64,000 nt of DNA from a bacterium. Its GTDB lineage: Bacteria > Bacteroidota > Bacteroidia > B-17B0 > Aurantibacillaceae. The stretch is taken from the NCBI GenBank assembly GCA_029945625.1, contig JAQSCW010000026.1, positions 62,001 through 126,000 on the forward strand, in the 5' to 3' direction. Shown here piece after piece: positions 1 through 64,000 of this stretch; the stretch's first letter is position 1, and every line of letters begins with the position of its first letter. Made by a program: the position numbers and the translations under genes. The notes below the pieces were generated by a model. The model had not been told where the DNA came from. It saw nothing but the letters and a program-made list of their open reading frames with translations, and did no database searches.

Positions 1-247
1 TAAGATCTTTTGTAAAACTGAGAGAAACAATGGCGCTGTTTACATCGCTTAGAAAGGTAGCTCCTGAGCCGGAATAAATACTCCATACATACGAGCTGGG
101 GTTGGCATTGGTGGAGACCGAGAACGTGAGCACTTTATCGGTACATAAATTGGGAGTCACCGGCACAATTGCCACTGTAGGACTTATCTGAGCCCGGGCG
201 GTCAGTGAAAGCAAACAAATTATAGTTAAACGGCAGGCGTTCAGCAT
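1..247 (-). CDS. Secreted protein N-terminus (PKD/Ig-like), truncated by window edge
   Basis: Reverse-strand ORF from ATG at 247 reading off the window: MLNACRLTIICLLSLTARAQISPTVAIVPVTPNLCTDKVLTFSVSTNANPSSYVWSIYSG; signal peptide plus PKD-like SYxW motif. Confidence 0.7.
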   Translation of the reverse strand, partial: MLNACRLTIICLLSLTARAQISPTVAIVPVTPNLCTDKVLTFSVSTNANPSSYVWSIYSGSGATFLSDVNSAIVSLSFTKDL

Positions 248-257
248 ATATAAATCG

Positions 258-1283
258 TTATAAATTTACTAAAAAATCCAGTGTATTCACATTATCTGCA
301 AAATCAGTAATAACAGGCTGTTGTGAATAACCTAAAGGGATAAATCCTCGTCCCATCACGCACTGGATATGATCTTTATTTTCATGGAGATAGGATTGCA
401 CCTCTTTTTGAGATTCATAATACTGGTAAAAGAGCACGCCCACAGGCGATTGCAGGTCTTTGTTTTCGCGGATCATGAGGAAATTATTATCCAAAAAGGG
501 GATGGATTCGAGCAGGTAGATGGCGCGATGGTAGTCGTAATTATTACCGTATTTTTTATTATTCACCACAAAACCAAAATCTACAATAGATTCAAAAAAT
601 GTATTAAAAACATAGCCTTTAGGGACCAACAACTTGCTCACATTGCGGCAACCGAGTCCAAAGTATTGAAAAATATCGGTGCCGAGGTTTTTTAATTCTT
701 CCCTGCTTTCATTGCCGCTGAGAACAGCCACGGAGGAGCGACTTTTGCGGATGATATTGGGGTATTTTCCAAAATAATAGTGCAGGTGGCTAGCGGTATT
801 GTCACTGCCGGTTGCTATAACGGCATCAAACTTCCCTAATTTTCCATCGGCGAAGAAGATCTGCTTTTCAAATTCGGGCGTGTAGTGGGTAAGAAGTTTA
901 AGAAAAAATGGCAGTAAAATGGTATCATCGCCCGAGAGTTTGATAAGTGCGTTATTACCTGTAAGTAATACACAGAGTACATCGTGGAAGCAGACAAGGG
1001 GAATATTTCCGGCACAAATAATGGCAATCGTTTTTGGTTCTTTTTTGGGAACACTTGTGCAAAATTTTTCAAGTTCGGCTGGATCTAGAAAATGTCGCAG
1101 GTTTTTGATGGCATCGTTCACGAATTCAGGAATGAACCAATTGTTATGAATATGCGCTAATTCAACCACTTTATCCAGTCCTTGATGCAAGCCAAGCTCA
1201 GAGGGCACGGGGGTTTGCGAAAAATGGCGATCGATAAAACTTCCCATCAAGGAAAGCGATTCAATTCTTTGTTTTAAAGTCAT
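258..1283 (-). CDS. LuxC-like acyl-CoA reductase
   Basis: 341 aa; ALDH-fold-like features (IAIICAGNIPLVCFHDVLCVLLTGNNALIKLSGDD, GCRNVSKLLVPKG) typical of Bacteroidota acyl-CoA reductases. Confidence 0.8.
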   Translation of the reverse strand: MTLKQRIESLSLMGSFIDRHFSQTPVPSELGLHQGLDKVVELAHIHNNWFIPEFVNDAIKNLRHFLDPAELEKFCTSVPKKEPKTIAIICAGNIPLVCFHDVLCVLLTGNNALIKLSGDDTILLPFFLKLLTHYTPEFEKQIFFADGKLGKFDAVIATGSDNTASHLHYYFGKYPNIIRKSRSSVAVLSGNESREELKNLGTDIFQYFGLGCRNVSKLLVPKGYVFNTFFESIVDFGFVVNNKKYGNNYDYHRAIYLLESIPFLDNNFLMIRENKDLQSPVGVLFYQYYESQKEVQSYLHENKDHIQCVMGRGFIPLGYSQQPVITDFADNVNTLDFLVNL

Positions 1284-1371
1284 AAATTTTGGTCGTATAT
1301 TTGTCTGCTAGAAAAATGGTCTATAATTAAAGGCCCCGATTCAGTAACAAAGCACAAAACTATCAAAAAAA

Positions 1372-1722
1372 ATGGCAATAAAGATCACAGACGAATGTAT
1401 AAATTGCGGCGCTTGCGAGCCCGAATGTCCAAATAATGCAATCTACGAAGGCGGCGCTGAATGGCGTTTTGCCGATGGTACAACCGTGAAGGGGAAATTT
1501 AAAGGACACAACAGTGGGCTTGAAGTAGATGCCGATGATCCGCAAACTCCAAAAAGCATGGATGTGTATTATATTGTGAGTGATAAGTGCACCGAATGTG
1601 TGGGTTTTCATGATGAGCCTCAGTGCGCGGCGGTTTGTCCGGTTGATTGCTGTATAAAGGACGATGATGTGGTGGAAGCCAATGAGCAGTTACTTGGCAA
1701 AAAGGCGGCCTTGCATATTTAA
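1372..1722 (+). CDS. 2[4Fe-4S] dicluster ferredoxin
   Basis: [12 protein letters not shown] and [22 protein letters not shown] cluster motifs. Confidence 0.93.
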
Positions 1723-1767
1723 GAAGCGGGCATTTTCATTTTTTCCCTCTTAAATCTTTAGAAGTTG

Positions 1768-1826
1768 TAACCGCAATTAGACAGTAGGAGCCTTCTTTAA
1801 GGCGATTAACTGTCTTAGTGCGGTTA
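1768..1826. repeat. Long imperfect hairpin between convergent genes
   Basis: Arms AACCGCAATTAGACAGTA (1769-1786) / AACTGTCTTAGTGCGGTT (1808-1825), inner perfect stem GCCTT-CTTT-AAGGC. Confidence 0.7.
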
Positions 1827-1836
1827 ATCCCGATTT

Positions 1837-1890
1837 AGTGTTTGTTAGGGTTTCGAATCTTTTAATATCAATTAAACCCTTACAAACACT
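1837..1890. repeat. Second long hairpin, 16/17 paired
   Basis: AGTGTTTGTTAGGGTTT (1837-1853) vs AAACCCTTACAAACACT (1874-1890). Confidence 0.75.
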
Positions 1891-1956
1891 TACATCGCAA
1901 GCAGATGCTTTTTCAACGCCTGTTTAGGGTTTAATAAGACGATGACGAGCGCCTGA

Positions 1957-2451
1957 TTAGTTCATCGGTCGAAAAATCTTTACAATACCTTTGCTGACGC
2001 TTTGTATCTCGAAGGGATCGAGCCCCACTTTGCGACCATGTGAATCGGTGTTTTGCTGGGCCAATACATAATTTCCTTTGGAATTAACTTCATAAATAAT
2101 TGCGGTGTGGTGCGCCAGATCTTCGTGAAAGATCCTGTTGCCGCGTCGGTAATTAAGTTCCACCCCTTCAAATTGGATGATATCGCCCGGAAAAATGCAC
2201 TCTTCCGACTTCTTTAGTTCTTTGCCAAAAGAGAATTGGTGATCCCAGGTAGCACCCACGGTGTTAAGGGCTTCGGAAGCCAAATCCCAACATTCTCCGC
2301 GCCCCACTTTTTTAGAAATCTGTGTCTTCACAAAGGCCACTACCTTTTTATTTAGATCAGGTATGGGTCCGCATTCAGGCAGAGGTGCATAAAAAGAAGA
2401 GTTCAGGAGAATAAAAGGAAGCAGAAAAAAGTATAAATGCCATTTGCTCAT
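1957..2451 (-). CDS. Exported CHAP-like / cysteine-containing domain protein
   Basis: 164 aa with signal peptide; GECWDLASEAL ... DLAHHTAIIYEV Cys/His arrangement. Confidence 0.5.
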   Translation of the reverse strand: MSKWHLYFFLLPFILLNSSFYAPLPECGPIPDLNKKVVAFVKTQISKKVGRGECWDLASEALNTVGATWDHQFSFGKELKKSEECIFPGDIIQFEGVELNYRRGNRIFHEDLAHHTAIIYEVNSKGNYVLAQQNTDSHGRKVGLDPFEIQSVSKGIVKIFRPMN

Positions 2452-2531
2452 CGTATAAGTTCTAGAGGTTAAAAAATCAAAGCTCCTTTATTCAAAACAG
2501 TCCTGCACCTTTCGCATCCTACAAGAGGCAC

Positions 2532-4625
2532 CTAAAACTGCAGAAGTTCTTGAATGGCCTTTTCCACTTTTGAGGCGTTTGGCAGCATGGTGAATTCGAG
2601 TGTAGCGTTTAATGGAATGGCCGGCAAATTTTCGGCACCCAACACCTTTACCGGAGCATCAAGCGAATGGAAGCAAGCCGAGCTGATGCGGGCGGCGATA
2701 CTTTGGGCAAAGCCATTCAGTGAAGGTTCTTCAGTTAACACCATCACCTTGCCGTGCTTGCGGGCACCTTCAACAATTGCGTGTTCGTCGAGTGGGAAAA
2801 TTGTTCGTAGGTCGAGGATTTCGATTTGACCGGCAAATTTTTTAGCCGCTGCTTTGGCCCAGTATACTCCCATGCCATAAGTAATTATGATAAGTGATTT
2901 GCCTTTTGCAATTTGTTCTTCGTCGGCCTCAATAACTATTCGCGCTTTACCAAAGGGGAGGATGTAATCTTCATCGGGTTCAATGGTTTTGGCATCTTCC
3001 GTGCCTTTTATTTTACTCCAGTAAAGTCCTTTATGTTCGAGGATCACTACCGGGTTGGGGTCGTAATAAGCCGCTTTCATGAGTCCTTTAAGATCGGCGC
3101 CGGTGCTTGGGTAAGCGATCTTTATGCCGCGAATATTCGCCAGCACACTTTCAATACTGCTCGAATGGTAAGGTCCACCACTTCCATAAGCGCCAATAGG
3201 CACTCTTAAGATCATACTCACGGGCCATTTGCCATTTGATAAATAACAACTGCGACTTACTTCGGTAAACAGCTGATTGAGACCCGGCCAAATATAATCG
3301 GCAAATTGTACCTCCACAATGGGTTTGAGTCCGGCAGCGCTCATGCCTACCGTTGAGCCTATAATAAATGCTTCCTGAATAGGAGTATTAAAGACCCGGT
3401 GACCGCCAAATTGTTGCGCCAGGGTGGCTGCTTCGCGAAACACGCCGCCCAGTCGGGCACCTACATCCTGTCCATACAACAAACATTCGGGATGTTTGCT
3501 CATTAATTCTCTGATGGCGAACAAGGCACTGTCCACCATGACGGTTGGCTGCTTGCCGAGGGGACTTCTGTTTCCTTTTTCTTCTGTTACCGGAGTGGGA
3601 GCAAATTCGTGCGTAAACAGGTCCTCGGGTCGTGGGTCTTCTTCCAACAGCGCCCTTTGATAATCGGCTTCCACAAGCATTTCGGCCCTTTCCTCCAGTA
3701 TTTTTAATTCCAAAGCATCCACGCCACCTATAATGAGTTGATTGCGCAGGCGTGGCAAAGGATCTTTTTTTTCAGCATCCTGGAGGTCATCGCGGTACCA
3801 TTCTTTTCTCACACCACTGGTATGATGGTTCAATAAGGGCACTTTGGCATGAATAAGCATGGGGCGTCTCTCTTTGCGAATCACCTCAAGAAATTCTTTG
3901 ATGGTGTTGTAGCTAAGAATAAAATCGGTTCCATCAATTGTTCGGGCTTCAATTCCTTTAAAACCTTTGGCAAACTCGTTCATATCCTGAGAGCGGATTT
4001 CGCTGGAATGCGCGCTGATGTCCCAGTCATTATCCTGAATCAGAAAAAGAATGGGAAGTTGTTTTAAGCTGGCCATGTGCAAGGCTTCCGACACTTCGCC
4101 TTCGGTACAGCTGGCATCGCCCATAGAACAAACTGCAATTGGGTTGTTTCCTTTATAGTCGGCGGCCATGCCATTTTTCTCTATGTATTGCAATCCTAAT
4201 GCAATGCCTGTAGTTGGAATGGCTTGCATGCCGGTGGCACTGGATTGGTGTGGGATTTTCGGCATGTCATCTCGTCTCAAGCTGGGATGCGAGTAATACG
4301 TTCTTCCGCCCGAAAATGGATCGTTTCGTTTTGCCAGCAATTGAAGCATGAGGTCAAATGGTTGCATGCCAATTCCCAATAAAACACTGTCATCGCGATA
4401 ATAAGCGCTCAGGAAGTCCTGCGGCAACAGTTGTAAGCCCAATGCCAATTGTATGGCTTCGTGACCACGACTGGTAGCGTGTACGTATTTTGCGGTCACT
4501 TCACGGTTAGCTTCAAACAAGCTGGTCATGCTTTTGGCAGTACACATCAATTCGTAAGCTTTTTTTAAAATGTCGAGGGGAATCTTAGTCTTCACAGTCG
4601 TTGCTTTTGATGAAATGTCTTCCAT
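2532..4625 (-). CDS. Fused 2-oxoacid dehydrogenase E1 alpha+beta (thiamine pyrophosphate-dependent)
   Basis: E1 alpha TPP region (GDASCTEGEVSEALHMASLKQLPILFLIQDNDW) followed by E1 beta (GQDVGARLGGVFREA..., AYPSTGADLKGLMKAA). Start taken at MEDISSKATT (4625); the track ORF extends upstream without homology-like sequence. Confidence 0.9.
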   Translation of the reverse strand: MEDISSKATTVKTKIPLDILKKAYELMCTAKSMTSLFEANREVTAKYVHATSRGHEAIQLALGLQLLPQDFLSAYYRDDSVLLGIGMQPFDLMLQLLAKRNDPFSGGRTYYSHPSLRRDDMPKIPHQSSATGMQAIPTTGIALGLQYIEKNGMAADYKGNNPIAVCSMGDASCTEGEVSEALHMASLKQLPILFLIQDNDWDISAHSSEIRSQDMNEFAKGFKGIEARTIDGTDFILSYNTIKEFLEVIRKERRPMLIHAKVPLLNHHTSGVRKEWYRDDLQDAEKKDPLPRLRNQLIIGGVDALELKILEERAEMLVEADYQRALLEEDPRPEDLFTHEFAPTPVTEEKGNRSPLGKQPTVMVDSALFAIRELMSKHPECLLYGQDVGARLGGVFREAATLAQQFGGHRVFNTPIQEAFIIGSTVGMSAAGLKPIVEVQFADYIWPGLNQLFTEVSRSCYLSNGKWPVSMILRVPIGAYGSGGPYHSSSIESVLANIRGIKIAYPSTGADLKGLMKAAYYDPNPVVILEHKGLYWSKIKGTEDAKTIEPDEDYILPFGKARIVIEADEEQIAKGKSLIIITYGMGVYWAKAAAKKFAGQIEILDLRTIFPLDEHAIVEGARKHGKVMVLTEEPSLNGFAQSIAARISSACFHSLDAPVKVLGAENLPAIPLNATLEFTMLPNASKVEKAIQELLQF

Positions 4626-4768
4626 TACCAATAATAATGCTTTAAAAATAGACAATTTTGGTCCAAGTACCCAGCAAATAAAGGATAAATTTAAATTAAC
4701 ACGGTATTGTACAAAATTGATTTTGAATTCGTTAAATGCAACGCATCTTCCGGTTATATTTATAGGAA

Positions 4769-5365
4769 ATGAAATTGCCTCGCTTATACACCTGCTTATA
4801 TGTCTGTATTTTAGCGCTTGCCATTGTTTTGAGCGCCTGTAAACATACGAAGCAGGAGCAGAAGGTTTCAGAAGCGTCGCACAGACCCGCGGAGGTGGCC
4901 AAAATACCTGCAACGCCTCCTGTTAAGGCAAAAAACCAACACAACCCTTCAACAGAACTGGAGCAGAAGGTGGCGCTAAATGCCCGTGAGCTGCGTGAAA
5001 ATAAATTGTACGCTTTTATCAACGAGTGGTATGGTTCTCCCTACAAATACGGCGGTTGTCAGAAAAGCGGGATCGATTGCAGTTGTTTTACAAATTTGTT
5101 GTACCAACAGGTGTATGGAAAAAACATACCGCGTTCGGCTGCCGAAATATTTAAGTCTTGTGATGAGATAGGACTGGAGGAAGTTGGGGAAGGGGATTTT
5201 GTTTTTTTTAAGATAGGAGGCAAGAGTATTTCTCACGTGGGGGTGTATCTTCGAAAAAATTATTTTATCCACGCGAGTACCAGCGAAGGGGTGGTTCTGA
5301 ATAATTTGGAAGAGGCGTACTATAAAAAGTATTTTTTTTGCGCCGGTAAGGTAAAAAAATCATGA
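4769..5365 (+). CDS. NlpC/P60 family lipoprotein
   Basis: Lipobox LSAC; GIDCSCFTNLLYQQVYG ... HVGVYL ... FIHAS NlpC/P60 catalytic motifs. Confidence 0.9.
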   Translation: MKLPRLYTCLYVCILALAIVLSACKHTKQEQKVSEASHRPAEVAKIPATPPVKAKNQHNPSTELEQKVALNARELRENKLYAFINEWYGSPYKYGGCQKSGIDCSCFTNLLYQQVYGKNIPRSAAEIFKSCDEIGLEEVGEGDFVFFKIGGKSISHVGVYLRKNYFIHASTSEGVVLNNLEEAYYKKYFFCAGKVKKS

Positions 5366-6510
5366 TGGAAGGTCTTCAACTATCGATTCCGCAAAGGATC
5401 CAACTACTAAAAAATGTAGTGGTGTTTTCTCTTCTGGCGTCGCTATACTTGAGTGTTCACCTGTGGGCCGGAGAACGAAATTTCCCGTATACTTCCCTAT
5501 TTTTTTCTGCGCACATAACACCTCCCTACGATTATATGTATTTGATTCTGATCACATTTTTTTGTTTGGCATCATTCGTTCTCAAATGGCAGCGGCTTTT
5601 TATTTTTCTTAGTGTACTTGTTTGTGCCTGGTTAGTTGTTTGCGACCTCACGCGTTTACAGCCCTGGCTATATTACTACGCCAGCCTGCTGCTGATTTAT
5701 ATTTTTTACGATGGGCGAGTGGATGATTCTAATAAATACACATCCTATTTTATCATCCTTCAACTGGTGGTTGCCTCAGTTTATTTTTATACGGGAATCA
5801 GTCAAATGAACAAAAACTTTGTGGACTCTGAGTTCATACTGGTGATTTCACCATTGAAAGAATTTATGAGTGAACGGCAGTTTTTGCTTTTGGCCAAAAT
5901 GGGGAAAGCCGTGCCATATATTTTAACAGGCGTAGGCATAGGTCTAATGGTCTCTTCCATCCGTTTTTTGGCGGTAGCTCTGGCCATCGTGATGCATTTT
6001 TTGCTTTTGCTGTTTCTCTTTCCCTCGGTAAAAAACCCCAATTACGCCTTATGGTTGAGTAATTTGGTGTTTATTCTGCTTTTATTTTTGTTGTTTTCCG
6101 GAAAAACAAAACAGCGGTATTTCAGCCCCACCTTCCTTCTGCAAGTGCCCATCTTTTACGTGTTTGTATTTTTATTCGTTTTGGCACCTGCTTTTAACCG
6201 CTCGGGAGGCTGGCCAGACTTCCTTTCGTCGAATTTCAGGTCCGGAAACAACAATACGGCGCTGGTACGCTTTAGTGAGCGGGTATATGAGAAGCTTCCC
6301 TTGGTTGAGCGGCAATTTGTGCTTTATTCGGGCAACGGCTATATCTTAGATTATCAGGACTGGTGCCTGAAGGAGCTGCATTCTGAGTGTTTTCCCGATA
6401 AAAAGGTGTTTACCCGTATTTACGATCATGTAGTTAGTTTAAATGCTGAGGATGTTAAAGAAATAGAATTGAAATGTGTCCTACACCATGGTTTATTGCG
6501 TAAACCGTAA
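5362..6510 (+). CDS. HTTM-like multispanning membrane protein
   Basis: Many hydrophobic segments; LVVASVYFYTGISQMN resembles HTTM/vitamin-K-carboxylase-like membrane domain. ATGA overlap with upstream CDS. Confidence 0.5.
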   Translation: MMEGLQLSIPQRIQLLKNVVVFSLLASLYLSVHLWAGERNFPYTSLFFSAHITPPYDYMYLILITFFCLASFVLKWQRLFIFLSVLVCAWLVVCDLTRLQPWLYYYASLLLIYIFYDGRVDDSNKYTSYFIILQLVVASVYFYTGISQMNKNFVDSEFILVISPLKEFMSERQFLLLAKMGKAVPYILTGVGIGLMVSSIRFLAVALAIVMHFLLLLFLFPSVKNPNYALWLSNLVFILLLFLLFSGKTKQRYFSPTFLLQVPIFYVFVFLFVLAPAFNRSGGWPDFLSSNFRSGNNNTALVRFSERVYEKLPLVERQFVLYSGNGYILDYQDWCLKELHSECFPDKKVFTRIYDHVVSLNAEDVKEIELKCVLHHGLLRKP

Positions 6511-6543
6511 GGTAATTTTATATTTGTGTAAAGTTTCAAATTG

Positions 6544-7191
6544 ATGAACAGGATTTTGATTGGCGTAAATGCCATTTTAGTGGTTGCGGTGGCGTTTTTG
6601 TTTTATAAAGTAAACCTAAATGAGGGTTCGCATGAAGAAGGCAAGAAGGCTCCTGAACAAAGCGCATCGGTGAAGACGGAGGTAGTGAAGCGAATTGAGG
6701 CGGCGGCAACTCCTGTAACCGGGAAAATCGCATTTATAGATATTGACCGCCTGAATGAAGAGAGTCTGGAGATTGGTGATCTGGTAGCGGAAACTAAACG
6801 CAGAAAGACCAATATTGAGGCCAGTGTTGAAAGTCTAAGCATGCGTTATCAAAAAAAGGTTGAAGAGTTTCAACTGTCGCAAAAAGCCGGAATTGCTTCG
6901 CAAAGTGAATTGGAGGCAAAGGCCCGTGAAATTCAAGAAATTGAAAAGGAGGCCCAGAACAAACAGTTGCAAATGGATAATTTGTCGATGGATATTAATG
7001 ACAAGAACATTCAATTTCAAAAAAACGTAAAGAATTTTCTCATCAATTGGAACAAAGGACGCTACGATTTTATACTTTCCTATAGTGATGCAGTTCCCAG
7101 CATGCTACTTGGTAATACAACACTGGAGGTTACCGATGAGATCATTAAGTCACTGAACGAGGAATACAAGGCCGCGAAATCAAAAAAATAA
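6544..7191 (+). CDS. OmpH/Skp-like periplasmic chaperone family protein
   Basis: N-terminal TM, KIAFIDIDRLNEES..., coiled coil, LSYSDAVPSMLLGNTTLEVTDEIIKSLNEEY tail typical of OmpH family. Confidence 0.85.
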   Translation: MNRILIGVNAILVVAVAFLFYKVNLNEGSHEEGKKAPEQSASVKTEVVKRIEAAATPVTGKIAFIDIDRLNEESLEIGDLVAETKRRKTNIEASVESLSMRYQKKVEEFQLSQKAGIASQSELEAKAREIQEIEKEAQNKQLQMDNLSMDINDKNIQFQKNVKNFLINWNKGRYDFILSYSDAVPSMLLGNTTLEVTDEIIKSLNEEYKAAKSKK

Positions 7192-7195
7192 GGAT

Positions 7196-7588
7196 ATGAG
7201 TAAACTGCGTGAAAAAATTGAGTCGGTAGCTGAATTTCATGAGGTATTCAAAATTGGGAATGCCGACACCATCCAATTGATTGAGGAAAGGGACTATACC
7301 CTGAGGTACAATCTGATAAAGGAAGAAAATGAGGAATACCTGGATGCCTGCAAAACCGGAGATATTGTTGAGATTGCCGATGCATTAGGGGATCAACTTT
7401 ATATTTTATTCGGAACCATTTTAAAACACGGACTTCAGCATAAGATTGAAGAAGTGTATGACGAAATTCACCGCAGTAACATGAGCAAACTCGATGAGCA
7501 GGGCCTTCCTATTTTTAGGGAAGATGGTAAGATCCTAAAATCAAGCTTGTATTTTAGACCGAATATAAAATCCATACTGGATAAATAA
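7196..7588 (+). CDS. MazG/HisE-like all-alpha NTP pyrophosphohydrolase
   Basis: KEENEEYLDA ... EIADALGDQLYILFGT metal-binding motifs. Confidence 0.75.
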   Translation: MSKLREKIESVAEFHEVFKIGNADTIQLIEERDYTLRYNLIKEENEEYLDACKTGDIVEIADALGDQLYILFGTILKHGLQHKIEEVYDEIHRSNMSKLDEQGLPIFREDGKILKSSLYFRPNIKSILDK

Positions 7589-7617
7589 TAGTTCCTCCCG
7601 CACTATTTTAGTTTTTA

Positions 7618-8256
7618 CTAGCGGAAAGCGCTCATTACCTGTAACACAAAAAATTTTCCCAGTTCTGGTTTTAGTATCAGAATAAAGGCTACACCAAACA
7701 TGGCACCCCAGAAATGGGATTCATGACTGATGTTATCTGTATAAGACGAAGTTTTCTTTCGGCGGATGAGGTAATAGCTGACGCCAAGCAGTAAAACGCC
7801 TGCGAGCCAGCCCTGCATTGGAAAAAAGAACAAATAAATTTTACTCATAGGGCTGATCATGATAAAACAAAACATCACCGACGAGATGGCTCCACTTGCA
7901 CCAAGGGAGGAATAATCAGGATTATTTTTATTTCGAAAGTACTCTGTGATAGAGGCGGCATAAATGCCCCCGGTAAATAATAATATATAATACAACTTAC
8001 CCCAACGTGGATCAAAAATGGCGGGGTTGGAAAAAAAACCTTGCTCAAGGTACAAACCGAAGCTATAAAGGGCCAAACAATTAAAAGCCAAATGCATGTA
8101 ATCGCCATGGATAAATGCGTGAGTGAGAAACCGGTAATGTTCACCGTGGTGATGAATGGAGTAGGGGTGAAACAGGTACTTGGCCATAACAGCCCGGTCG
8201 TTGAAGCAGTATATTGAAAAAGAAATGATAAGCGCAAGAAAGGTGTAAGTTATCAT
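7618..8256 (-). CDS. Rhomboid family intramembrane serine protease
   Basis: HAFIHGDYMHLAFNC, LGASGAISSVM (GxSG), SHFWGAMFG. Confidence 0.9.
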   Translation of the reverse strand: MITYTFLALIISFSIYCFNDRAVMAKYLFHPYSIHHHGEHYRFLTHAFIHGDYMHLAFNCLALYSFGLYLEQGFFSNPAIFDPRWGKLYYILLFTGGIYAASITEYFRNKNNPDYSSLGASGAISSVMFCFIMISPMSKIYLFFFPMQGWLAGVLLLGVSYYLIRRKKTSSYTDNISHESHFWGAMFGVAFILILKPELGKFFVLQVMSAFR

Positions 8257-8270
8257 AGGTGAAAATAGAA

Positions 8271-8939
8271 TTACAGTGTGGTCTCTGAACTGTCCTTTTT
8301 TAAATATTTGTTAATGGCGTGGTGACCCAGATAAATGAAGGGGATGAGGCACCAGGCAACCAATAGTTTAAAGGAATAGCCCCAGGTGGCGTTTCTGATA
8401 AATTCATCGAAGGCCCATTTGCCGGGAAGTACAAAAGCAATGAACTGCACCACAAACGTATCGATGAGCTGGCTCACCACGGTGCTACCTGTTGCACGGA
8501 GCCAAATCATGCGTGAGCCCGTCCGTTGCCGAAATAACCAAAACACATACACATCTACCAACTGGGAAATTAAAAATGCTACAATACTCCCTACAATGAT
8601 CCATTGGCTTTGACCAAAAACAGTTTTAAATGTTTGATCGTTTACCGGACTGAAAGCCACGGCCGGTATATGCAGCGCTACCGAAATGAGCAAGAATGTG
8701 TAGGCAATCAACCCCACCGTGATATAGGTTAACTTACGAACGCCCGCTTTACCATAATGCTCGTTGATAAGATCGGTTAAAATAAAAACAACCGGCCATA
8801 AAATTATACCCAGACTTTGTGTGAATAAACCAAAAAACTGAACCAGCTTGCCACCAATGAGTTCGGCAACAATGGCATTAGTTATAAAAAATCCGGCCAA
8901 AACAAGAAATACAATATCTTTTCGTTTATTGAAATCCAT
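8271..8939 (-). CDS. yhhQ: Queuosine precursor transporter (YhhQ/DUF165 family)
   Basis: FVLTDLINEHYGKAGVRKLTYITVGLIAY; LRATGSTVVSQLIDTFVVQFIAF. Start chosen at MDFNKRKD. Confidence 0.88.
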   Translation of the reverse strand: MDFNKRKDIVFLVLAGFFITNAIVAELIGGKLVQFFGLFTQSLGIILWPVVFILTDLINEHYGKAGVRKLTYITVGLIAYTFLLISVALHIPAVAFSPVNDQTFKTVFGQSQWIIVGSIVAFLISQLVDVYVFWLFRQRTGSRMIWLRATGSTVVSQLIDTFVVQFIAFVLPGKWAFDEFIRNATWGYSFKLLVAWCLIPFIYLGHHAINKYLKKDSSETTL

Positions 8940-8944
8940 AGTTC

Positions 8945-9310
8945 TTATTTTCCGGGAGTAAGGTAAAAAAGATAAAAGATAATTAAACACAAGGACACAC
9001 TTACTATAATATTGAGTGCCGCGGCGAGAAAAAGTTGCTCTTTGAACAATAAAAAGGTCTCGTATCCAAATGATGAAAAGGTGCTAAGTCCCCCGCAGAA
9101 TCCCACCAACAGGAGGAGTCGCAGGGGAGTGTGAAGATTTTCTTTACTTTGGAGCAACCACAGGGTGAGGCCAAATAGTAAACACGCCAAAACATTTGAA
9201 ATGAGGGTAGCCAGGGGAAGAGAAGGGATGACCTTTTGAAACGAGATGCCGATCATATAGCGCAGCAAACTCCCCAAACCTCCTCCTAAAAATACAAGCA
9301 AATAACTCAT
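8945..9310 (-). CDS. crcB: Fluoride efflux channel CrcB
   Basis: GGGLGSLLRYMIG, LLLVGFCGGLSTFSSFGYE. Confidence 0.93.
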   Translation of the reverse strand: MSYLLVFLGGGLGSLLRYMIGISFQKVIPSLPLATLISNVLACLLFGLTLWLLQSKENLHTPLRLLLLVGFCGGLSTFSSFGYETFLLFKEQLFLAAALNIIVSVSLCLIIFYLFYLTPGK

Positions 9311-9321
9311 CAGTTTTGTAT

Positions 9322-11391
9322 TTATTTTTTTGACATTACAATAAATTCTACACGACGATTCAGCTGATGCTCCGTCTCATCACAAGCCTTACCGGATCCA
9401 CAATCGTTTAAAAGATTGGAGGAACCTTTGCCTGATGCAACCCTAATTTGATCGGGAGAAGTTCCGTGTTTTAGGAGGTAGTCCTTCACCGCCTTTGCTC
9501 TGTGGGCCGAGACTTTTTCATTCGCTGCCTTAGTTCCTCGGGAATCAGTATAGCCATTTACGTGCAAACAAAGTTGGGGAAATTTTTTCATCACGCTGAT
9601 GTTTGTATTCAGAATCTCATACGCATCCCGGCGCAAGGTACTTTTATTAAAGTCGAACAGAATATGGTTAGTATTAAATCCAATACTAGCTAATTGTTGG
9701 GCAGTTAAAATACCGGTAAATAACAATTCCGACTGTGCTGAAGAGGATTTATCGGTTGTAAGCGTGTTGGTTGCCACAGCAGTTGTTGTTTCATTTTGTA
9801 CAAGCTGTAAGGGAATTGTTTTTTCAAGTTTATTTTCGATGATACTGCAGGAAACGATCGGGCTCAAACAAGTGTCACACCAGGCTATAATTTTGGACGA
9901 CACATAATAGTGCCCCGTCTTTTTATAATCATTCTCAAATACCTCGCCGCCCGATATTAGTGCTAAGTTGTCCACCTGCCAAGTGCTGCTAATAATTTTA
10001 TAATTGTTTGGGTAAGTCGTCTTGATTTTGTTCTTATAATCGGCAGTATCTGCATCCTCAATGGAAAATGAAATTTGCGCCGAGGCTGCAGGAGGACACT
10101 CTTTGTTTATTTTGTCAAGGTAAATTAATTTGTAAATGTCCATGTCTCCATACCCTCCATTTCTACCTGATGAAAAATAGCCAACACTAGTGAGACTGTC
10201 GAGCACCAAAAAAATATCATGACCCGGAGAATTAATAGGTTGGCCCAGATTTTCGGGAGTGCTCCATTTTTCCTCACTCAATGTGCTTTTGTAAATATCG
10301 TAATTTCCAAATCCCTCATGTCCTTCACTGGCAAAGTAAAGGGTGCCATCGTTTGCTAGAAAAGGGGCGTCTTCATTGAAAGAAGTGTTAATGGGTGTTC
10401 CCAGATTTTTTGGAGTACCCCACGTTCCGTTGCTCGTTTTTTGAGACACATAAATGTCGTTTCCGCCTAGTCCGCCCGGAGCTTCGCTGGTGAAATACAA
10501 GGTTTTTCCGTCGCGGGCAAGAAATGCATGATTTTGGTAATAATCAAAATGGTTGAACTTAACTTCGCCGGGATTAGCAGTAGGGCGCTGATCAAGATCA
10601 ATCTCAAAAAGTTTCCCTTCCTTAAACGAAAAAAGTTTTTTACCATCCTGACTAATCGACACAACCGATTGGTGTTGATTTTTGAATTTAGAATCTGCAA
10701 ACTTATCGGGGAGGGTATACCTTCGCACATTACTGAAATGAGTTGCATTAATGGTCGCCATGTACATACTTTCGAAGTACTTGCCGTCCATCTCATTTAA
10801 TTCTTCTTTTTTTGAATCTTTGCGTTTTGAGGTGAAGATCAACTCATTTTGTCCCGATAAAACAGGCACGTATTCAGGCATATCGGAATTAATGGTTTTG
10901 CCGCAATTTACTAGGTAGATATTTTGGTCAGAGGTGCGGTTCTTATTCGTACGGGCGTATTCGCAATCTTCTTTTCGTTTGTTGAGGTCTTTTTGAAAAT
11001 CGGTTTCTTTTTCGAGGTCCACCACATCTTTTAAACGACCGTAAAACGAAAGTGCTTTATCGTAGTTGCCATCGTGATGATAACATTTGGCGAGGGCAAA
11101 CAGAAGATCGTAGGATGAGTCGCGGACCGTTGTTTTGTAAGCCTTTTCGAGATAGGGCAATGCGCTTGTATAATTATCGAGCAGCTCCGACAGCATGAGC
11201 CCCATACCTAAATTGGCATTACGGTTTTCAGGAGCCTTTGCCAGCGCCTTGAGGTAGTAAATCTTGGCATCTTTTATATTACCATTTTCCACGCACCGGT
11301 CGGCCTTTTTTAGGTAACCATCTACTTGTGAAAAAGAAGGGCCAATTACAAGAAAGAAAACCGGCAAAAGGTATGAAAGTTTAGTTTTCAC
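9322..11391 (-). CDS. OmpA-family protein with TPR and WD40-like (PD40) repeats
   Basis: N-terminal TPR, ARDGKTLYFTSEAPGGLGGNDIYVSQ repeats, C-terminal NGYTDSRGTKAANEKVSAHRAKAVKDYLLKHG OmpA domain. Confidence 0.93.
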   Translation of the reverse strand: MKTKLSYLLPVFFLVIGPSFSQVDGYLKKADRCVENGNIKDAKIYYLKALAKAPENRNANLGMGLMLSELLDNYTSALPYLEKAYKTTVRDSSYDLLFALAKCYHHDGNYDKALSFYGRLKDVVDLEKETDFQKDLNKRKEDCEYARTNKNRTSDQNIYLVNCGKTINSDMPEYVPVLSGQNELIFTSKRKDSKKEELNEMDGKYFESMYMATINATHFSNVRRYTLPDKFADSKFKNQHQSVVSISQDGKKLFSFKEGKLFEIDLDQRPTANPGEVKFNHFDYYQNHAFLARDGKTLYFTSEAPGGLGGNDIYVSQKTSNGTWGTPKNLGTPINTSFNEDAPFLANDGTLYFASEGHEGFGNYDIYKSTLSEEKWSTPENLGQPINSPGHDIFLVLDSLTSVGYFSSGRNGGYGDMDIYKLIYLDKINKECPPAASAQISFSIEDADTADYKNKIKTTYPNNYKIISSTWQVDNLALISGGEVFENDYKKTGHYYVSSKIIAWCDTCLSPIVSCSIIENKLEKTIPLQLVQNETTTAVATNTLTTDKSSSAQSELLFTGILTAQQLASIGFNTNHILFDFNKSTLRRDAYEILNTNISVMKKFPQLCLHVNGYTDSRGTKAANEKVSAHRAKAVKDYLLKHGTSPDQIRVASGKGSSNLLNDCGSGKACDETEHQLNRRVEFIVMSKK

Positions 11392-11504
11392 TCAGCCTAA
11401 GGTAAGCATATACGCAGGTTCCCGCAAACGCATCCGTTAACAGGTTGTTGTTGAATATTTTATTTGAACTCCTAAATTTGTATCTTCGTCGATATCCTTA
11501 AATC

Positions 11505-12953
11505 ATGACACCAATACTCCTTAACAATAAGGTCACTGAACCTTCGCACATTTTGGTACTCACCGAAAAATTCAGGAACGAATTTAACCTGCCCGAGAAA
11601 GTAACCGATTATTTTGAGGCACAGTTCAAAAAGGATGAAGCTGCGGGGACTAAAGGTAAAAAGGGAACTTTGTCTTATAATTACATTGGCAAAACTATTT
11701 TGATTGTGTTTGTTGACAAAAGTAGTGACAAGAATAAATTGCACGAACAGCTCCGAAAGCACGGGGCGGCTATGGCAGATGCCGTGAACCATCAGAAGGG
11801 AAAAGAAATTTACATTTACAATCAAACGCGATCACCAAATTTATCGTTGTATGTTGCGGAGGGAATTGCCCTTGCTAACTACCAGTTTATCAGACATCAA
11901 TCAAAGTCGGTTGCAAAACAAAACTCGTTGCAAACGGTAATTCTTGCGAATACAAAAATAAATGCCGCCGAAGTACATGCGTTGAATTGTGTGTGCGAAG
12001 CCACCTATAAGGCAAGGGATTTGGTAAATGAACCTGTAAATGTTTTGAATGCGAAGGCGCTTGCCGGCGCTTTTGTGCAAATGGGAAAAGAGGCGGGCTT
12101 CCGGGTGGAGGTGTTGAATAAGGAGAAGATCAAGAAACTAAAGATGGGAGGTTTGCTGGCGGTAAATGCGGGGAGTGTTGATGAGCCAAGTTTCACTGTG
12201 ATGGAATACAAACCCAGAGGCGCCAAAAACAAGAAGCCTTATGTGTTGGTGGGAAAAGGTGTGGTGTATGATACAGGAGGACTGAGTTTAAAGCCTACCC
12301 CTAACAGCATGGATTTAATGAAATGTGACATGGCCGGTGGTGCCGCCGTTGGCGCTGCTTTATATGCCATTGCAAAAGCCAACTTAAAAGTGCATGTTAT
12401 AGGATTAGTGCCTGCCACCGATAATCGTCCGGGTTTTAATGCATTTGCGCCCGGTGATATTATTACCATGATGGATGGCAGCACTGTGGAAATGCTGAAT
12501 TCGGATGCCGAAGGTCGCATGATTCTTGCCGATGCGCTGCATTATGCCAAACGTTTTGCGCCAGAACTCACTATCGACATAGCAACCCTTACCGGCGCTG
12601 CTGCTGCGGCTATTGGTTCCTCTGGTATTGTTGGAATGGGAAATGCATCTGCAAAACAGAAGCAGGCCCTCCACAAAAGTTCTTTCCATGTACATGAGCG
12701 CATAGCCGAATTTCCTTTTTGGGAAGATTACGATGAACTTTTGAAAAGTGATATTGCCGATCAAAAGAATCTGGGGGGACCTTATGCCGGGGCTATCACG
12801 GCAGGTAGGTTTTTGGTAAAATATACCAACTATCCCTATTATCATTTGGACATTGCGGGGCCGGCCTTTCTCACCACGAAAGACAGCTATAGGGGCAAAG
12901 GTGGTACTGGTGTTGGCGTGCGTTTATTTTTTGATTTAATCAGTAATTTATAA
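11505..12953 (+). CDS. Leucyl aminopeptidase (M17)
   Basis: NSDAEGRMILADALHYA and VGKGVVYDTGGLSLKP M17 signatures. Confidence 0.95.
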   Translation: MTPILLNNKVTEPSHILVLTEKFRNEFNLPEKVTDYFEAQFKKDEAAGTKGKKGTLSYNYIGKTILIVFVDKSSDKNKLHEQLRKHGAAMADAVNHQKGKEIYIYNQTRSPNLSLYVAEGIALANYQFIRHQSKSVAKQNSLQTVILANTKINAAEVHALNCVCEATYKARDLVNEPVNVLNAKALAGAFVQMGKEAGFRVEVLNKEKIKKLKMGGLLAVNAGSVDEPSFTVMEYKPRGAKNKKPYVLVGKGVVYDTGGLSLKPTPNSMDLMKCDMAGGAAVGAALYAIAKANLKVHVIGLVPATDNRPGFNAFAPGDIITMMDGSTVEMLNSDAEGRMILADALHYAKRFAPELTIDIATLTGAAAAAIGSSGIVGMGNASAKQKQALHKSSFHVHERIAEFPFWEDYDELLKSDIADQKNLGGPYAGAITAGRFLVKYTNYPYYHLDIAGPAFLTTKDSYRGKGGTGVGVRLFFDLISNL

Positions 12954-12954
12954 T

Positions 12955-14076
12955 ATGAATCTGCGATCCATACGTTGGATTATACTTTTGTTTCTGCCGG
13001 GTGTTCAATTTGCTCAGGAAGGGATGCACAGCTTGCTGGTTGCCCATGCGGTAAATGCCGAAGGATCGAAAGCCAATTTCAGACAGACAATTTATTCCTA
13101 TCATTTTTTAAATGGCACGTATACCGGGCGTGATGAAATAATGAGTTTTGACGGCAAGAAGAATGGAAGAGATTATGTGCGCACGGATAAGGGCGACAAC
13201 TTCCTTTATAAAGATCGCTATGTGATAACGGGCATTGGAAACATCATCGATATTGTAGATAAAAAAGTGTTGTTTGATGGAAAAGCAAATTTGGTAAAAA
13301 TAAGCAACGACAGCGTCATCTATTACACGAACGATGCGTTTAAGGGGAAGTTTTATTCGGTGTATAATTTTAAGACGCATACGTATTCAGAAGTCACCAA
13401 CCTTTTGTTTAAGGCAAAAACGGGAAAGGAAGTTGAATTTGATAAAACCGTGACACCATTCAAAATAAATTATTACCCTCAGGGCAAACCCAATGTGGAA
13501 TTGATTCAGGACGCAGGTTTTGGCCCATTGCGCAGAAGCGACAGCAAATACACCGCCGATCCGCCCGTTTTTTGGCTCAACGACAGTTTGTTTGTGTATG
13601 TAAATTTTAATAAAGCAAACACGGAGGCGGCTTTTTACCAAGTTAATATTGAAACGCACCTTTTTAATTTGCTGGGCACATCAACTATCATTCCCGATAC
13701 CCGGGGAGCTTCCTTAAAGAGATTGAGTAGTAATGAATTGGTGATGAATTATGGGTATATGGATGTGATAGTTAATCTTGAAAAAAAGACGATCACAATT
13801 CCTCTCGAATCCAAAGCGGTGAATGGCTTTAGTTATCTTTACAAGGCGGGACCAAAAGGCAGAGTGATTCTATATCATGGAAAGGAAATTGGTCAGTTCT
13901 TTTTTAATTCAGGAAATTTTGCCTGCGCCGAGAATTGTGTGGGACTGGTGAAAGAACTGATTGTTGGTGAAGAAAGCTATCAGCAGGGACTGAAAATTTG
14001 GATTAAATCAAAGAATACCTGGCTTAACGTGGATGCTGAAGAAGTGCTGTCCTTTATTGGATGGGTGAACTGGTAA
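12955..14076 (+). CDS. Secreted protein of unknown function
   Basis: 373 aa ORF with signal peptide (IRWIILLFLPGVQFAQ), abutting M17 stop. Confidence 0.8.
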   Translation: MNLRSIRWIILLFLPGVQFAQEGMHSLLVAHAVNAEGSKANFRQTIYSYHFLNGTYTGRDEIMSFDGKKNGRDYVRTDKGDNFLYKDRYVITGIGNIIDIVDKKVLFDGKANLVKISNDSVIYYTNDAFKGKFYSVYNFKTHTYSEVTNLLFKAKTGKEVEFDKTVTPFKINYYPQGKPNVELIQDAGFGPLRRSDSKYTADPPVFWLNDSLFVYVNFNKANTEAAFYQVNIETHLFNLLGTSTIIPDTRGASLKRLSSNELVMNYGYMDVIVNLEKKTITIPLESKAVNGFSYLYKAGPKGRVILYHGKEIGQFFFNSGNFACAENCVGLVKELIVGEESYQQGLKIWIKSKNTWLNVDAEEVLSFIGWVNW

Positions 14077-14318
14077 AAAGGATGAAGGAAAAGAAGGCTG
14101 ATAGTAATGCAAAAGAGTGCGCGCGATGTGGTGGTGTAATTACCTGTAATTCGGCTAATGTTGAAGCCTGTGAATGTAGTAAAGTGCCGTTGTCAACTCA
14201 GGAGTTTCGTTTTATCAGTTCGAAGTATACAATTTGTGTTTGCAATTCGTGTTTGATAGATCTGAAGAATGAATTTGCCCTGGAGTTCAGAAAGAAGCAT
14301 CCGGGAATCACAAAATGA
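14061..14318 (+). CDS. Cysteine-rich CWC-like small protein
   Basis: ECARCGGVITCNSANVEACECSKVPLS...CVCNSCL. Start may be 14061 or 14082. Confidence 0.75.
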   Translation: MGELVKRMKEKKADSNAKECARCGGVITCNSANVEACECSKVPLSTQEFRFISSKYTICVCNSCLIDLKNEFALEFRKKHPGITK

Positions 14319-14464
14319 GGAAATCCTCATCATCTGCGCTTTCCAAAAAGGAGCAGGTCAATCATTTACTATTTTTTCCTCGTCACGTAGACTCGGTAAT
14401 GAAGGGGTATAGTGGACATGTTGAGAGGTTTACCCACCCAATACGGCAAGCATATTATTGTTGA
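14315..14464 (+). CDS. Possible 49-aa small ORF coupled to CWC gene
   Basis: ATGA overlap at 14315; MRKSSSSALSKKEQVNHLLFFPRHVDSVMKGYSGHVERFTHPIRQAYYC*, below the ORF track cutoff. Confidence 0.3.
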   Translation: MRKSSSSALSKKEQVNHLLFFPRHVDSVMKGYSGHVERFTHPIRQAYYC

Positions 14465-15969
14465 AGTTTGTATATAAAGGTGGTCTGATTGCTATTAAGC
14501 GGATTCAGCCAAAAGAGCGTCTTATCAATAAAACTGGGTTGAATGGTGGTTTCATAACGCACTCCCGGAAAATAATAGCGCACCGAATCCAAACGAGCTT
14601 CTAAATTCTCAGCCTCCCAAAAAATAACATAGCGGGGCTGTTCGGCGGCGGGTTGCGATTTGTAGAAGTTGACCAGTTCTTTGAGGGGAGTTTCTTTCGT
14701 AACGCCTCTCATACCAACCCACTTACCATAATAAAATAAAGGAGGCATCATAAAGTTGTTGTGGTTGCTATCTTCAATTAAAAAGGACCCTTTATCGTGT
14801 TTCTTATAAAGATAATACATGGCTTCCACCCGATGTCGCTTGCTGTATGACACCGTGAGAACGGGAAGGAGAATAAGATTAAGGGCAATGACAAAGATCT
14901 TGCAGAATCGGAGAAGTGGCCGATTGATCTTGCTTTGGTACTTTTCAAAGAGCATAAACATGCCAACGGTGCCTGAAATGATGATGAGGGGGATCACTGT
15001 CATTACGAAGCGCTCTTGTTTGTTGGGAAAATAGAAGTGAAATAATAAATAAAAAAATACGGGCCAGAATATCAGTGCCGTTTTTTTCCAACTATAAAAA
15101 TAGCCGGCGAACAAGACGATGCTTAAAGGAGGTATCAACAAACCAAAAATAAGGTCAAGGTACATGTGCCAATTATCTGTGCCATATTGATCGGAGTTGT
15201 CGAGATTATACTGCACATAAGTTTGAAACTCGGCAAAAGGTCGTTTCCAGATCATCATATCTATACCGCCCTGAATGAGAACGATTCCGGCCAGATAGGT
15301 GATGCCAAAAAGCAGTAGGTGTTTGAAAGATGTTCTACGAACGAGCAACGCAAGCACAACCCCGGCACCAAGAAAAATTGTTTGAAAACGAATTGAAAAC
15401 GCAATGCCCAGCCACAAGCCTCCCAAGAAAAAGTGTCGCCAACCAAGATTTTCTTTGCCCAATTCATAAATTGACATGAGAATCAGCGGCACACATACAA
15501 ACTCAACCAAATTTCTCACGCTGATAAAGGGCATAAACCAGAAAAAAGTAAGGAAAATGCCTACGTACCAGGCAGTTTTTTGGGAAGCATATTGTTCGGT
15601 GATCTTGTATCCGTACTTAATAATAAGCAATGACCAACAGGCATGAAGGAAGCGCACCACGTACATTTTTGTTTGCGGGTTCACCACGCCAAGTGAGGTT
15701 AAGAATTTAAACAGGAAGTAATGGATACCTGTGTAGAACAATGAATGTCCTGAGGGTGTTCTGTCGGGGGCGGCAGCAGAAGGCAACCAATCGTTGTAGT
15801 CATATCCGTCTACCCAACTTTGTGAGGCCTCAATGATGAGAAAATGATCATCGTGCCAGCCAAAGCCTTTACTAAAAAAGACGGAAAACAGTCGAAGGAA
15901 AAACCCGATCCACAATAATTGCTGCAGCGGGGTATAGTTGGAGCGAAAGGTTTGAATAAATTGTTTCAC
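14455..15969 (-). CDS. Multispanning mannosyltransferase-like (GT22-like) glycosyltransferase
   Basis: 504 aa; HDDHFLIIEASQSWVDGYD loop, SIRFQTIFLGAG, HFYFPNKQERFVMTVIPL resembles ALG9/PIG-B-type HKEERF motif. Confidence 0.7.
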   Translation of the reverse strand: MKQFIQTFRSNYTPLQQLLWIGFFLRLFSVFFSKGFGWHDDHFLIIEASQSWVDGYDYNDWLPSAAAPDRTPSGHSLFYTGIHYFLFKFLTSLGVVNPQTKMYVVRFLHACWSLLIIKYGYKITEQYASQKTAWYVGIFLTFFWFMPFISVRNLVEFVCVPLILMSIYELGKENLGWRHFFLGGLWLGIAFSIRFQTIFLGAGVVLALLVRRTSFKHLLLFGITYLAGIVLIQGGIDMMIWKRPFAEFQTYVQYNLDNSDQYGTDNWHMYLDLIFGLLIPPLSIVLFAGYFYSWKKTALIFWPVFFYLLFHFYFPNKQERFVMTVIPLIIISGTVGMFMLFEKYQSKINRPLLRFCKIFVIALNLILLPVLTVSYSKRHRVEAMYYLYKKHDKGSFLIEDSNHNNFMMPPLFYYGKWVGMRGVTKETPLKELVNFYKSQPAAEQPRYVIFWEAENLEARLDSVRYYFPGVRYETTIQPSFIDKTLFWLNPLNSNQTTFIYKLQQ

Positions 15970-17090
15970 TTTTGAGCAGTTTTATACAGGTAAAGAGCAA
16001 CAAAGGAAAAAATAATATTTGGTGTCCAAACTCCCAAAAACGGAGAGGTAAATCCTGTGGTGGCAATTGTTGTAAAAATGTACATGAGCATGATGTAAAT
16101 GCAACTCAAAAACAAACCGAGCGCGATCTGCAGGCCAACACCACCGCGCACTTTTCGCGACGACACGCATACGCCAATAATGGTAAGTATAAAGGTGGCG
16201 AACGGAAATGATGAACGTTTGTATTGTTCCACTTCATACAGTTCAATGCGGTTCGATCCTTTTAACTTTTCTCGAATAATGTATTCGCGCAATTCAAAAT
16301 AGGTCTTTGTTTCAATTTTGCTCTCATCGCGCCACATATCAATTGGTGAAAAAGCCAATTTCACTTTCTTGGAAGGTAAATAGGAATTGATTTGTTTGTA
16401 AATGGGTTTAGTATTGGTGAGGGTATCCAATCGGTCTTGCGCAATTATTCGCCGCTCTTTCACATTCGTGAGGATCCATTCTGAACTCAAACTGTCCCAC
16501 TTCATATTATCGGCACTCAGAAAGTAGGTTTGTTTGTTATTTACCACGTCTTCCAAACTCATTTTATAACCGGTATTTATTTTATTGTCGTAACTCTCAA
16601 TATATAGCACGCGATTAGTACCTATCTTCTTGTGCATATTGTGTTCGTCGTTATTGTAGTTTTTATTGATCCATTTATCTTCAAAACCAATCTTTACTTT
16701 GAAGGCCTTGGGCAATACAAAATGATTAAACACAAGCGAACTCAGGGAGAGAAATCCTGCGGCAATGATGTAGGGGCGAAGGATGCGCTTAAAGCTGGTG
16801 CCACTGCATAAGATCGCAATAAATTCGCTTTGATGCGCCATTTTGGATGTAAAGAAGATCACAGAAATAAAGATGAAGAGGGGGCTAAACATATTTCCGT
16901 AGTAGGGAATATACATTAGGTAATAGTCGAATACAATTTCCCTGAAGGGAATATCATTGGTGCTGAAGGTGGGCAGCTTGTCTTTAATGTCAAAAACGAT
17001 AAAGATCATCAAGATGAGCGTGATGGAAAAGAAGAAGGTACTGAGAAACTTCTTTATAATGTATCGGTCTAATTTTTTGAGCATGGCCAA
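15966..17090 (-). CDS. LptF/LptG family permease
   Basis: LDRYIIKKFLSTFFFSITLILMIFIVFD ... HQSEFIAILCSGTSFKRILRPYI. Confidence 0.9.
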   Translation of the reverse strand: MAMLKKLDRYIIKKFLSTFFFSITLILMIFIVFDIKDKLPTFSTNDIPFREIVFDYYLMYIPYYGNMFSPLFIFISVIFFTSKMAHQSEFIAILCSGTSFKRILRPYIIAAGFLSLSSLVFNHFVLPKAFKVKIGFEDKWINKNYNNDEHNMHKKIGTNRVLYIESYDNKINTGYKMSLEDVVNNKQTYFLSADNMKWDSLSSEWILTNVKERRIIAQDRLDTLTNTKPIYKQINSYLPSKKVKLAFSPIDMWRDESKIETKTYFELREYIIREKLKGSNRIELYEVEQYKRSSFPFATFILTIIGVCVSSRKVRGGVGLQIALGLFLSCIYIMLMYIFTTIATTGFTSPFLGVWTPNIIFSFVALYLYKTAQK

Positions 17091-18221
17091 TTATAAACGC
17101 TGAGCGAGTTGACTTACCATTTTAGTTTTCCATTCCGTAAACGAGCCGTCCATAATCCTTCGTCTGGCTTCATTCACCAGCCAAAGGTACATTCCTAAAT
17201 TATGAATGCTGGCAATTTGCGCCGCCAATAATTCGTTACAAATTACCAGATGTCTAAGATAAGCCTTTGTATAGTCTTTATCAACAAAGGTAGTTCCGTT
17301 TTCATCCAGCACAGAGAAATCATTTTTCCATTTTTCGTTACGGATATTGATGATGCCGTTTTGAGTAAAAAGTAAGCCGTGACGTGCATTTCGGGTTGGC
17401 ATCACACAATCAAACATGTCAATTCCCAGAGCAATGCTTTCTAATAGGTTTACAGGAGTGCCTACACCCATCAAGTAGCGGGGTTTATCAGTAGGTAATA
17501 TAGTTGTTACCACATCGGTCATGGCGTACATTTCTTCGGCCGGTTCGCCCACACTTAAACCGCCAATCGCGTTTCCAAAACAGTTTTTGGAAGCGATGTA
17601 TTCAGCTGATTGTATCCGGAGATCCTTAAAGGTGCTGCCCTGTACAATAGGGAATAATGCCTGCTGATAGCCGTATTTTGGCAGTGTAGCATCAAATTGG
17701 GTGATGCAGCGATCGAGCCAGCGATGAGTGAGCGAAAGAGAATTTTTTGCATAAGAATAATCGCAGGGATACGGCGTGCATTCGTCAAAGGCCATCACGA
17801 TATCGGCCCCTATTGTGCGCTGAATATCCATCACACTCTCGGGTGAAAAAAAATGCGAGCTCCCATCAATGTGACTTTTAAAAGTGGCTCCTTCTTCAGT
17901 TAGTTTTCGCTGTGCCGCCAAAGAAAAAATCTGGTAGCCACCGCTGTCGGTTAAAATGGGTTTGTTCCACCCGTTAAATTTATGAAGACCTCCTGCGCCG
18001 GAAATCACATCCAGACCCGGACGGAGGTAAAGGTGGTACGTATTTCCCAGAATAATCTGCGCGTGAACATCGTTGGCCAGTTCACGTTGATGCACTGCCT
18101 TAACTGTTCCCGCTGTGCCAACCGGCATAAAAATTGGTGTTTCAATAACGCCGTGATCGGTTTCAAGTGTACCTGCGCGGGCGCGGGACTTTGTATCGGT
18201 ATGGAGGAGACTGAATTTCAA
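17091..18221 (-). CDS. tgt: tRNA guanosine(34) transglycosylase
   Basis: TDSGGYQIFSL, GGLSVGEPAEEMY, RYLMGVGTP, FDCVMPTRNARHG. Confidence 0.97.
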   Translation of the reverse strand: MKFSLLHTDTKSRARAGTLETDHGVIETPIFMPVGTAGTVKAVHQRELANDVHAQIILGNTYHLYLRPGLDVISGAGGLHKFNGWNKPILTDSGGYQIFSLAAQRKLTEEGATFKSHIDGSSHFFSPESVMDIQRTIGADIVMAFDECTPYPCDYSYAKNSLSLTHRWLDRCITQFDATLPKYGYQQALFPIVQGSTFKDLRIQSAEYIASKNCFGNAIGGLSVGEPAEEMYAMTDVVTTILPTDKPRYLMGVGTPVNLLESIALGIDMFDCVMPTRNARHGLLFTQNGIINIRNEKWKNDFSVLDENGTTFVDKDYTKAYLRHLVICNELLAAQIASIHNLGMYLWLVNEARRRIMDGSFTEWKTKMVSQLAQRL

Positions 18222-18316
18222 AAGGCTAAAGATACGATTTCTTGTTAAGGCATTTAAGTTTGTGGCTAAAGTTCACAGGGCTAGGACCTGAAAAAACAGT
18301 GTTATAGTTACTCCCA

Positions 18317-18982
18317 TCATGGAAAAAGAATTCGAATCAGAGGCAAAACTTCCTTCATGCTGCTAAATTTGTAGTCGGCCAAAACAAATTGTTTCAGATC
18401 TGCGTGCTCCTCATCGGGAACTGCCACTACTTTCATTTGAGCGGCTTTGGCGGCTATGATGCCGTTTATGGAATCTTCAATCACCAAACATTCGGAGGGT
18501 AGCACACCTAGTTTTTCAGCACAAATTAAAAATACTTCCGGATGAGGTTTGCCATGTTTTAAGTACTCAGCCGAAACAGTTACTTGTAAAGTGGTATGGA
18601 GTCCCAATTTGGTTAACACCGCATTCATGAGCAAACGTGACGAAGAAGTGGCCAGCCCCATGGGAAGTGATTTTTGCCTGCAAAAGCCAATAATCTCCGG
18701 AATTCCCGCAATATACGCGCCTTCTTTTTCGATGAGGTCGAGTAGTAAATTCATTACCCGTTCTTCTATTAATGGCGCAGAAAGGTGGACAAGTTTGAAA
18801 TGTTGAAGCCATAAGTGAATCACCTCTCCAAAGCGCATTCCCATTGTTTTGCGACAATCTTCTTCGGTTAAGAACATGTGGTATTCCCCAAAGCCCTTAA
18901 TCATAGCTCTTCGCCATAATTGTTCGCTGTTTATTAGCACGCCATCCATATCAAAGATCACGGCTTTTAATGGTTCCTGCAT
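18317..18982 (-). CDS. HAD-family phosphatase (HxpB/beta-phosphoglucomutase-like)
   Basis: VIFDMDGVLINSE, LATSSS, VIEDSINGIIAAKAA. Confidence 0.92.
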   Translation of the reverse strand: MQEPLKAVIFDMDGVLINSEQLWRRAMIKGFGEYHMFLTEEDCRKTMGMRFGEVIHLWLQHFKLVHLSAPLIEERVMNLLLDLIEKEGAYIAGIPEIIGFCRQKSLPMGLATSSSRLLMNAVLTKLGLHTTLQVTVSAEYLKHGKPHPEVFLICAEKLGVLPSECLVIEDSINGIIAAKAAQMKVVAVPDEEHADLKQFVLADYKFSSMKEVLPLIRILFP

Positions 18983-19007
18983 TGTTAATTATTTTGTTTA
19001 ATAAATG

Positions 19008-19015
19008 CAAAGATA
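19008..19015 (-). promoter_or_regulatory. Possible Bacteroidota -7 element (TATCTTTG) for HAD gene
   Basis: CAAAGATA on + strand, upstream of the 18982 start; fits TAnnTTTG. Confidence 0.35.
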
Positions 19016-19054
19016 TCCAATTTAGCGGGCCATGCAGGCGGTACCTTTGCACAT

Positions 19055-20197
19055 ATGCTTTTTCCCGATTTTAAACAAGCCGGAGTACCTGAAATAGTAA
19101 GTGTCCTGGCTGTTTCGGGACTACTTTTGTTACTCATTAATTATGTCATTAATTACCTTCCCATCTCTCTCTTTAAAGGAAGCAGATTAGCGGAAGATAC
19201 TGAGTTGCGGCCTTTGTCGGTGATCATATGTGCAAAAAATGAAGAGGATCATCTTACCGAATTTCTTCCCAAAGTTCTTAGTCAGGACTATCCCGAATTT
19301 GAAGTAATTGTGGTAAACGATTGCAGCGATGATAACACTGAAAATGTAATCGATGAATTTTCTAAGATCTTTCCAAACTTAAGAAAAGCCACCATTAAAG
19401 AGGATCCCTATTACAAGCACGGGAAAAAATTTGCCATGTTGGTGGGAATTAAAGCGGCAAAATACAAACATCTGGTGTTTACCGACGCCGATTGTTATCC
19501 CGCAACCACAAATTGGTTAAAAGAAATGTCAAAGGGATTCACCCCCGCGAAGGAAGTGGTTTTGGGATATGGTGCGTATGAAAAGCGAAAGGGTCTCCTT
19601 AACAAATTGATTCGTTTCGACACCTTCATGATAGCTGTTCAGTATTTTTCGGCAACAGTTAAAGGAAAGCCCTATATGGGCGTAGGTCGGAATTTGGCCT
19701 ATACGAGCGACTTGTTTTTTAAGGAACGTGGTTTTTCAAAACATTATCACATTCAATCGGGCGACGATGATCTGTTTGTTAATCAGGTGGCAACACAAGT
19801 CAATACCAATATCTGCCTGAGCAGTGAAGGGATCACCTATTCAATGGCAAAAACCGGATTTAAACAATGGAACATTCAAAAACGGAGACATTTAACCACT
19901 GCGCCGTTGTATTCATCTGCTTCAAAAATGAGGATCTTGTTTAATTATCTTTCACAGTATTTCTTTTACCTGAGTCTAATCCCTTTAACCTTTTCAGTAA
20001 ACACACTTCTACTTATTCCCATCCTGCTGTTGTTGAAGATCATTGGTCAGGTGCTCATCCTTAACAACGCATCGAGGCGCCTCAATGAAAGGGATCTGTT
20101 GGCTGCCTGTGCTGTGTACGAATTGATTTTATTGTTTATTTATCCTATCTTTCAGGTGAGCAAATTGTTCTACAAACCAAATTCGTGGACGAATTAG
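19055..20197 (+). CDS. Family 2 glycosyltransferase, membrane-anchored
   Basis: LSVIICAKNEEDHLTEFLPKVLSQDYPEFEVIVVNDCSDDNT; FTDADCYP; QSGDDDLFV; KRRHLTT. Confidence 0.92.
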   Translation: MLFPDFKQAGVPEIVSVLAVSGLLLLLINYVINYLPISLFKGSRLAEDTELRPLSVIICAKNEEDHLTEFLPKVLSQDYPEFEVIVVNDCSDDNTENVIDEFSKIFPNLRKATIKEDPYYKHGKKFAMLVGIKAAKYKHLVFTDADCYPATTNWLKEMSKGFTPAKEVVLGYGAYEKRKGLLNKLIRFDTFMIAVQYFSATVKGKPYMGVGRNLAYTSDLFFKERGFSKHYHIQSGDDDLFVNQVATQVNTNICLSSEGITYSMAKTGFKQWNIQKRRHLTTAPLYSSASKMRILFNYLSQYFFYLSLIPLTFSVNTLLLIPILLLLKIIGQVLILNNASRRLNERDLLAACAVYELILLFIYPIFQVSKLFYKPNSWTN

Positions 20198-20808
20198 AAG
20201 ATAACGACCAGAGACTTACCACCAAGGCAGTTTACGATTATAAATTGGTGAGACTCGCCTTGGACAGTGGCGATCAAAAAGCCTATGCTGAGCTTTTACA
20301 ACGTTATAAAGAGAGTGTTTACTTTATGATGATGAAAATGTGCAGCAATAAAGATGACGCGGAAGATCTAACGATTGAAGCATTTGGCAGGGCTTTTAAG
20401 AAGCTAGAACAATACAGTCCCGACTTCGCCTTTAGCACCTGGTTATTTAAAATTGCCAGTAATAACGCCATTGATTTTTTAAGAAGAAAAAAACAGAAGT
20501 ATTCGGTGTCTATCGACCACCGAAGCGAAGATTATGAAGGCGGCGATCATAGCGCCAATATCAGATCTACCACACTTGATCCCGAAGAGAGTTTTATCAA
20601 GAAACAGAAAATAGAAAGGGTGCGGTTGCTGGTAGATAATTTGAAACCGAAATACAAAGACATGATCGAACTCTTCTACTTTCAGGAAATGAGTCATGAA
20701 GAGATCTCCAGTAAAATGAATCTTCCCATTGGTACCATTAAGGCTCAACTGTTTAGGGCCCGCGAATTATTGTACAACGCGCTTAAACACGGCGAAGGAA
20801 AAATATAA
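20185..20808 (+). CDS. RNA polymerase sigma-70 family (ECF-like) factor
   Basis: Region 2 (AEDLTIEAFGRAFKKLEQYSPDFAFSTWLFKIASNNAIDFLRRKK) and region 4 (MSHEEISSKMNLPIGTIKAQLFRARELL). GTG start overlapping GT2. Confidence 0.93.
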   Translation: MDELEDNDQRLTTKAVYDYKLVRLALDSGDQKAYAELLQRYKESVYFMMMKMCSNKDDAEDLTIEAFGRAFKKLEQYSPDFAFSTWLFKIASNNAIDFLRRKKQKYSVSIDHRSEDYEGGDHSANIRSTTLDPEESFIKKQKIERVRLLVDNLKPKYKDMIELFYFQEMSHEEISSKMNLPIGTIKAQLFRARELLYNALKHGEGKI

Positions 20809-21432
20809 GTGCCCGCATTGATCAGCAAATATTTTAAAGAGTTAACTAAGGAACAACTGTTGGCATTCGATCAATTGTTTGAGTTATACCGTTTTTGGAA
20901 CGAACAAATCAATGTGGTATCGCGTAAAGACATTGACCTTTTATACGAACGTCACGTCTTACATTCGCTGGGCATTGCTAAGGTGTTGAGTTTTAAACCC
21001 GGTACCCGCGTACTTGATGTAGGCACAGGAGGCGGCTTTCCGGGCATTCCTCTTGCCATTTTGTTTCCTCAATGCGAATTTATTTTGGTAGACAGCATCG
21101 GAAAAAAAATAAAGGTGGTAAATGAAGTGGCCTCTGCATTGCAATTAAAAAATGTGAGTGCGCACCATCAGCGTGCCGAAGAAGTGAAGGACAAATTTCA
21201 TTTTGTAGTAAGTCGTGCCGTCACCGAATTCCCCGTGTTTTATCAATGGGTGAGGAACAAATTCCTAAAAGAGAATTTTAACGACCTGCCCAATGGCATC
21301 CTCTATCTCAAGGGGGGCGACCTCAGGGAAGAGTTTGGGAGGTTTTACGATCGTGCCAAATTTTTTGATCTCAAAGATTATTTTGAAGAAGAATTTTTTG
21401 AGACCAAGAAAGTGGTGTATAATAAGATGTAA
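20809..21432 (+). CDS. rsmG: 16S rRNA (guanine(527)-N(7))-methyltransferase
   Basis: VLDVGTGGGFPGIPLAILFP, ISRKDIDLLYERHVLHSL-like, VVSRAV; GTG start right after sigma stop. Confidence 0.95.
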   Translation: MPALISKYFKELTKEQLLAFDQLFELYRFWNEQINVVSRKDIDLLYERHVLHSLGIAKVLSFKPGTRVLDVGTGGGFPGIPLAILFPQCEFILVDSIGKKIKVVNEVASALQLKNVSAHHQRAEEVKDKFHFVVSRAVTEFPVFYQWVRNKFLKENFNDLPNGILYLKGGDLREEFGRFYDRAKFFDLKDYFEEEFFETKKVVYNKM

Positions 21433-21573
21433 TACAGCGTTGAACGCAACGACGCAACAATTCTTGCCCGGGCATCGGGAGTAAAAAATCAGAATGTTAC
21501 CGTACAGGTCTCCCCTGAAAAACAGAACTCCAAACCCTTTGTCTAAGATACTTAAAACCTGGCGGCAGCAGTA

Positions 21574-24033
21574 TTAGCATCCCTTTTTTCCTGATGCAGA
21601 TGCGGTGCCTTTCACTTTTTCAATCTTGCCATCAGAAGGCTTTAAGTTTAAAACTTTTCTAACTTCTTCATAATTGGGATTGATGATAAGTGCTTTTTGC
21701 CAGCACGTTTGTGCCGCAGCGTAATATTTCAAATTATAATATGCGCCGCCCAAACTATACCAGGACTCCGCATCCGATGGTTTGATAATGGTCCATTTCT
21801 GGTATTCTTCCATGGCCAATTTGTAATTACCGTCATTAAAAGCTGCTGCACCACGCTGCATTAACATACTGCCAAATACCTCATAATAATTATTTAGGTA
21901 GGGGTTGCTTGGGTACAATTGTTCGGCATACTTCCAATATTTTATGGCCTCTACTTCTTGCTGCAACTTAAAATAGGCAAGACCCAGATTCAAAAATCCA
22001 TTTACATAGCGGGGGTGAAGTACTACAGCGTGTTTCAGATAGGCAATGCCTCTTCTTAGCGCGGCTTCACGTTTTGAAGCATAGCCGCTGTCGGCCACTT
22101 CCTTCTCGGTGATATTCAGTGTGCCGTTATAGTCATTAAATTTTGTGGAATCTTCTCCGGGCAAAACAATCCCTGTAATTTCCTTCGTGTCGGCTAAATC
22201 GATCCATCGGGCACCGGCATTGCCCAGCACCAATACCGAATTTGGCTGGTTCTTCACATCTTTTAAAAAGAGCGTCACATCGTTCTTCCAGTCTTTGCTT
22301 CGCTCCCAGCACTTCATGCCGGCAAACAACACAGCTAGTAAGAGTATAGTCAGCAACACGCTGCGTTTGGTAACCATACTTCCCTGCAAGGCATCAAGCA
22401 ATTTCAGCATCAACCAAGCTATGATAATTGCCATGCCAAGAGAGGCGTGAAAGAGGTAACTTTCTAACATCACCGTGCCTGTAGGCATGGTGAGATTGCT
22501 TACCGCTACAAGAAATGCAAAGTAAAAGAGCATTGCAAAACCAAGGAGATGGCGCTTGATGGTAAGCCTTAAGCCAACACCTAAAAGTGTGAGGTAAATA
22601 AAGAGTGATAACAGAAAATCCCAATCACCTAATTTGCGGTAAGCAATACTGGCATACGAATAATCTGCCACCAGTGGATGTGGAAAGAACATCAGTTTAA
22701 GATCGACGAGGAGTGTATATACTTTGGTGGCAAAGGCTTCCGAATCACTCGCCAATAGAAATGGATTGTTTAAGATTTCAGTATCCGGAATCCCCGGCGC
22801 CATGTTCACCGCATTGAGGCGTAGTGCCAGATAAATAGTACCTGCCATATAGAGGCCAATCATTAAGGCGCCATTTCTTTTTTCTGTAAAATAAGATCTG
22901 AAGGCAACTAAATTTACAACGATGTATGTAAGGGCGATAGAAAACAAAACTACCCAGTCGGGCATAGAAAAATACCAGGATTTTATGTCCATTACAATCA
23001 TGGCTGCCCCTGTTAGTAGAAAGAGCAAAAGGGGCACCAGGTTTTGCTTCAAGCGCCATTGGATATTTTCAAAAACAAAGTAAACAAGTGGAATAAAGAG
23101 GAAAAGAAGCACTGCATATTCTTTTGACAGCAGCGCCAAAAGAAACATCAGTGCACAGACAACCAAAGAGCCCGTGTTTTTCTTTTCCAAATAGCGAAAT
23201 GAAAAAATAAACGTAAGTACAATAAACAAAAGTGAAAAAATATCGTCTCTCCCTCTCACGTTAGCCACTACTTCGCTGTGAACCGGATGGATCATAAAAA
23301 TAAGGGCGGCTAAAAAAGCCAGATCCTCATAATTTTTGAAGAGGTATTTTGAGAAAAGCAAATATACCAGCACACAGGCCAACGCATAAAGCCATATGTT
23401 GTTGAAATGGCGAAGTCCCGCGCCGTAAACCTGGCAATCTATTTCGTTAAAAACGCCGTCCGCATTTAAATCTTCCGAGGGATCGTTCTTAAAATTTTTA
23501 TTTAAGTCCCAGCAATAATAACACTCGTCGGGCTGAGCCACATGATCACCGTTTTTGTCAACATAATCATTGTATTCATAAGTGGCTTCGTTCTCGCCTG
23601 CAAAATTGGTGGCAGATACTTCCTGCTCATCGAGCACGCCATTTTTATTTGCGTCTTCGGTATGCATGTAGTATCCGGTTCTGTATGGACCTATTAGTTG
23701 TTGTTCGAGCGCATACGAGATTACCGAAACCGGACGGTATCGCCCGCCTTGCAGTTGGTCGTGGGCATTCATTCGGCGATAAAAACTATGGTAAAGGTCC
23801 TTACTGAGAATGCCTTTAATACCGCGAACGCCCTTGAGCACAAATTCGTTTTGATGGATAATGATGCCATCGTCGAGTGCGTATTCGTTATAATAGGATG
23901 GGGCATAAAACACTAGCGCTATAAAAAATAAAACAAAAGAGGCCTGGCGGCGGTTAAAAAATGGAAAATAGCGAAAGGTAGACTTTGCTGCGCTTTCAAC
24001 AGAATCGGGGGAGGAGGTAGTTATGTTTTCCAT
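21574..24033 (-). CDS. TMTC-like multispanning glycosyltransferase with C-terminal TPR repeats and EF-hand-like insert
   Basis: YALDDGIIIHQN; GGRYRPVSVISYALEQQL; HPVHSEVVANVRGRDDIFSLLF typical of TMTC/GT39-like proteins; C-terminal TPRs; DANKNGVLDEQE/DKNGDHVAQPDE/DLNADGVFNEID loops. Confidence 0.88.
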   Translation of the reverse strand: MENITTSSPDSVESAAKSTFRYFPFFNRRQASFVLFFIALVFYAPSYYNEYALDDGIIIHQNEFVLKGVRGIKGILSKDLYHSFYRRMNAHDQLQGGRYRPVSVISYALEQQLIGPYRTGYYMHTEDANKNGVLDEQEVSATNFAGENEATYEYNDYVDKNGDHVAQPDECYYCWDLNKNFKNDPSEDLNADGVFNEIDCQVYGAGLRHFNNIWLYALACVLVYLLFSKYLFKNYEDLAFLAALIFMIHPVHSEVVANVRGRDDIFSLLFIVLTFIFSFRYLEKKNTGSLVVCALMFLLALLSKEYAVLLFLFIPLVYFVFENIQWRLKQNLVPLLLFLLTGAAMIVMDIKSWYFSMPDWVVLFSIALTYIVVNLVAFRSYFTEKRNGALMIGLYMAGTIYLALRLNAVNMAPGIPDTEILNNPFLLASDSEAFATKVYTLLVDLKLMFFPHPLVADYSYASIAYRKLGDWDFLLSLFIYLTLLGVGLRLTIKRHLLGFAMLFYFAFLVAVSNLTMPTGTVMLESYLFHASLGMAIIIAWLMLKLLDALQGSMVTKRSVLLTILLLAVLFAGMKCWERSKDWKNDVTLFLKDVKNQPNSVLVLGNAGARWIDLADTKEITGIVLPGEDSTKFNDYNGTLNITEKEVADSGYASKREAALRRGIAYLKHAVVLHPRYVNGFLNLGLAYFKLQQEVEAIKYWKYAEQLYPSNPYLNNYYEVFGSMLMQRGAAAFNDGNYKLAMEEYQKWTIIKPSDAESWYSLGGAYYNLKYYAAAQTCWQKALIINPNYEEVRKVLNLKPSDGKIEKVKGTASASGKKGC

Positions 24034-24040
24034 GGTTTAA

Positions 24041-24403
24041 TTATTTTGGTGAAACAAAGGTTTGAATGCAGGAGAGTACTGTGGAATTCCTCACTGCTGC
24101 AAGACTTGATGCTTGTGTTGAAGAACTCAGTTCCTGTCGAAAAGGGATTGGTTTTTTATTGAGGAACAGTACTGCTGCATAAATGAGCAAGAGAGCAATT
24201 ACCGCATGGTAGAGTTTTATTTTTAAATTGAGGAAGGAGGCAATAAATACAAAAACATCCGGGCGTTCCATGGCAATGGTTTTATGCATCATCACCCTAC
24301 TTCGTGCGCGCTGCAAGGCTTCTAAAGAAGGAGGATTAATTTCGAACTGATCAGGCGAAAGATGTTCTTTCAACAAGTCGTTTATTTTTTTTGAGGTTTC
24401 CAT
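24041..24403 (-). CDS. Small single-TM protein, putative anti-sigma factor
   Basis: 120 aa with one TM (LYHAVIALLLIYAAVLFL), directly downstream of ECF sigma gene. Confidence 0.5.
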   Translation of the reverse strand: METSKKINDLLKEHLSPDQFEINPPSLEALQRARSRVMMHKTIAMERPDVFVFIASFLNLKIKLYHAVIALLLIYAAVLFLNKKPIPFRQELSSSTQASSLAAVRNSTVLSCIQTFVSPK

Positions 24404-24404
24404 G

Positions 24405-24992
24405 TTAGTGAATAATAGGGTTGAACACTTTTAATTTATCTTCCAATATTTTAAGGGTATAATGCAATCGTGATTTCACGCTTCCTTCGGCACAATTCTG
24501 AATCTCAGCGATCTCACGAATGCTCTTATCTTCCTGGTATTTGAGAAGAAATGATTCCTTTTTTTCGAGAGGCAGTTCGTTGAGGGCATCTTCTAAAATT
24601 AGGCGAAATTGCCGTGCATCTATTTTGGCGGCCAAGGCAAGAAACGATTCTTCTTGCACGAGCTCAGTTTGTTGTTCGAGGTTCTCATGGTTGTTTTTTA
24701 CAACCTCTTGGTGCCGGTAATAATTTTTGCAGCAGTTGGAGGCCACCGAAAAAATCCAAGTCTTAAAAGAACGTGTTGTGTCGAATTTCTGCGGAGCCTC
24801 TGCAATTTTCAGGAAAAGGTCCTGCAGAGCATCTTCGGCAAGCGCTTTATTGTAATTCAACATCCTTACAAAATAAACCATCAAGCGTTTACTGTAACGA
24901 AAATAAAGTTCATCAAATGCCTCCACTTCACCTGTGCAGATTAAGCGCATTAATTCTTCGTCGCTGTAAATAGAAAACCTGTTTTTTTTCAA
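24405..24992 (-). CDS. ECF RNA polymerase sigma factor
   Basis: DALQDLFLKIAEAPQKFDTTRSFKTWIFSVASNCCKNYYRHQ; KSIREIAEIQNCAEGSVKSRLHYTLKIL. Confidence 0.93.
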   Translation of the reverse strand: MKKNRFSIYSDEELMRLICTGEVEAFDELYFRYSKRLMVYFVRMLNYNKALAEDALQDLFLKIAEAPQKFDTTRSFKTWIFSVASNCCKNYYRHQEVVKNNHENLEQQTELVQEESFLALAAKIDARQFRLILEDALNELPLEKKESFLLKYQEDKSIREIAEIQNCAEGSVKSRLHYTLKILEDKLKVFNPIIH

Positions 24993-25034
24993 GGGAATTC
25001 GGGCCTCATATCTAGTTAAATGGATTCTGTTTTC

Positions 25035-25244
25035 TTAGTACATGTCATCTATAAACCTGTACACGCCAGCTTGCCAAAAGTTCATTTTTAGTGAAATTAT
25101 AAAAAAGAGGCCGAAAGCAAGATGAAGGTAGTCAATATTACCTAGTAAGGCCAGCACATGTAGAGTTATAAAGGATAGGACGATATATCCGGAATATCTG
25201 AGAATGCGTTTAATTATTCCCCACAAATGTGTGCAAACTACCAC
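25035..25244 (-). CDS. Small membrane protein, unknown
   Basis: 69 aa ORF with hydrophobic segments between two supported genes. Confidence 0.35.
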   Translation of the reverse strand: MVVCTHLWGIIKRILRYSGYIVLSFITLHVLALLGNIDYLHLAFGLFFIISLKMNFWQAGVYRFIDDMY

Positions 25245-25309
25245 TTCAACGCCTTTTGATTTACGTTTGTTTATCCCCGAAATTGTATGTATTATTAGGC
25301 TACCGTTTT

Positions 25310-26290
25310 ATGTCCCCACTTTTCGAAAATATTGGTGCCAAGGCCCTGAACAGAGATACTCTTCTCCGAAAAAAACGACCGTTGACCCGTCTTGAGCAAG
25401 CCAAAGCATTCATTATACTTAAGCGCTTGGCCAAGCGTGAAACCATTAATGGCGCAATGATTCTACTGGGAGTAATTTCAGCTTCATTCGGCCTTAAAAG
25501 TTTTCTCCTGTCAAATGGTTTCATCGATGGAGGAATTACCGGCATTTCTTTATTAATATCAACTGTTACGGGCATTAAACTTCCCATTCTCATTGTATTG
25601 CTCAATATTCCCTTCATCATTGTAGGGTATTCCCAAATTGGAACGAGTTTTGTGATCAAAACTACACTTGGTATTTTGGCCCTGGCGGCTATTGTGGCGC
25701 TTGTTGATTTTCCGGTACTTACTGCGGACAAGTTGTTGGTGAGTGTATTTGGTGGTTTTTTTCTGGGGGCCGGCATCGGCTTAACCATGAGAGGCGGCGG
25801 CGTTATTGACGGCACCGAAGTGATGGCCATCTCTTTTAGTAAACGCACCGGATTAACCATAGGTGATATCATTTTGATTGTGAACATCATTATTTTCTCT
25901 TTTGCGGCATGGCTCCTTTCCTTCGAAACGGCTTTGTATTCAATTTTAACGTACCTTAGCGCTTCGAAAACTGTAGATTTTATAATCGAGGGAATTGAGG
26001 AGTATACCGGAGTTACTATCATTTCGGGAAAAAACGAAGAAATTCGATTGATGATTACGGAACGACTGGGTAGGGGCGTTACGGTATACAAGGGAAGCAG
26101 AGGTTTTGGGAAGACTGGTGTTAAAAAGGGAGATATCGATATTCTTTATTCTGTAATTACAAGGTTGGAAGTGGCTAAGTTAAATGCCGAAATTGAAAAG
26201 ATAGATCCGGCAGCCTTTGTGATTATGAATAGCATTAAAGATACCCGTGGAGGGATGATCAAAAAGAGAGTATTACATTTAAACGAGTAG
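25310..26290 (+). CDS. YitT family membrane protein (DUF161/DUF2179)
   Basis: SNGFIDGGITGISLLIS, GGGVIDGTEVMAI, C-terminal GRGVTVYKGSRGFGKTGVKKGDIDILYSVITRLE. Start set at MSPLFENI. Confidence 0.9.
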   Translation: MSPLFENIGAKALNRDTLLRKKRPLTRLEQAKAFIILKRLAKRETINGAMILLGVISASFGLKSFLLSNGFIDGGITGISLLISTVTGIKLPILIVLLNIPFIIVGYSQIGTSFVIKTTLGILALAAIVALVDFPVLTADKLLVSVFGGFFLGAGIGLTMRGGGVIDGTEVMAISFSKRTGLTIGDIILIVNIIIFSFAAWLLSFETALYSILTYLSASKTVDFIIEGIEEYTGVTIISGKNEEIRLMITERLGRGVTVYKGSRGFGKTGVKKGDIDILYSVITRLEVAKLNAEIEKIDPAAFVIMNSIKDTRGGMIKKRVLHLNE

Positions 26291-26298
26291 GCAGAGGT

Positions 26299-28671
26299 AT
26301 GTGGAAATATTTTTCAACGATTTTATTACGTAACAAAATTGGGTTTGCGGCGGCTGTGCTGCTGCTCACTGCTTTTATGGGCTGGGAAGCCAGTAAAATG
26401 CAACTATCCTATGAGTTCGCTAAAATTCTGCCCGATGATGATAGCACGTTTATAGAATACCAGGAGTTTAAAAAACAATTTGGGGAAGACGGCAATGTGA
26501 TGGTGATGGGTTTTAAGGACAAAGATCTTTTTAAACTTGAGGAGTTCAGAGACTGGCATGAACTCGGAAAAAATGTCAAAAAAATTCAAGGTATAAAAGA
26601 ACTTATGTCGATTACCACCATTTTTAGAATGGTAAAAAACGACAGTTTAAATAAATTCGAATTCACCCCCCTCATTAAGAACCCCATCACTTCGCAGCAG
26701 GAAGTTGATAGTTTAAAGGCGGAAATACTGAATATGCCCTTTTATGAAGGCATCATCTACAACAAGGAAACAGGGGCCACGGTGATGGCTATCACGTTTA
26801 ATAAAAAGGACCTCGATTCAGAACGCCGCTTAGACATTGTGAAGGAGATCAAAGGCCTGGGTCAGGAGTTTTCTTCAAAGCACCATGTGGCTGTGCATTT
26901 TTCGGGCATGCCATATATTCGTTCTGAAATGATGACCAAAGTGAGAAATGAAATGACCTTGTTTCTCATTCTGGCGGTTTTGGTTACCGCCATTATCTTA
27001 TGGCTTTTCTTCCGATCCCTTACTACTGTCCTATTTTCGGTGTTGGTGGTGATAATTGGTGTTATATGGTCCATCGGAATCATGGAGTTGTTTGGGTACC
27101 GTATTACCGTTCTTTCAGGTTTGATTGCCCCGCTAATTATGGTAATTGGATTGCCTAATTGCATTTTTCTCATTAATAAATACCAGAGCGAATTCATGTT
27201 GCATGGCAACAAGATCAAGGCGCTGCAGCGAAGCATTGAAACAATTGGTATCACTCTTTTTCTGGCAAATATCACCACCGCGATTGGCTTTGGTGTTTTG
27301 TATTTTACGAAAAGTTCGATGCTTGTTGAGTTTGGTGTAGTGGCGGCAGTGAGTGTTTTGACTACCTATCTCATTACGCTCATCATGATTCCAATCATTC
27401 TGAATTATCTGCCTACTCCAAAAGCAAAACACACCAAGCATCAGGAAGGTAAACGGATTACCGGAGTACTTGAAACCATCGACCGGCTCGTGCAAAGAAG
27501 AAGAAGTTCGATTTATTTTGTTACTACGCTGGTAACGGTGATATCCTTGTGGGGCATGACCTTTATCGACATGAACGGATACGTGGTGGATGACCTTCCG
27601 GAAAAAGATCCCTTGTATTATGATCTTCATTTTTTTGAAGAGAATTTTAGAGGTGTGCTTCCCTTTGAAATTTCGGTTGACACTAAAAAACCAAACGGTT
27701 TGCTAGCCGACAATGCCAGAGCTTTATATAAAATCAAGCGACTTGAAAAAATGTTTGGCGATTACGATGTTTTTTCAAAACCCATCAGCATTGTGGAGGG
27801 AATCAAATTTGCCTATCAGGCCTATAGAGGTGGTGGCTCTAAATTTTATTCGATGCCGGGCGTCTCAGATTTAAAAATGTTATCAGATTATAACGGCACG
27901 TTAAAAGGTCAGAACAATAAACTTCAGAATTTTGTGGACACTGCCAAGCAGATTACCCGCATTAGTTACCAGAGTAGAGATATTGGTTCAAAAAAAATGA
28001 AGGCATTGATGAGTGAACTGAGGCCAAAAATTGATTCTATCTTCGATCCCAAAGAATACAATGTGCATGTAACAGGGCACAGTTTGGTGTTTCTGAAAAG
28101 CAACGATTATTTGTTAAGTAATTTATTGGAGAGCTTGCTCATCGAAATTATTTTGATAGCCATTGTGGGCATTGCCTTGTTTCGTTCGGTTCGCATCATT
28201 TTATTATCTAAGTTACCCTGCCTTATTCCGCTGGTAATCACAGCAGGGGTGATGGGGTTTTTAGACATTCGATTTAAACCTTCTACCATTCTCATCTTCA
28301 GCATTGCGTTTGGTATATCTTCAGATGGAACAATTTATTTTTTGACCAAATACCGGCAGGAATTAAAAAAACATAAAAAAACAGCGGCAGAGGCCATTTC
28401 CGCAGCTATTAAAGATACCGGTTTAAGTATGGTCTACACGTCAATCATTCTTTTCTGCGGCTTCGCCATATTTGCTGCTTCCAGTTTTGGTGGTACCGCC
28501 GCAATGGGTATTTTGGTATCACTTACACTCATTATGTCCATGTTCACCAACCTAATCCTTTTGCCCGCAATCCTCTTGTCTATCCATCGCAAATCCTTAA
28601 AGAAGATCATTATCGAGCCGCCATTGATTGACATTGAGGAAGCTACAGAGGAGCGCAGCACGGCTATTTAA
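26299..28671 (+). CDS. MMPL/RND family transporter
   Basis: 790 aa, two large TM blocks; GITLFLANITTAIGFGVLYFT and GLSMVYTSIILFCGFAIFAASSFG. Confidence 0.93.
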   Translation: MWKYFSTILLRNKIGFAAAVLLLTAFMGWEASKMQLSYEFAKILPDDDSTFIEYQEFKKQFGEDGNVMVMGFKDKDLFKLEEFRDWHELGKNVKKIQGIKELMSITTIFRMVKNDSLNKFEFTPLIKNPITSQQEVDSLKAEILNMPFYEGIIYNKETGATVMAITFNKKDLDSERRLDIVKEIKGLGQEFSSKHHVAVHFSGMPYIRSEMMTKVRNEMTLFLILAVLVTAIILWLFFRSLTTVLFSVLVVIIGVIWSIGIMELFGYRITVLSGLIAPLIMVIGLPNCIFLINKYQSEFMLHGNKIKALQRSIETIGITLFLANITTAIGFGVLYFTKSSMLVEFGVVAAVSVLTTYLITLIMIPIILNYLPTPKAKHTKHQEGKRITGVLETIDRLVQRRRSSIYFVTTLVTVISLWGMTFIDMNGYVVDDLPEKDPLYYDLHFFEENFRGVLPFEISVDTKKPNGLLADNARALYKIKRLEKMFGDYDVFSKPISIVEGIKFAYQAYRGGGSKFYSMPGVSDLKMLSDYNGTLKGQNNKLQNFVDTAKQITRISYQSRDIGSKKMKALMSELRPKIDSIFDPKEYNVHVTGHSLVFLKSNDYLLSNLLESLLIEIILIAIVGIALFRSVRIILLSKLPCLIPLVITAGVMGFLDIRFKPSTILIFSIAFGISSDGTIYFLTKYRQELKKHKKTAAEAISAAIKDTGLSMVYTSIILFCGFAIFAASSFGGTAAMGILVSLTLIMSMFTNLILLPAILLSIHRKSLKKIIIEPPLIDIEEATEERSTAI

Positions 28672-28696
28672 TTTTCTTTTACAAAATTTCTTTTAG

Positions 28697-28735
28697 AAGG
28701 TTTACATGTTCGTGTAAACCTTTTGTTTTTTTATT
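28697..28735 (+). terminator. Rho-independent terminator after MMPL gene
   Basis: AAGGTTTACA-TGTTCG-TGTAAACCTT perfect 10-bp stem followed by TTGTTTTTTTA. Confidence 0.88.
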
Positions 28736-28798
28736 TCTTCAGGAATTTTGTAATTTTAATTCTGAAGAAGTAATCAATTGCATTTAAATTAATAGTTG

Positions 28799-29299
28799 AT
28801 GAGCATGGACGCAGCCTTAAAAGAATCATTGTGGAAACAATTCGGTGCAGCCATCGACATGCTTGAACAGGCAATTTCTGAATGTCCCGCTGAACTTTGG
28901 GACACGCAAGAAAAATTCTGGTATAAAGCCTATCATACCTTGTTTTTTTTGGATTATTACCTCAGCTCTGACCCAAAATCGTTTTCACCCCCCGCGCCCT
29001 TCTCACTTTCTGAATTTGATAATTCGGGGACCTTGCCCGAACGCGTGTACTCAAAGGTTGAATTAGTAACCTATGTAAAACAGTGTTACGAGAAATGTCG
29101 TCAACGTATTGAGCGTATCACCGCACAGAATTCACATGAACGCTGGGTAAATGAGTATCGTAACTACAGTACCTTTGAAATCCTAATCTATAACATGCGC
29201 CATGTGCAACACCATACCGGGCAATTGTATTTATTATTACGACAAGGTGCAGGCAAGGCTCCCCGATGGGTGTCGCAAACTCCTTCAACTGTTTCGTAG
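28799..29299 (+). CDS. DinB family protein
   Basis: WYKAYHTLFFLDYYLS ... ILIYNMRHVQHHTGQLYLLLRQ His pattern. Confidence 0.85.
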   Translation: MSMDAALKESLWKQFGAAIDMLEQAISECPAELWDTQEKFWYKAYHTLFFLDYYLSSDPKSFSPPAPFSLSEFDNSGTLPERVYSKVELVTYVKQCYEKCRQRIERITAQNSHERWVNEYRNYSTFEILIYNMRHVQHHTGQLYLLLRQGAGKAPRWVSQTPSTVS

Positions 29300-29395
29300 T
29301 GCATGTGTTTTGATCCGGGTTAAAAAAAACACCAAATAGGGATTAACGTGGACCAATGGCGCGTTATTTTTAAAATAATAAAAAAAAATGAAACC

Positions 29396-29887
29396 ATGAC
29401 AAAACAAAAAATGACTATTTGCTTATGGTTTGACGATCAGGCAGAGCAGGCGGCCAACTATTATGCGGGCATCTTTAAGGATTCATCCATTGGCGCAATT
29501 AGCAGGTATGGGAAAGAAGGAGCTGAAATACACCGCAAACCTGCCGGAAGTGCCATGGTAGTGAGTTTTTCACTCAATGGCATGAATTTTATGGCCTTAA
29601 ATGGAGGGCCCATTTTTAAATTTAATGAAGCAGTTTCCATTGTGGTCTCGTGCGAAACTCAGGAAGAAATTGACCATTATTGGGAAGCACTCACGCTGGA
29701 TGGCGAAGAAAGTAATTGTGGCTGGCTGAAAGACAAATACGGGGTGTCGTGGCAAATAGTGCCCGCTGCATTATCAAAATTAATGAGCGCACCCGACGCG
29801 GCAGCTTCGCAGAGAGTAGTAAAAGCTTTCATGCAAATGAAAAAATTTGAGATCGAAAAATTGATTCAAGCACAACAAGGGATATGA
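29396..29887 (+). CDS. VOC family / PhnB-like protein
   Basis: CLWFDDQAEQAANYYAGIFKDSSIG ... FMALNGGPIFKFNEAVSIVVSCETQEEIDHYWEAL ... CGWLKDKYGVSWQIVP. Confidence 0.92.
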   Translation: MTKQKMTICLWFDDQAEQAANYYAGIFKDSSIGAISRYGKEGAEIHRKPAGSAMVVSFSLNGMNFMALNGGPIFKFNEAVSIVVSCETQEEIDHYWEALTLDGEESNCGWLKDKYGVSWQIVPAALSKLMSAPDAAASQRVVKAFMQMKKFEIEKLIQAQQGI

Positions 29888-30681
29888 AATCGGAAGTAAA
29901 GAATGTGGAGGCCTATTTGGCTGCCCGGGAAAAAGACGTGAGGGTAATTCTCGAAAAGGTAAGAAAGACCATTAAAGCGGCGGCTCCCAATGCCGAAGAA
30001 GTAATTAGTTATGGGATGCCCGCTTACAAAGAACATGGAATTCTGGTGTATTTCGCTGCTAACAAAAACCATACAGGACTTTATCCAACGGCAGCCGGCA
30101 TCAAAGAATTTGAAAGTGAACTCGAACCGTATAAATTTTCAAAAGGAGCCATCCAATTTCCATACAATGCTCACTTGCCTCTGAAGCTCATCTCCCGAAT
30201 AGTGAAATTCAAATTGCGAGAGAATGTGAATAAATTAAACCTGACAAAAAAGAAACGCGGAGTGTTGCAGAAAAGCGATGAACAGACTGATCCAAAATCG
30301 GTGCTGGCGCATATTCACGCACTGGACCCCGCAACGGGCCAAATGGTGAACGCCATACGAAAAATAATTTTAGGTGCTGATCCAACAATAGGAGAAAGGA
30401 TCAAATGGAACAATCCAAGTTTCTTCTATACCGGAGAAATGAAGCCATTTAATCCTAAAGAATATAAACGAGAGATGGCCGTTTTTAATTTATATAAAGG
30501 CAGGATCATGTTGGTTTTTCCAAGCGGCGCCAAGGTGAAAGATACCAGCGGTATATTAGAGGGTGCTTATAAGGACGGGCGAAGAATCGTGATTTTTGAG
30601 GACATGGCAGATGTGAAGGCAAAAGCAGAATCCCTGAAGTCTGTCATAATAAAATGGATTAAATTAGTACACACCAACTAG
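29884..30681 (+). CDS. Tandem DUF1801 (YdhG-like) protein
   Basis: Two consecutive DUF1801-like units: ...EEVISYGMPAYKEHGILVYFAANKNHTGLYP... and ...GERIKWNNPSFFYTGEM...VFNLYKGRIMLVFPSG. Confidence 0.8.
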   Translation: MKSEVKNVEAYLAAREKDVRVILEKVRKTIKAAAPNAEEVISYGMPAYKEHGILVYFAANKNHTGLYPTAAGIKEFESELEPYKFSKGAIQFPYNAHLPLKLISRIVKFKLRENVNKLNLTKKKRGVLQKSDEQTDPKSVLAHIHALDPATGQMVNAIRKIILGADPTIGERIKWNNPSFFYTGEMKPFNPKEYKREMAVFNLYKGRIMLVFPSGAKVKDTSGILEGAYKDGRRIVIFEDMADVKAKAESLKSVIIKWIKLVHTN

Positions 30682-30759
30682 AAACCATTTGAAAAAGACA
30701 AAAATCATTTTAGGAGACACTTACCAGCGATTAAAATAAAAATAGATCAATTACTGAAT

Positions 30760-32706
30760 TCAACGCAGGACTAATTTTACGCTTCTGGTTTGGTCACCAA
30801 CAGTTAGAACAAATTGGTATATTCCCGCGCTAAGGGCCGGCTTCATGGGAATATCAAAAATCGTTTTATCATTGAAAATTATATCCGGAAATTCTCTCAC
30901 AGTTGATCCGGCAGCATCAATAATTAAGAGATGTGCCTTTTGATTGATCCCTTCTGAAACAATCTCAACCTGAATGTTACCATCACTTGGATTTGGATAC
31001 ACCAACAATCGAACTCCTTCATCATGAGAATTATCGACAGAAACGATCGGGCTGAAATCAAAAGTTTGGTCAAGATCTAATGCTTTCAGCTGGTAATAAC
31101 TGATGCCATTATTCGGATAATTATCTTTTGCAGAGTAATAAAGTACTTGTTGACTGTTGTTAGCAGCTTTTACCGTTGCAATTTCTTTCCAGCTCACTCC
31201 ATCAGAACTTCTTTGCACAATAAATTTATCAGTATTTTTTTCGGTAGCTGTGATCCATCGCAAACATACTGCCGATTCACAAACGCTAGCCTTAAAACTA
31301 ATCAGCTCGAGTGGCAAAGGACTGGTAGCATAGTCTAAAGACCCGACTGTGTAATACCCATCACCGGCCGTGTTATAGATGACACCATTAAAAGTAATTC
31401 TATCTCCCGCAAAGCTAGTGGCGCTCATCACTTCTGTCCAAGCTCCGGCCAAACCCGCGCGGTACAATAATTTATAATTTGAGGTTGGGCCGGCAGCAGC
31501 GCCTCCTGTTCCACTGTCGCTGAAATCAAACGTGAGATTTACACTTTCGTTCGTTCCTCCAACATGTGTCCAGTCAAAATACCAGATTCTTCCCCACCTT
31601 GCATTTGCGGGACCCACACTCATGCCTCCCACATCGGTGGTATTAAGAATGTTCGCACCTGTCTGATGTCCGAAGAGGAGATATTCTCCGTTCTCCATTG
31701 CCGTGGCTTGAGTAACATCCAAGCCACCACTAATTGATGAGGCAGCACTGGCATTATTACCGGATGCTTCTTGTCCTACACCTGCCACTTCAAAATCATA
31801 ATTGCCGTTTACAGGGGTGTCACCGGCATACTTGTCATTACTTACCAAACCAAGTCCGTATTTTGAGGCCAGGTAGTTATTAAGAATGTTCATTTGCGCA
31901 TCATTCACATTGTAATTATAAATTATTACTTCTGTAAGAAAACCCTTTAACCCATTGTTCGCTCCCGAATAGTGCCGACCTATTTGCGGTGTTTGTGGAG
32001 AATAGTTGGCATCAGCGTTAGTTACCGTTGCTTCCAAATTTCCATCTACAAAAAGATTATAGGTTTTTGTTGCTCCGGGCGCTTCCCTATAAGATGCAAT
32101 ACGAAACAGACCGTTGGAAACATTCACTGCACTCACAGGTCCGCCAATCCCGCCACCTGCTCCGTCTCTTTTTTGAAAACCGTACTTATTCGTGTTCGTA
32201 ATTTTCAAACTTGCCAATTCATTTCCTTCGGTGGAAGGCGGACCTCTGTCTATGATATAGCTCCCCGCACCGTCACCCATCGCGCCAGCAGTAAAGGCAG
32301 TATCTTTAAACACAACCAAATAAGAATAGCCGGTGTTGTTAGGAATCGAAGGAACCCCGCTTGCGGTTATATAATAATTACCTAGAAAACGCAGGGCAGG
32401 GAAGCCGTTTATAACATTGGTGATGTATCTCGGGCGGTTGGCTGCTGTGGCCTGCACAGCATTATTGCCAACTCCCGAAACATCATTCCACTGTTGCACC
32501 ATATCGCCACTTGCGGCAAGCGTAGTGCCTGCATTGTTATAAACACTTGCATCGGCTTTAAGCCAAAATCTGTTTTGAGTAGCAGAGGCAGCGTTTGTGC
32601 CAACCCCTGCGGGGCCGGTTTGAGCCAAAAGTGGAACCGTTCCGAAACCGGCTAAAATAACCAAGAAAGCGGATCGTATTTTAGGAATTGAAGGAGTTGC
32701 TTTCAT
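30760..32706 (-). CDS. T9SS-targeted secreted protein with LamG-like domain
   Basis: FWLKADASVYNNAG...QWNDVSG; C-terminal VYPNPSDGNIQVEI...GIYQFVLTVGDQTRSVKLVLR. Confidence 0.88.
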   Translation of the reverse strand: MKATPSIPKIRSAFLVILAGFGTVPLLAQTGPAGVGTNAASATQNRFWLKADASVYNNAGTTLAASGDMVQQWNDVSGVGNNAVQATAANRPRYITNVINGFPALRFLGNYYITASGVPSIPNNTGYSYLVVFKDTAFTAGAMGDGAGSYIIDRGPPSTEGNELASLKITNTNKYGFQKRDGAGGGIGGPVSAVNVSNGLFRIASYREAPGATKTYNLFVDGNLEATVTNADANYSPQTPQIGRHYSGANNGLKGFLTEVIIYNYNVNDAQMNILNNYLASKYGLGLVSNDKYAGDTPVNGNYDFEVAGVGQEASGNNASAASSISGGLDVTQATAMENGEYLLFGHQTGANILNTTDVGGMSVGPANARWGRIWYFDWTHVGGTNESVNLTFDFSDSGTGGAAAGPTSNYKLLYRAGLAGAWTEVMSATSFAGDRITFNGVIYNTAGDGYYTVGSLDYATSPLPLELISFKASVCESAVCLRWITATEKNTDKFIVQRSSDGVSWKEIATVKAANNSQQVLYYSAKDNYPNNGISYYQLKALDLDQTFDFSPIVSVDNSHDEGVRLLVYPNPSDGNIQVEIVSEGINQKAHLLIIDAAGSTVREFPDIIFNDKTIFDIPMKPALSAGIYQFVLTVGDQTRSVKLVLR

Positions 32707-32941
32707 GAGTTTACATCATTAATCTAAATTAACGATTCTAACAAAATTAGTCAAATTTTCCGGAGGGTGAATGTGATGGAGATTAAATTGATATAAAAAA
32801 TGCGAATTTCAACTGAAAGCAAAGTCCGAATCGGCATGGTCTTGTTGTATACTTTCAATAATTAAATAAGGAAACACGTAGGAGAGGGAGCGGAAATTTT
32901 TAGAATTTGTTTAAATTAGCGAATACGTAAAACTAGTAGAT

Positions 32942-33313
32942 ATGAAAAAAACAAATTTGCTGTATTGGATTTTCACGGCTCTTTTTTCCGCCGCCATGTT
33001 GTTTTCTGCGATCCCCGATATAATGATGGTTCCCGAAGCCATCACGTTTATGAATCACCTGGGCTATCCTAGCTATTTTATACTTTTTATTGGGGTGGCC
33101 AAAACTCTAGGGGTAGTTGCCATTCTAATTCCGGGTTTTCCACGAATCAGGGAATGGGCCTACGCCGGTTTGTTTTACGACTTAATAGGGGCCACCTATT
33201 CGGTGATTGCAGTAGAAGGATTACAGCCTCAAACAAGTTTCATTTTGGTGTTTTTTGGACTGGGCCTCGGTTCCTATCTATACAATCGCAAGGTGAATGC
33301 AGAATCCCACTAA
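32942..33313 (+). CDS. DoxX-like membrane protein
   Basis: FSAIPDIMMVPEAITFMNHLGYPSYFILFIGVAKTLGVVAILIPG. Confidence 0.85.
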   Translation: MKKTNLLYWIFTALFSAAMLFSAIPDIMMVPEAITFMNHLGYPSYFILFIGVAKTLGVVAILIPGFPRIREWAYAGLFYDLIGATYSVIAVEGLQPQTSFILVFFGLGLGSYLYNRKVNAESH

Positions 33314-33403
33314 ACACAGATAACACTGATTGATCTTACAAACCATAACATGAGATGCACTCCTAATTAACTTACAGTGGAGCAAAAACAAGGGGGATTC
33401 CTT

Positions 33404-34687
33404 ATGAAGAAAATAGGTGCAAACAAGATTGTTTATCTCTTGTTGTCACTACTCATCCTTGTTTTTATTTTAGTTGAAGCTAGGGGTGAGGGTGATTTTT
33501 TGATCTTTCAGTCGGCGGCGAGCGATTTGCTGAAGAGCGAAAATATTTACAGAAAAGAATACAGTACTTGGTACCATTATTATTACGACGTTGTATTTGC
33601 CCTTTTACTTTATCCTCTCTCCTTCCTTCCGCTTTATTATGTAAAAGTGCTGTGGTTGATGCTCAATGTGTTTTTTGCCTATCGGATCTGGCAGATTATT
33701 TTGAGTTGGCTTCCATTATCGCTGATCACTGAAAAGGGGAAAAAGCAATTCGTTAGCCTTTCGGTCGTTTTTGTATTTGCCTTTCTTTGGGATAATTTTC
33801 ATTTAAGTCAGGTTACCATCTTCTTGTTATACCTTACTTTTGAGGGACTGCACCTCATCAACACGCAAAGAACGCTGAGGGGGAGCATCTTGATTGCGTT
33901 TGGAATAACAATGAAGGTCTTGCCCATTTTTATTATTCCTTATTTAATCTACCGGCGGGAGTGGAAATCTACTTTTTTTGTAATTCTGTTTAGTGGGTTG
34001 TTACTTTTAATTCCGGGTTTTATAATCGGATTTGAATTCAACAGTTTTCTCTTACAAGAGAGATGGAAACTCTTAAATCCTACCAACGTAGTTCATATTC
34101 TTGATACCAACGAACGCAGTTTTCACTCCCTAACCACCTACTTTGCAACTCTTTTGGTAAAAGATTGTCAGGATGTATATGCCTTACCCCTTCGCCGAAA
34201 TATTGCAGACATATCGCTCGTTAGCTTGAACCTGGTAATTACCATGAGCAGACTGGCGCTTATTTTGTTTGCTATTTATTTTCTGGGCAGTAAGCCCTTC
34301 AAAAGTGTCACAAGCCACCTCCAACGACTTTACGAATTGTCCTATATCTGTTTGATAACTCCGCTGATTTTCCCCCATCAGCAGTTATACGCTTTCTTTT
34401 ATATTTTGCCGGCCTCTGCTTATTTATTATTTTTTCTTGTTGCGACACGAGCCCATCATATCATGAAAATGGGATTGACTGTTTCTATGATTATCATCTA
34501 CTTCTTAACCAATGCGCATGTTATTTTGGGGCAATTCAATCACTATTACAATCATTTTAAGATTCTCACCTACGGAGTGTTTGTCCTTATTGTAGTATTG
34601 GCACTTTATAAACCCAAAAAACTTTTCGACTTGGTAATTAGGAAGAAAGAAAATATGTCTACGGCCACTGAATCGGCTGAAACTTAA
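33404..34687 (+). CDS. GT87/DUF2029-like membrane glycosyltransferase
   Basis: DFLIFQSAASDLLKSENIY...FALLLYPLSFLPL...GSILIAFGITMKVLPIFIIPYLIYRREWKS. Confidence 0.85.
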   Translation: MKKIGANKIVYLLLSLLILVFILVEARGEGDFLIFQSAASDLLKSENIYRKEYSTWYHYYYDVVFALLLYPLSFLPLYYVKVLWLMLNVFFAYRIWQIILSWLPLSLITEKGKKQFVSLSVVFVFAFLWDNFHLSQVTIFLLYLTFEGLHLINTQRTLRGSILIAFGITMKVLPIFIIPYLIYRREWKSTFFVILFSGLLLLIPGFIIGFEFNSFLLQERWKLLNPTNVVHILDTNERSFHSLTTYFATLLVKDCQDVYALPLRRNIADISLVSLNLVITMSRLALILFAIYFLGSKPFKSVTSHLQRLYELSYICLITPLIFPHQQLYAFFYILPASAYLLFFLVATRAHHIMKMGLTVSMIIIYFLTNAHVILGQFNHYYNHFKILTYGVFVLIVVLALYKPKKLFDLVIRKKENMSTATESAET

Positions 34688-34812
34688 ACCTGAATACAGT
34701 TCAACTGATTTGCAAAGATTAGGTTAACTCTGTTAAATTTTGTTTTTTACGTGTGCGGATGGTCCTAGTTTTTTTACCTTGAACTTTAATTTTAGTCACA
34801 GAACCTGTAAGT

Positions 34813-36084
34813 ATGAATTCAGAGAAAAAAAAACCTTCAAAGTTTGCGCGTTTCTGGAAGGTGTTGGGTCCGGGTTTGGTTACCGGAGCAAGTGATGACG
34901 ACCCATCCGGTATTGCCACCTATTCACAAGCAGGAGCTGCATACGGACTTTCTACTTTGTGGACTGCAATTGTTGCATTTCCGCTCATGGCCGCCATTCA
35001 ACAAATGTGTGCCAGAATTGGTCTCGTTACAAGCCAAGGTCTCACTGGGACACTGAAAAAACACTACCCTCGTCCGGTGTTGTACCTCATGCTGATTTTT
35101 AGCTTCCCTGCTATTATTATGAATATTGGGGCAGACATTGCGGGAATGGGGGCTGTTGGAAATTTACTTTTTCCTGCAATTAATGCTACATATTTCAGTG
35201 TGCTATTCACCGTCTTGTTACTTGGTTTAATTATCTATTTACCCTATCAAAAGATTGCCTCTGTATTAAAATACATGTGCATTGTAATGTTGGTGTATTT
35301 TGTGGTGCCGTTTTTGTATAAGCAGGATATGGCGGAAATTATGAAAGCCACCTTCATTCCTGAAATCAGAATGGATAGAGATTTTTTAGCTGTGTTGGTG
35401 GGCATCTTGGGAACGACCATTTCGCCCTATCTGTTTTTCTGGCAAGCATCGGTTGAAGTGGAGGAAATGAAGAACAAGAAAAAACATTTGATGGTGAATA
35501 AAAAGATCATTCATGAAATGAGACAGGATGTTGATTTTGGCATGGGCTTTTCGGGTTTTGTAATGTATTTTATCATTCTTACCACCGGCACTGTTTTATA
35601 TAAGAGTGGGGTGCACCAGATCGACACCGTAGAGCAGGCAGCGATGGCATTGAAACCTTTGGCCGGAAATATGGCTTACCTTCTTTTTGCGATAGGGGTA
35701 ATTGGCACCGGACTCATTGCTATTCCGGTTTTAAGTGGTTCGCTCTCTTATATTTTTACCGAAACGTTTGGATGGGAACAAGGGCTGGATAAAAAATTTC
35801 ATGAGGCCAAAGGATTTTATGTGATCATTGCCATTTCTTTGATTCTTGGTTTGTCGCTCCATTATATCGGAATTTCACCCATCAAGGCCCTCATATACAC
35901 TGCTATTTTATATGGCATTACAGCGCCCGTGCTCATTGCCATTATTCTCCATATTTCAAATAATAAAGAAATAATGGGGAAATTTGTAAATGGACGTCTT
36001 ACAAATATTCTGGGATTTGCCGCACTTATCATCATGACGGCCGCGGCATCCCTTTTAATTTACGTTCAGCTTTCGGGTAAGTAG
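34813..36084 (+). CDS. NRAMP-superfamily divalent metal transporter (non-canonical DPSG motif)
   Basis: GPGLVTGASDDDPSGIATYSQAGAAYG; ILGTTISPYLFFWQASVEVEEM. Confidence 0.88.
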   Translation: MNSEKKKPSKFARFWKVLGPGLVTGASDDDPSGIATYSQAGAAYGLSTLWTAIVAFPLMAAIQQMCARIGLVTSQGLTGTLKKHYPRPVLYLMLIFSFPAIIMNIGADIAGMGAVGNLLFPAINATYFSVLFTVLLLGLIIYLPYQKIASVLKYMCIVMLVYFVVPFLYKQDMAEIMKATFIPEIRMDRDFLAVLVGILGTTISPYLFFWQASVEVEEMKNKKKHLMVNKKIIHEMRQDVDFGMGFSGFVMYFIILTTGTVLYKSGVHQIDTVEQAAMALKPLAGNMAYLLFAIGVIGTGLIAIPVLSGSLSYIFTETFGWEQGLDKKFHEAKGFYVIIAISLILGLSLHYIGISPIKALIYTAILYGITAPVLIAIILHISNNKEIMGKFVNGRLTNILGFAALIIMTAAASLLIYVQLSGK

Positions 36085-36274
36085 AAAAACCAGAGCAAGA
36101 TGATTTTCATCATATCCGGCGATTTAATTAAATTACTGCTTATCTTCGTTTTACAATAAGTTACAGCCGAAAGGTCACTCGCGAGATTATAAACTATAGC
36201 GTACGCGTCGCGCTATACTTGCTGCTGTTTTCCGGAATGAGTTCTTAATTGTTCTTCATTGATTAAGTAGAAAC

Positions 36275-36625
36275 ATGAAAAATCCGCCGAACTGGAAACA
36301 TATTTTATATGTAATAGGGGTAATCGCCTTTGCGCTTGGCGCGCTTGATCCGCTGGAAGGCTCTGTGGTGGTGGTCATTGGTAGTGTTTTAATCGCGCTT
36401 AGCGCTTTTCTTATTGGTGACAGACACCGTAAACTCTTTTTTTGGGCGTGTGTAGCTATTTTATTTGGTGTGTTCTTCCTATTTTATTTTAGCTCTAAGG
36501 GTGGATTCGGCGGCGGTTCCAGCCTTTCGTGGTGGTGGGGCCTCCTCATAATTCCATACCCTGTTGCCTGGCTTGGTGTTGTTACACTGCTCATTGTGCG
36601 AACGATTAGAAAAAAAGCATCTTAA
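36275..36625 (+). CDS. Small membrane protein, unknown
   Basis: 116 aa, four hydrophobic segments, no antisense competitor. Confidence 0.6.
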   Translation: MKNPPNWKHILYVIGVIAFALGALDPLEGSVVVVIGSVLIALSAFLIGDRHRKLFFWACVAILFGVFFLFYFSSKGGFGGGSSLSWWWGLLIIPYPVAWLGVVTLLIVRTIRKKAS

Positions 36626-36815
36626 CAAGATTGGCGTGAGGTGCTTTGATGGTTGAAAACTTAGGATAAATCAAAAGTTAAGGATTCTCTATTTTATTGA
36701 ACTTTAATAGACTCCAAAAGTTATAAATGAATAGTTTCCAATTTGAACAGTGTTTGAGATTTCTTCTGTTCAACTAGGTTCAAGTTTCGGAATTGCATAT
36801 TTAAAATTAAAACAC

Positions 36816-38219
36816 ATGAAAAAACAGAGTAGTGCCTTCGCATCATCCCTTCTTTTTTTTCTTATCTTCTTTTTTTCTCAAACTGCCGTATTTTCGCAGA
36901 GTATTGGTACAGGCTGGTTTCATTCGGCGGCAATTTGCAACGATGGGTCATTAAAAGCATGGGGACTCAATAACAATGGCCAATTGGGAAATGGCAACAC
37001 GCTAGGGGTCAACCTTCCGGTATCTGTAAATACACTTACGGGCGTGATCGCCGTATCGGGCGGAGCCGGCCACACGCTGGCACTAAAAAGTAACGGCACC
37101 TTATTTGCTTGGGGTTTAAATACCGATGGTCAACTTGGGAATGCCTCAAATACCAATACCAGTAATGTTAGCGCTGTGAGCACGCTTACCGGAGTAATCT
37201 CCGTTGCATGCGGGGCTTATCATTCGCTGGCACTTAAGTCAGACGGTACCGTGTGGGCTTGGGGCTGGAATTCGACAGGTCAATTAGGAAACGGAACCAA
37301 TGTGAGCTCCAATGTGCCGGTCCTGGTAGGCTCACTATCGGGTATCATTGCAATTGCGGCGGGACAAATTCATTCAATGGCAATTAAAAGCGATGGCACA
37401 GTATGGACCTGGGGAGGAAATACCTATGGACAACTCGGTATTGGAAACAGCACCGACAGTAATATCCCTGTAAAGGTGGCAGCACTTACGGGAATTATTT
37501 CTGTGAAGGGAGGAAATCAATTTTCTATTGCGCTGAAGAACGACGGAACAGTGAGTGCCTGGGGCTACAACAATTATGGAGATCTTGGTAATGGAACCTA
37601 TACGGGAACAAATTCTCCGGTTCCTGTGAGTTTACTCGCCGGTATTACAGCAATTGCAGCGGGGGGGCATCATGTTCTCGCAATAAAAAATGACGGAACA
37701 TTGTACAGTTGGGGTTATAATAATTACGGACAATTGGGAAATGGTGCAACTGCAAATCTCAATGTGCCGGTTCAGATCTCTACTCTTGCAGGTATTGTTG
37801 CCATTGAAGGAGGATCATCGCATTCGCTGGCCTTGAAAAATAATGGCACACTTTTTTCCTTTGGCTATAATTCTGACGGGGAACTTGGAACCGGCACATA
37901 TTCCAACAGCAGTGTACCTTTGCCCCTGAGCACACTGTGTTCAGTTGTTACTAGTTTGAGTAACGCAGCCAAGGATTTAAGTTTTTCTTTTTTTCCAAAT
38001 CCCTCCAACGGGAAATTTCAGATAAATGCCAATGAGTCTGATCTTGATGGTGCAGCATTGGAGATCTATAATAGTGTAGGTGAAAAGATCTTTGTATACA
38101 ATTCAGAATCTCTCAAATCAGGTACTATCATTGATCTTTCTCACATGGCAAAAGGTTTTTACCTCGCTACTCTTCGGGCGGGAAATAGAATTAATACAGT
38201 AAGAATAGTTTTGGACTAA
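36816..38219 (+). CDS. Secreted RCC1-repeat protein with T9SS tail
   Basis: Seven RCC1-like blades (AWGLNNNGQLGNG ... SFGYNSDGELGTG); C-terminal FFPNPSNGKFQI...GFYLATLRAGNRINTVRIVLD. Confidence 0.93.
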   Translation: MKKQSSAFASSLLFFLIFFFSQTAVFSQSIGTGWFHSAAICNDGSLKAWGLNNNGQLGNGNTLGVNLPVSVNTLTGVIAVSGGAGHTLALKSNGTLFAWGLNTDGQLGNASNTNTSNVSAVSTLTGVISVACGAYHSLALKSDGTVWAWGWNSTGQLGNGTNVSSNVPVLVGSLSGIIAIAAGQIHSMAIKSDGTVWTWGGNTYGQLGIGNSTDSNIPVKVAALTGIISVKGGNQFSIALKNDGTVSAWGYNNYGDLGNGTYTGTNSPVPVSLLAGITAIAAGGHHVLAIKNDGTLYSWGYNNYGQLGNGATANLNVPVQISTLAGIVAIEGGSSHSLALKNNGTLFSFGYNSDGELGTGTYSNSSVPLPLSTLCSVVTSLSNAAKDLSFSFFPNPSNGKFQINANESDLDGAALEIYNSVGEKIFVYNSESLKSGTIIDLSHMAKGFYLATLRAGNRINTVRIVLD

Positions 38220-38400
38220 GATTAAGAAATCTTTCCGCTTATAGCAGTTTCTGCATCTATCCGAAAAAAAGCGGATCATCCGACCCGACTTTAAATGAAA
38301 GGAAATTCATCCAATTTTCATATTTTTAGAGATCGTTTGGTCATTTTCGACAGTAACCTCGCATAAAATCCAAATGACCGTCAACGTATATTAATTTGAA

Positions 38401-40326
38401 ATGAGTAATTCAAAAATAGCTGACTGGGAAAGAATTATAAGTGCATCGCCAATTCCAAAAGAGAGGGTAGATGCCATGAACCATCTTGCCTTTGAAATAC
38501 GTAATGCAGACACGTTGCGTGCTATTTCGCTGTGCCGGGAGGCTTTGAAATTATCTTCCGAGATAAAGTATTTAGAAGGTGAGGCTACAGCGCTTGCCAA
38601 CGAAGCGTTTTGTTATGTGCAGATTACTGATTATGATCTGGCACTCGAAAAATTATTTGAAGCCCTGCGTATCTTTGAGGAAATTAAGAACGAGGAAGGA
38701 CTGGCCCGTGTACGGTATAACTTATGTCTTGTCTATTTTCGATTCAGTGATTTTTACAGAGGTCTGGAAAATATCGGCAAAGCATTTTCTTATTACGAGA
38801 AGATGGGGGATAAGAGCGAAATGGCCCGCTGCTATTTTCAAATGGGCTATCTCTATCAATCTCTCGGCGATTACAAGAGCGCTTTGGAGTATCATCATGC
38901 CAGTTTGGAGCTGAATCGGGAAATCGCTAACAAAGCGGGTGAAGCAGCAGCGATGATGGGAATAGGGCAAACGAATATTGCTACGAAAGAATTTGAGGTG
39001 AGTCGCGACTACCTTCTCAAAAGTCTAAAGTTGAGAGAAGAGATACAGGACTGGAGAGGGTATGCGGCATCTTTAAATGCATATATGACTCTTTGCCTGG
39101 AAACCGGACAGAACGATGAGGCAGAAGAGATCTCAAAAAAAGGGATCAAACTTGCCACTAAATTGGGGGATAAAATGGGAATCTCGAGGTTTATGCTCGA
39201 TCTGGGAAAGATTTACTTCAAACAAAATAAAACGGATGAGGGAGAAAGAGTTCTGAATGAATCTCTAATTATTGCCGATAAGATAAACCTGCGGATGGCT
39301 CTTGCACCATTGCACCTTGCCTTATCGGAACTTTATGAGTCGAAAAGAGATTATAAAAGGGCCTTGGATCATTTTAGAAAATTTCATAAAGTGAAGGAAG
39401 AAATGGTGAACATCGACGCCGCCATGAAAGCAAAAAGCGCTCAATTTGAATCAAAAATTGAAAGTTCAAAACAGGATGCAGAGATCAACCGTCTCAAAAA
39501 CGTTGAACTAAAGAATGCTTACAATGAAATAGCAGAAAAAAATAAAGATATCACCGACAGCATCAATTACGCCAAAAGAATTCAGCAGGCCAAGCTGCCT
39601 ACACGAAATGACATACTTTCCACACTTCCTCAGAGTTTTGTGCTTTTTAAACCAAAAGATATAGTAAGTGGAGACTTTTATTTTTTTCAAAACCATTCTT
39701 CTGATTCTTTTGCCCAAGGGTCGTGTTTCATTGCAGCAGCCGATTGCACAGGGCATGGAGTTCCGGGCGCATTTATGAGCATGATTGGCTCTGAGCGGTT
39801 GGAAGATGCCGTATCACAAAGTAAAGATCCGGGCGAGATCTTACAAGTGCTGAATAGGGGAATGAAGGCCTCTCTTCGTCAATCCGGTAGCGAAGACTCT
39901 ACCCGTGATGGCATGGATATTGCTCTGTGTTCCATTTTTCAAGACGGTCTAAAATTATACTATGCGGGTGCAAATAGACCTTTGCTGCGCGTTCGAAGAG
40001 ATGATGCGGGTACACCTCTCTTATTTGAATGCAAACCTACTAAATGTGCCATTGGGGGACATACCCATGATGATCAGATATTTGAAACTCATGAGTTGCA
40101 CATGAAGAAGGGGGATACCTATTATTTATTTACCGATGGTTATGCCGATCAATTTAACGGACAAAATGCAAAAAAGTTAATGATCAAAAAGTTTAAAGAA
40201 TTGCTAGTAGCGATTCATCATCTAAGTATGAAAGACCAAGAAAAACACCTAGATGAATTTATTGATAATTGGAAAAGTGGAATTGATCAAGTGGATGACA
40301 TTTTGGTGATTGGGATAAAAATATAA
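38401..40326 (+). CDS. TPR-repeat PP2C-like SpoIIE phosphatase
   Basis: TPR array, then DSINYAKRIQQAKLP, FKPKDIVSGDFYFF, ADCTGHGVPGAFMSMIG, DGMDIALC, YLFTDGYADQFNG. Confidence 0.93.
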   Translation: MSNSKIADWERIISASPIPKERVDAMNHLAFEIRNADTLRAISLCREALKLSSEIKYLEGEATALANEAFCYVQITDYDLALEKLFEALRIFEEIKNEEGLARVRYNLCLVYFRFSDFYRGLENIGKAFSYYEKMGDKSEMARCYFQMGYLYQSLGDYKSALEYHHASLELNREIANKAGEAAAMMGIGQTNIATKEFEVSRDYLLKSLKLREEIQDWRGYAASLNAYMTLCLETGQNDEAEEISKKGIKLATKLGDKMGISRFMLDLGKIYFKQNKTDEGERVLNESLIIADKINLRMALAPLHLALSELYESKRDYKRALDHFRKFHKVKEEMVNIDAAMKAKSAQFESKIESSKQDAEINRLKNVELKNAYNEIAEKNKDITDSINYAKRIQQAKLPTRNDILSTLPQSFVLFKPKDIVSGDFYFFQNHSSDSFAQGSCFIAAADCTGHGVPGAFMSMIGSERLEDAVSQSKDPGEILQVLNRGMKASLRQSGSEDSTRDGMDIALCSIFQDGLKLYYAGANRPLLRVRRDDAGTPLLFECKPTKCAIGGHTHDDQIFETHELHMKKGDTYYLFTDGYADQFNGQNAKKLMIKKFKELLVAIHHLSMKDQEKHLDEFIDNWKSGIDQVDDILVIGIKI

Positions 40327-40428
40327 GATCAAAATTTGGGATGCCAAACTTAACGTTTTACAGAGCCTGCTGTACAAAAAAAGTTTACCTTTAGTTTTTT
40401 TAGAAAAGGAAATTATCCTGCTTAAAAG

Positions 40429-41307
40429 ATGACAAACGAAGAAACCGCCATTAGAACCACCTGGTTCAGCATAGCTGGTAATACGCTGTTAGCCGTAATA
40501 AAAGGCCTTGCCGGTTTTTTTGGAAATTCTTACGCCCTCATTGCAGATGCGATTGAATCCACCACCGATATTTTTTCTTCATTCCTCGTTTTGTTTGGAT
40601 TAAAATACGCGAACCGACCGGCCGACAAAAACCATCCTTACGGGCATGGAAGAGCAGAACCTCTAATCACCTTTATTGTGGTTGGATTCCTAATAACTTC
40701 CGCTACCATTATTGCATACGAGAGTTTGAAAAATATTGGCACGCCTCATGAAATGCCACATATGTGGACACTTTTTGTGTTGGGAGCCATCATCTTTTGG
40801 AAAGAAGCTTCGTATCGTTTTGTGATTAAAAAGAGTAAACAAACAATGAGTTCTTCCTTAAAAGCCGATGCCTGGCACCACCGCAGTGACGCCATCACGT
40901 CGGTATCGGCCTTTGTTGGAATATCAATTGCTTTGATCTTCGGAAAGGGCTATGAATCGGCCGACGATTATGCAGCCTTGTTTTCTTCAGCATTCATTCT
41001 TTACAACAGTTACCTTATTTTCAGACCTGCATTGGGTGAGATCATGGACGAACACGTGTACGACGATTTGGTGGAGGAAATTAGAAAAGTGTCGCATGAA
41101 GTAAAAGGTGTAATGGACACCGAAAAATGTTTTATTCGAAAGGCGGGAATGAAATACCATGTTGATCTTCATGCGATCGTTGATGGACATATTTCCGTTA
41201 CGGAAGGGCACGCCATCGCACACCTGTTAAAGGATACGTTGAGAGAACAAATTCCTCAATTGGGTCATGTATTAATTCATATTGAACCACACAAACAGCA
41301 TAATTAA
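40429..41307 (+). CDS. Cation diffusion facilitator family transporter
   Basis: SYALIADAIESTTDIFSSFLVLFGLKYA; HPYGHGRAEPL; KADAWHHRSDAITS. Confidence 0.95.
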   Translation: MTNEETAIRTTWFSIAGNTLLAVIKGLAGFFGNSYALIADAIESTTDIFSSFLVLFGLKYANRPADKNHPYGHGRAEPLITFIVVGFLITSATIIAYESLKNIGTPHEMPHMWTLFVLGAIIFWKEASYRFVIKKSKQTMSSSLKADAWHHRSDAITSVSAFVGISIALIFGKGYESADDYAALFSSAFILYNSYLIFRPALGEIMDEHVYDDLVEEIRKVSHEVKGVMDTEKCFIRKAGMKYHVDLHAIVDGHISVTEGHAIAHLLKDTLREQIPQLGHVLIHIEPHKQHN

Positions 41308-41334
41308 TTTTAGTTTAAGAAAAAGAAAAAAAAG

Positions 41335-41847
41335 ATGGATGACGAATCAGTTTTTTATGAGAAACAAAAGTTTAATCAGTGGTGGTTATGGATCATTCTG
41401 CTGGGACTGAGCGCCTTGTTTATTTTTGGTTCTTATCAGCAAATAGTAATGGGTCATGTATTTGGCGACAAACCAATGAGTAATCTTGGTTTAATGACCA
41501 TTACGGCATCTGTGCTTTTACTTCCCCTCTTATTCTATTTTTCTAAATTGGAAACACGCATTACCAAGGAGGGAATTTATGTAAGATTTTTTCCTTACCA
41601 CCTGAAGTTTAAATTTTTTCCATGGGATTCGATTTCTCAGTGTTATGTTCGGCAATACAGTGCCTTAACTGAATTTGGCGGGTGGGGGTTGCGCCGGGGT
41701 TTGTTCGGGGCAGGAAGAGCCTTCAATGTATCGGGAAACAAAGGGATGCAACTTATGTTTAACGAAGGAAATAAATTACTGGTAGGCACCGCTAAGTCTG
41801 AAGAGCTTACACAAGCTTTACTTTCAATCGGAAAATTAATAGATTAG
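41335..41847 (+). CDS. Membrane protein of unknown function (PH-like C-terminal half)
   Basis: 170 aa, two TMs then TKEGIYVRFFPYHLKFKFFPWDSISQCYVRQYS. Confidence 0.65.
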   Translation: MDDESVFYEKQKFNQWWLWIILLGLSALFIFGSYQQIVMGHVFGDKPMSNLGLMTITASVLLLPLLFYFSKLETRITKEGIYVRFFPYHLKFKFFPWDSISQCYVRQYSALTEFGGWGLRRGLFGAGRAFNVSGNKGMQLMFNEGNKLLVGTAKSEELTQALLSIGKLID

Positions 41848-41914
41848 AAACACTCCGGTTTCGGTCTCGCATAACTTTTGCCAAATAGGAGGCTCCAATT
41901 TTTCTGTCACATTG

Positions 41915-43852
41915 TTATTTTTTTACAAACCTAAAATTCCTCGTACCTATTTCAGTATGTAAACGCACTATGTAAACTCCCGTCGGTAGTAGTCCGGTAT
42001 TGATTTCTATATCTCCCGATACGATTGTTTTTGTATTGTCAACATAAACGGTGCGTCCCAAGACGTCTGTAATGGAGAGTTCCTCTTGCAACACACCTGC
42101 AGGAATACCCGAAATGTAAATGCGTTCGTGAGCGGGATTAGGAAATAAAACCACCTCAAGTGTTTTTAAGTCTTGATCGTTAAATCCGTAAACTGTATTA
42201 TTTGCAGATAACAATTTAAGGTCAGGATCGATAAATACTTTTGAGGCACTAAAATGTAGAGAGAAATTGAATATTTGTCCCGAAAATATATGGTTCAAAA
42301 CAACTGTGCTATCTCCGTCTTTTCCCGCCAACTTCACCGGCACAGGCATTTCAAAAAAGGACACCGAGCTATGCGAGGTCGTTTGGCTAAGGGTGAGCGT
42401 GAGGGCGCTTCCGCTCTGTGACCACCTTAACTGATAACTTGGATAACCCTGCTTATAATACCATTGATCAAAGAATTTTGTCAGATCCTGTCCGCTGCTC
42501 ACTTCACAATGTGAGATCAGTTGTGGCGTCTTTGCAAATTTGTTTTTTAGCGCAGCGTCTTTCAAATAGTTTTTGAGTGCCTTATAAAAAGCGACATCCC
42601 CTATTTTCCAACGCAGCATCCGAAGTAAATACCCCCCCTTTGAATAACTCAATCTGCTGTCGAAAATCCTGCTTACGCTAGTGGTATCGTCACACAATAC
42701 CGAACCTCCCGGTTGTGAAGTGATACTTTTTACAATGTTTGGAAGTCCGTTGCGCCACTCATCCGGAAAATAACGCTCCGTATTTAACCATTCAAAATAG
42801 GTGGCAAATCCTTCATTTAACCAAATGTCTTCCCAACTTCCGCAGGTAATATAATCGCCAAACCATTGGTGCGCACATTCGTGTGCCATCAGCGAAAGGC
42901 CAAATCCTCCCATAAAACTCATCGTTTGATGTTCCATACCTCCTGCCCAGCCAATTTGCGCATGACCATATTTTTCTTTTGCAAAGGGATAGTCAATCAG
43001 GAGGGAATCAAAGAGTTGAATGATCTTGATGATATCGGGCGTGGAGGCTTTGGCAGAAGAAAGATTTTCGGGATATACATAGTTTAACACCTGCAAAGAA
43101 CCGGTTTGAAGCGGAACAAAATCAGAATAACTGTCGTAGTTGGTGACACCTATGGCAACAAGATAGGCAGCGATAGGGTAGCGACTTTTCCAATGAAAAA
43201 TCTTATTTGTACCACTTAGGTTCTCCGACACTAAAATGCCATTGCTTGCCACCCGGTTTATTTGCGGTGTTTTCACAAACACATCAATGGAGTCAATTTT
43301 ATCAGCCAGATTTTGTTTACATGGCCACCAAGTCTTTGCACCAAATGGTTCAGAGAGGGTCCAAATAATAGGTGCACCTTGATGATTGGTTTGAACAAAT
43401 GAACCAAAACCGTTACCGCTTGGTTGTCCCTCGTAATTAATTGTAAGGGAATCAAGGGCACCTTTAGGAATTGTTGAAGGAAATGTGATCGTTAAGAGAT
43501 CAGCGCTGGACTGCTGAGTATAGGTTAATGAAACAGAATGATAAAAAACTGAATTTATGGTAAAACTGGAAACAAAATCAAATTCAATTTTATTAAAACC
43601 TGTTACTGTGGGTTTAAAAAAAGTGGTGATACTGCCTTTGATGTAATTCACCGAAGGGTCAACTTCCCAGTAACAGCGGTGATAAACGATGTCGTTATTG
43701 TTGATTGCCGCACTCGATAAGGGCGATTTGCTCTTAACCCATTGTTCTTGCTCAAGATCACTAATCTGCTTGCACGATGACTCTTCGTGTGAGAACTGGG
43801 CCTTTACAATCACGCTAATAAGAACGCAACACAATATGTAGAATGTTTTCAC
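41915..43852 (-). CDS. M1-family metallopeptidase with T9SS tail
   Basis: AHECAHQWFGDYITCGSWEDIWLNEGFATYFEW (HExxH..E); C-terminal LFPNPAHERIYI...GVYIVRLHTEIGTRNFRFVKK. GTG start. Confidence 0.93.
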   Translation of the reverse strand: MKTFYILCCVLISVIVKAQFSHEESSCKQISDLEQEQWVKSKSPLSSAAINNNDIVYHRCYWEVDPSVNYIKGSITTFFKPTVTGFNKIEFDFVSSFTINSVFYHSVSLTYTQQSSADLLTITFPSTIPKGALDSLTINYEGQPSGNGFGSFVQTNHQGAPIIWTLSEPFGAKTWWPCKQNLADKIDSIDVFVKTPQINRVASNGILVSENLSGTNKIFHWKSRYPIAAYLVAIGVTNYDSYSDFVPLQTGSLQVLNYVYPENLSSAKASTPDIIKIIQLFDSLLIDYPFAKEKYGHAQIGWAGGMEHQTMSFMGGFGLSLMAHECAHQWFGDYITCGSWEDIWLNEGFATYFEWLNTERYFPDEWRNGLPNIVKSITSQPGGSVLCDDTTSVSRIFDSRLSYSKGGYLLRMLRWKIGDVAFYKALKNYLKDAALKNKFAKTPQLISHCEVSSGQDLTKFFDQWYYKQGYPSYQLRWSQSGSALTLTLSQTTSHSSVSFFEMPVPVKLAGKDGDSTVVLNHIFSGQIFNFSLHFSASKVFIDPDLKLLSANNTVYGFNDQDLKTLEVVLFPNPAHERIYISGIPAGVLQEELSITDVLGRTVYVDNTKTIVSGDIEINTGLLPTGVYIVRLHTEIGTRNFRFVKK

Positions 43853-43955
43853 ACGTTTTTTGTTTCGTGAATCAATTGGTTTTCGTCCACTTGTTTCTTC
43901 ACAAACTCCTAAAGGATATCAGTATAAAAATTTTTCTTAAATCCCTGATCAACAA

Positions 43956-44447
43956 TTACGAACTTTGCACCGACCAAGCTTCTCGGGTGCTAATCTCACT
44001 TCGTCCGTTCATTTTCAAGTACAAGAACAGCTCCATCCGATACGCAGTTAACCACTTTATGGGCGCGTTAATGATGGCCATGCCCAAAGGCATTTTATCT
44101 TTGTTTGGAAGTTCTACTTCTTTTGAAAAAAGATCGTCGTCGGTGATTTGTTCCATGTACATCTTAATGTCCTCCATCTGCTTATCGAGTCGCTCTGTAA
44201 AATTTGCAAGGGTAAGTGTGCTGCGGTACTCCCTAATCTTGACCCATTCTTCTTTGGTGAGGTCATTGAGAACGAACCACCGCATCATGTTACTCCCAAT
44301 GTTCGACAAGTACTGCATGAGTTCACGGGTACTTCTCACTTTTTCTGCGGGACGGTAATCAAAGTCGCGTTCCTCAATTAATGGAGCCAGTTGTTTTAAT
44401 AAATTAATTTCTTTTTCAAGACTGAGCAATAAATGTTGTTTGTACAT
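43956..44447 (-). CDS. DinB-like protein
   Basis: RSTRELMQYLSNIGSNMMRWF ... MPLGMAIINAPIKWLTAYRMELFLYLK. Confidence 0.65.
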   Translation of the reverse strand: MYKQHLLLSLEKEINLLKQLAPLIEERDFDYRPAEKVRSTRELMQYLSNIGSNMMRWFVLNDLTKEEWVKIREYRSTLTLANFTERLDKQMEDIKMYMEQITDDDLFSKEVELPNKDKMPLGMAIINAPIKWLTAYRMELFLYLKMNGRSEISTREAWSVQSS

Positions 44448-44451
44448 AATT

Positions 44452-45375
44452 TTAAGAATTACTTTTTAATAAACTGCCCCAAACGCCAAGTGGTAAATTC
44501 ACACCACTTTTGGCCGGAAGATACAACTCCCCTATACTGAGTTCAGATTTGTTTTTGTTGGCGAAGGGTTTTAAAAGATTTTCCGGCACCAACGCCGAAA
44601 ATCCCAATGAGTAGGCATTTAAGATCAACAAATGTTCTTTCGGATCCAGAATCTGCAATACCCCATTCATCATTTCGGCAATATTATCTTCCAATTGCCA
44701 TTTTTCACCGTTGGGTCCGTGGCCAAATGCAGGGGGATCGAGAATAATACCTTGATAGAAATTGCCCCGACGCATCTCTTTCTTTACAAATTTTAAAGCA
44801 TCGTCCACCAACCAGCGAATATTATCCAGTTTTGATTTCTGCATATTTTCATTTGCCCAAGTCACCACCTGTTTGATACTGTCAACATGCGTTACCTCGG
44901 CTCCCGCCGCACGCGCTGCCAGCGAAGCTCCTCCCGTATAGGCGAATAAATTTAAAAATTTAGATTTTGGTCTGGGTTGAAGAAAGGAATAAATCTTATC
45001 CCAATTCACTGCCTGCTCCGGAAATACGCCTACATGTTTAAAAGAGGTTAAGCCCAATCTAAATACGAGTTCTTTTGAGCTCGCCTTCTGTGCACTTCCC
45101 ACCGAATATCTGATTTCCCATTGATCCGGCATCTGTTTGAGTTTTTTCCAATCGCCACTACTCGACGATCGTGGTTCAAATTTTACATGTGCTGTTTTTT
45201 CCCATTCTTGTTCAGAATTCACTTTCGGCCATACAGCCTGCGGCTCGGGACGAATGGTGATGTATTTGCCAAATCGCTCCAGCTTTTCGAAATTGCCGCA
45301 ATCGATCAATTCGTAATCTGAGAAATTTTTAGGCGAAAGTAATTGCATAAAATGGTTTTGAATGAATTGCCGCAT
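44452..45375 (-). CDS. Class I SAM-dependent (RlmI-like) rRNA methyltransferase
   Basis: KFLNLFAYTGGASLAARAAGAEVTHVDSIKQVVTWANEN; IILDPPAFGHG. Confidence 0.88.
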   Translation of the reverse strand: MRQFIQNHFMQLLSPKNFSDYELIDCGNFEKLERFGKYITIRPEPQAVWPKVNSEQEWEKTAHVKFEPRSSSSGDWKKLKQMPDQWEIRYSVGSAQKASSKELVFRLGLTSFKHVGVFPEQAVNWDKIYSFLQPRPKSKFLNLFAYTGGASLAARAAGAEVTHVDSIKQVVTWANENMQKSKLDNIRWLVDDALKFVKKEMRRGNFYQGIILDPPAFGHGPNGEKWQLEDNIAEMMNGVLQILDPKEHLLILNAYSLGFSALVPENLLKPFANKNKSELSIGELYLPAKSGVNLPLGVWGSLLKSNS

Positions 45376-45509
45376 TTTTGAATGTCAGCAAACTCCAAAG
45401 ATAAAAAAGCATTGCCACAATTAAAATAGGAGGGTTAACAAATAAGTACTCAAAAGCTGGCAATAACACATAATTTAAAATATATTCGACAAAATTATAT
45501 TCTTCCTGT

Positions 45510-46943
45510 ATGCAAACGAACCGCTCTGCCTTTGTGACACTCATTTCGGTTTTTTTTTTCTGGGGCTTTGTAGCGGCCAGCAACGACATCCTGATTCCGG
45601 TTTTTAAAGAGAAATTGCATCTCGAACAATGGCAAAGCCAGTTGATCTCAGTAGCGTTTTACGTGGCCTACACCGTTGGTTCTCTCATTTACATTGTCCT
45701 TTCGCGAATTGATGGTGGAGACATACTCAATAAAATTGGGTATAAAAATGGGATCGCCTGGGGTTTATGTATCTCTGCCGCCGGAACATTATTATTTTAT
45801 CCGGCTGCTCAACTCGTGTCTTTCAATTTAATGATCACCGGTTTATTCATCGTTGCTTTGGGCTTTTCGCTGCAACAAACTGCTGCCAACCCTCTGGCCA
45901 TTGTGATGGGAAACCCAAAATTTGGTTCTCAACGTCTGAGTTTGGCCGGTGGTGTAAATAATATAGGAACTACCATAGGTCCCCTGGTGGTAAGTTTTGC
46001 CATTTTTGGCTCAGTGGGCAGTAATCTTAAGTTAGATAGTATTGAATCCGTTAAGGTGCCTTATCTTTTTCTGGGTTTGGCATTTCTTATTGTTGCGGTG
46101 ATCTTCAAATTCTCGTCTTTGCCCAATCACATCAGCCATCTGGAAGGTGTTACAGAAAGTTCAACTAACTCGGCTCAAAGATCGGGCTCCTTAAAGTACC
46201 CTCAGTTGGTGTTGGGCATGATCGCTATTTTTGTGTATGTTGGCGTGGAAGTTTCTACCGCATCCAATCTTCCCGAATACATGCGGCAATATATTGGCGT
46301 TGAAACCGGCGCAGCGGCACCTTATATATCTTTGTTTTGGGCCAGTCTCATGATCGGACGCTGGACGAGTTCTGCTGCAGCTTTTGAAACTTCTGCAGGT
46401 TTCGGAAAGGTGCTGCGTTTTATCATGCCCTATCTGGCATTTGGAGTGTTTCTTTTGGTGAATGCGCTTGCCGGGAGTGATCTCCATATTTTTTACCCTT
46501 ACGCCGGGGTGATTCTCATTTTAATTTTAGCAGATTTGTTGAGCAAGGGCAATCCCTCACGTCAATTATTCATCTTCTCTTTATGTGGGATCGCTGCTTT
46601 GATAACGGGAATGGCCACGAGCGGATTGCTAAGTGTCTATGCCTTCATCAGCGTGGGGTTATTTTGTTCCACCTTATGGCCTTGTATTTTTACCTTGGCT
46701 ATTTCGGGATTAGGAAAATACACCAATCAGGCATCCAGCTACTTAATCATGATGATTATGGGAGGCGGCTTGATCAGTTGGTTTCAGGGTTGGTTATCGG
46801 GCGATGAACACATGGGTATTAAGGCAAGTTATCTTGTAGGTGTCTTTTGTTTTTTATACCTTGCCTTTTATGGCTGGAAGGCCGGAAAGATTTTGCGCGC
46901 ACAGGGTATTGAATTGGAGAGCAGATCGGGCTCGGGACATTAA
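45510..46943 (+). CDS. Sugar MFS transporter, FucP-like
   Basis: FVTLISVFFFWGFVAASNDILIPVFK; LGFSLQQTAANPLAIVMG; SWFQGWLS. Confidence 0.9.
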   Translation: MQTNRSAFVTLISVFFFWGFVAASNDILIPVFKEKLHLEQWQSQLISVAFYVAYTVGSLIYIVLSRIDGGDILNKIGYKNGIAWGLCISAAGTLLFYPAAQLVSFNLMITGLFIVALGFSLQQTAANPLAIVMGNPKFGSQRLSLAGGVNNIGTTIGPLVVSFAIFGSVGSNLKLDSIESVKVPYLFLGLAFLIVAVIFKFSSLPNHISHLEGVTESSTNSAQRSGSLKYPQLVLGMIAIFVYVGVEVSTASNLPEYMRQYIGVETGAAAPYISLFWASLMIGRWTSSAAAFETSAGFGKVLRFIMPYLAFGVFLLVNALAGSDLHIFYPYAGVILILILADLLSKGNPSRQLFIFSLCGIAALITGMATSGLLSVYAFISVGLFCSTLWPCIFTLAISGLGKYTNQASSYLIMMIMGGGLISWFQGWLSGDEHMGIKASYLVGVFCFLYLAFYGWKAGKILRAQGIELESRSGSGH

Positions 46944-47016
46944 ATTAGCAGGATTATTTTTGCCTCTCGGTGAGTTTGATTAAATTTATTTCATTTGCAT
47001 ACAAACATTTTAATTC

Positions 47017-48012
47017 ATGCTTATGGCAAACCGTCGAAAGTTCCTAAAACTCTCAGCACTTACCGCAGCTTTAGTTGCAGTAAACAAAAGTAAAGCCACC
47101 GGTTTTTTTTCCTCTCCTCAAACTAAGTCCATTAAACCCATTGTCATTTCAACATGGAGGTTTGGTTTGCAGGCCAACGAAGCGGCATGGAAGATTTTGA
47201 GCGAAAATGGCACGGCCCTGGATTCTGTTGAAACGGGAGTAAAAATTGTGGAGGCCGATCCCAAAGAGCGAAGTGTTGGACTAGGTGGCCGACCTGATCG
47301 CGACGGCAATGTAACCCTCGACGCCTGCATCATGGATGAGAAAATGAACATTGGTTCGGTTGCCTTTTTGCAAAACATCGTCCATCCTGTTTCGGTGGCA
47401 CGTGCTGTAATGGAAAAAACACCGCATGTGATGATTGTGGGTGATGGCGCTTTGCAGTTCGCCTTAGATCAGGGTTTCAAAAAAGAAAATCTGCTCACGC
47501 CCGAATCGGAAGCGGAATGGAAAGAATGGCTCAAAACCTCCAACTATCAGCCAAAAGTAAATGTTGAAAACCACGATACCATTGGCATGATCGCCCTTGA
47601 TGCGCACGGAAATCTCTCCGGTGCCTGCACCACCAGTGGCCTTGCTTATAAAATGCGCGGTCGGGTAGGGGATTCCCCTATTATTGGTGCGGGATTATAC
47701 GTAGATAATGAGATTGGTGCTGCCACTGCTACCGGCCATGGTGAAGAAGTAATTCGAATTGCAGGATGTCATACTGTTGTGGAATTGATGAGACAGGGCC
47801 TCGACCCCGAACAAGCCTGTAAAAAGGCGGTGGAACGCATCATTAACAGTGCTAAATTGCGGAACAAACCTTTGAGCGAATTACAAATCGGTTTTATTGC
47901 CATTAACAAGAACGGTCAACACGGCGCCTACTGTTTACAAAAGGGATTTAATTTCGCGGTTTATTCTCCCGATATTCGTAACCAACTCCTCGATGCAAAA
48001 AGTCTTTTGTGA
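47017..48012 (+). CDS. N4-(beta-N-acetylglucosaminyl)-L-asparaginase
   Basis: STWRFGLQANEAAWKIL; NHDTIGMIALDAHGNLSGACTTSGLAYKMRGRVGDSPIIGAGLY (autoproteolytic D-T site). Confidence 0.95.
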   Translation: MLMANRRKFLKLSALTAALVAVNKSKATGFFSSPQTKSIKPIVISTWRFGLQANEAAWKILSENGTALDSVETGVKIVEADPKERSVGLGGRPDRDGNVTLDACIMDEKMNIGSVAFLQNIVHPVSVARAVMEKTPHVMIVGDGALQFALDQGFKKENLLTPESEAEWKEWLKTSNYQPKVNVENHDTIGMIALDAHGNLSGACTTSGLAYKMRGRVGDSPIIGAGLYVDNEIGAATATGHGEEVIRIAGCHTVVELMRQGLDPEQACKKAVERIINSAKLRNKPLSELQIGFIAINKNGQHGAYCLQKGFNFAVYSPDIRNQLLDAKSLL

Positions 48013-48689
48013 TGCACAAAAAAAAGATTCTCGAAATAGCGTGTTTTAATTTGGGTTCGGCAATAAAAGCCGCCTCTGCCGGTGCCGACAGGATTGAATT
48101 TTGCGCCAACTACTGGGAAGGTGGTATCACTCCTTTGCAAAGAGATATTTTGGAAGCACGGGAAAAAATAAATGTTCCCATCCACGTGATCATTCGTCCG
48201 AGAGGGGGAGACTTCAATTACTCAGAGGCTGAGTTTGAGGAAATGGAAAACGCAGTTCATTTTTGCAAGGAAAAAAAGATCAACGGAGTAGTTATTGGCG
48301 TTTTGACTGAGAATTTTGAAGTTGATTTGCAGGCGTGTCAAAAACTAGTAGTGCTGGCACGCCCCATGTCCGTGACTTTTCATCGCGCCATCGATCATTG
48401 TTATCAAGAAGATAAAGCCTTTGAAGACCTTATTTCTTTGGGAGTAAACAGAGTACTTACATCGGGAGGAAAATCGAATGCGCACGATGGCATTGCAGAA
48501 ATAAAGAGATTGCAACACCTGTACGGCGATAAAATTATCATTATGCCCGGTGGAGGTATTCGTTCCGGAAATATTCAACAGGTCATTCACACCGGCTCCC
48601 ACGAATTTCATTCCTCCGGTCTTACCGACAATAGTGTAACCGTAGACGCATCGGAGATAAAAAAACTAAAAAAGTTACTATCATTGTAG
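48012..48689 (+). CDS. cutC: CutC family protein
   Basis: EIACFNLGSAIKAASAGADRIEFCANYWEGGITP; VIIRPRGGDFNYSEAE; TSGGKSNAHDGI; ATG overlaps AGA stop (TGATG). Confidence 0.94.
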   Translation: MHKKKILEIACFNLGSAIKAASAGADRIEFCANYWEGGITPLQRDILEAREKINVPIHVIIRPRGGDFNYSEAEFEEMENAVHFCKEKKINGVVIGVLTENFEVDLQACQKLVVLARPMSVTFHRAIDHCYQEDKAFEDLISLGVNRVLTSGGKSNAHDGIAEIKRLQHLYGDKIIIMPGGGIRSGNIQQVIHTGSHEFHSSGLTDNSVTVDASEIKKLKKLLSL

Positions 48690-48713
48690 TCGGAATTTTA
48701 GTCTACAATTTAT

Positions 48714-51638
48714 ATGTTCAGGACCTGCCTCATTTCACTTTCACTTATTGCATTTTCTCCGCTTTTATTTTCTCAATCGGGAAATGCTTCCCTGGTAAAT
48801 CCCTTTATTGGCACCGGTGGACATGGGCACACGTTTCCCGGACCTGTTTTGCCTTTTGGAATGGTGCAACTTAGTCCCGATACCAGAGTAGATGGCAGTT
48901 GGGACGGATGTAGCGGGTACCATTACAGCGACAATACCATTTACGGATTTTCCCACACGCACTTGAGCGGCACAGGGTGTAGCGATTGGGGTGATTTTCT
49001 GGTAATGCCAACCGCGGGCGAACCAAGTATAGAACCGGCAGTTTATTCTTCCAAATTTTCACATATAAATGAAAAAGCAAGCGCCGGCTTTTATGAAGTA
49101 CTTCTGGATGATGATACTATTAAGGCAGAATTAACAGTAACTCCAAGGGTGGGAATCCATCGTTACACCTTTCCCGGAAAAAAGGAGGGAAATATTACCA
49201 TTGATCTGTTGCACCGTGACAAAGTATTGAATTGTTATATTTTTCTAGTGGACAGCGTCACCATTATAGGTTACCGCAGCAGCGAGGCCTGGGCAAAAAA
49301 ACAGGAGATTTACTTTGTTATGAAATTCTCGAAGCCCTATATTAAACGTACCATGTATTCCAATCACAAAGTGATTGAGCGATTTGGGAAATTCAAAATT
49401 CGGCCCGAGGGCGGTGTGTTCACATTTGATGTGAGTGATGGAAAACCCCTAATGGCCAAACTAGCCATTTCTCCCGTAAACACCGATGGAGCAAAACGAA
49501 ATTTAGCCGCGGAGGCCGAACACTGGGATTTTGAAAAATACAAAAAAGAGGCACAAGACGCATGGAACAAACAACTTCAAAAATTCGAAGTAACTGATAA
49601 AAGCAAAGATAAATTAACGGTGTTTTATACCGCCTTGTATCACTGTTTTATTCACCCTTCGCTAAGTATGGATGTTGACGGACAGTACAGAGGTCGTGAT
49701 GATAAAATTCACCGAGCATCCGGGTTCACCAATTATTCCGTTTTTTCTTTATGGGACACTTACCGTGCTCTGCACCCCCTGTTCACCATTATAGAGCGAA
49801 ATCGCAGTACCGATTTTATTAATTCCTTTTTGCATCAATATCAGCAATCGGGACGATTACCTGTATGGGAACTCTCGGCCAATGAAACGGATTGCATGAT
49901 AGGTTTTCATTCCGTGTCGGTGATCGCCGATGCACTTGCAAAGGGAATCAAAGGCTTTGATGCGGATAGTGCTTATCTTGCCATGAAAGCCGCCGCAAAT
50001 TATTCGGCGTTTGGAATTCCACTCTTTAATAAGAATGGCTATTTGTCGGTTGATGATGAAAGTGAAAGTGTGAGCAGAACGCTTGAGTACGCCTATGATA
50101 ATTGGTGCCTTGCGCAAGTTGCCAAATCTCTTGGAAAAGAAGAGGAAGCTGCAGTTTTCCTAAAACGATCTTTAGCGTATAAGCATTTGTTTGACCCTAA
50201 CTCCGGATTTATGCGTCCACGCAAAAATGGAAATTGGCTGAATCCCTTTTACCCCTCCGAAATTAACAATCATTTCACCGAAGGAAATAGTTGGCAGTAC
50301 TCGTTTTACGTGCCACAAGATGTGGAGGGTTTGATCAAATTGCATGGAGGGCCCGAAAATTTTGAAAAGAAACTTGACCTTTTGTTCTCCACCAACGAAA
50401 AAGCAATGGGCCGCGAGCAAGCCGATGTTACGGGACTCATAGGACAGTATGCGCACGGCAATGAACCCAGTCATCACATGGCCTATTTGTATAATTTTGT
50501 GGGCAAACCTCAAAAAACAATTGAGCGCGTAACGCAGATCTGTAATGATTTCTACAAAAATACACCCGATGGCTTAATTGGAAATGAAGACTGCGGTCAA
50601 ATGAGTGCCTGGTATGTATTGAGTTCTTTGGGAATGTATCCCGTTTGCCCGGGATCGCCCGACTATGTGCTGGGCACACCAAACTTCAATAACATCAAAA
50701 TAAATTTAGAAACCGGCAAAACACTGAACATCTCTTCAGAAAAAAAAGGACGAAATGTGCTTTCCGGCTTGACGATCAATTCAGTTTCTCACCTCAGTTC
50801 TATGATCACGCAAAGCGTTTTGTTGGAAGGTGGTTCGATTAAGTTTTTATATTCTCCAAAAAATGAATCTCACTACGGCATCGGTGAAAATGCAAGCGTA
50901 ACTAAAGTAGTAGGGGTGGATGTTATTCCTGCGCCTTTGGTTGGCGCCGCAAATCAGGTATTTAAGGATAATCTGGAAGTCAGCATAAAACCAATCGATC
51001 AAAACTCATACACAATTGTTTACACGAAAGATGGGTCTGAACCGGTAAGAAATTCAATCGGGTATCAAAATCCAATAAAGATTGATTCAACGTGCAGTAT
51101 CAAAGCAAAATTATTTTCGCTAAATGATAGCAGTTCGAGTACGGAGGCGCATTATTATAAATTAAAGTATAAGTATGAGATCACCATTTCATCGGAAGCC
51201 AATTCGCAATATGCCGCAGAGGGGGCTCAAACTTTAATAGATGGTATTGAACTGAGTACTAATTGGCGTAAGGGAAATTGGTTGGGGTATCAGGGACAAG
51301 ATTTTAGTTGTACCATTGATTTGAAAGAAAAAAAGGACATCAGTTATATGCGCCTTGATTGTTTGCAGGATACACGGTCCTGGATTCTGTTTCCAAGTCG
51401 GGTAAATTTTTATAGTTCAAGCGATAACAAAACGTTTAACCAAATAGACGGGGTGGATACGCCTGTGGAACCAACTGATTTGAAAGTCCAGCTTGGAAAA
51501 TTTGAGAAATACTTTCAAAAACCGGTAAATACCCGCTATCTAAAAATCATCGCTCAAAATTACGGCAAACTCCCCGATTGGCATGAGGGCAAAGGGGGAG
51601 ATGCCTTTATTTTTGTGGGGGAATTAGAGGTGAAATAA
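48714..51638 (+). CDS. GH92 alpha-mannosidase-like with C-terminal chitobiase-like and F5/8-like domains
   Basis: VNPFIGTGGHGHTFPGPVLPFGMVQLSPDT; GYHYSDNTIYGFSHTHLSGTGCSDWGDFLVMP; GNEPSHHMAYLYNF; GNEDCGQMSAWYVLSSLGMYPVCPG. Confidence 0.96.
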   Translation: MFRTCLISLSLIAFSPLLFSQSGNASLVNPFIGTGGHGHTFPGPVLPFGMVQLSPDTRVDGSWDGCSGYHYSDNTIYGFSHTHLSGTGCSDWGDFLVMPTAGEPSIEPAVYSSKFSHINEKASAGFYEVLLDDDTIKAELTVTPRVGIHRYTFPGKKEGNITIDLLHRDKVLNCYIFLVDSVTIIGYRSSEAWAKKQEIYFVMKFSKPYIKRTMYSNHKVIERFGKFKIRPEGGVFTFDVSDGKPLMAKLAISPVNTDGAKRNLAAEAEHWDFEKYKKEAQDAWNKQLQKFEVTDKSKDKLTVFYTALYHCFIHPSLSMDVDGQYRGRDDKIHRASGFTNYSVFSLWDTYRALHPLFTIIERNRSTDFINSFLHQYQQSGRLPVWELSANETDCMIGFHSVSVIADALAKGIKGFDADSAYLAMKAAANYSAFGIPLFNKNGYLSVDDESESVSRTLEYAYDNWCLAQVAKSLGKEEEAAVFLKRSLAYKHLFDPNSGFMRPRKNGNWLNPFYPSEINNHFTEGNSWQYSFYVPQDVEGLIKLHGGPENFEKKLDLLFSTNEKAMGREQADVTGLIGQYAHGNEPSHHMAYLYNFVGKPQKTIERVTQICNDFYKNTPDGLIGNEDCGQMSAWYVLSSLGMYPVCPGSPDYVLGTPNFNNIKINLETGKTLNISSEKKGRNVLSGLTINSVSHLSSMITQSVLLEGGSIKFLYSPKNESHYGIGENASVTKVVGVDVIPAPLVGAANQVFKDNLEVSIKPIDQNSYTIVYTKDGSEPVRNSIGYQNPIKIDSTCSIKAKLFSLNDSSSSTEAHYYKLKYKYEITISSEANSQYAAEGAQTLIDGIELSTNWRKGNWLGYQGQDFSCTIDLKEKKDISYMRLDCLQDTRSWILFPSRVNFYSSSDNKTFNQIDGVDTPVEPTDLKVQLGKFEKYFQKPVNTRYLKIIAQNYGKLPDWHEGKGGDAFIFVGELEVK

Positions 51639-51659
51639 AATATTGAACTTAAAATGAGT

Positions 51660-52145
51660 TCAGATCTTTTTGTTTTTTCTTAGTTCCTCGATACGGAGCA
51701 ATTGACTCAGATCATTTAGGTCCTTGGCTCTCCCGGAGATCATCTTGTTTTGTTTAAGATGAGTAAAATGGATAAAGGGAATACTAAGGTTATCAATTTT
51801 TTCTGTAAATCTCATTTCCCAGGCCTCATCCCAATTTACACCCGTAATTTTTGTGAGGAAATCGATAACAAAAGGAGGAGTACTTCCTATGTGAAATGCC
51901 AAGGGAGCTGTAAAATCACTTTTGCTTATCAGTTCAATATCCTCTGAAAAGATTTCTAGTTCACGCAAGGCGCCTACCAATTTGTTTTTATTTGACTCCG
52001 TTGGTTGAAGCCATACATCAAGATCACCCGTTGGTCTCGAATAGCCATAGAAATTAACAGCTACGCCCCCCACCAAAATGAAATTGACATCATGTTTTAG
52101 GATGACCTTTAATAGTGCAATATGTTCATCATGGAATATATTCAT
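51660..52145 (-). CDS. Nucleotidyltransferase-fold protein
   Basis: VNFILVGGVAVNFYGYSRPTGDLDVWLQPTE fits GG...D-x-D nucleotidyltransferase motif. Confidence 0.75.
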   Translation of the reverse strand: MNIFHDEHIALLKVILKHDVNFILVGGVAVNFYGYSRPTGDLDVWLQPTESNKNKLVGALRELEIFSEDIELISKSDFTAPLAFHIGSTPPFVIDFLTKITGVNWDEAWEMRFTEKIDNLSIPFIHFTHLKQNKMISGRAKDLNDLSQLLRIEELRKNKKI

Positions 52146-52395
52146 ACCCTGAGAATATTATTTTCGCGTTTTTGAACTTCAATTTTTTACCTTTCACATT
52201 TCTGAAAGCATAAAAGTTTAACTGCTGCATCATGGCGAGTAGTTCTGCAGGACTTTTCTGCATGCTACTCTGCAGTAAATAGTCACCTTGAGTCTCAAGT
52301 GTACTAAATGTAATCCCCGAATTTTTATACACGGTAAGAGGGTCTTTTACGACAATGGTCTCGGAATTTTCTATCCTCTTTTTTTTATTTGCCAT
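52129..52395 (-). CDS. Small partner protein, unknown
   Basis: 88 aa ORF whose 3' end overlaps the nucleotidyltransferase start by 17 bp. Confidence 0.65.
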   Translation of the reverse strand: MANKKKRIENSETIVVKDPLTVYKNSGITFSTLETQGDYLLQSSMQKSPAELLAMMQQLNFYAFRNVKGKKLKFKNAKIIFSGYEYIP

Positions 52396-52585
52396 GTGCT
52401 TTCCTCGAAAAAATTCGATTTCTCATCATAAATGTATAAACAAATCACGGTTTTTGTTGTTTGTACCAAATATTCATACACTTTTTTACGTTTTTTGGCT
52501 TCATAAATGTTCACTGTGACCCTTCAACTGCCGGTGCTTTTAGGATCAATAAATTTAGAATATCTTTACCATTCGTATTTAATAA

Positions 52586-54526
52586 ATGAGTTCCTCCAAA
52601 AAATACTGCAATAGTTTAACAAGTTACTCCCGTTTTACGACGCGCGAAGTAAGTATCGGTGATCTTAAAATGGGCGCACAGCATCCCATTCGTGTACAAA
52701 GCATGACCACTACCGATACGCTCAATACTCTAGCCACGGTGGAGCAAAGCATTCGTATGATAGAGGCAGGTTGCGAATTAGTGCGCATCACCGCCCCAAG
52801 TATGAATGAAGCGAAAAATCTGGAACTTATTAAAAAGGAGCTCGTGAAGCGCGGTTATAATACGCCAATTTGTGCCGACATCCATTTTACTCCCAATGCG
52901 GCCGAGTTCGCTGCGAGGGTAATTGAAAAGGTGCGGGTTAATCCGGGTAATTATGCCGATAAGAAAAAATTTGAAAACATTGATTATACCGACTCTGCGT
53001 ACGAGGAAGAATTGCAACGCATTCGCAAACGCTTTACGCCCCTGGTTACAATTTGTAAAGAATACGGCACCGCCATGCGTATTGGCACTAACCACGGCTC
53101 TTTGAGTGACCGTATCTTAAGCAGGTATGGAGATACACCTTTAGGTATGGTGGAAAGCGCACTTGAGTTTTTGCGGATCTGTGAGGAAAATAATTACTTC
53201 AATATTGTTATTTCCATGAAGGCAAGTAATACTCAGGTGATGGTGGAGGCTTATCGTTTATTGGTGGCTAAAATGATAGAAACCAATCGCAATTATCCGC
53301 TACATCTGGGAGTGACAGAGGCAGGTGAAGGAGAAGACGGAAGAATAAAATCTGCAGTGGGAATTGGCACTTTATTGGAAGATGGATTGGGGGATACCAT
53401 TCGTGTTTCCCTCACAGAAGATCCCGAGTTTGAGATTCCGGTGGCTAAGCTTTTGGCAAATCGTTATTCCAAACGAAGTGGTCATGCTGCTATCACAGAA
53501 ATTGATTTTGAATTGCCCTACAATCCCTTTGAACATGATAGAAATACAACAAATGAAATTCTAAATATCGGAAAGACCAATGTGCCCCGTGTACTTGCCG
53601 ATTTTTCGATGCGAACGGAGATCACAGCTGCAAGTCTGTTTGGGGTGGGATACAACTATTCTGTGCCCTTAGATAAATGGAACCTCAGCGACATGGCGGT
53701 GGATTATATCTATGCCGGAGATAATTTGATCAATTTTGAAACTCCCGGTACCTTGGGAATAATTTATAATTCAGAGGTTTGGAAAAAAAACAAAAACCAA
53801 AAAAGAGTCTATCCTCTCTTTTGCGGCGAAGAGTACTTTAACACAAAGCAACGATCTGAGATCCTGAATTTTGTGGCGGTTGATAGTGCTGCCTTAACGA
53901 AATCCTTTATCGACAAAATCAAAATGGAGCACTCTGTTTGTTTGGTCCTGGATTCGTTTAATACCCATACCATGCCCGAGTTGAGGAGAATGGCGATGGA
54001 ACTTAAACACAGACATTGCCCACTCCCCTTTATTATAAAATGCAATTATAAAGATCTAAGTGAACAGGAATTTCAGCTTTATTCGAGCACCGATCTGGGT
54101 GGTTTGCTGTTGGATGGTTTTGGAGACGGAATTTGGATCAAACAAAAAGAATGCGTGAGTACACAGGCTTGTAATTCTACAGCCTTTGGTATTTTGCAGG
54201 CTTCTCGCACGCGTATCAGTAAAACAGAATATATTTCCTGTCCGAGTTGCGGCCGTACTTTGTTTGATCTTCAGGAAACCACACAAAAGATCCGCGAACG
54301 CACCTCCCATTTAAAGGGAATAAAGATCGGCATCATGGGCTGTATCGTGAATGGTCCCGGCGAAATGGCCGATGCCGATTATGGTTATGTGGGAACTGGG
54401 CCCGGTAAAATTAGTCTGTATAAAGGCAAAGAAGTAGTGAAGAAAAATGTGACTGCCCTAACTGCGGTTGACGAACTTATTGCATTGATCCAAGAACATG
54501 GCGACTGGGTGGAGAGAACCATGTGA
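52586..54526 (+). CDS. ispG: (E)-4-hydroxy-3-methylbut-2-enyl-diphosphate synthase, long form
   Basis: GAQHPIRVQSMTTTDT; ISCPSCGRTLFDLQ; GIMGCIVNGPGEMADADYGYVG; 646 aa with a large internal insert. Confidence 0.96.
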   Translation: MSSSKKYCNSLTSYSRFTTREVSIGDLKMGAQHPIRVQSMTTTDTLNTLATVEQSIRMIEAGCELVRITAPSMNEAKNLELIKKELVKRGYNTPICADIHFTPNAAEFAARVIEKVRVNPGNYADKKKFENIDYTDSAYEEELQRIRKRFTPLVTICKEYGTAMRIGTNHGSLSDRILSRYGDTPLGMVESALEFLRICEENNYFNIVISMKASNTQVMVEAYRLLVAKMIETNRNYPLHLGVTEAGEGEDGRIKSAVGIGTLLEDGLGDTIRVSLTEDPEFEIPVAKLLANRYSKRSGHAAITEIDFELPYNPFEHDRNTTNEILNIGKTNVPRVLADFSMRTEITAASLFGVGYNYSVPLDKWNLSDMAVDYIYAGDNLINFETPGTLGIIYNSEVWKKNKNQKRVYPLFCGEEYFNTKQRSEILNFVAVDSAALTKSFIDKIKMEHSVCLVLDSFNTHTMPELRRMAMELKHRHCPLPFIIKCNYKDLSEQEFQLYSSTDLGGLLLDGFGDGIWIKQKECVSTQACNSTAFGILQASRTRISKTEYISCPSCGRTLFDLQETTQKIRERTSHLKGIKIGIMGCIVNGPGEMADADYGYVGTGPGKISLYKGKEVVKKNVTALTAVDELIALIQEHGDWVERTM

Positions 54527-54695
54527 CTCCCAAAAAGGGCCTTTTTTGTTTCTCCTAATTCAGCTTTGGGTTCTGCTCCCTTACTTTTGCATCTAAAAGT
54601 GCTTTAATTGAAAAATCTTGTGTTTTTTTCAATTTTTCAAGAATCGATTAAAAAAATCAATATCTTAGACTGCTTTAATTCTAAAATCAATGACT

Positions 54696-57467
54696 ATGAA
54701 AAAATTTTACGTTCGAATACAATTGTTTGCACTTCTGTTTTTAGTGCTGGGAACAGCCTTTTCTCTGCAGGCTCAGCAATCATATACGTTTACTACCGCG
54801 GGTGCTACGGGGGTTTCAGGCCCTTCGCAAACCCAGATTAATGCGGCTTATCTGAGTACAAATTTAAATGGTTCTGTTACAGTGGCAGGAGGGATCCAAT
54901 CGTGGACCGTGCCGGCAAATGGTTCCTACCGCATTGAAACATATGGTGCGCAAGGTGGCGGTTCCACCGGAGGAGCAAATACTGGCTCATTGGGAGGATT
55001 TGGAGCGGCCATGATTGGCGACTTCACGTTAACTGCTGGACAAGTGCTAAGAATTCTTGTGGGTCAGCAGGGGGGAACAGACCCCTATGGAGGTGGTGGA
55101 GGCGGTGGATCCTACGTTGTTAATAGTTTGACTGTTCCTCTGGTTGTGGCCGGAGGCGGTGGCGGAGGTAATGGTTATGTGGGTTACAGCCGTGGTGTTT
55201 TTGCCGGCGGTTGTGGCGTGATCACAACTACGGCAGGTAATTCAAATCAAACAACAGGTACATATGGTGCTGCTGCTCCCGGTATTGGAGGAGGAGCAAT
55301 AGCTATGGGCGGTACCCAAGGATATGGGGGTGGCGGTGCTGTTGCTGCAGGCGGCGGCGGATTTTATAACAATGGCGGGACGTCAACTAACGGAGGTTTC
55401 CCTGGTTTAGGGTTTATACAAGGGGGCACAGGAGGGGCAGGTAATGGTTCCTTCAATATGGGTGGCTTTGGCGGCGGCGGCGGTGGCATCACTAGCTCCG
55501 GTTATGGCGGTGGCGGCGGTGGCTATTCCGGCGGCGGCGCAGGGAATTGGGATGGAACCACACATGGCAATGGCGGTGGTGGCGGATCCCTCAATTCCGG
55601 TTCAAACCAAACCAATACAGCTTGCTTCAATGCCGGAAATGGCAGAGTGATCATTAGAGAGCTATGTAATATAAGTCTAACAAGTTCAGGTTCGAGTAGT
55701 TTGGCTCCGAGTATTTGTAGTGGGCAATCACTTACTTTAAGTACGAATGCCATCAGCCCTTATACGTGGTATAATGGCAATACTACTAATAACAGCATAG
55801 TTGTTTCACCTACTGTTACCACTACCTATTCAATTGTGGGAACTAGTACAGCTGCCTGCGTTGCTTCTGCATACATTACAGTAACCGTGAGTGGCGGCCT
55901 TCCTGTTTTAGCTATAGCCAATCCAAGTAACAATATTTGTTTGGGTCGCACAGTTTCATTAACAGCAACAGGTGCACTTACCTATACATGGACCGGCGGC
56001 GTGGTGAATGGTCAAACTTTTACCCCGGTTTCAACGCAAAATTACACAGTGTCGGGACAAAATGGTTGCGGTATTTCAACAGCGGTTACGGGCATAACAA
56101 TTTCTCCACTCCCGGTTTCAGTATTAGCAAGCCCATCCATAGTGTGTCAGGGATTCCCATCCACCCTTACAGCAGTAGCAGCAGTTACGGGTTACACCTG
56201 GCAACCCGTTAGTCTGTATGGTTCAAGCATTACCGTGGCACCCATGGCCAACACGATCTACACAGTTACGGCAAGTGATGGTACTTGTTCAGGCACACAA
56301 ACCTTGACTCTAAATACAAAAATTACGCCAACTATAACAGCGAGTGCTGTAAATACGGTCATTTGTCAGGGGGCATCAATAGTGCTCACCGCGAATGGCG
56401 GCTCTACGTATGTGTGGACACCCGGAAACTTATCCGGTAGTACCATAACCGTTAGTCCATTGTCTTCTACGCTTTATTCAGTGGCTGGCACCAATTCCGT
56501 AAATTGTACCTCTTCTGCCAATCAGATAATTCTGGTAAATGCCAGCCCTACCCTTAATATTGTTGCCAATAAAACAACAGTGTGTGCAGGTGATGCGGTA
56601 AATTTATTTGCCAGTGGAGCTACTACCTATACTTGGACCAACGGGCCTTTCACCTCAAGTTATACTGCGAACCCAACAAGTTCAACAGTGTATACAGTGA
56701 GTGGAAATCAAGGAACAAACATCTGTGCAGGTACAAATACAATTGCAATCACTGCCATTGTTTCTAATGTCACGGTGTCTTCAAATACCGCCGTTTGTCC
56801 GGGTGGTACTGCTACTTTAACTGCCGGCGGTGCGACTTCGTATACATGGAATGGAGTGCCTATGGGTGGTAACGGAAGTTTTCAGGTATCACCTTCAAGC
56901 ACAACTATCTACACCTGCGTGGCAAATACCACTTCCGGTTCAGTAAGCTGTCCCACTACTAAAACAGTGCAGGTGGCCATCTTCCCAAATCCAACAATTA
57001 CTGTGGTGGCTACTAAATCTCTGATTTGTAAAGCACAGTCCAATACACTCACAGCCACCGGAGCTGTTACCTATTCATGGGGCGCTGCCGGAACAGGATC
57101 TGTTATCGTGGTAAAACCAAACAACACTACCATCTACTCGGTGAACGGAATTGACATAAACGGATGTCAAGGTTCACAATTGATCTCAGTGATAGTAAAT
57201 GCCTGTTTGGGAGTTTCGGAGTTGACTAGCGGAAATCAATCTGTGCTTATTTATCCAAATCCAAGCGCCGGCGAACTCACTATTTCATCTCAATCAGATA
57301 TCAGTTTGAAGATTAGTAATGAACTGGGACAGGAAGTGAAACACATCGAACTCTCTGCTCAAAATGGACATGTGGTATCGATCAGTGATTTGGCTTCTGG
57401 AATTTATATGATTTCCGGACAAAATGAGAACGGACAAGTAAATCAGAAAGTGATTGTAACGAAATAG
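54696..57467 (+). CDS. Secreted glycine-rich (ALK/LTK GRD-like) protein with Ig-like repeats and T9SS tail
   Basis: Signal peptide; [25 protein letters not shown]...; Gly-rich; seven CxGxxxTLTAxGxxxYTW repeats; C-terminal [13 protein letters not shown]...[22 protein letters not shown]. Confidence 0.9.
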   Translation: [923 protein letters not shown]

Positions 57468-57508
57468 AAAGTTTCAGGTAAAGACCTCACGAGTCTGCAC
57501 TATTAATG

Positions 57509-57568
57509 AACCGCAGTTAAGCAAGAGTTCCGCGAAGGTCGGAACCTTGTTTAATTGCGGTTTTTTTA
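57509..57568 (+). terminator. Long rho-independent terminator
   Basis: AACCGCAGTTAAGCAAGAGTTCCG...CGGAACCTTGTTTAATTGCGGTT followed by TTTTTA. Confidence 0.85.
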
Positions 57569-57582
57569 TGCCCATCTTTTTT

Positions 57583-57654
57583 ACTTGTGCTGAGACCTGC
57601 ACTGAGCTTGTCGAAGTGTTGTCGAAGCGACTTGTGCTGAGACCTGCACTGAGC
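57583..57654. repeat. 25-bp direct repeat, two copies
   Basis: ACTTGTGCTGAGACCTGCACTGAGC at 57583-57607 and 57630-57654. Confidence 0.9.
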
Positions 57655-57680
57655 ACTCGACCTGAGTACCCGCCCTGAGC

Positions 57681-57770
57681 CCGTCGAAGGGTATCGAAGG
57701 GTATCGAAGGTTGTCGAAGGGTGTCGAAGGGAATCGAAGGGTGTCGAAGGGTGTCGAAGTGTTGTCGAAG
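57681..57770. repeat. 10-bp tandem array, nine units
   Basis: CCGTCGAAGG GTATCGAAGG GTATCGAAGG TTGTCGAAGG GTGTCGAAGG GAATCGAAGG GTGTCGAAGG GTGTCGAAGT GTTGTCGAAG. Confidence 0.93.
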
Positions 57771-58112
57771 CATCAAGCAAATTGGAAAAGAAAAAATAGT
57801 TCGAATTCAAGTATGATCAAAGACCGGCAATAGCCAAGTGGGCTATTGAGCCCGACTGAGCGGTAGCGCAGGCACGAAGATTTTCGGAAAAATTTTCTGA
57901 AGCCTTGTCCCGAAACCTTTGTAGAACTCTCGATATTGATTCCGGCTTTTTCCGACATTTTTGTGCGATCTTCATATCTTTACTTTGTTTAAATAATTGA
58001 ATATTGAAAAGAAATAACTAAATTTAGTATACTCTAGAAATTTAATGCTAGGGTAAAGAGCAATTGAAATAAATTAATGAGTATGTAAAGAAAAAGGGAA
58101 ATGCTCTTGCAG

Positions 58113-59306
58113 ATGAGATACGTATTGGCATTAGCCATTTTAGGAGCTTGCGGAGCTCCCCAGGGCAGCGGCGATAGGGGTCATCATAACCCTTGTCGAG
58201 GGGGTTTATCCACTAATTATAATTTCACAGAGAATATCAGAAAGCTTTGTGTGCGCCCCGAGGATCTAAATACGGCCGCTGAGCAGTATTCTTTTATAGG
58301 ACGGTACTTCTCCGCTCACAAGGCTTTTGATCAGTTAATGGGTGAGACCGGACCCCAGGATATTTACTTTGATACTTCCGATTTTAGGGCGCATTCTGCT
58401 ATTGAATACATAGTTGAAAAGGCGAGGGGGAGTCAGATCGTGATTATTAATGAAGCTCACCACGTACCTTATCACCGGTTTTTTACCATGTTGCTCTTGG
58501 CAAAGCTTCATGAATCAGGATTTACCTTTTTTGGGGCTGAAACTCTCAGTCATTCAGATACCGTCTTAAACAATAGGGGATATCCTACCCTTCGTTCAGG
58601 ATATTATACCCGGGAACCGCAATATGGAAATTTGATAAGACAGGCAATTAAAACAGGTTTTTATGTTTTTGCCTATGAGGCAAGAGGGGGTGTGGATGGC
58701 AAACTGCGGGAAATTGAGCAAGCACGAAATATTGCACGAGTATTAGAAGTTAACCCAAAGGCCAAAATACTCATCCATTGCGGATTTGGTCATTTAATTG
58801 AGGGAAAAGTGGAAGGCTGGGAAAAAGCAATGGCCGGACGAGTTTTAGAGTGCACCGGCATTGACCCTTTGACAATTGATCAGGTGGAACTCAGCGAGCA
58901 TTCCGACAAAAAATTTGAAAACCCCTATTATCGTAAACTGAACTATAAGTATTTTAAAGTAATACGAAACAGTAGTGTCACCATCCCCGTAAACTTCAGA
59001 ATTGGGGGCAAAAGCAGCGACATCTTTGTTTATCATCCTCGCACAAAACTCTTATACAACAGACCTGACTGGCTTTTTCAATTTTATAAACCAAAGTTTT
59101 TGGTGAATGATATTAAAATTTCATTTCCGGTAATTATCAAAGCCTATTTGGCACAAGAGAATGATGAAATTGCGATTCCCATAGATGTGATTGAGGTTGA
59201 AAAAAAAGCTGACAGCACTGCGTTGGCTTTGATGCCGGGGAATTGGTATACCATTGTTGTAGAAAACCAAAATAAGCAAAAGCAGATTCTTAAGCTTAAA
59301 TTTTAA
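58113..59306 (+). CDS. Lipoprotein with ChaN/erythromycin-esterase-like fold
   Basis: Lipobox LGAC; IVIINEAHHVPYHRFFTMLLLAKLHESGFTFFGAET; ILIHCGFGHLIEG. Alternative start 58101. Confidence 0.65.
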   Translation: MRYVLALAILGACGAPQGSGDRGHHNPCRGGLSTNYNFTENIRKLCVRPEDLNTAAEQYSFIGRYFSAHKAFDQLMGETGPQDIYFDTSDFRAHSAIEYIVEKARGSQIVIINEAHHVPYHRFFTMLLLAKLHESGFTFFGAETLSHSDTVLNNRGYPTLRSGYYTREPQYGNLIRQAIKTGFYVFAYEARGGVDGKLREIEQARNIARVLEVNPKAKILIHCGFGHLIEGKVEGWEKAMAGRVLECTGIDPLTIDQVELSEHSDKKFENPYYRKLNYKYFKVIRNSSVTIPVNFRIGGKSSDIFVYHPRTKLLYNRPDWLFQFYKPKFLVNDIKISFPVIIKAYLAQENDEIAIPIDVIEVEKKADSTALALMPGNWYTIVVENQNKQKQILKLKF

Positions 59307-59440
59307 GCGGAACTTAGCTTTGCCCTATTCATCTGCTCCTAAAGCTCAATATGATTATCGGAATGTAATCACGCGACACAGACAAGAGAGTCGAATCAAT
59401 TATAATATTGTCGGTAAGAGATCCTTCCAACCGATCCTTC

Positions 59441-60889
59441 TTAGGACGGAATCCTCTTAAGCGCTTCCAGCAAATAGCTCCAATACTTTTGTACCGAACT
59501 AATTTGTACGCATTCATCGGGAGAGTGTGCCCCGCGAATATTCGGACCAAAAGAAATCATTTGCATGGCAGGATAATTGGTACCCAAAATGCCACATTCA
59601 AGTCCGGCATGGCAGGCGTTTACATGGGCTTGTTCTTTGTAAAGTTCTGTATACAAATCACTCATTAATTTTACAATAGAGGAGTCCGGTTTTGGTGTCC
59701 AGCCGGGATAAGAGCCTGCAAACCCCACAGAAGCGCCACATAATTCGAAACACGATTTGATCGCATTCGCCAAATCCATTTTTTCTGAATCTACCGAACT
59801 GCGGGTTAAACACTGAATGGTGTAGCTGCCCTCTTTTACCAACACACGCGCCAAGTTATTGCTGGTTTGCACAAGGCGGTCAATATCGGGACTCATTCGG
59901 TAAATACCGCAGGGGCAAGCGTACAGGGCGCGTACTAATTGCCCTTGAAAGTTTTTGTTTAAGGCAGTTTTTGGAGTGGCAATAGGTTCTGCATGTAAAA
60001 CTAAATTAGGGTCTGTAGTTTTGTACTCCGCTTTTAAAATGGAATTTTTGTGGTTAATGAATTCCATAAATGATTTTTCGTGGTGCGCATCAACGCTAAT
60101 GTCTGCTACCGATTCGCGAGGAATGGCATTGCGCAGACTTCCTCCGTCAATAGTGCAAATTTGAACACCAAATTTTTCTGTAGCTTGTGAAAGAATGCGA
60201 TTCATCAATTTGTTTGCATTGCCTCGCCCCAAATGAATCTCCATTCCCGAATGCCCTCCGGTTAACCCTTTTACCGAAATGCGGTACCCCTTGCTACCGG
60301 CGGCTACCGATTCATTTGAATATTTTCCTGTGGCCGTTACATCCACTCCTCCCGCACAACCAATGGTCAGTTCTTTATCATCTTCTGTATCAAGATTTAG
60401 CATGTATTTTGATTCCAATAAACCTCCCTTTAAGTTTAGGGCTCCTGTCATTCCGGTTTCTTCATCAATTGTAAAGAGAGCTTCTAAAGGGGGGTGGGCA
60501 ATTGTTTTTGATTCCAAAATGCTCATAATGCTTGCCACGCCAATACCATTGTCGGCACCAAGTGTGGTGCCTCTGGCTTTTACCCAATCACCCTCCACAA
60601 ACATATCAATGCCTTGTTGGTCAAAATTAAATTTGGTGTCGCCATTCTTTTGATGTACCATGTCTAAGTGACTTTGTAAGCAGACTGTGGCACGTTTTTC
60701 CATTCCGGCACTGGCCGGTTTCTTGATGATCACATTTCCAACTTCGTCGCGGATGGTGGGTAGGCCTAATGATTTTCCGAATTGCACAATAAACGCAATC
60801 ACACGTTCTTCTTTTTTAGAAGGGCGTGGCACTTCATTAAGTGCCGAGAAATTTGACCAGAGTTGTTTTGGTTCTATTGAATTTAGCAT
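59441..60889 (-). CDS. pepD: Aminoacyl-histidine dipeptidase (M20)
   Basis: VCLQSHLDMVHQKN; LGADNGIGVASIMSIL; FTIDEETGMTGA; HAGLECGIL. Confidence 0.95.
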   Translation of the reverse strand: MLNSIEPKQLWSNFSALNEVPRPSKKEERVIAFIVQFGKSLGLPTIRDEVGNVIIKKPASAGMEKRATVCLQSHLDMVHQKNGDTKFNFDQQGIDMFVEGDWVKARGTTLGADNGIGVASIMSILESKTIAHPPLEALFTIDEETGMTGALNLKGGLLESKYMLNLDTEDDKELTIGCAGGVDVTATGKYSNESVAAGSKGYRISVKGLTGGHSGMEIHLGRGNANKLMNRILSQATEKFGVQICTIDGGSLRNAIPRESVADISVDAHHEKSFMEFINHKNSILKAEYKTTDPNLVLHAEPIATPKTALNKNFQGQLVRALYACPCGIYRMSPDIDRLVQTSNNLARVLVKEGSYTIQCLTRSSVDSEKMDLANAIKSCFELCGASVGFAGSYPGWTPKPDSSIVKLMSDLYTELYKEQAHVNACHAGLECGILGTNYPAMQMISFGPNIRGAHSPDECVQISSVQKYWSYLLEALKRIPS

Positions 60890-60968
60890 GGTGTTTTATT
60901 TTGAAAATAGGTTGTTTTCGATTTGCAAGGTACTGAATTTTGCGTGAGGGATGCGAAAGGTTTAGCCA

Positions 60969-61137
60969 CCGCAGACTCGCCTTTTTTTGGCGAGGCGAGG
61001 AGGCCGCAGCGAAGCACGACAAAAGTACAGTGTACTTTTGGGCGAGGCAGTGCGTAAGCCTGTAGCAGCCCGACCCTCATGAAACAGAATTTTCTGATGT
61101 TTGTCCTGCTTCTGTTTCATGAGGGGCACGCCCAAAA
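60969..61137. repeat. Multi-stem structured intergenic element
   Basis: CTCGCC-T7-GGCGAG (60976-60994); AAAAGTACAGTGTACTTTT palindrome (61021-61039); 16-bp perfect inverted repeat CCCTCATGAAACAGAA/TTCTGTTTCATGAGGG (61074-61089/61110-61125) nested in TTTTGGGCG/CGCCCAAAA. Confidence 0.85.
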
Positions 61138-61147
61138 AAAATAACAA

Positions 61148-62545
61148 TTACTTCAAACTTCCAATCATATCTTCGGGACGCACCCAAAGATCGAATTGTT
61201 CGTTGGTCACATATCCCAGCTCAATCGCAGCTTCACGCAACGTCTTATTGCCTTTGTGCGCTGTCTTGGCGATTTTGGCCGATTTTTCATACCCAATATG
61301 CGTATTTAATGCAGTTACCAGCATCAATGAATTTTCGAGGTGTTGTTTTAAAACGGGCAGATTTGGCTCAATGCCCACGGCGCAATTATCATTAAAACTC
61401 ACACAGGCATCGCCAATCAATCGGGCCGACTGTAAAACATTGGCCGCCATCACGGGTTTAAATACATTTAATTCAAAATGACCCATTGAACCGCCAACAG
61501 TCACCGCCACATCATTGCCAATTACTTGCGCGCACACCATCGTCATGGCTTCGGGTTGAGTGGGATTTACTTTTCCCGGCATAATAGAAGAACCCGGTTC
61601 GTTATCGGGAATAATAATTTCACCTATGCCGCAACGGGGTCCCGATGATAACATCCGGATATCATTAGCAATTTTCATAAGTGAAACCGCGTTACGTTTT
61701 AAAGCGCCGCTTAATTCAACCAGGGCATCGTGTGCCGCAAGTGCCTCAAATTTATTGGGCGCCGTAACAAATGGTAGTTTCGTTAACTCCGCAATTTTTT
61801 TGGCCACTAACACATCATAACCTTTTGGGGTATTAAGTCCTGTACCCACCGCAGTGCCCCCAAGAGCGAGTTCTTTCACAGCTCCCAATGCATTGTTAAG
61901 CGCTCTGATACCCATCTCAATTTGTTGCGCATACCCGCTGAACTCTTGGCCCAACGACAATGGAGTAGCATCCATAAAATGCGTGCGACCGGTTTTGATA
62001 ATGTTCTTAAAGTCTCCGGCTTTTTTTGTTAAGGTATTGTGTAGTTTTTCTAAACCGGGAAGGGTGATCTCTACCACTTGTTTGTATGCCGCAATATGCA
62101 TGGCGGTGGGGAAGGTATCATTACTCGATTGTGATTTATTTACATCGTCGTTAGGATGTAGGACTTTTTTCTCGTCTTCTAATTTACCGCCCTGCATCAC
62201 GTGCGCCCGGTAGGCAATCACTTCATTGGCATTCATATTGCTCTGTGTACCCGAGCCGGTTTGCCAAATCACGAGCGGAAATTGATCGTCGAGTTTGCCG
62301 GCAATAATTTCGTCGCAGGTTTTGGAAATGAGATCGCATTTGTCCTTCGCAAGTACTCCCAATTCGTGATTGGCCAGTGCCGCCGCTTTTTTTAAATACC
62401 CAAAGGCATAAATAATCTCTTTAGGCATGCTGGCCTCGGGACCAATTTTAAAGTTATTACGGCTGCGTTCGGTTTGAGCACCCCAATATACATGAGCCGG
62501 TACTTTTACCTCGCCCATGGTATCTTTTTCTATCCTATATTCCAT
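61148..62545 (-). CDS. fumC: Class II fumarate hydratase
   Basis: [47 protein letters not shown]. Start set at [13 protein letters not shown]. Confidence 0.96.
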
Positions 62546-62632
62546 AATCAAAAATTTAAAGCACAAATTTAACAATTTGATACTTTGCCGGGGATATTTT
62601 TCGGGAATAATTAGATGTGAATAAAGAAGACC

Positions 62633-63379
62633 TTATTTTTCGGCGATCTCGTCCAATTCATTGAGAGCCTTAGATACATGCAGCTTCAGACTTTGAACCA
62701 AGACATCGCGTTCGTCTAAGAACAAGAGATCGGCATGAGCAAAATCATACAGACTTGGTTGGCGACCGGCAAATTTGGAGGTCTTGATGCCTGCTTCGGG
62801 TTTTCTAATCAGAAGTTTTCGGTCCAGTTTTTCACACGCGTCGAGCTCGTATAATTTTTTATCGGTGATCAATTTAATTAGTTCGTCGGCATAATCGGGT
62901 GAAGTGGCATAACCGGCATTTTTTAAACCATAACACCAGCCTTTAAAATCATTTACGGATAAATAAAACAAAGAGGCATAACGCGGACGAGAAGAAAGAA
63001 ACAAACTGTGATCGGTATAAGATTCATCAATGCTGGCGTACCTCCTGAAACATTCGTTGGTACTATCGTCATCTTTTAAAATGGTGTCGCCTTCCCAGCC
63101 ATTATGACATTTTATTCCGAAATGATTATTGGAACGTTTCGCTAATTCGCTAGTTCCGCTGCGGCTTTCGAGAATGGCTTGAGCCAGAATCACACTCGCA
63201 GGAATATTAAATTGAACCATCTGTTCAATGGCTTCTTCGGCATATGAATCAATATAGTTATAGGTTCTGAGAAGTGGTGGCTGGGCCTTGAGAACAAACG
63301 TGCAGAGAAATATCAGTAGAGCCAAGTGAAAGGATCGTTTGTTGAGGAGACGGTGAATTGAAAATCCGGTATTTATCAT
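62633..63379 (-). CDS. Glucosaminidase-domain peptidoglycan hydrolase
   Basis: IPASVILAQAILESRSGTSELAKRSNNHFGIKCHNGWEG. Confidence 0.93.
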   Translation of the reverse strand: MINTGFSIHRLLNKRSFHLALLIFLCTFVLKAQPPLLRTYNYIDSYAEEAIEQMVQFNIPASVILAQAILESRSGTSELAKRSNNHFGIKCHNGWEGDTILKDDDSTNECFRRYASIDESYTDHSLFLSSRPRYASLFYLSVNDFKGWCYGLKNAGYATSPDYADELIKLITDKKLYELDACEKLDRKLLIRKPEAGIKTSKFAGRQPSLYDFAHADLLFLDERDVLVQSLKLHVSKALNELDEIAEK

Positions 63380-63459
63380 CTACATTTACAAAAATATGCG
63401 TACTTCTCATCAGTATCTGAAGGCCGACATTTACATATTAACAATCTGTTTTTGAAAAA

Positions 63460-64000
63460 ATGAAGAATTTCTCCTACATCATCGTCTTTAGCACGGCTTT
63501 TCATCTCTTAGTTCCCGCGCAAGGGCTTGTGAAATACCCGGTTACCGAGAAACAAACTCAAACCGACGATTATTTTGGTACCAAGGTGGAAGACCCTTAC
63601 CGCTGGCTGGAAGATGACCGGAGTGCCAATACGGCCGAATGGGTGAAACGTGAGAATAGTTTCACCGAAGATTATCTCAAAATGATGCCAGCGCGGGCAA
63701 GGTTAAAGGCGCGTCTCACCGAATTATGGAATTTCAACAAACAAACGGCTCCCTACAAAAAGGGTGATCTGTTCTTTTGCAGTCGGAATAATGGCTTACA
63801 AAATCAAAGCGTGCTCTTTGTGATGAACACCTTAAGCGATGTAGGGGAAGTATTATTAGATCCAAATACTCTTTCCTCAGATGGCACTGTTTCTTTGAAC
63901 AGCACGTCTATTTCCAAAGATGCAAAAACTCTGGCTTATGGTATCTCGCGAGCAGGAAGCGATTGGGTAGAAATTCATTTCAGAGATATCGCCTCTAAAC
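63460..64000 (+). CDS. Prolyl oligopeptidase family (S9A) protein, truncated by window end
   Basis: MKNFSYIIVFSTAFHLLVPAQGLVKYPVTEKQTQTDDYFGTKVEDPYRWLEDDRSANTAEWVKREN. Confidence 0.92.
   Translation, partial: MKNFSYIIVFSTAFHLLVPAQGLVKYPVTEKQTQTDDYFGTKVEDPYRWLEDDRSANTAEWVKRENSFTEDYLKMMPARARLKARLTELWNFNKQTAPYKKGDLFFCSRNNGLQNQSVLFVMNTLSDVGEVLLDPNTLSSDGTVSLNSTSISKDAKTLAYGISRAGSDWVEIHFRDIASK

Follow-up and report, generated by a model that had tools for sequence, protein, structure and literature searches.

Gene and domain layout

The window, by which we mean the whole 64,000-nucleotide stretch analysed, carries on its + strand a gene (54690-57467) that, by ORF translation and Pfam, encodes a secreted T9SS surface protein of 925 aa with an ALK/LTK-type head. 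The gene is preceded by gcpE (52586-54526, named by eye), and a hairpin with a T run that resembles an intrinsic terminator lies directly 3' of it on the same strand (57509-57567; core stem computed, longer stem by eye). From the N-terminus, and all on the + strand, the gene encodes a putative signal peptide region (54690-54779, judged by eye from the translation), the head, which is a TNF-like and glycine-rich ("TG") domain of the ALK/LTK type (aa 31-326, 54780-55667), a stalk of Ig-like repeats of the CHU_C-associated Ig_7 kind (aa ~327-836, 55668-57197; PF19081, 5 stretches) and a T9SS type A C-terminal sorting domain (aa 854-925, 57249-57464). The TNF-like half of the head (54780-55079) reads FTTxGxxGPxQxQxNxAY...GIQxWxVP...GxYRI...ILVGQQGG. 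It is followed by a glycine-rich insertion (55080-55604), which matches ALK throughout in the profile alignment, differs among paralogues and is expected to form poly-glycine-II loops, and by closing TNF-like strands (55605-55667), which the head alignments and the ALK profile alignment identify as the counterpart of ALK ..MEGHGEVNIK; the AlphaFold2 model has strands at 275-284 and 289-294 in domain numbering.

A preliminary description of this DNA had quoted a peptide from the head, placed the domain at 54780-55665 and followed it with Ig-like repeats and a T9SS-type tail. The peptide is in frame in the 925-aa ORF and the start of the domain stands, but its end lies 2 bases further, at 55667. 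The repeats and the tail were both borne out: a Pfam scan of the 925 aa reported Ig_7 (E 6.6e-7) and the T9SS tail (PF18962, E 4.6e-12, 46.5 bits with a cut-off of 27) only, and TIGR04183 also recognised the tail (E 1.2e-9, 38 bits with a cut-off of 23). SprA, the T9SS translocon component that we searched for by profile, is encoded in the same genome (SprA_N, E 2.2e-151). By its type A tail and the presence of SprA in the same genome, the protein is a predicted T9SS type A cargo. No tandem DNA repeats were found within the gene.

Downstream of the gene, units of ~10 bases (GTCGAAGGGT and variants) form an intergenic array (57590-57775) that contains two 25-base direct repeats and yields a spurious ORF at 57474-57776. 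A 401-aa ORF beyond it (58101-59306) contains INEAHHVPYHR, had no Pfam match at 1e-3 and had no match in the gcpE-fumC interval of the congeneric genome G001.

Homology of the head to the ALK/LTK ligand-binding unit

A phmmer search of the PDB with the head matched ALK (7lrz, E=2.5e-19), LTK (3e-13) and C. elegans SCD-2 (3e-5), and nothing else. Identity to human ALK over the first ~94 head residues is 50% (47/94), made up of 14 glycine and 33 non-glycine positions. When X replaced every glycine in the first 135 residues, the PDB search still returned ALK at E 2.2e-8 and LTK at 4.5e-6. The real head scored 62.6 bits against the ALK segment, compared with a mean of 0.3 and a maximum of 19.8 for 5000 shuffles in which glycines were kept fixed. 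Glycine masking and glycine-fixed shuffling together rule out a low-complexity artefact, as the preliminary description had argued from the order of the motifs, and the loss of score on masking that it had named as a refutation did not occur. A profile built from 17 heads of bacterial and viral origin found LTK at 9.5e-33 and ALK at 1.5e-32, and ALK was matched in one stretch, positions 2-288 of the 291 in the profile, indicating colinearity over the whole domain. These sequence comparisons show true homology between the head and the TNF-like/glycine-rich (TG) unit with which animal ALK/LTK bind their ligands. The earlier label, a homologue of the ALK glycine-rich domain, was right in its homology but too narrow, since the part of the head that best matches ALK in the alignments is the TNF-like half, and the entire TG unit is present.

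The Pfam model for the family, PF12810 (ALK_LTK_GRD), had been put forward as a check and agreed with this assignment in part. It was reported neither for the whole 925-aa protein nor for the whole head domain, probably because of compositional-bias correction, but it passed on N-terminal pieces of the head scanned alone (a 98-aa piece scored 27.5 bits against a cut-off of 24.5). The match starts ~46 residues into the head, which leaves the FTTxGxxGxxGPTQxQxNxAY part outside the model.

AlphaFold2, run on the alignment of 17 bacterial and viral heads, gave a head model with pTM 0.82 and a mean pLDDT of 76.3, in which domain residues 137-183 fell below 50. When this model was compared with the PDB using Foldseek, the best 21 matches were all to ALK, LTK or SCD-2 (E 1.9e-15 to 1.4e-7; TM by query 0.53-0.72). 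The predicted structure thus has the TNF-like plus glycine-rich fold in common with ALK/LTK. Of the structural comparison suggested as a check in the preliminary description, the fold match held; poly-PGII packing is only expected, and residues 137-183 are modelled with low confidence.

The head therefore shares with the solved ALK/LTK TG domains (PDB 7lrz, 7nwz, 7nx0, 7lir) a colinear match to the whole domain (profile ~1e-32), the modelled fold and the N-terminal FTTxGxxGPTQxQxNxAY part. It differs from them in forming the N-terminal part of a T9SS surface protein. The kinase, EGF-like and MAM domains were all absent in the Pfam scan, which rules out membership in the ALK/LTK receptor tyrosine kinases.

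A family of proteins with ALK-type heads

The domain is not confined to a single protein; the head belongs to a paralogue family. The genome of this environmental bacterium encodes 13-14 proteins with ALK-type heads (14 ORFs collected, 13 of them >850 aa), at 10 loci by sequence search and at more by profile; four of these genes stand in tandem on contig C45. Alongside the window gene there are six paralogues with ALK-type ('type A') heads and several shorter 'type B' ones, whose heads are without the FTTxGxxGPTQxQxNxAY part. Identity among paralogues across the glycine-rich insertion is low in places (0.24 at aa 176-200).

Full-length type A matches at E 1e-20 or better were present in 18 of 36 congeners, several of them multi-copy. 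In a sample of 396 genomes spread evenly over the phylum, this one included, G075 was the only other genome with a strong full-length match; one more genome, G040, was matched in the search that covered the congeners. PF12810 was found in 6 of these 396 genomes, compared with 25 of 40 genus genomes above cut-off. The family has therefore expanded in this lineage and occurs patchily elsewhere. Relatives are also encoded on 7 GTDB contigs and 13 IMG/VR contigs.

Three further loci deserve mention. The single-contig genome G001 has 22 PF12810 matches, including several tandem arrays, for example near 1.28, 2.53 and 3.65 Mb. A PF12810 match at G010:C256:31894-32529 has one in-frame TGA, which may reflect a sequencing error or a copy that is broken. 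At L022 (4914-7754) an ALK-type head is joined to SprB repeats and a T9SS tail, so the head is portable between stalk types.

Separate histories of heads and stalks

We compared heads, stalks and tails as modules in 39 proteins and counted best partners for the 35 from genomes with at least two members (8 congeneric genomes); genes from outside this genome had been sampled by their ALK-type heads. The best partner lay in the same genome for 4/35 heads, 23/35 stalks and 21/35 tails, where chance predicts 5.3. For the proteins with type A heads only, the counts were 0/28, 17/28 and 15/28, respectively, and the TNF-like segment alone had a same-genome best partner in 5/28 (expected 3.0). Proteins whose stalk paired within the genome and whose head paired elsewhere numbered 20, against 1 for the reverse (p=2e-5). 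The window protein itself illustrates this pattern: it shares 87% of its stalk residues with the paralogue L059_10919 of the same genome, whereas the heads are 43-56% identical, and its tail is 43% identical to the L059_10919 tail and 83% to that of L060_1029.

In the head tree, cross-species pairs were recovered at 97-100% bootstrap, such as G017_L075 with G000_L059_925 (100/99) and G001_L072 with G013_L087_909 (99/95), and one within-genome pair was supported, L059_941 with L061 (99/83). Four cross-species head pairs were rejected by the C-terminal 470 residues, stalk and tail together (AU p<=1.1e-4); the pairs had been picked from the head tree, that is, from data other than those tested, and the stalks are repetitive, which may mislead alignments and trees. 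Taken together, the module comparisons show separate sequence histories for the heads and for the stalk/tail modules.

DNA alignments gave a similar picture. Paralogue stalks in G001 share identical runs of 224-329 bp where the heads of the same genes are ~60-79% identical in DNA, and where head meets stalk, near nt 950, identity rises in several G001 pairs. In the genome under study, the tails of two C45 pairs reach 99-100% identity towards the 3' end. There is thus good support for gene conversion within a genome as the process that homogenises stalks and tails.

The heads could be ancient, vertically inherited orthologues, with conversion acting within genomes on stalks and tails only and with no exchange of heads between species; we give this account a substantial chance, short of an even one. 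The identical tracts seen in the DNA of stalks and tails, which look like conversion, fit it, and the cross-species head identity of ~55-78% is what old orthologues would show. Against it, the flanks of the four head-matched locus pairs that we compared have essentially no genes in common, and the syntenic gcpE-fumC interval of G001 lacks the window gene. Exchange of heads across species is possible, and tips and stalks with separate histories suggest an exchangeable set of binding heads.

Mosaic surface proteins have a precedent in the domain rearrangement described for P. gingivalis (PMC5266723), likewise a Bacteroidota species with mosaic domain variants. That case differs in that it concerns other proteins and domains and acts at the strain level, with no cross-species family of heads and stalks.

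Phage and viral relatives

Several of the IMG/VR contigs encode the head on short proteins amid tail-fibre-like genes: near the L033 head gene lie genes for a head-tail adaptor and a tail sheath stabiliser, and near that of L028 genes for a tail fibre protein and an endolysin. Searches of named phage genomes and plasmids (tblastn with the low-complexity filter on) gave no match, whereas IMG/VR contigs and BFVD models do match. A head on He_PIG repeats with an IPTL-CTERM tail is encoded at L023 (4731-6761); this contig, filed as viral, may belong to a bacterium or a prophage.

A phage fibre with such a head has a solved structure, the tail fibre gp24 of cyanophage Pam3 (PDB 7ypx), which was the match at rank 22 in the Foldseek search, at a weak E of 0.04. 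Like the window protein, it bears its TNF-like and glycine-rich head at the far end of a surface-exposed shaft; unlike it, gp24 is a trimeric phage fibre with an alpha-helical shaft and a chaperone. The variable tips of the gp24 head have been proposed to bind host receptors (PMC9608196). The adhesin gp38 of Salmonella phage S16 also recognises its host through a glycine-rich tip of layered glycine-rich motifs (PMC9608196), but it has no TNF-like barrel and no match in our searches. We considered whether the window gene itself might encode a phage tail-fibre tip of the Pam3 type. This was rejected, as the gene sits after gcpE on a bacterial contig (neighbours judged by eye) and encodes a T9SS tail.

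A proposed function in surface adhesion

We consider it probable that these genes encode a family of surface adhesins in which separately evolving heads are carried on homogenised stalks and work like phage fibre tips. The signal peptide and the type A tail would take the protein to the cell surface through T9SS, where the tail points to probable cleavage and linkage to anionic LPS; both cleavage and LPS anchoring are known for cargo with such tails (PMC10202324). The chain of Ig-like repeats would hold the N-terminal ALK/LTK-type head outward. By analogy with the Pam3 fibre, the head most likely binds a ligand, which may be a glycan, a protein or the surface of another cell, using the variable loops that tip its rigid glycine-rich core, and tip variability appears in our alignments as low identity and gaps. 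With stalks and tails homogenised in each genome, and heads that persist or perhaps move across species, each strain would hold a set of different binding heads mounted on one shared scaffold, presumably to adaptive ends.

As a T9SS substrate, the protein might instead serve gliding motility, its head gripping the substratum while the T9SS/gliding machinery moves the adhesin. RemA, a gliding adhesin, also has a type A tail (PMC10202324), and the same head is borne on SprB repeats at L022. However, many diverse paralogues exceed what one machine's adhesin would need, and SprA was the only one among gliding genes that the search covered. We regard a gliding role as unlikely.

A glycine-rich core could also suit attachment of the cell to ice or mineral particles through a flat, regular poly-glycine-II face. 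The snow flea antifreeze protein has a poly-glycine-II core with such a face, and some of the GTDB relatives come from isolates named Kiruna, maybe cold sites. A regular ice-binding repeat would look different, however: the glycine-rich part of the head is irregular, its loops vary and are rich in indels, and the TNF-like half frames it. We hold ice or mineral binding to be quite improbable.

Least probable, and by our estimate close to negligible, is mimicry, which the preliminary description had raised; the head would here imitate ALK/LTK and capture the animal cytokine ALKAL or engage host receptors. The head does resemble ALK/LTK in sequence and fold. However, the ALKAL contacts Glu974 and Glu978 of ALK align with Ala and Arg in the window head, which is a weak test, and the acid at the second position (Glu978) occurs in 0/6 aligned paralogue heads. 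The lack of an EGF-like domain in the Pfam scan, the carriage of the same head by phages and the record names of the GTDB relatives, which look like those of environmental-type MAGs, also argue against mimicry.

Origin and significance

In a tree of 45 TNF-like segments, ALK and LTK formed one long branch adjoining the viral contig L023 with weak support (85/50). The two human sequences are the only eukaryotic rows, so the tree permits no conclusion on the direction of transfer. Tentatively, and with odds that we hold to be well on the low side, T9SS adhesin loci may swap ALK-type heads between species by recombination in their homogenised stalks and tails, changing the repertoire of a strain; the same fold would circulate in bacteria, phages and giant viruses, and the ancestor of the ALK/LTK unit may derive from this microbial pool.

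This kind of domain was already known, and a literature search on PF12810 returned nothing beyond a paper on a nematode-killing fungus. Newly reported here, from sequence analysis, are the 13-14 predicted proteins in one genome with four genes in tandem, the apparent head/stalk mosaicism and the link between bacterial adhesins, phage fibres and an animal receptor domain; the mosaicism and the link hold most interest. A human oncogene receptor family thus has, on statistical evidence, full-length homologues of its ligand-binding unit in bacterial surface proteins and phage fibre genes, and these bear on the origin of the ALK/LTK domain. The number of genes in one genome and the separate histories of their heads and stalks make this a tractable family in which head exchange and ligand choice are testable.

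Among viral models, the best BFVD fold matches of the head include giant-virus proteins, cyanophage proteins and phage entries named 'receptor protein-tyrosine kinase'. The latter names, carried by A0A8S5PNX1 and other phage proteins with the ALK-type fold, look like misannotation, probably arising from the shared ALK-type head alone.
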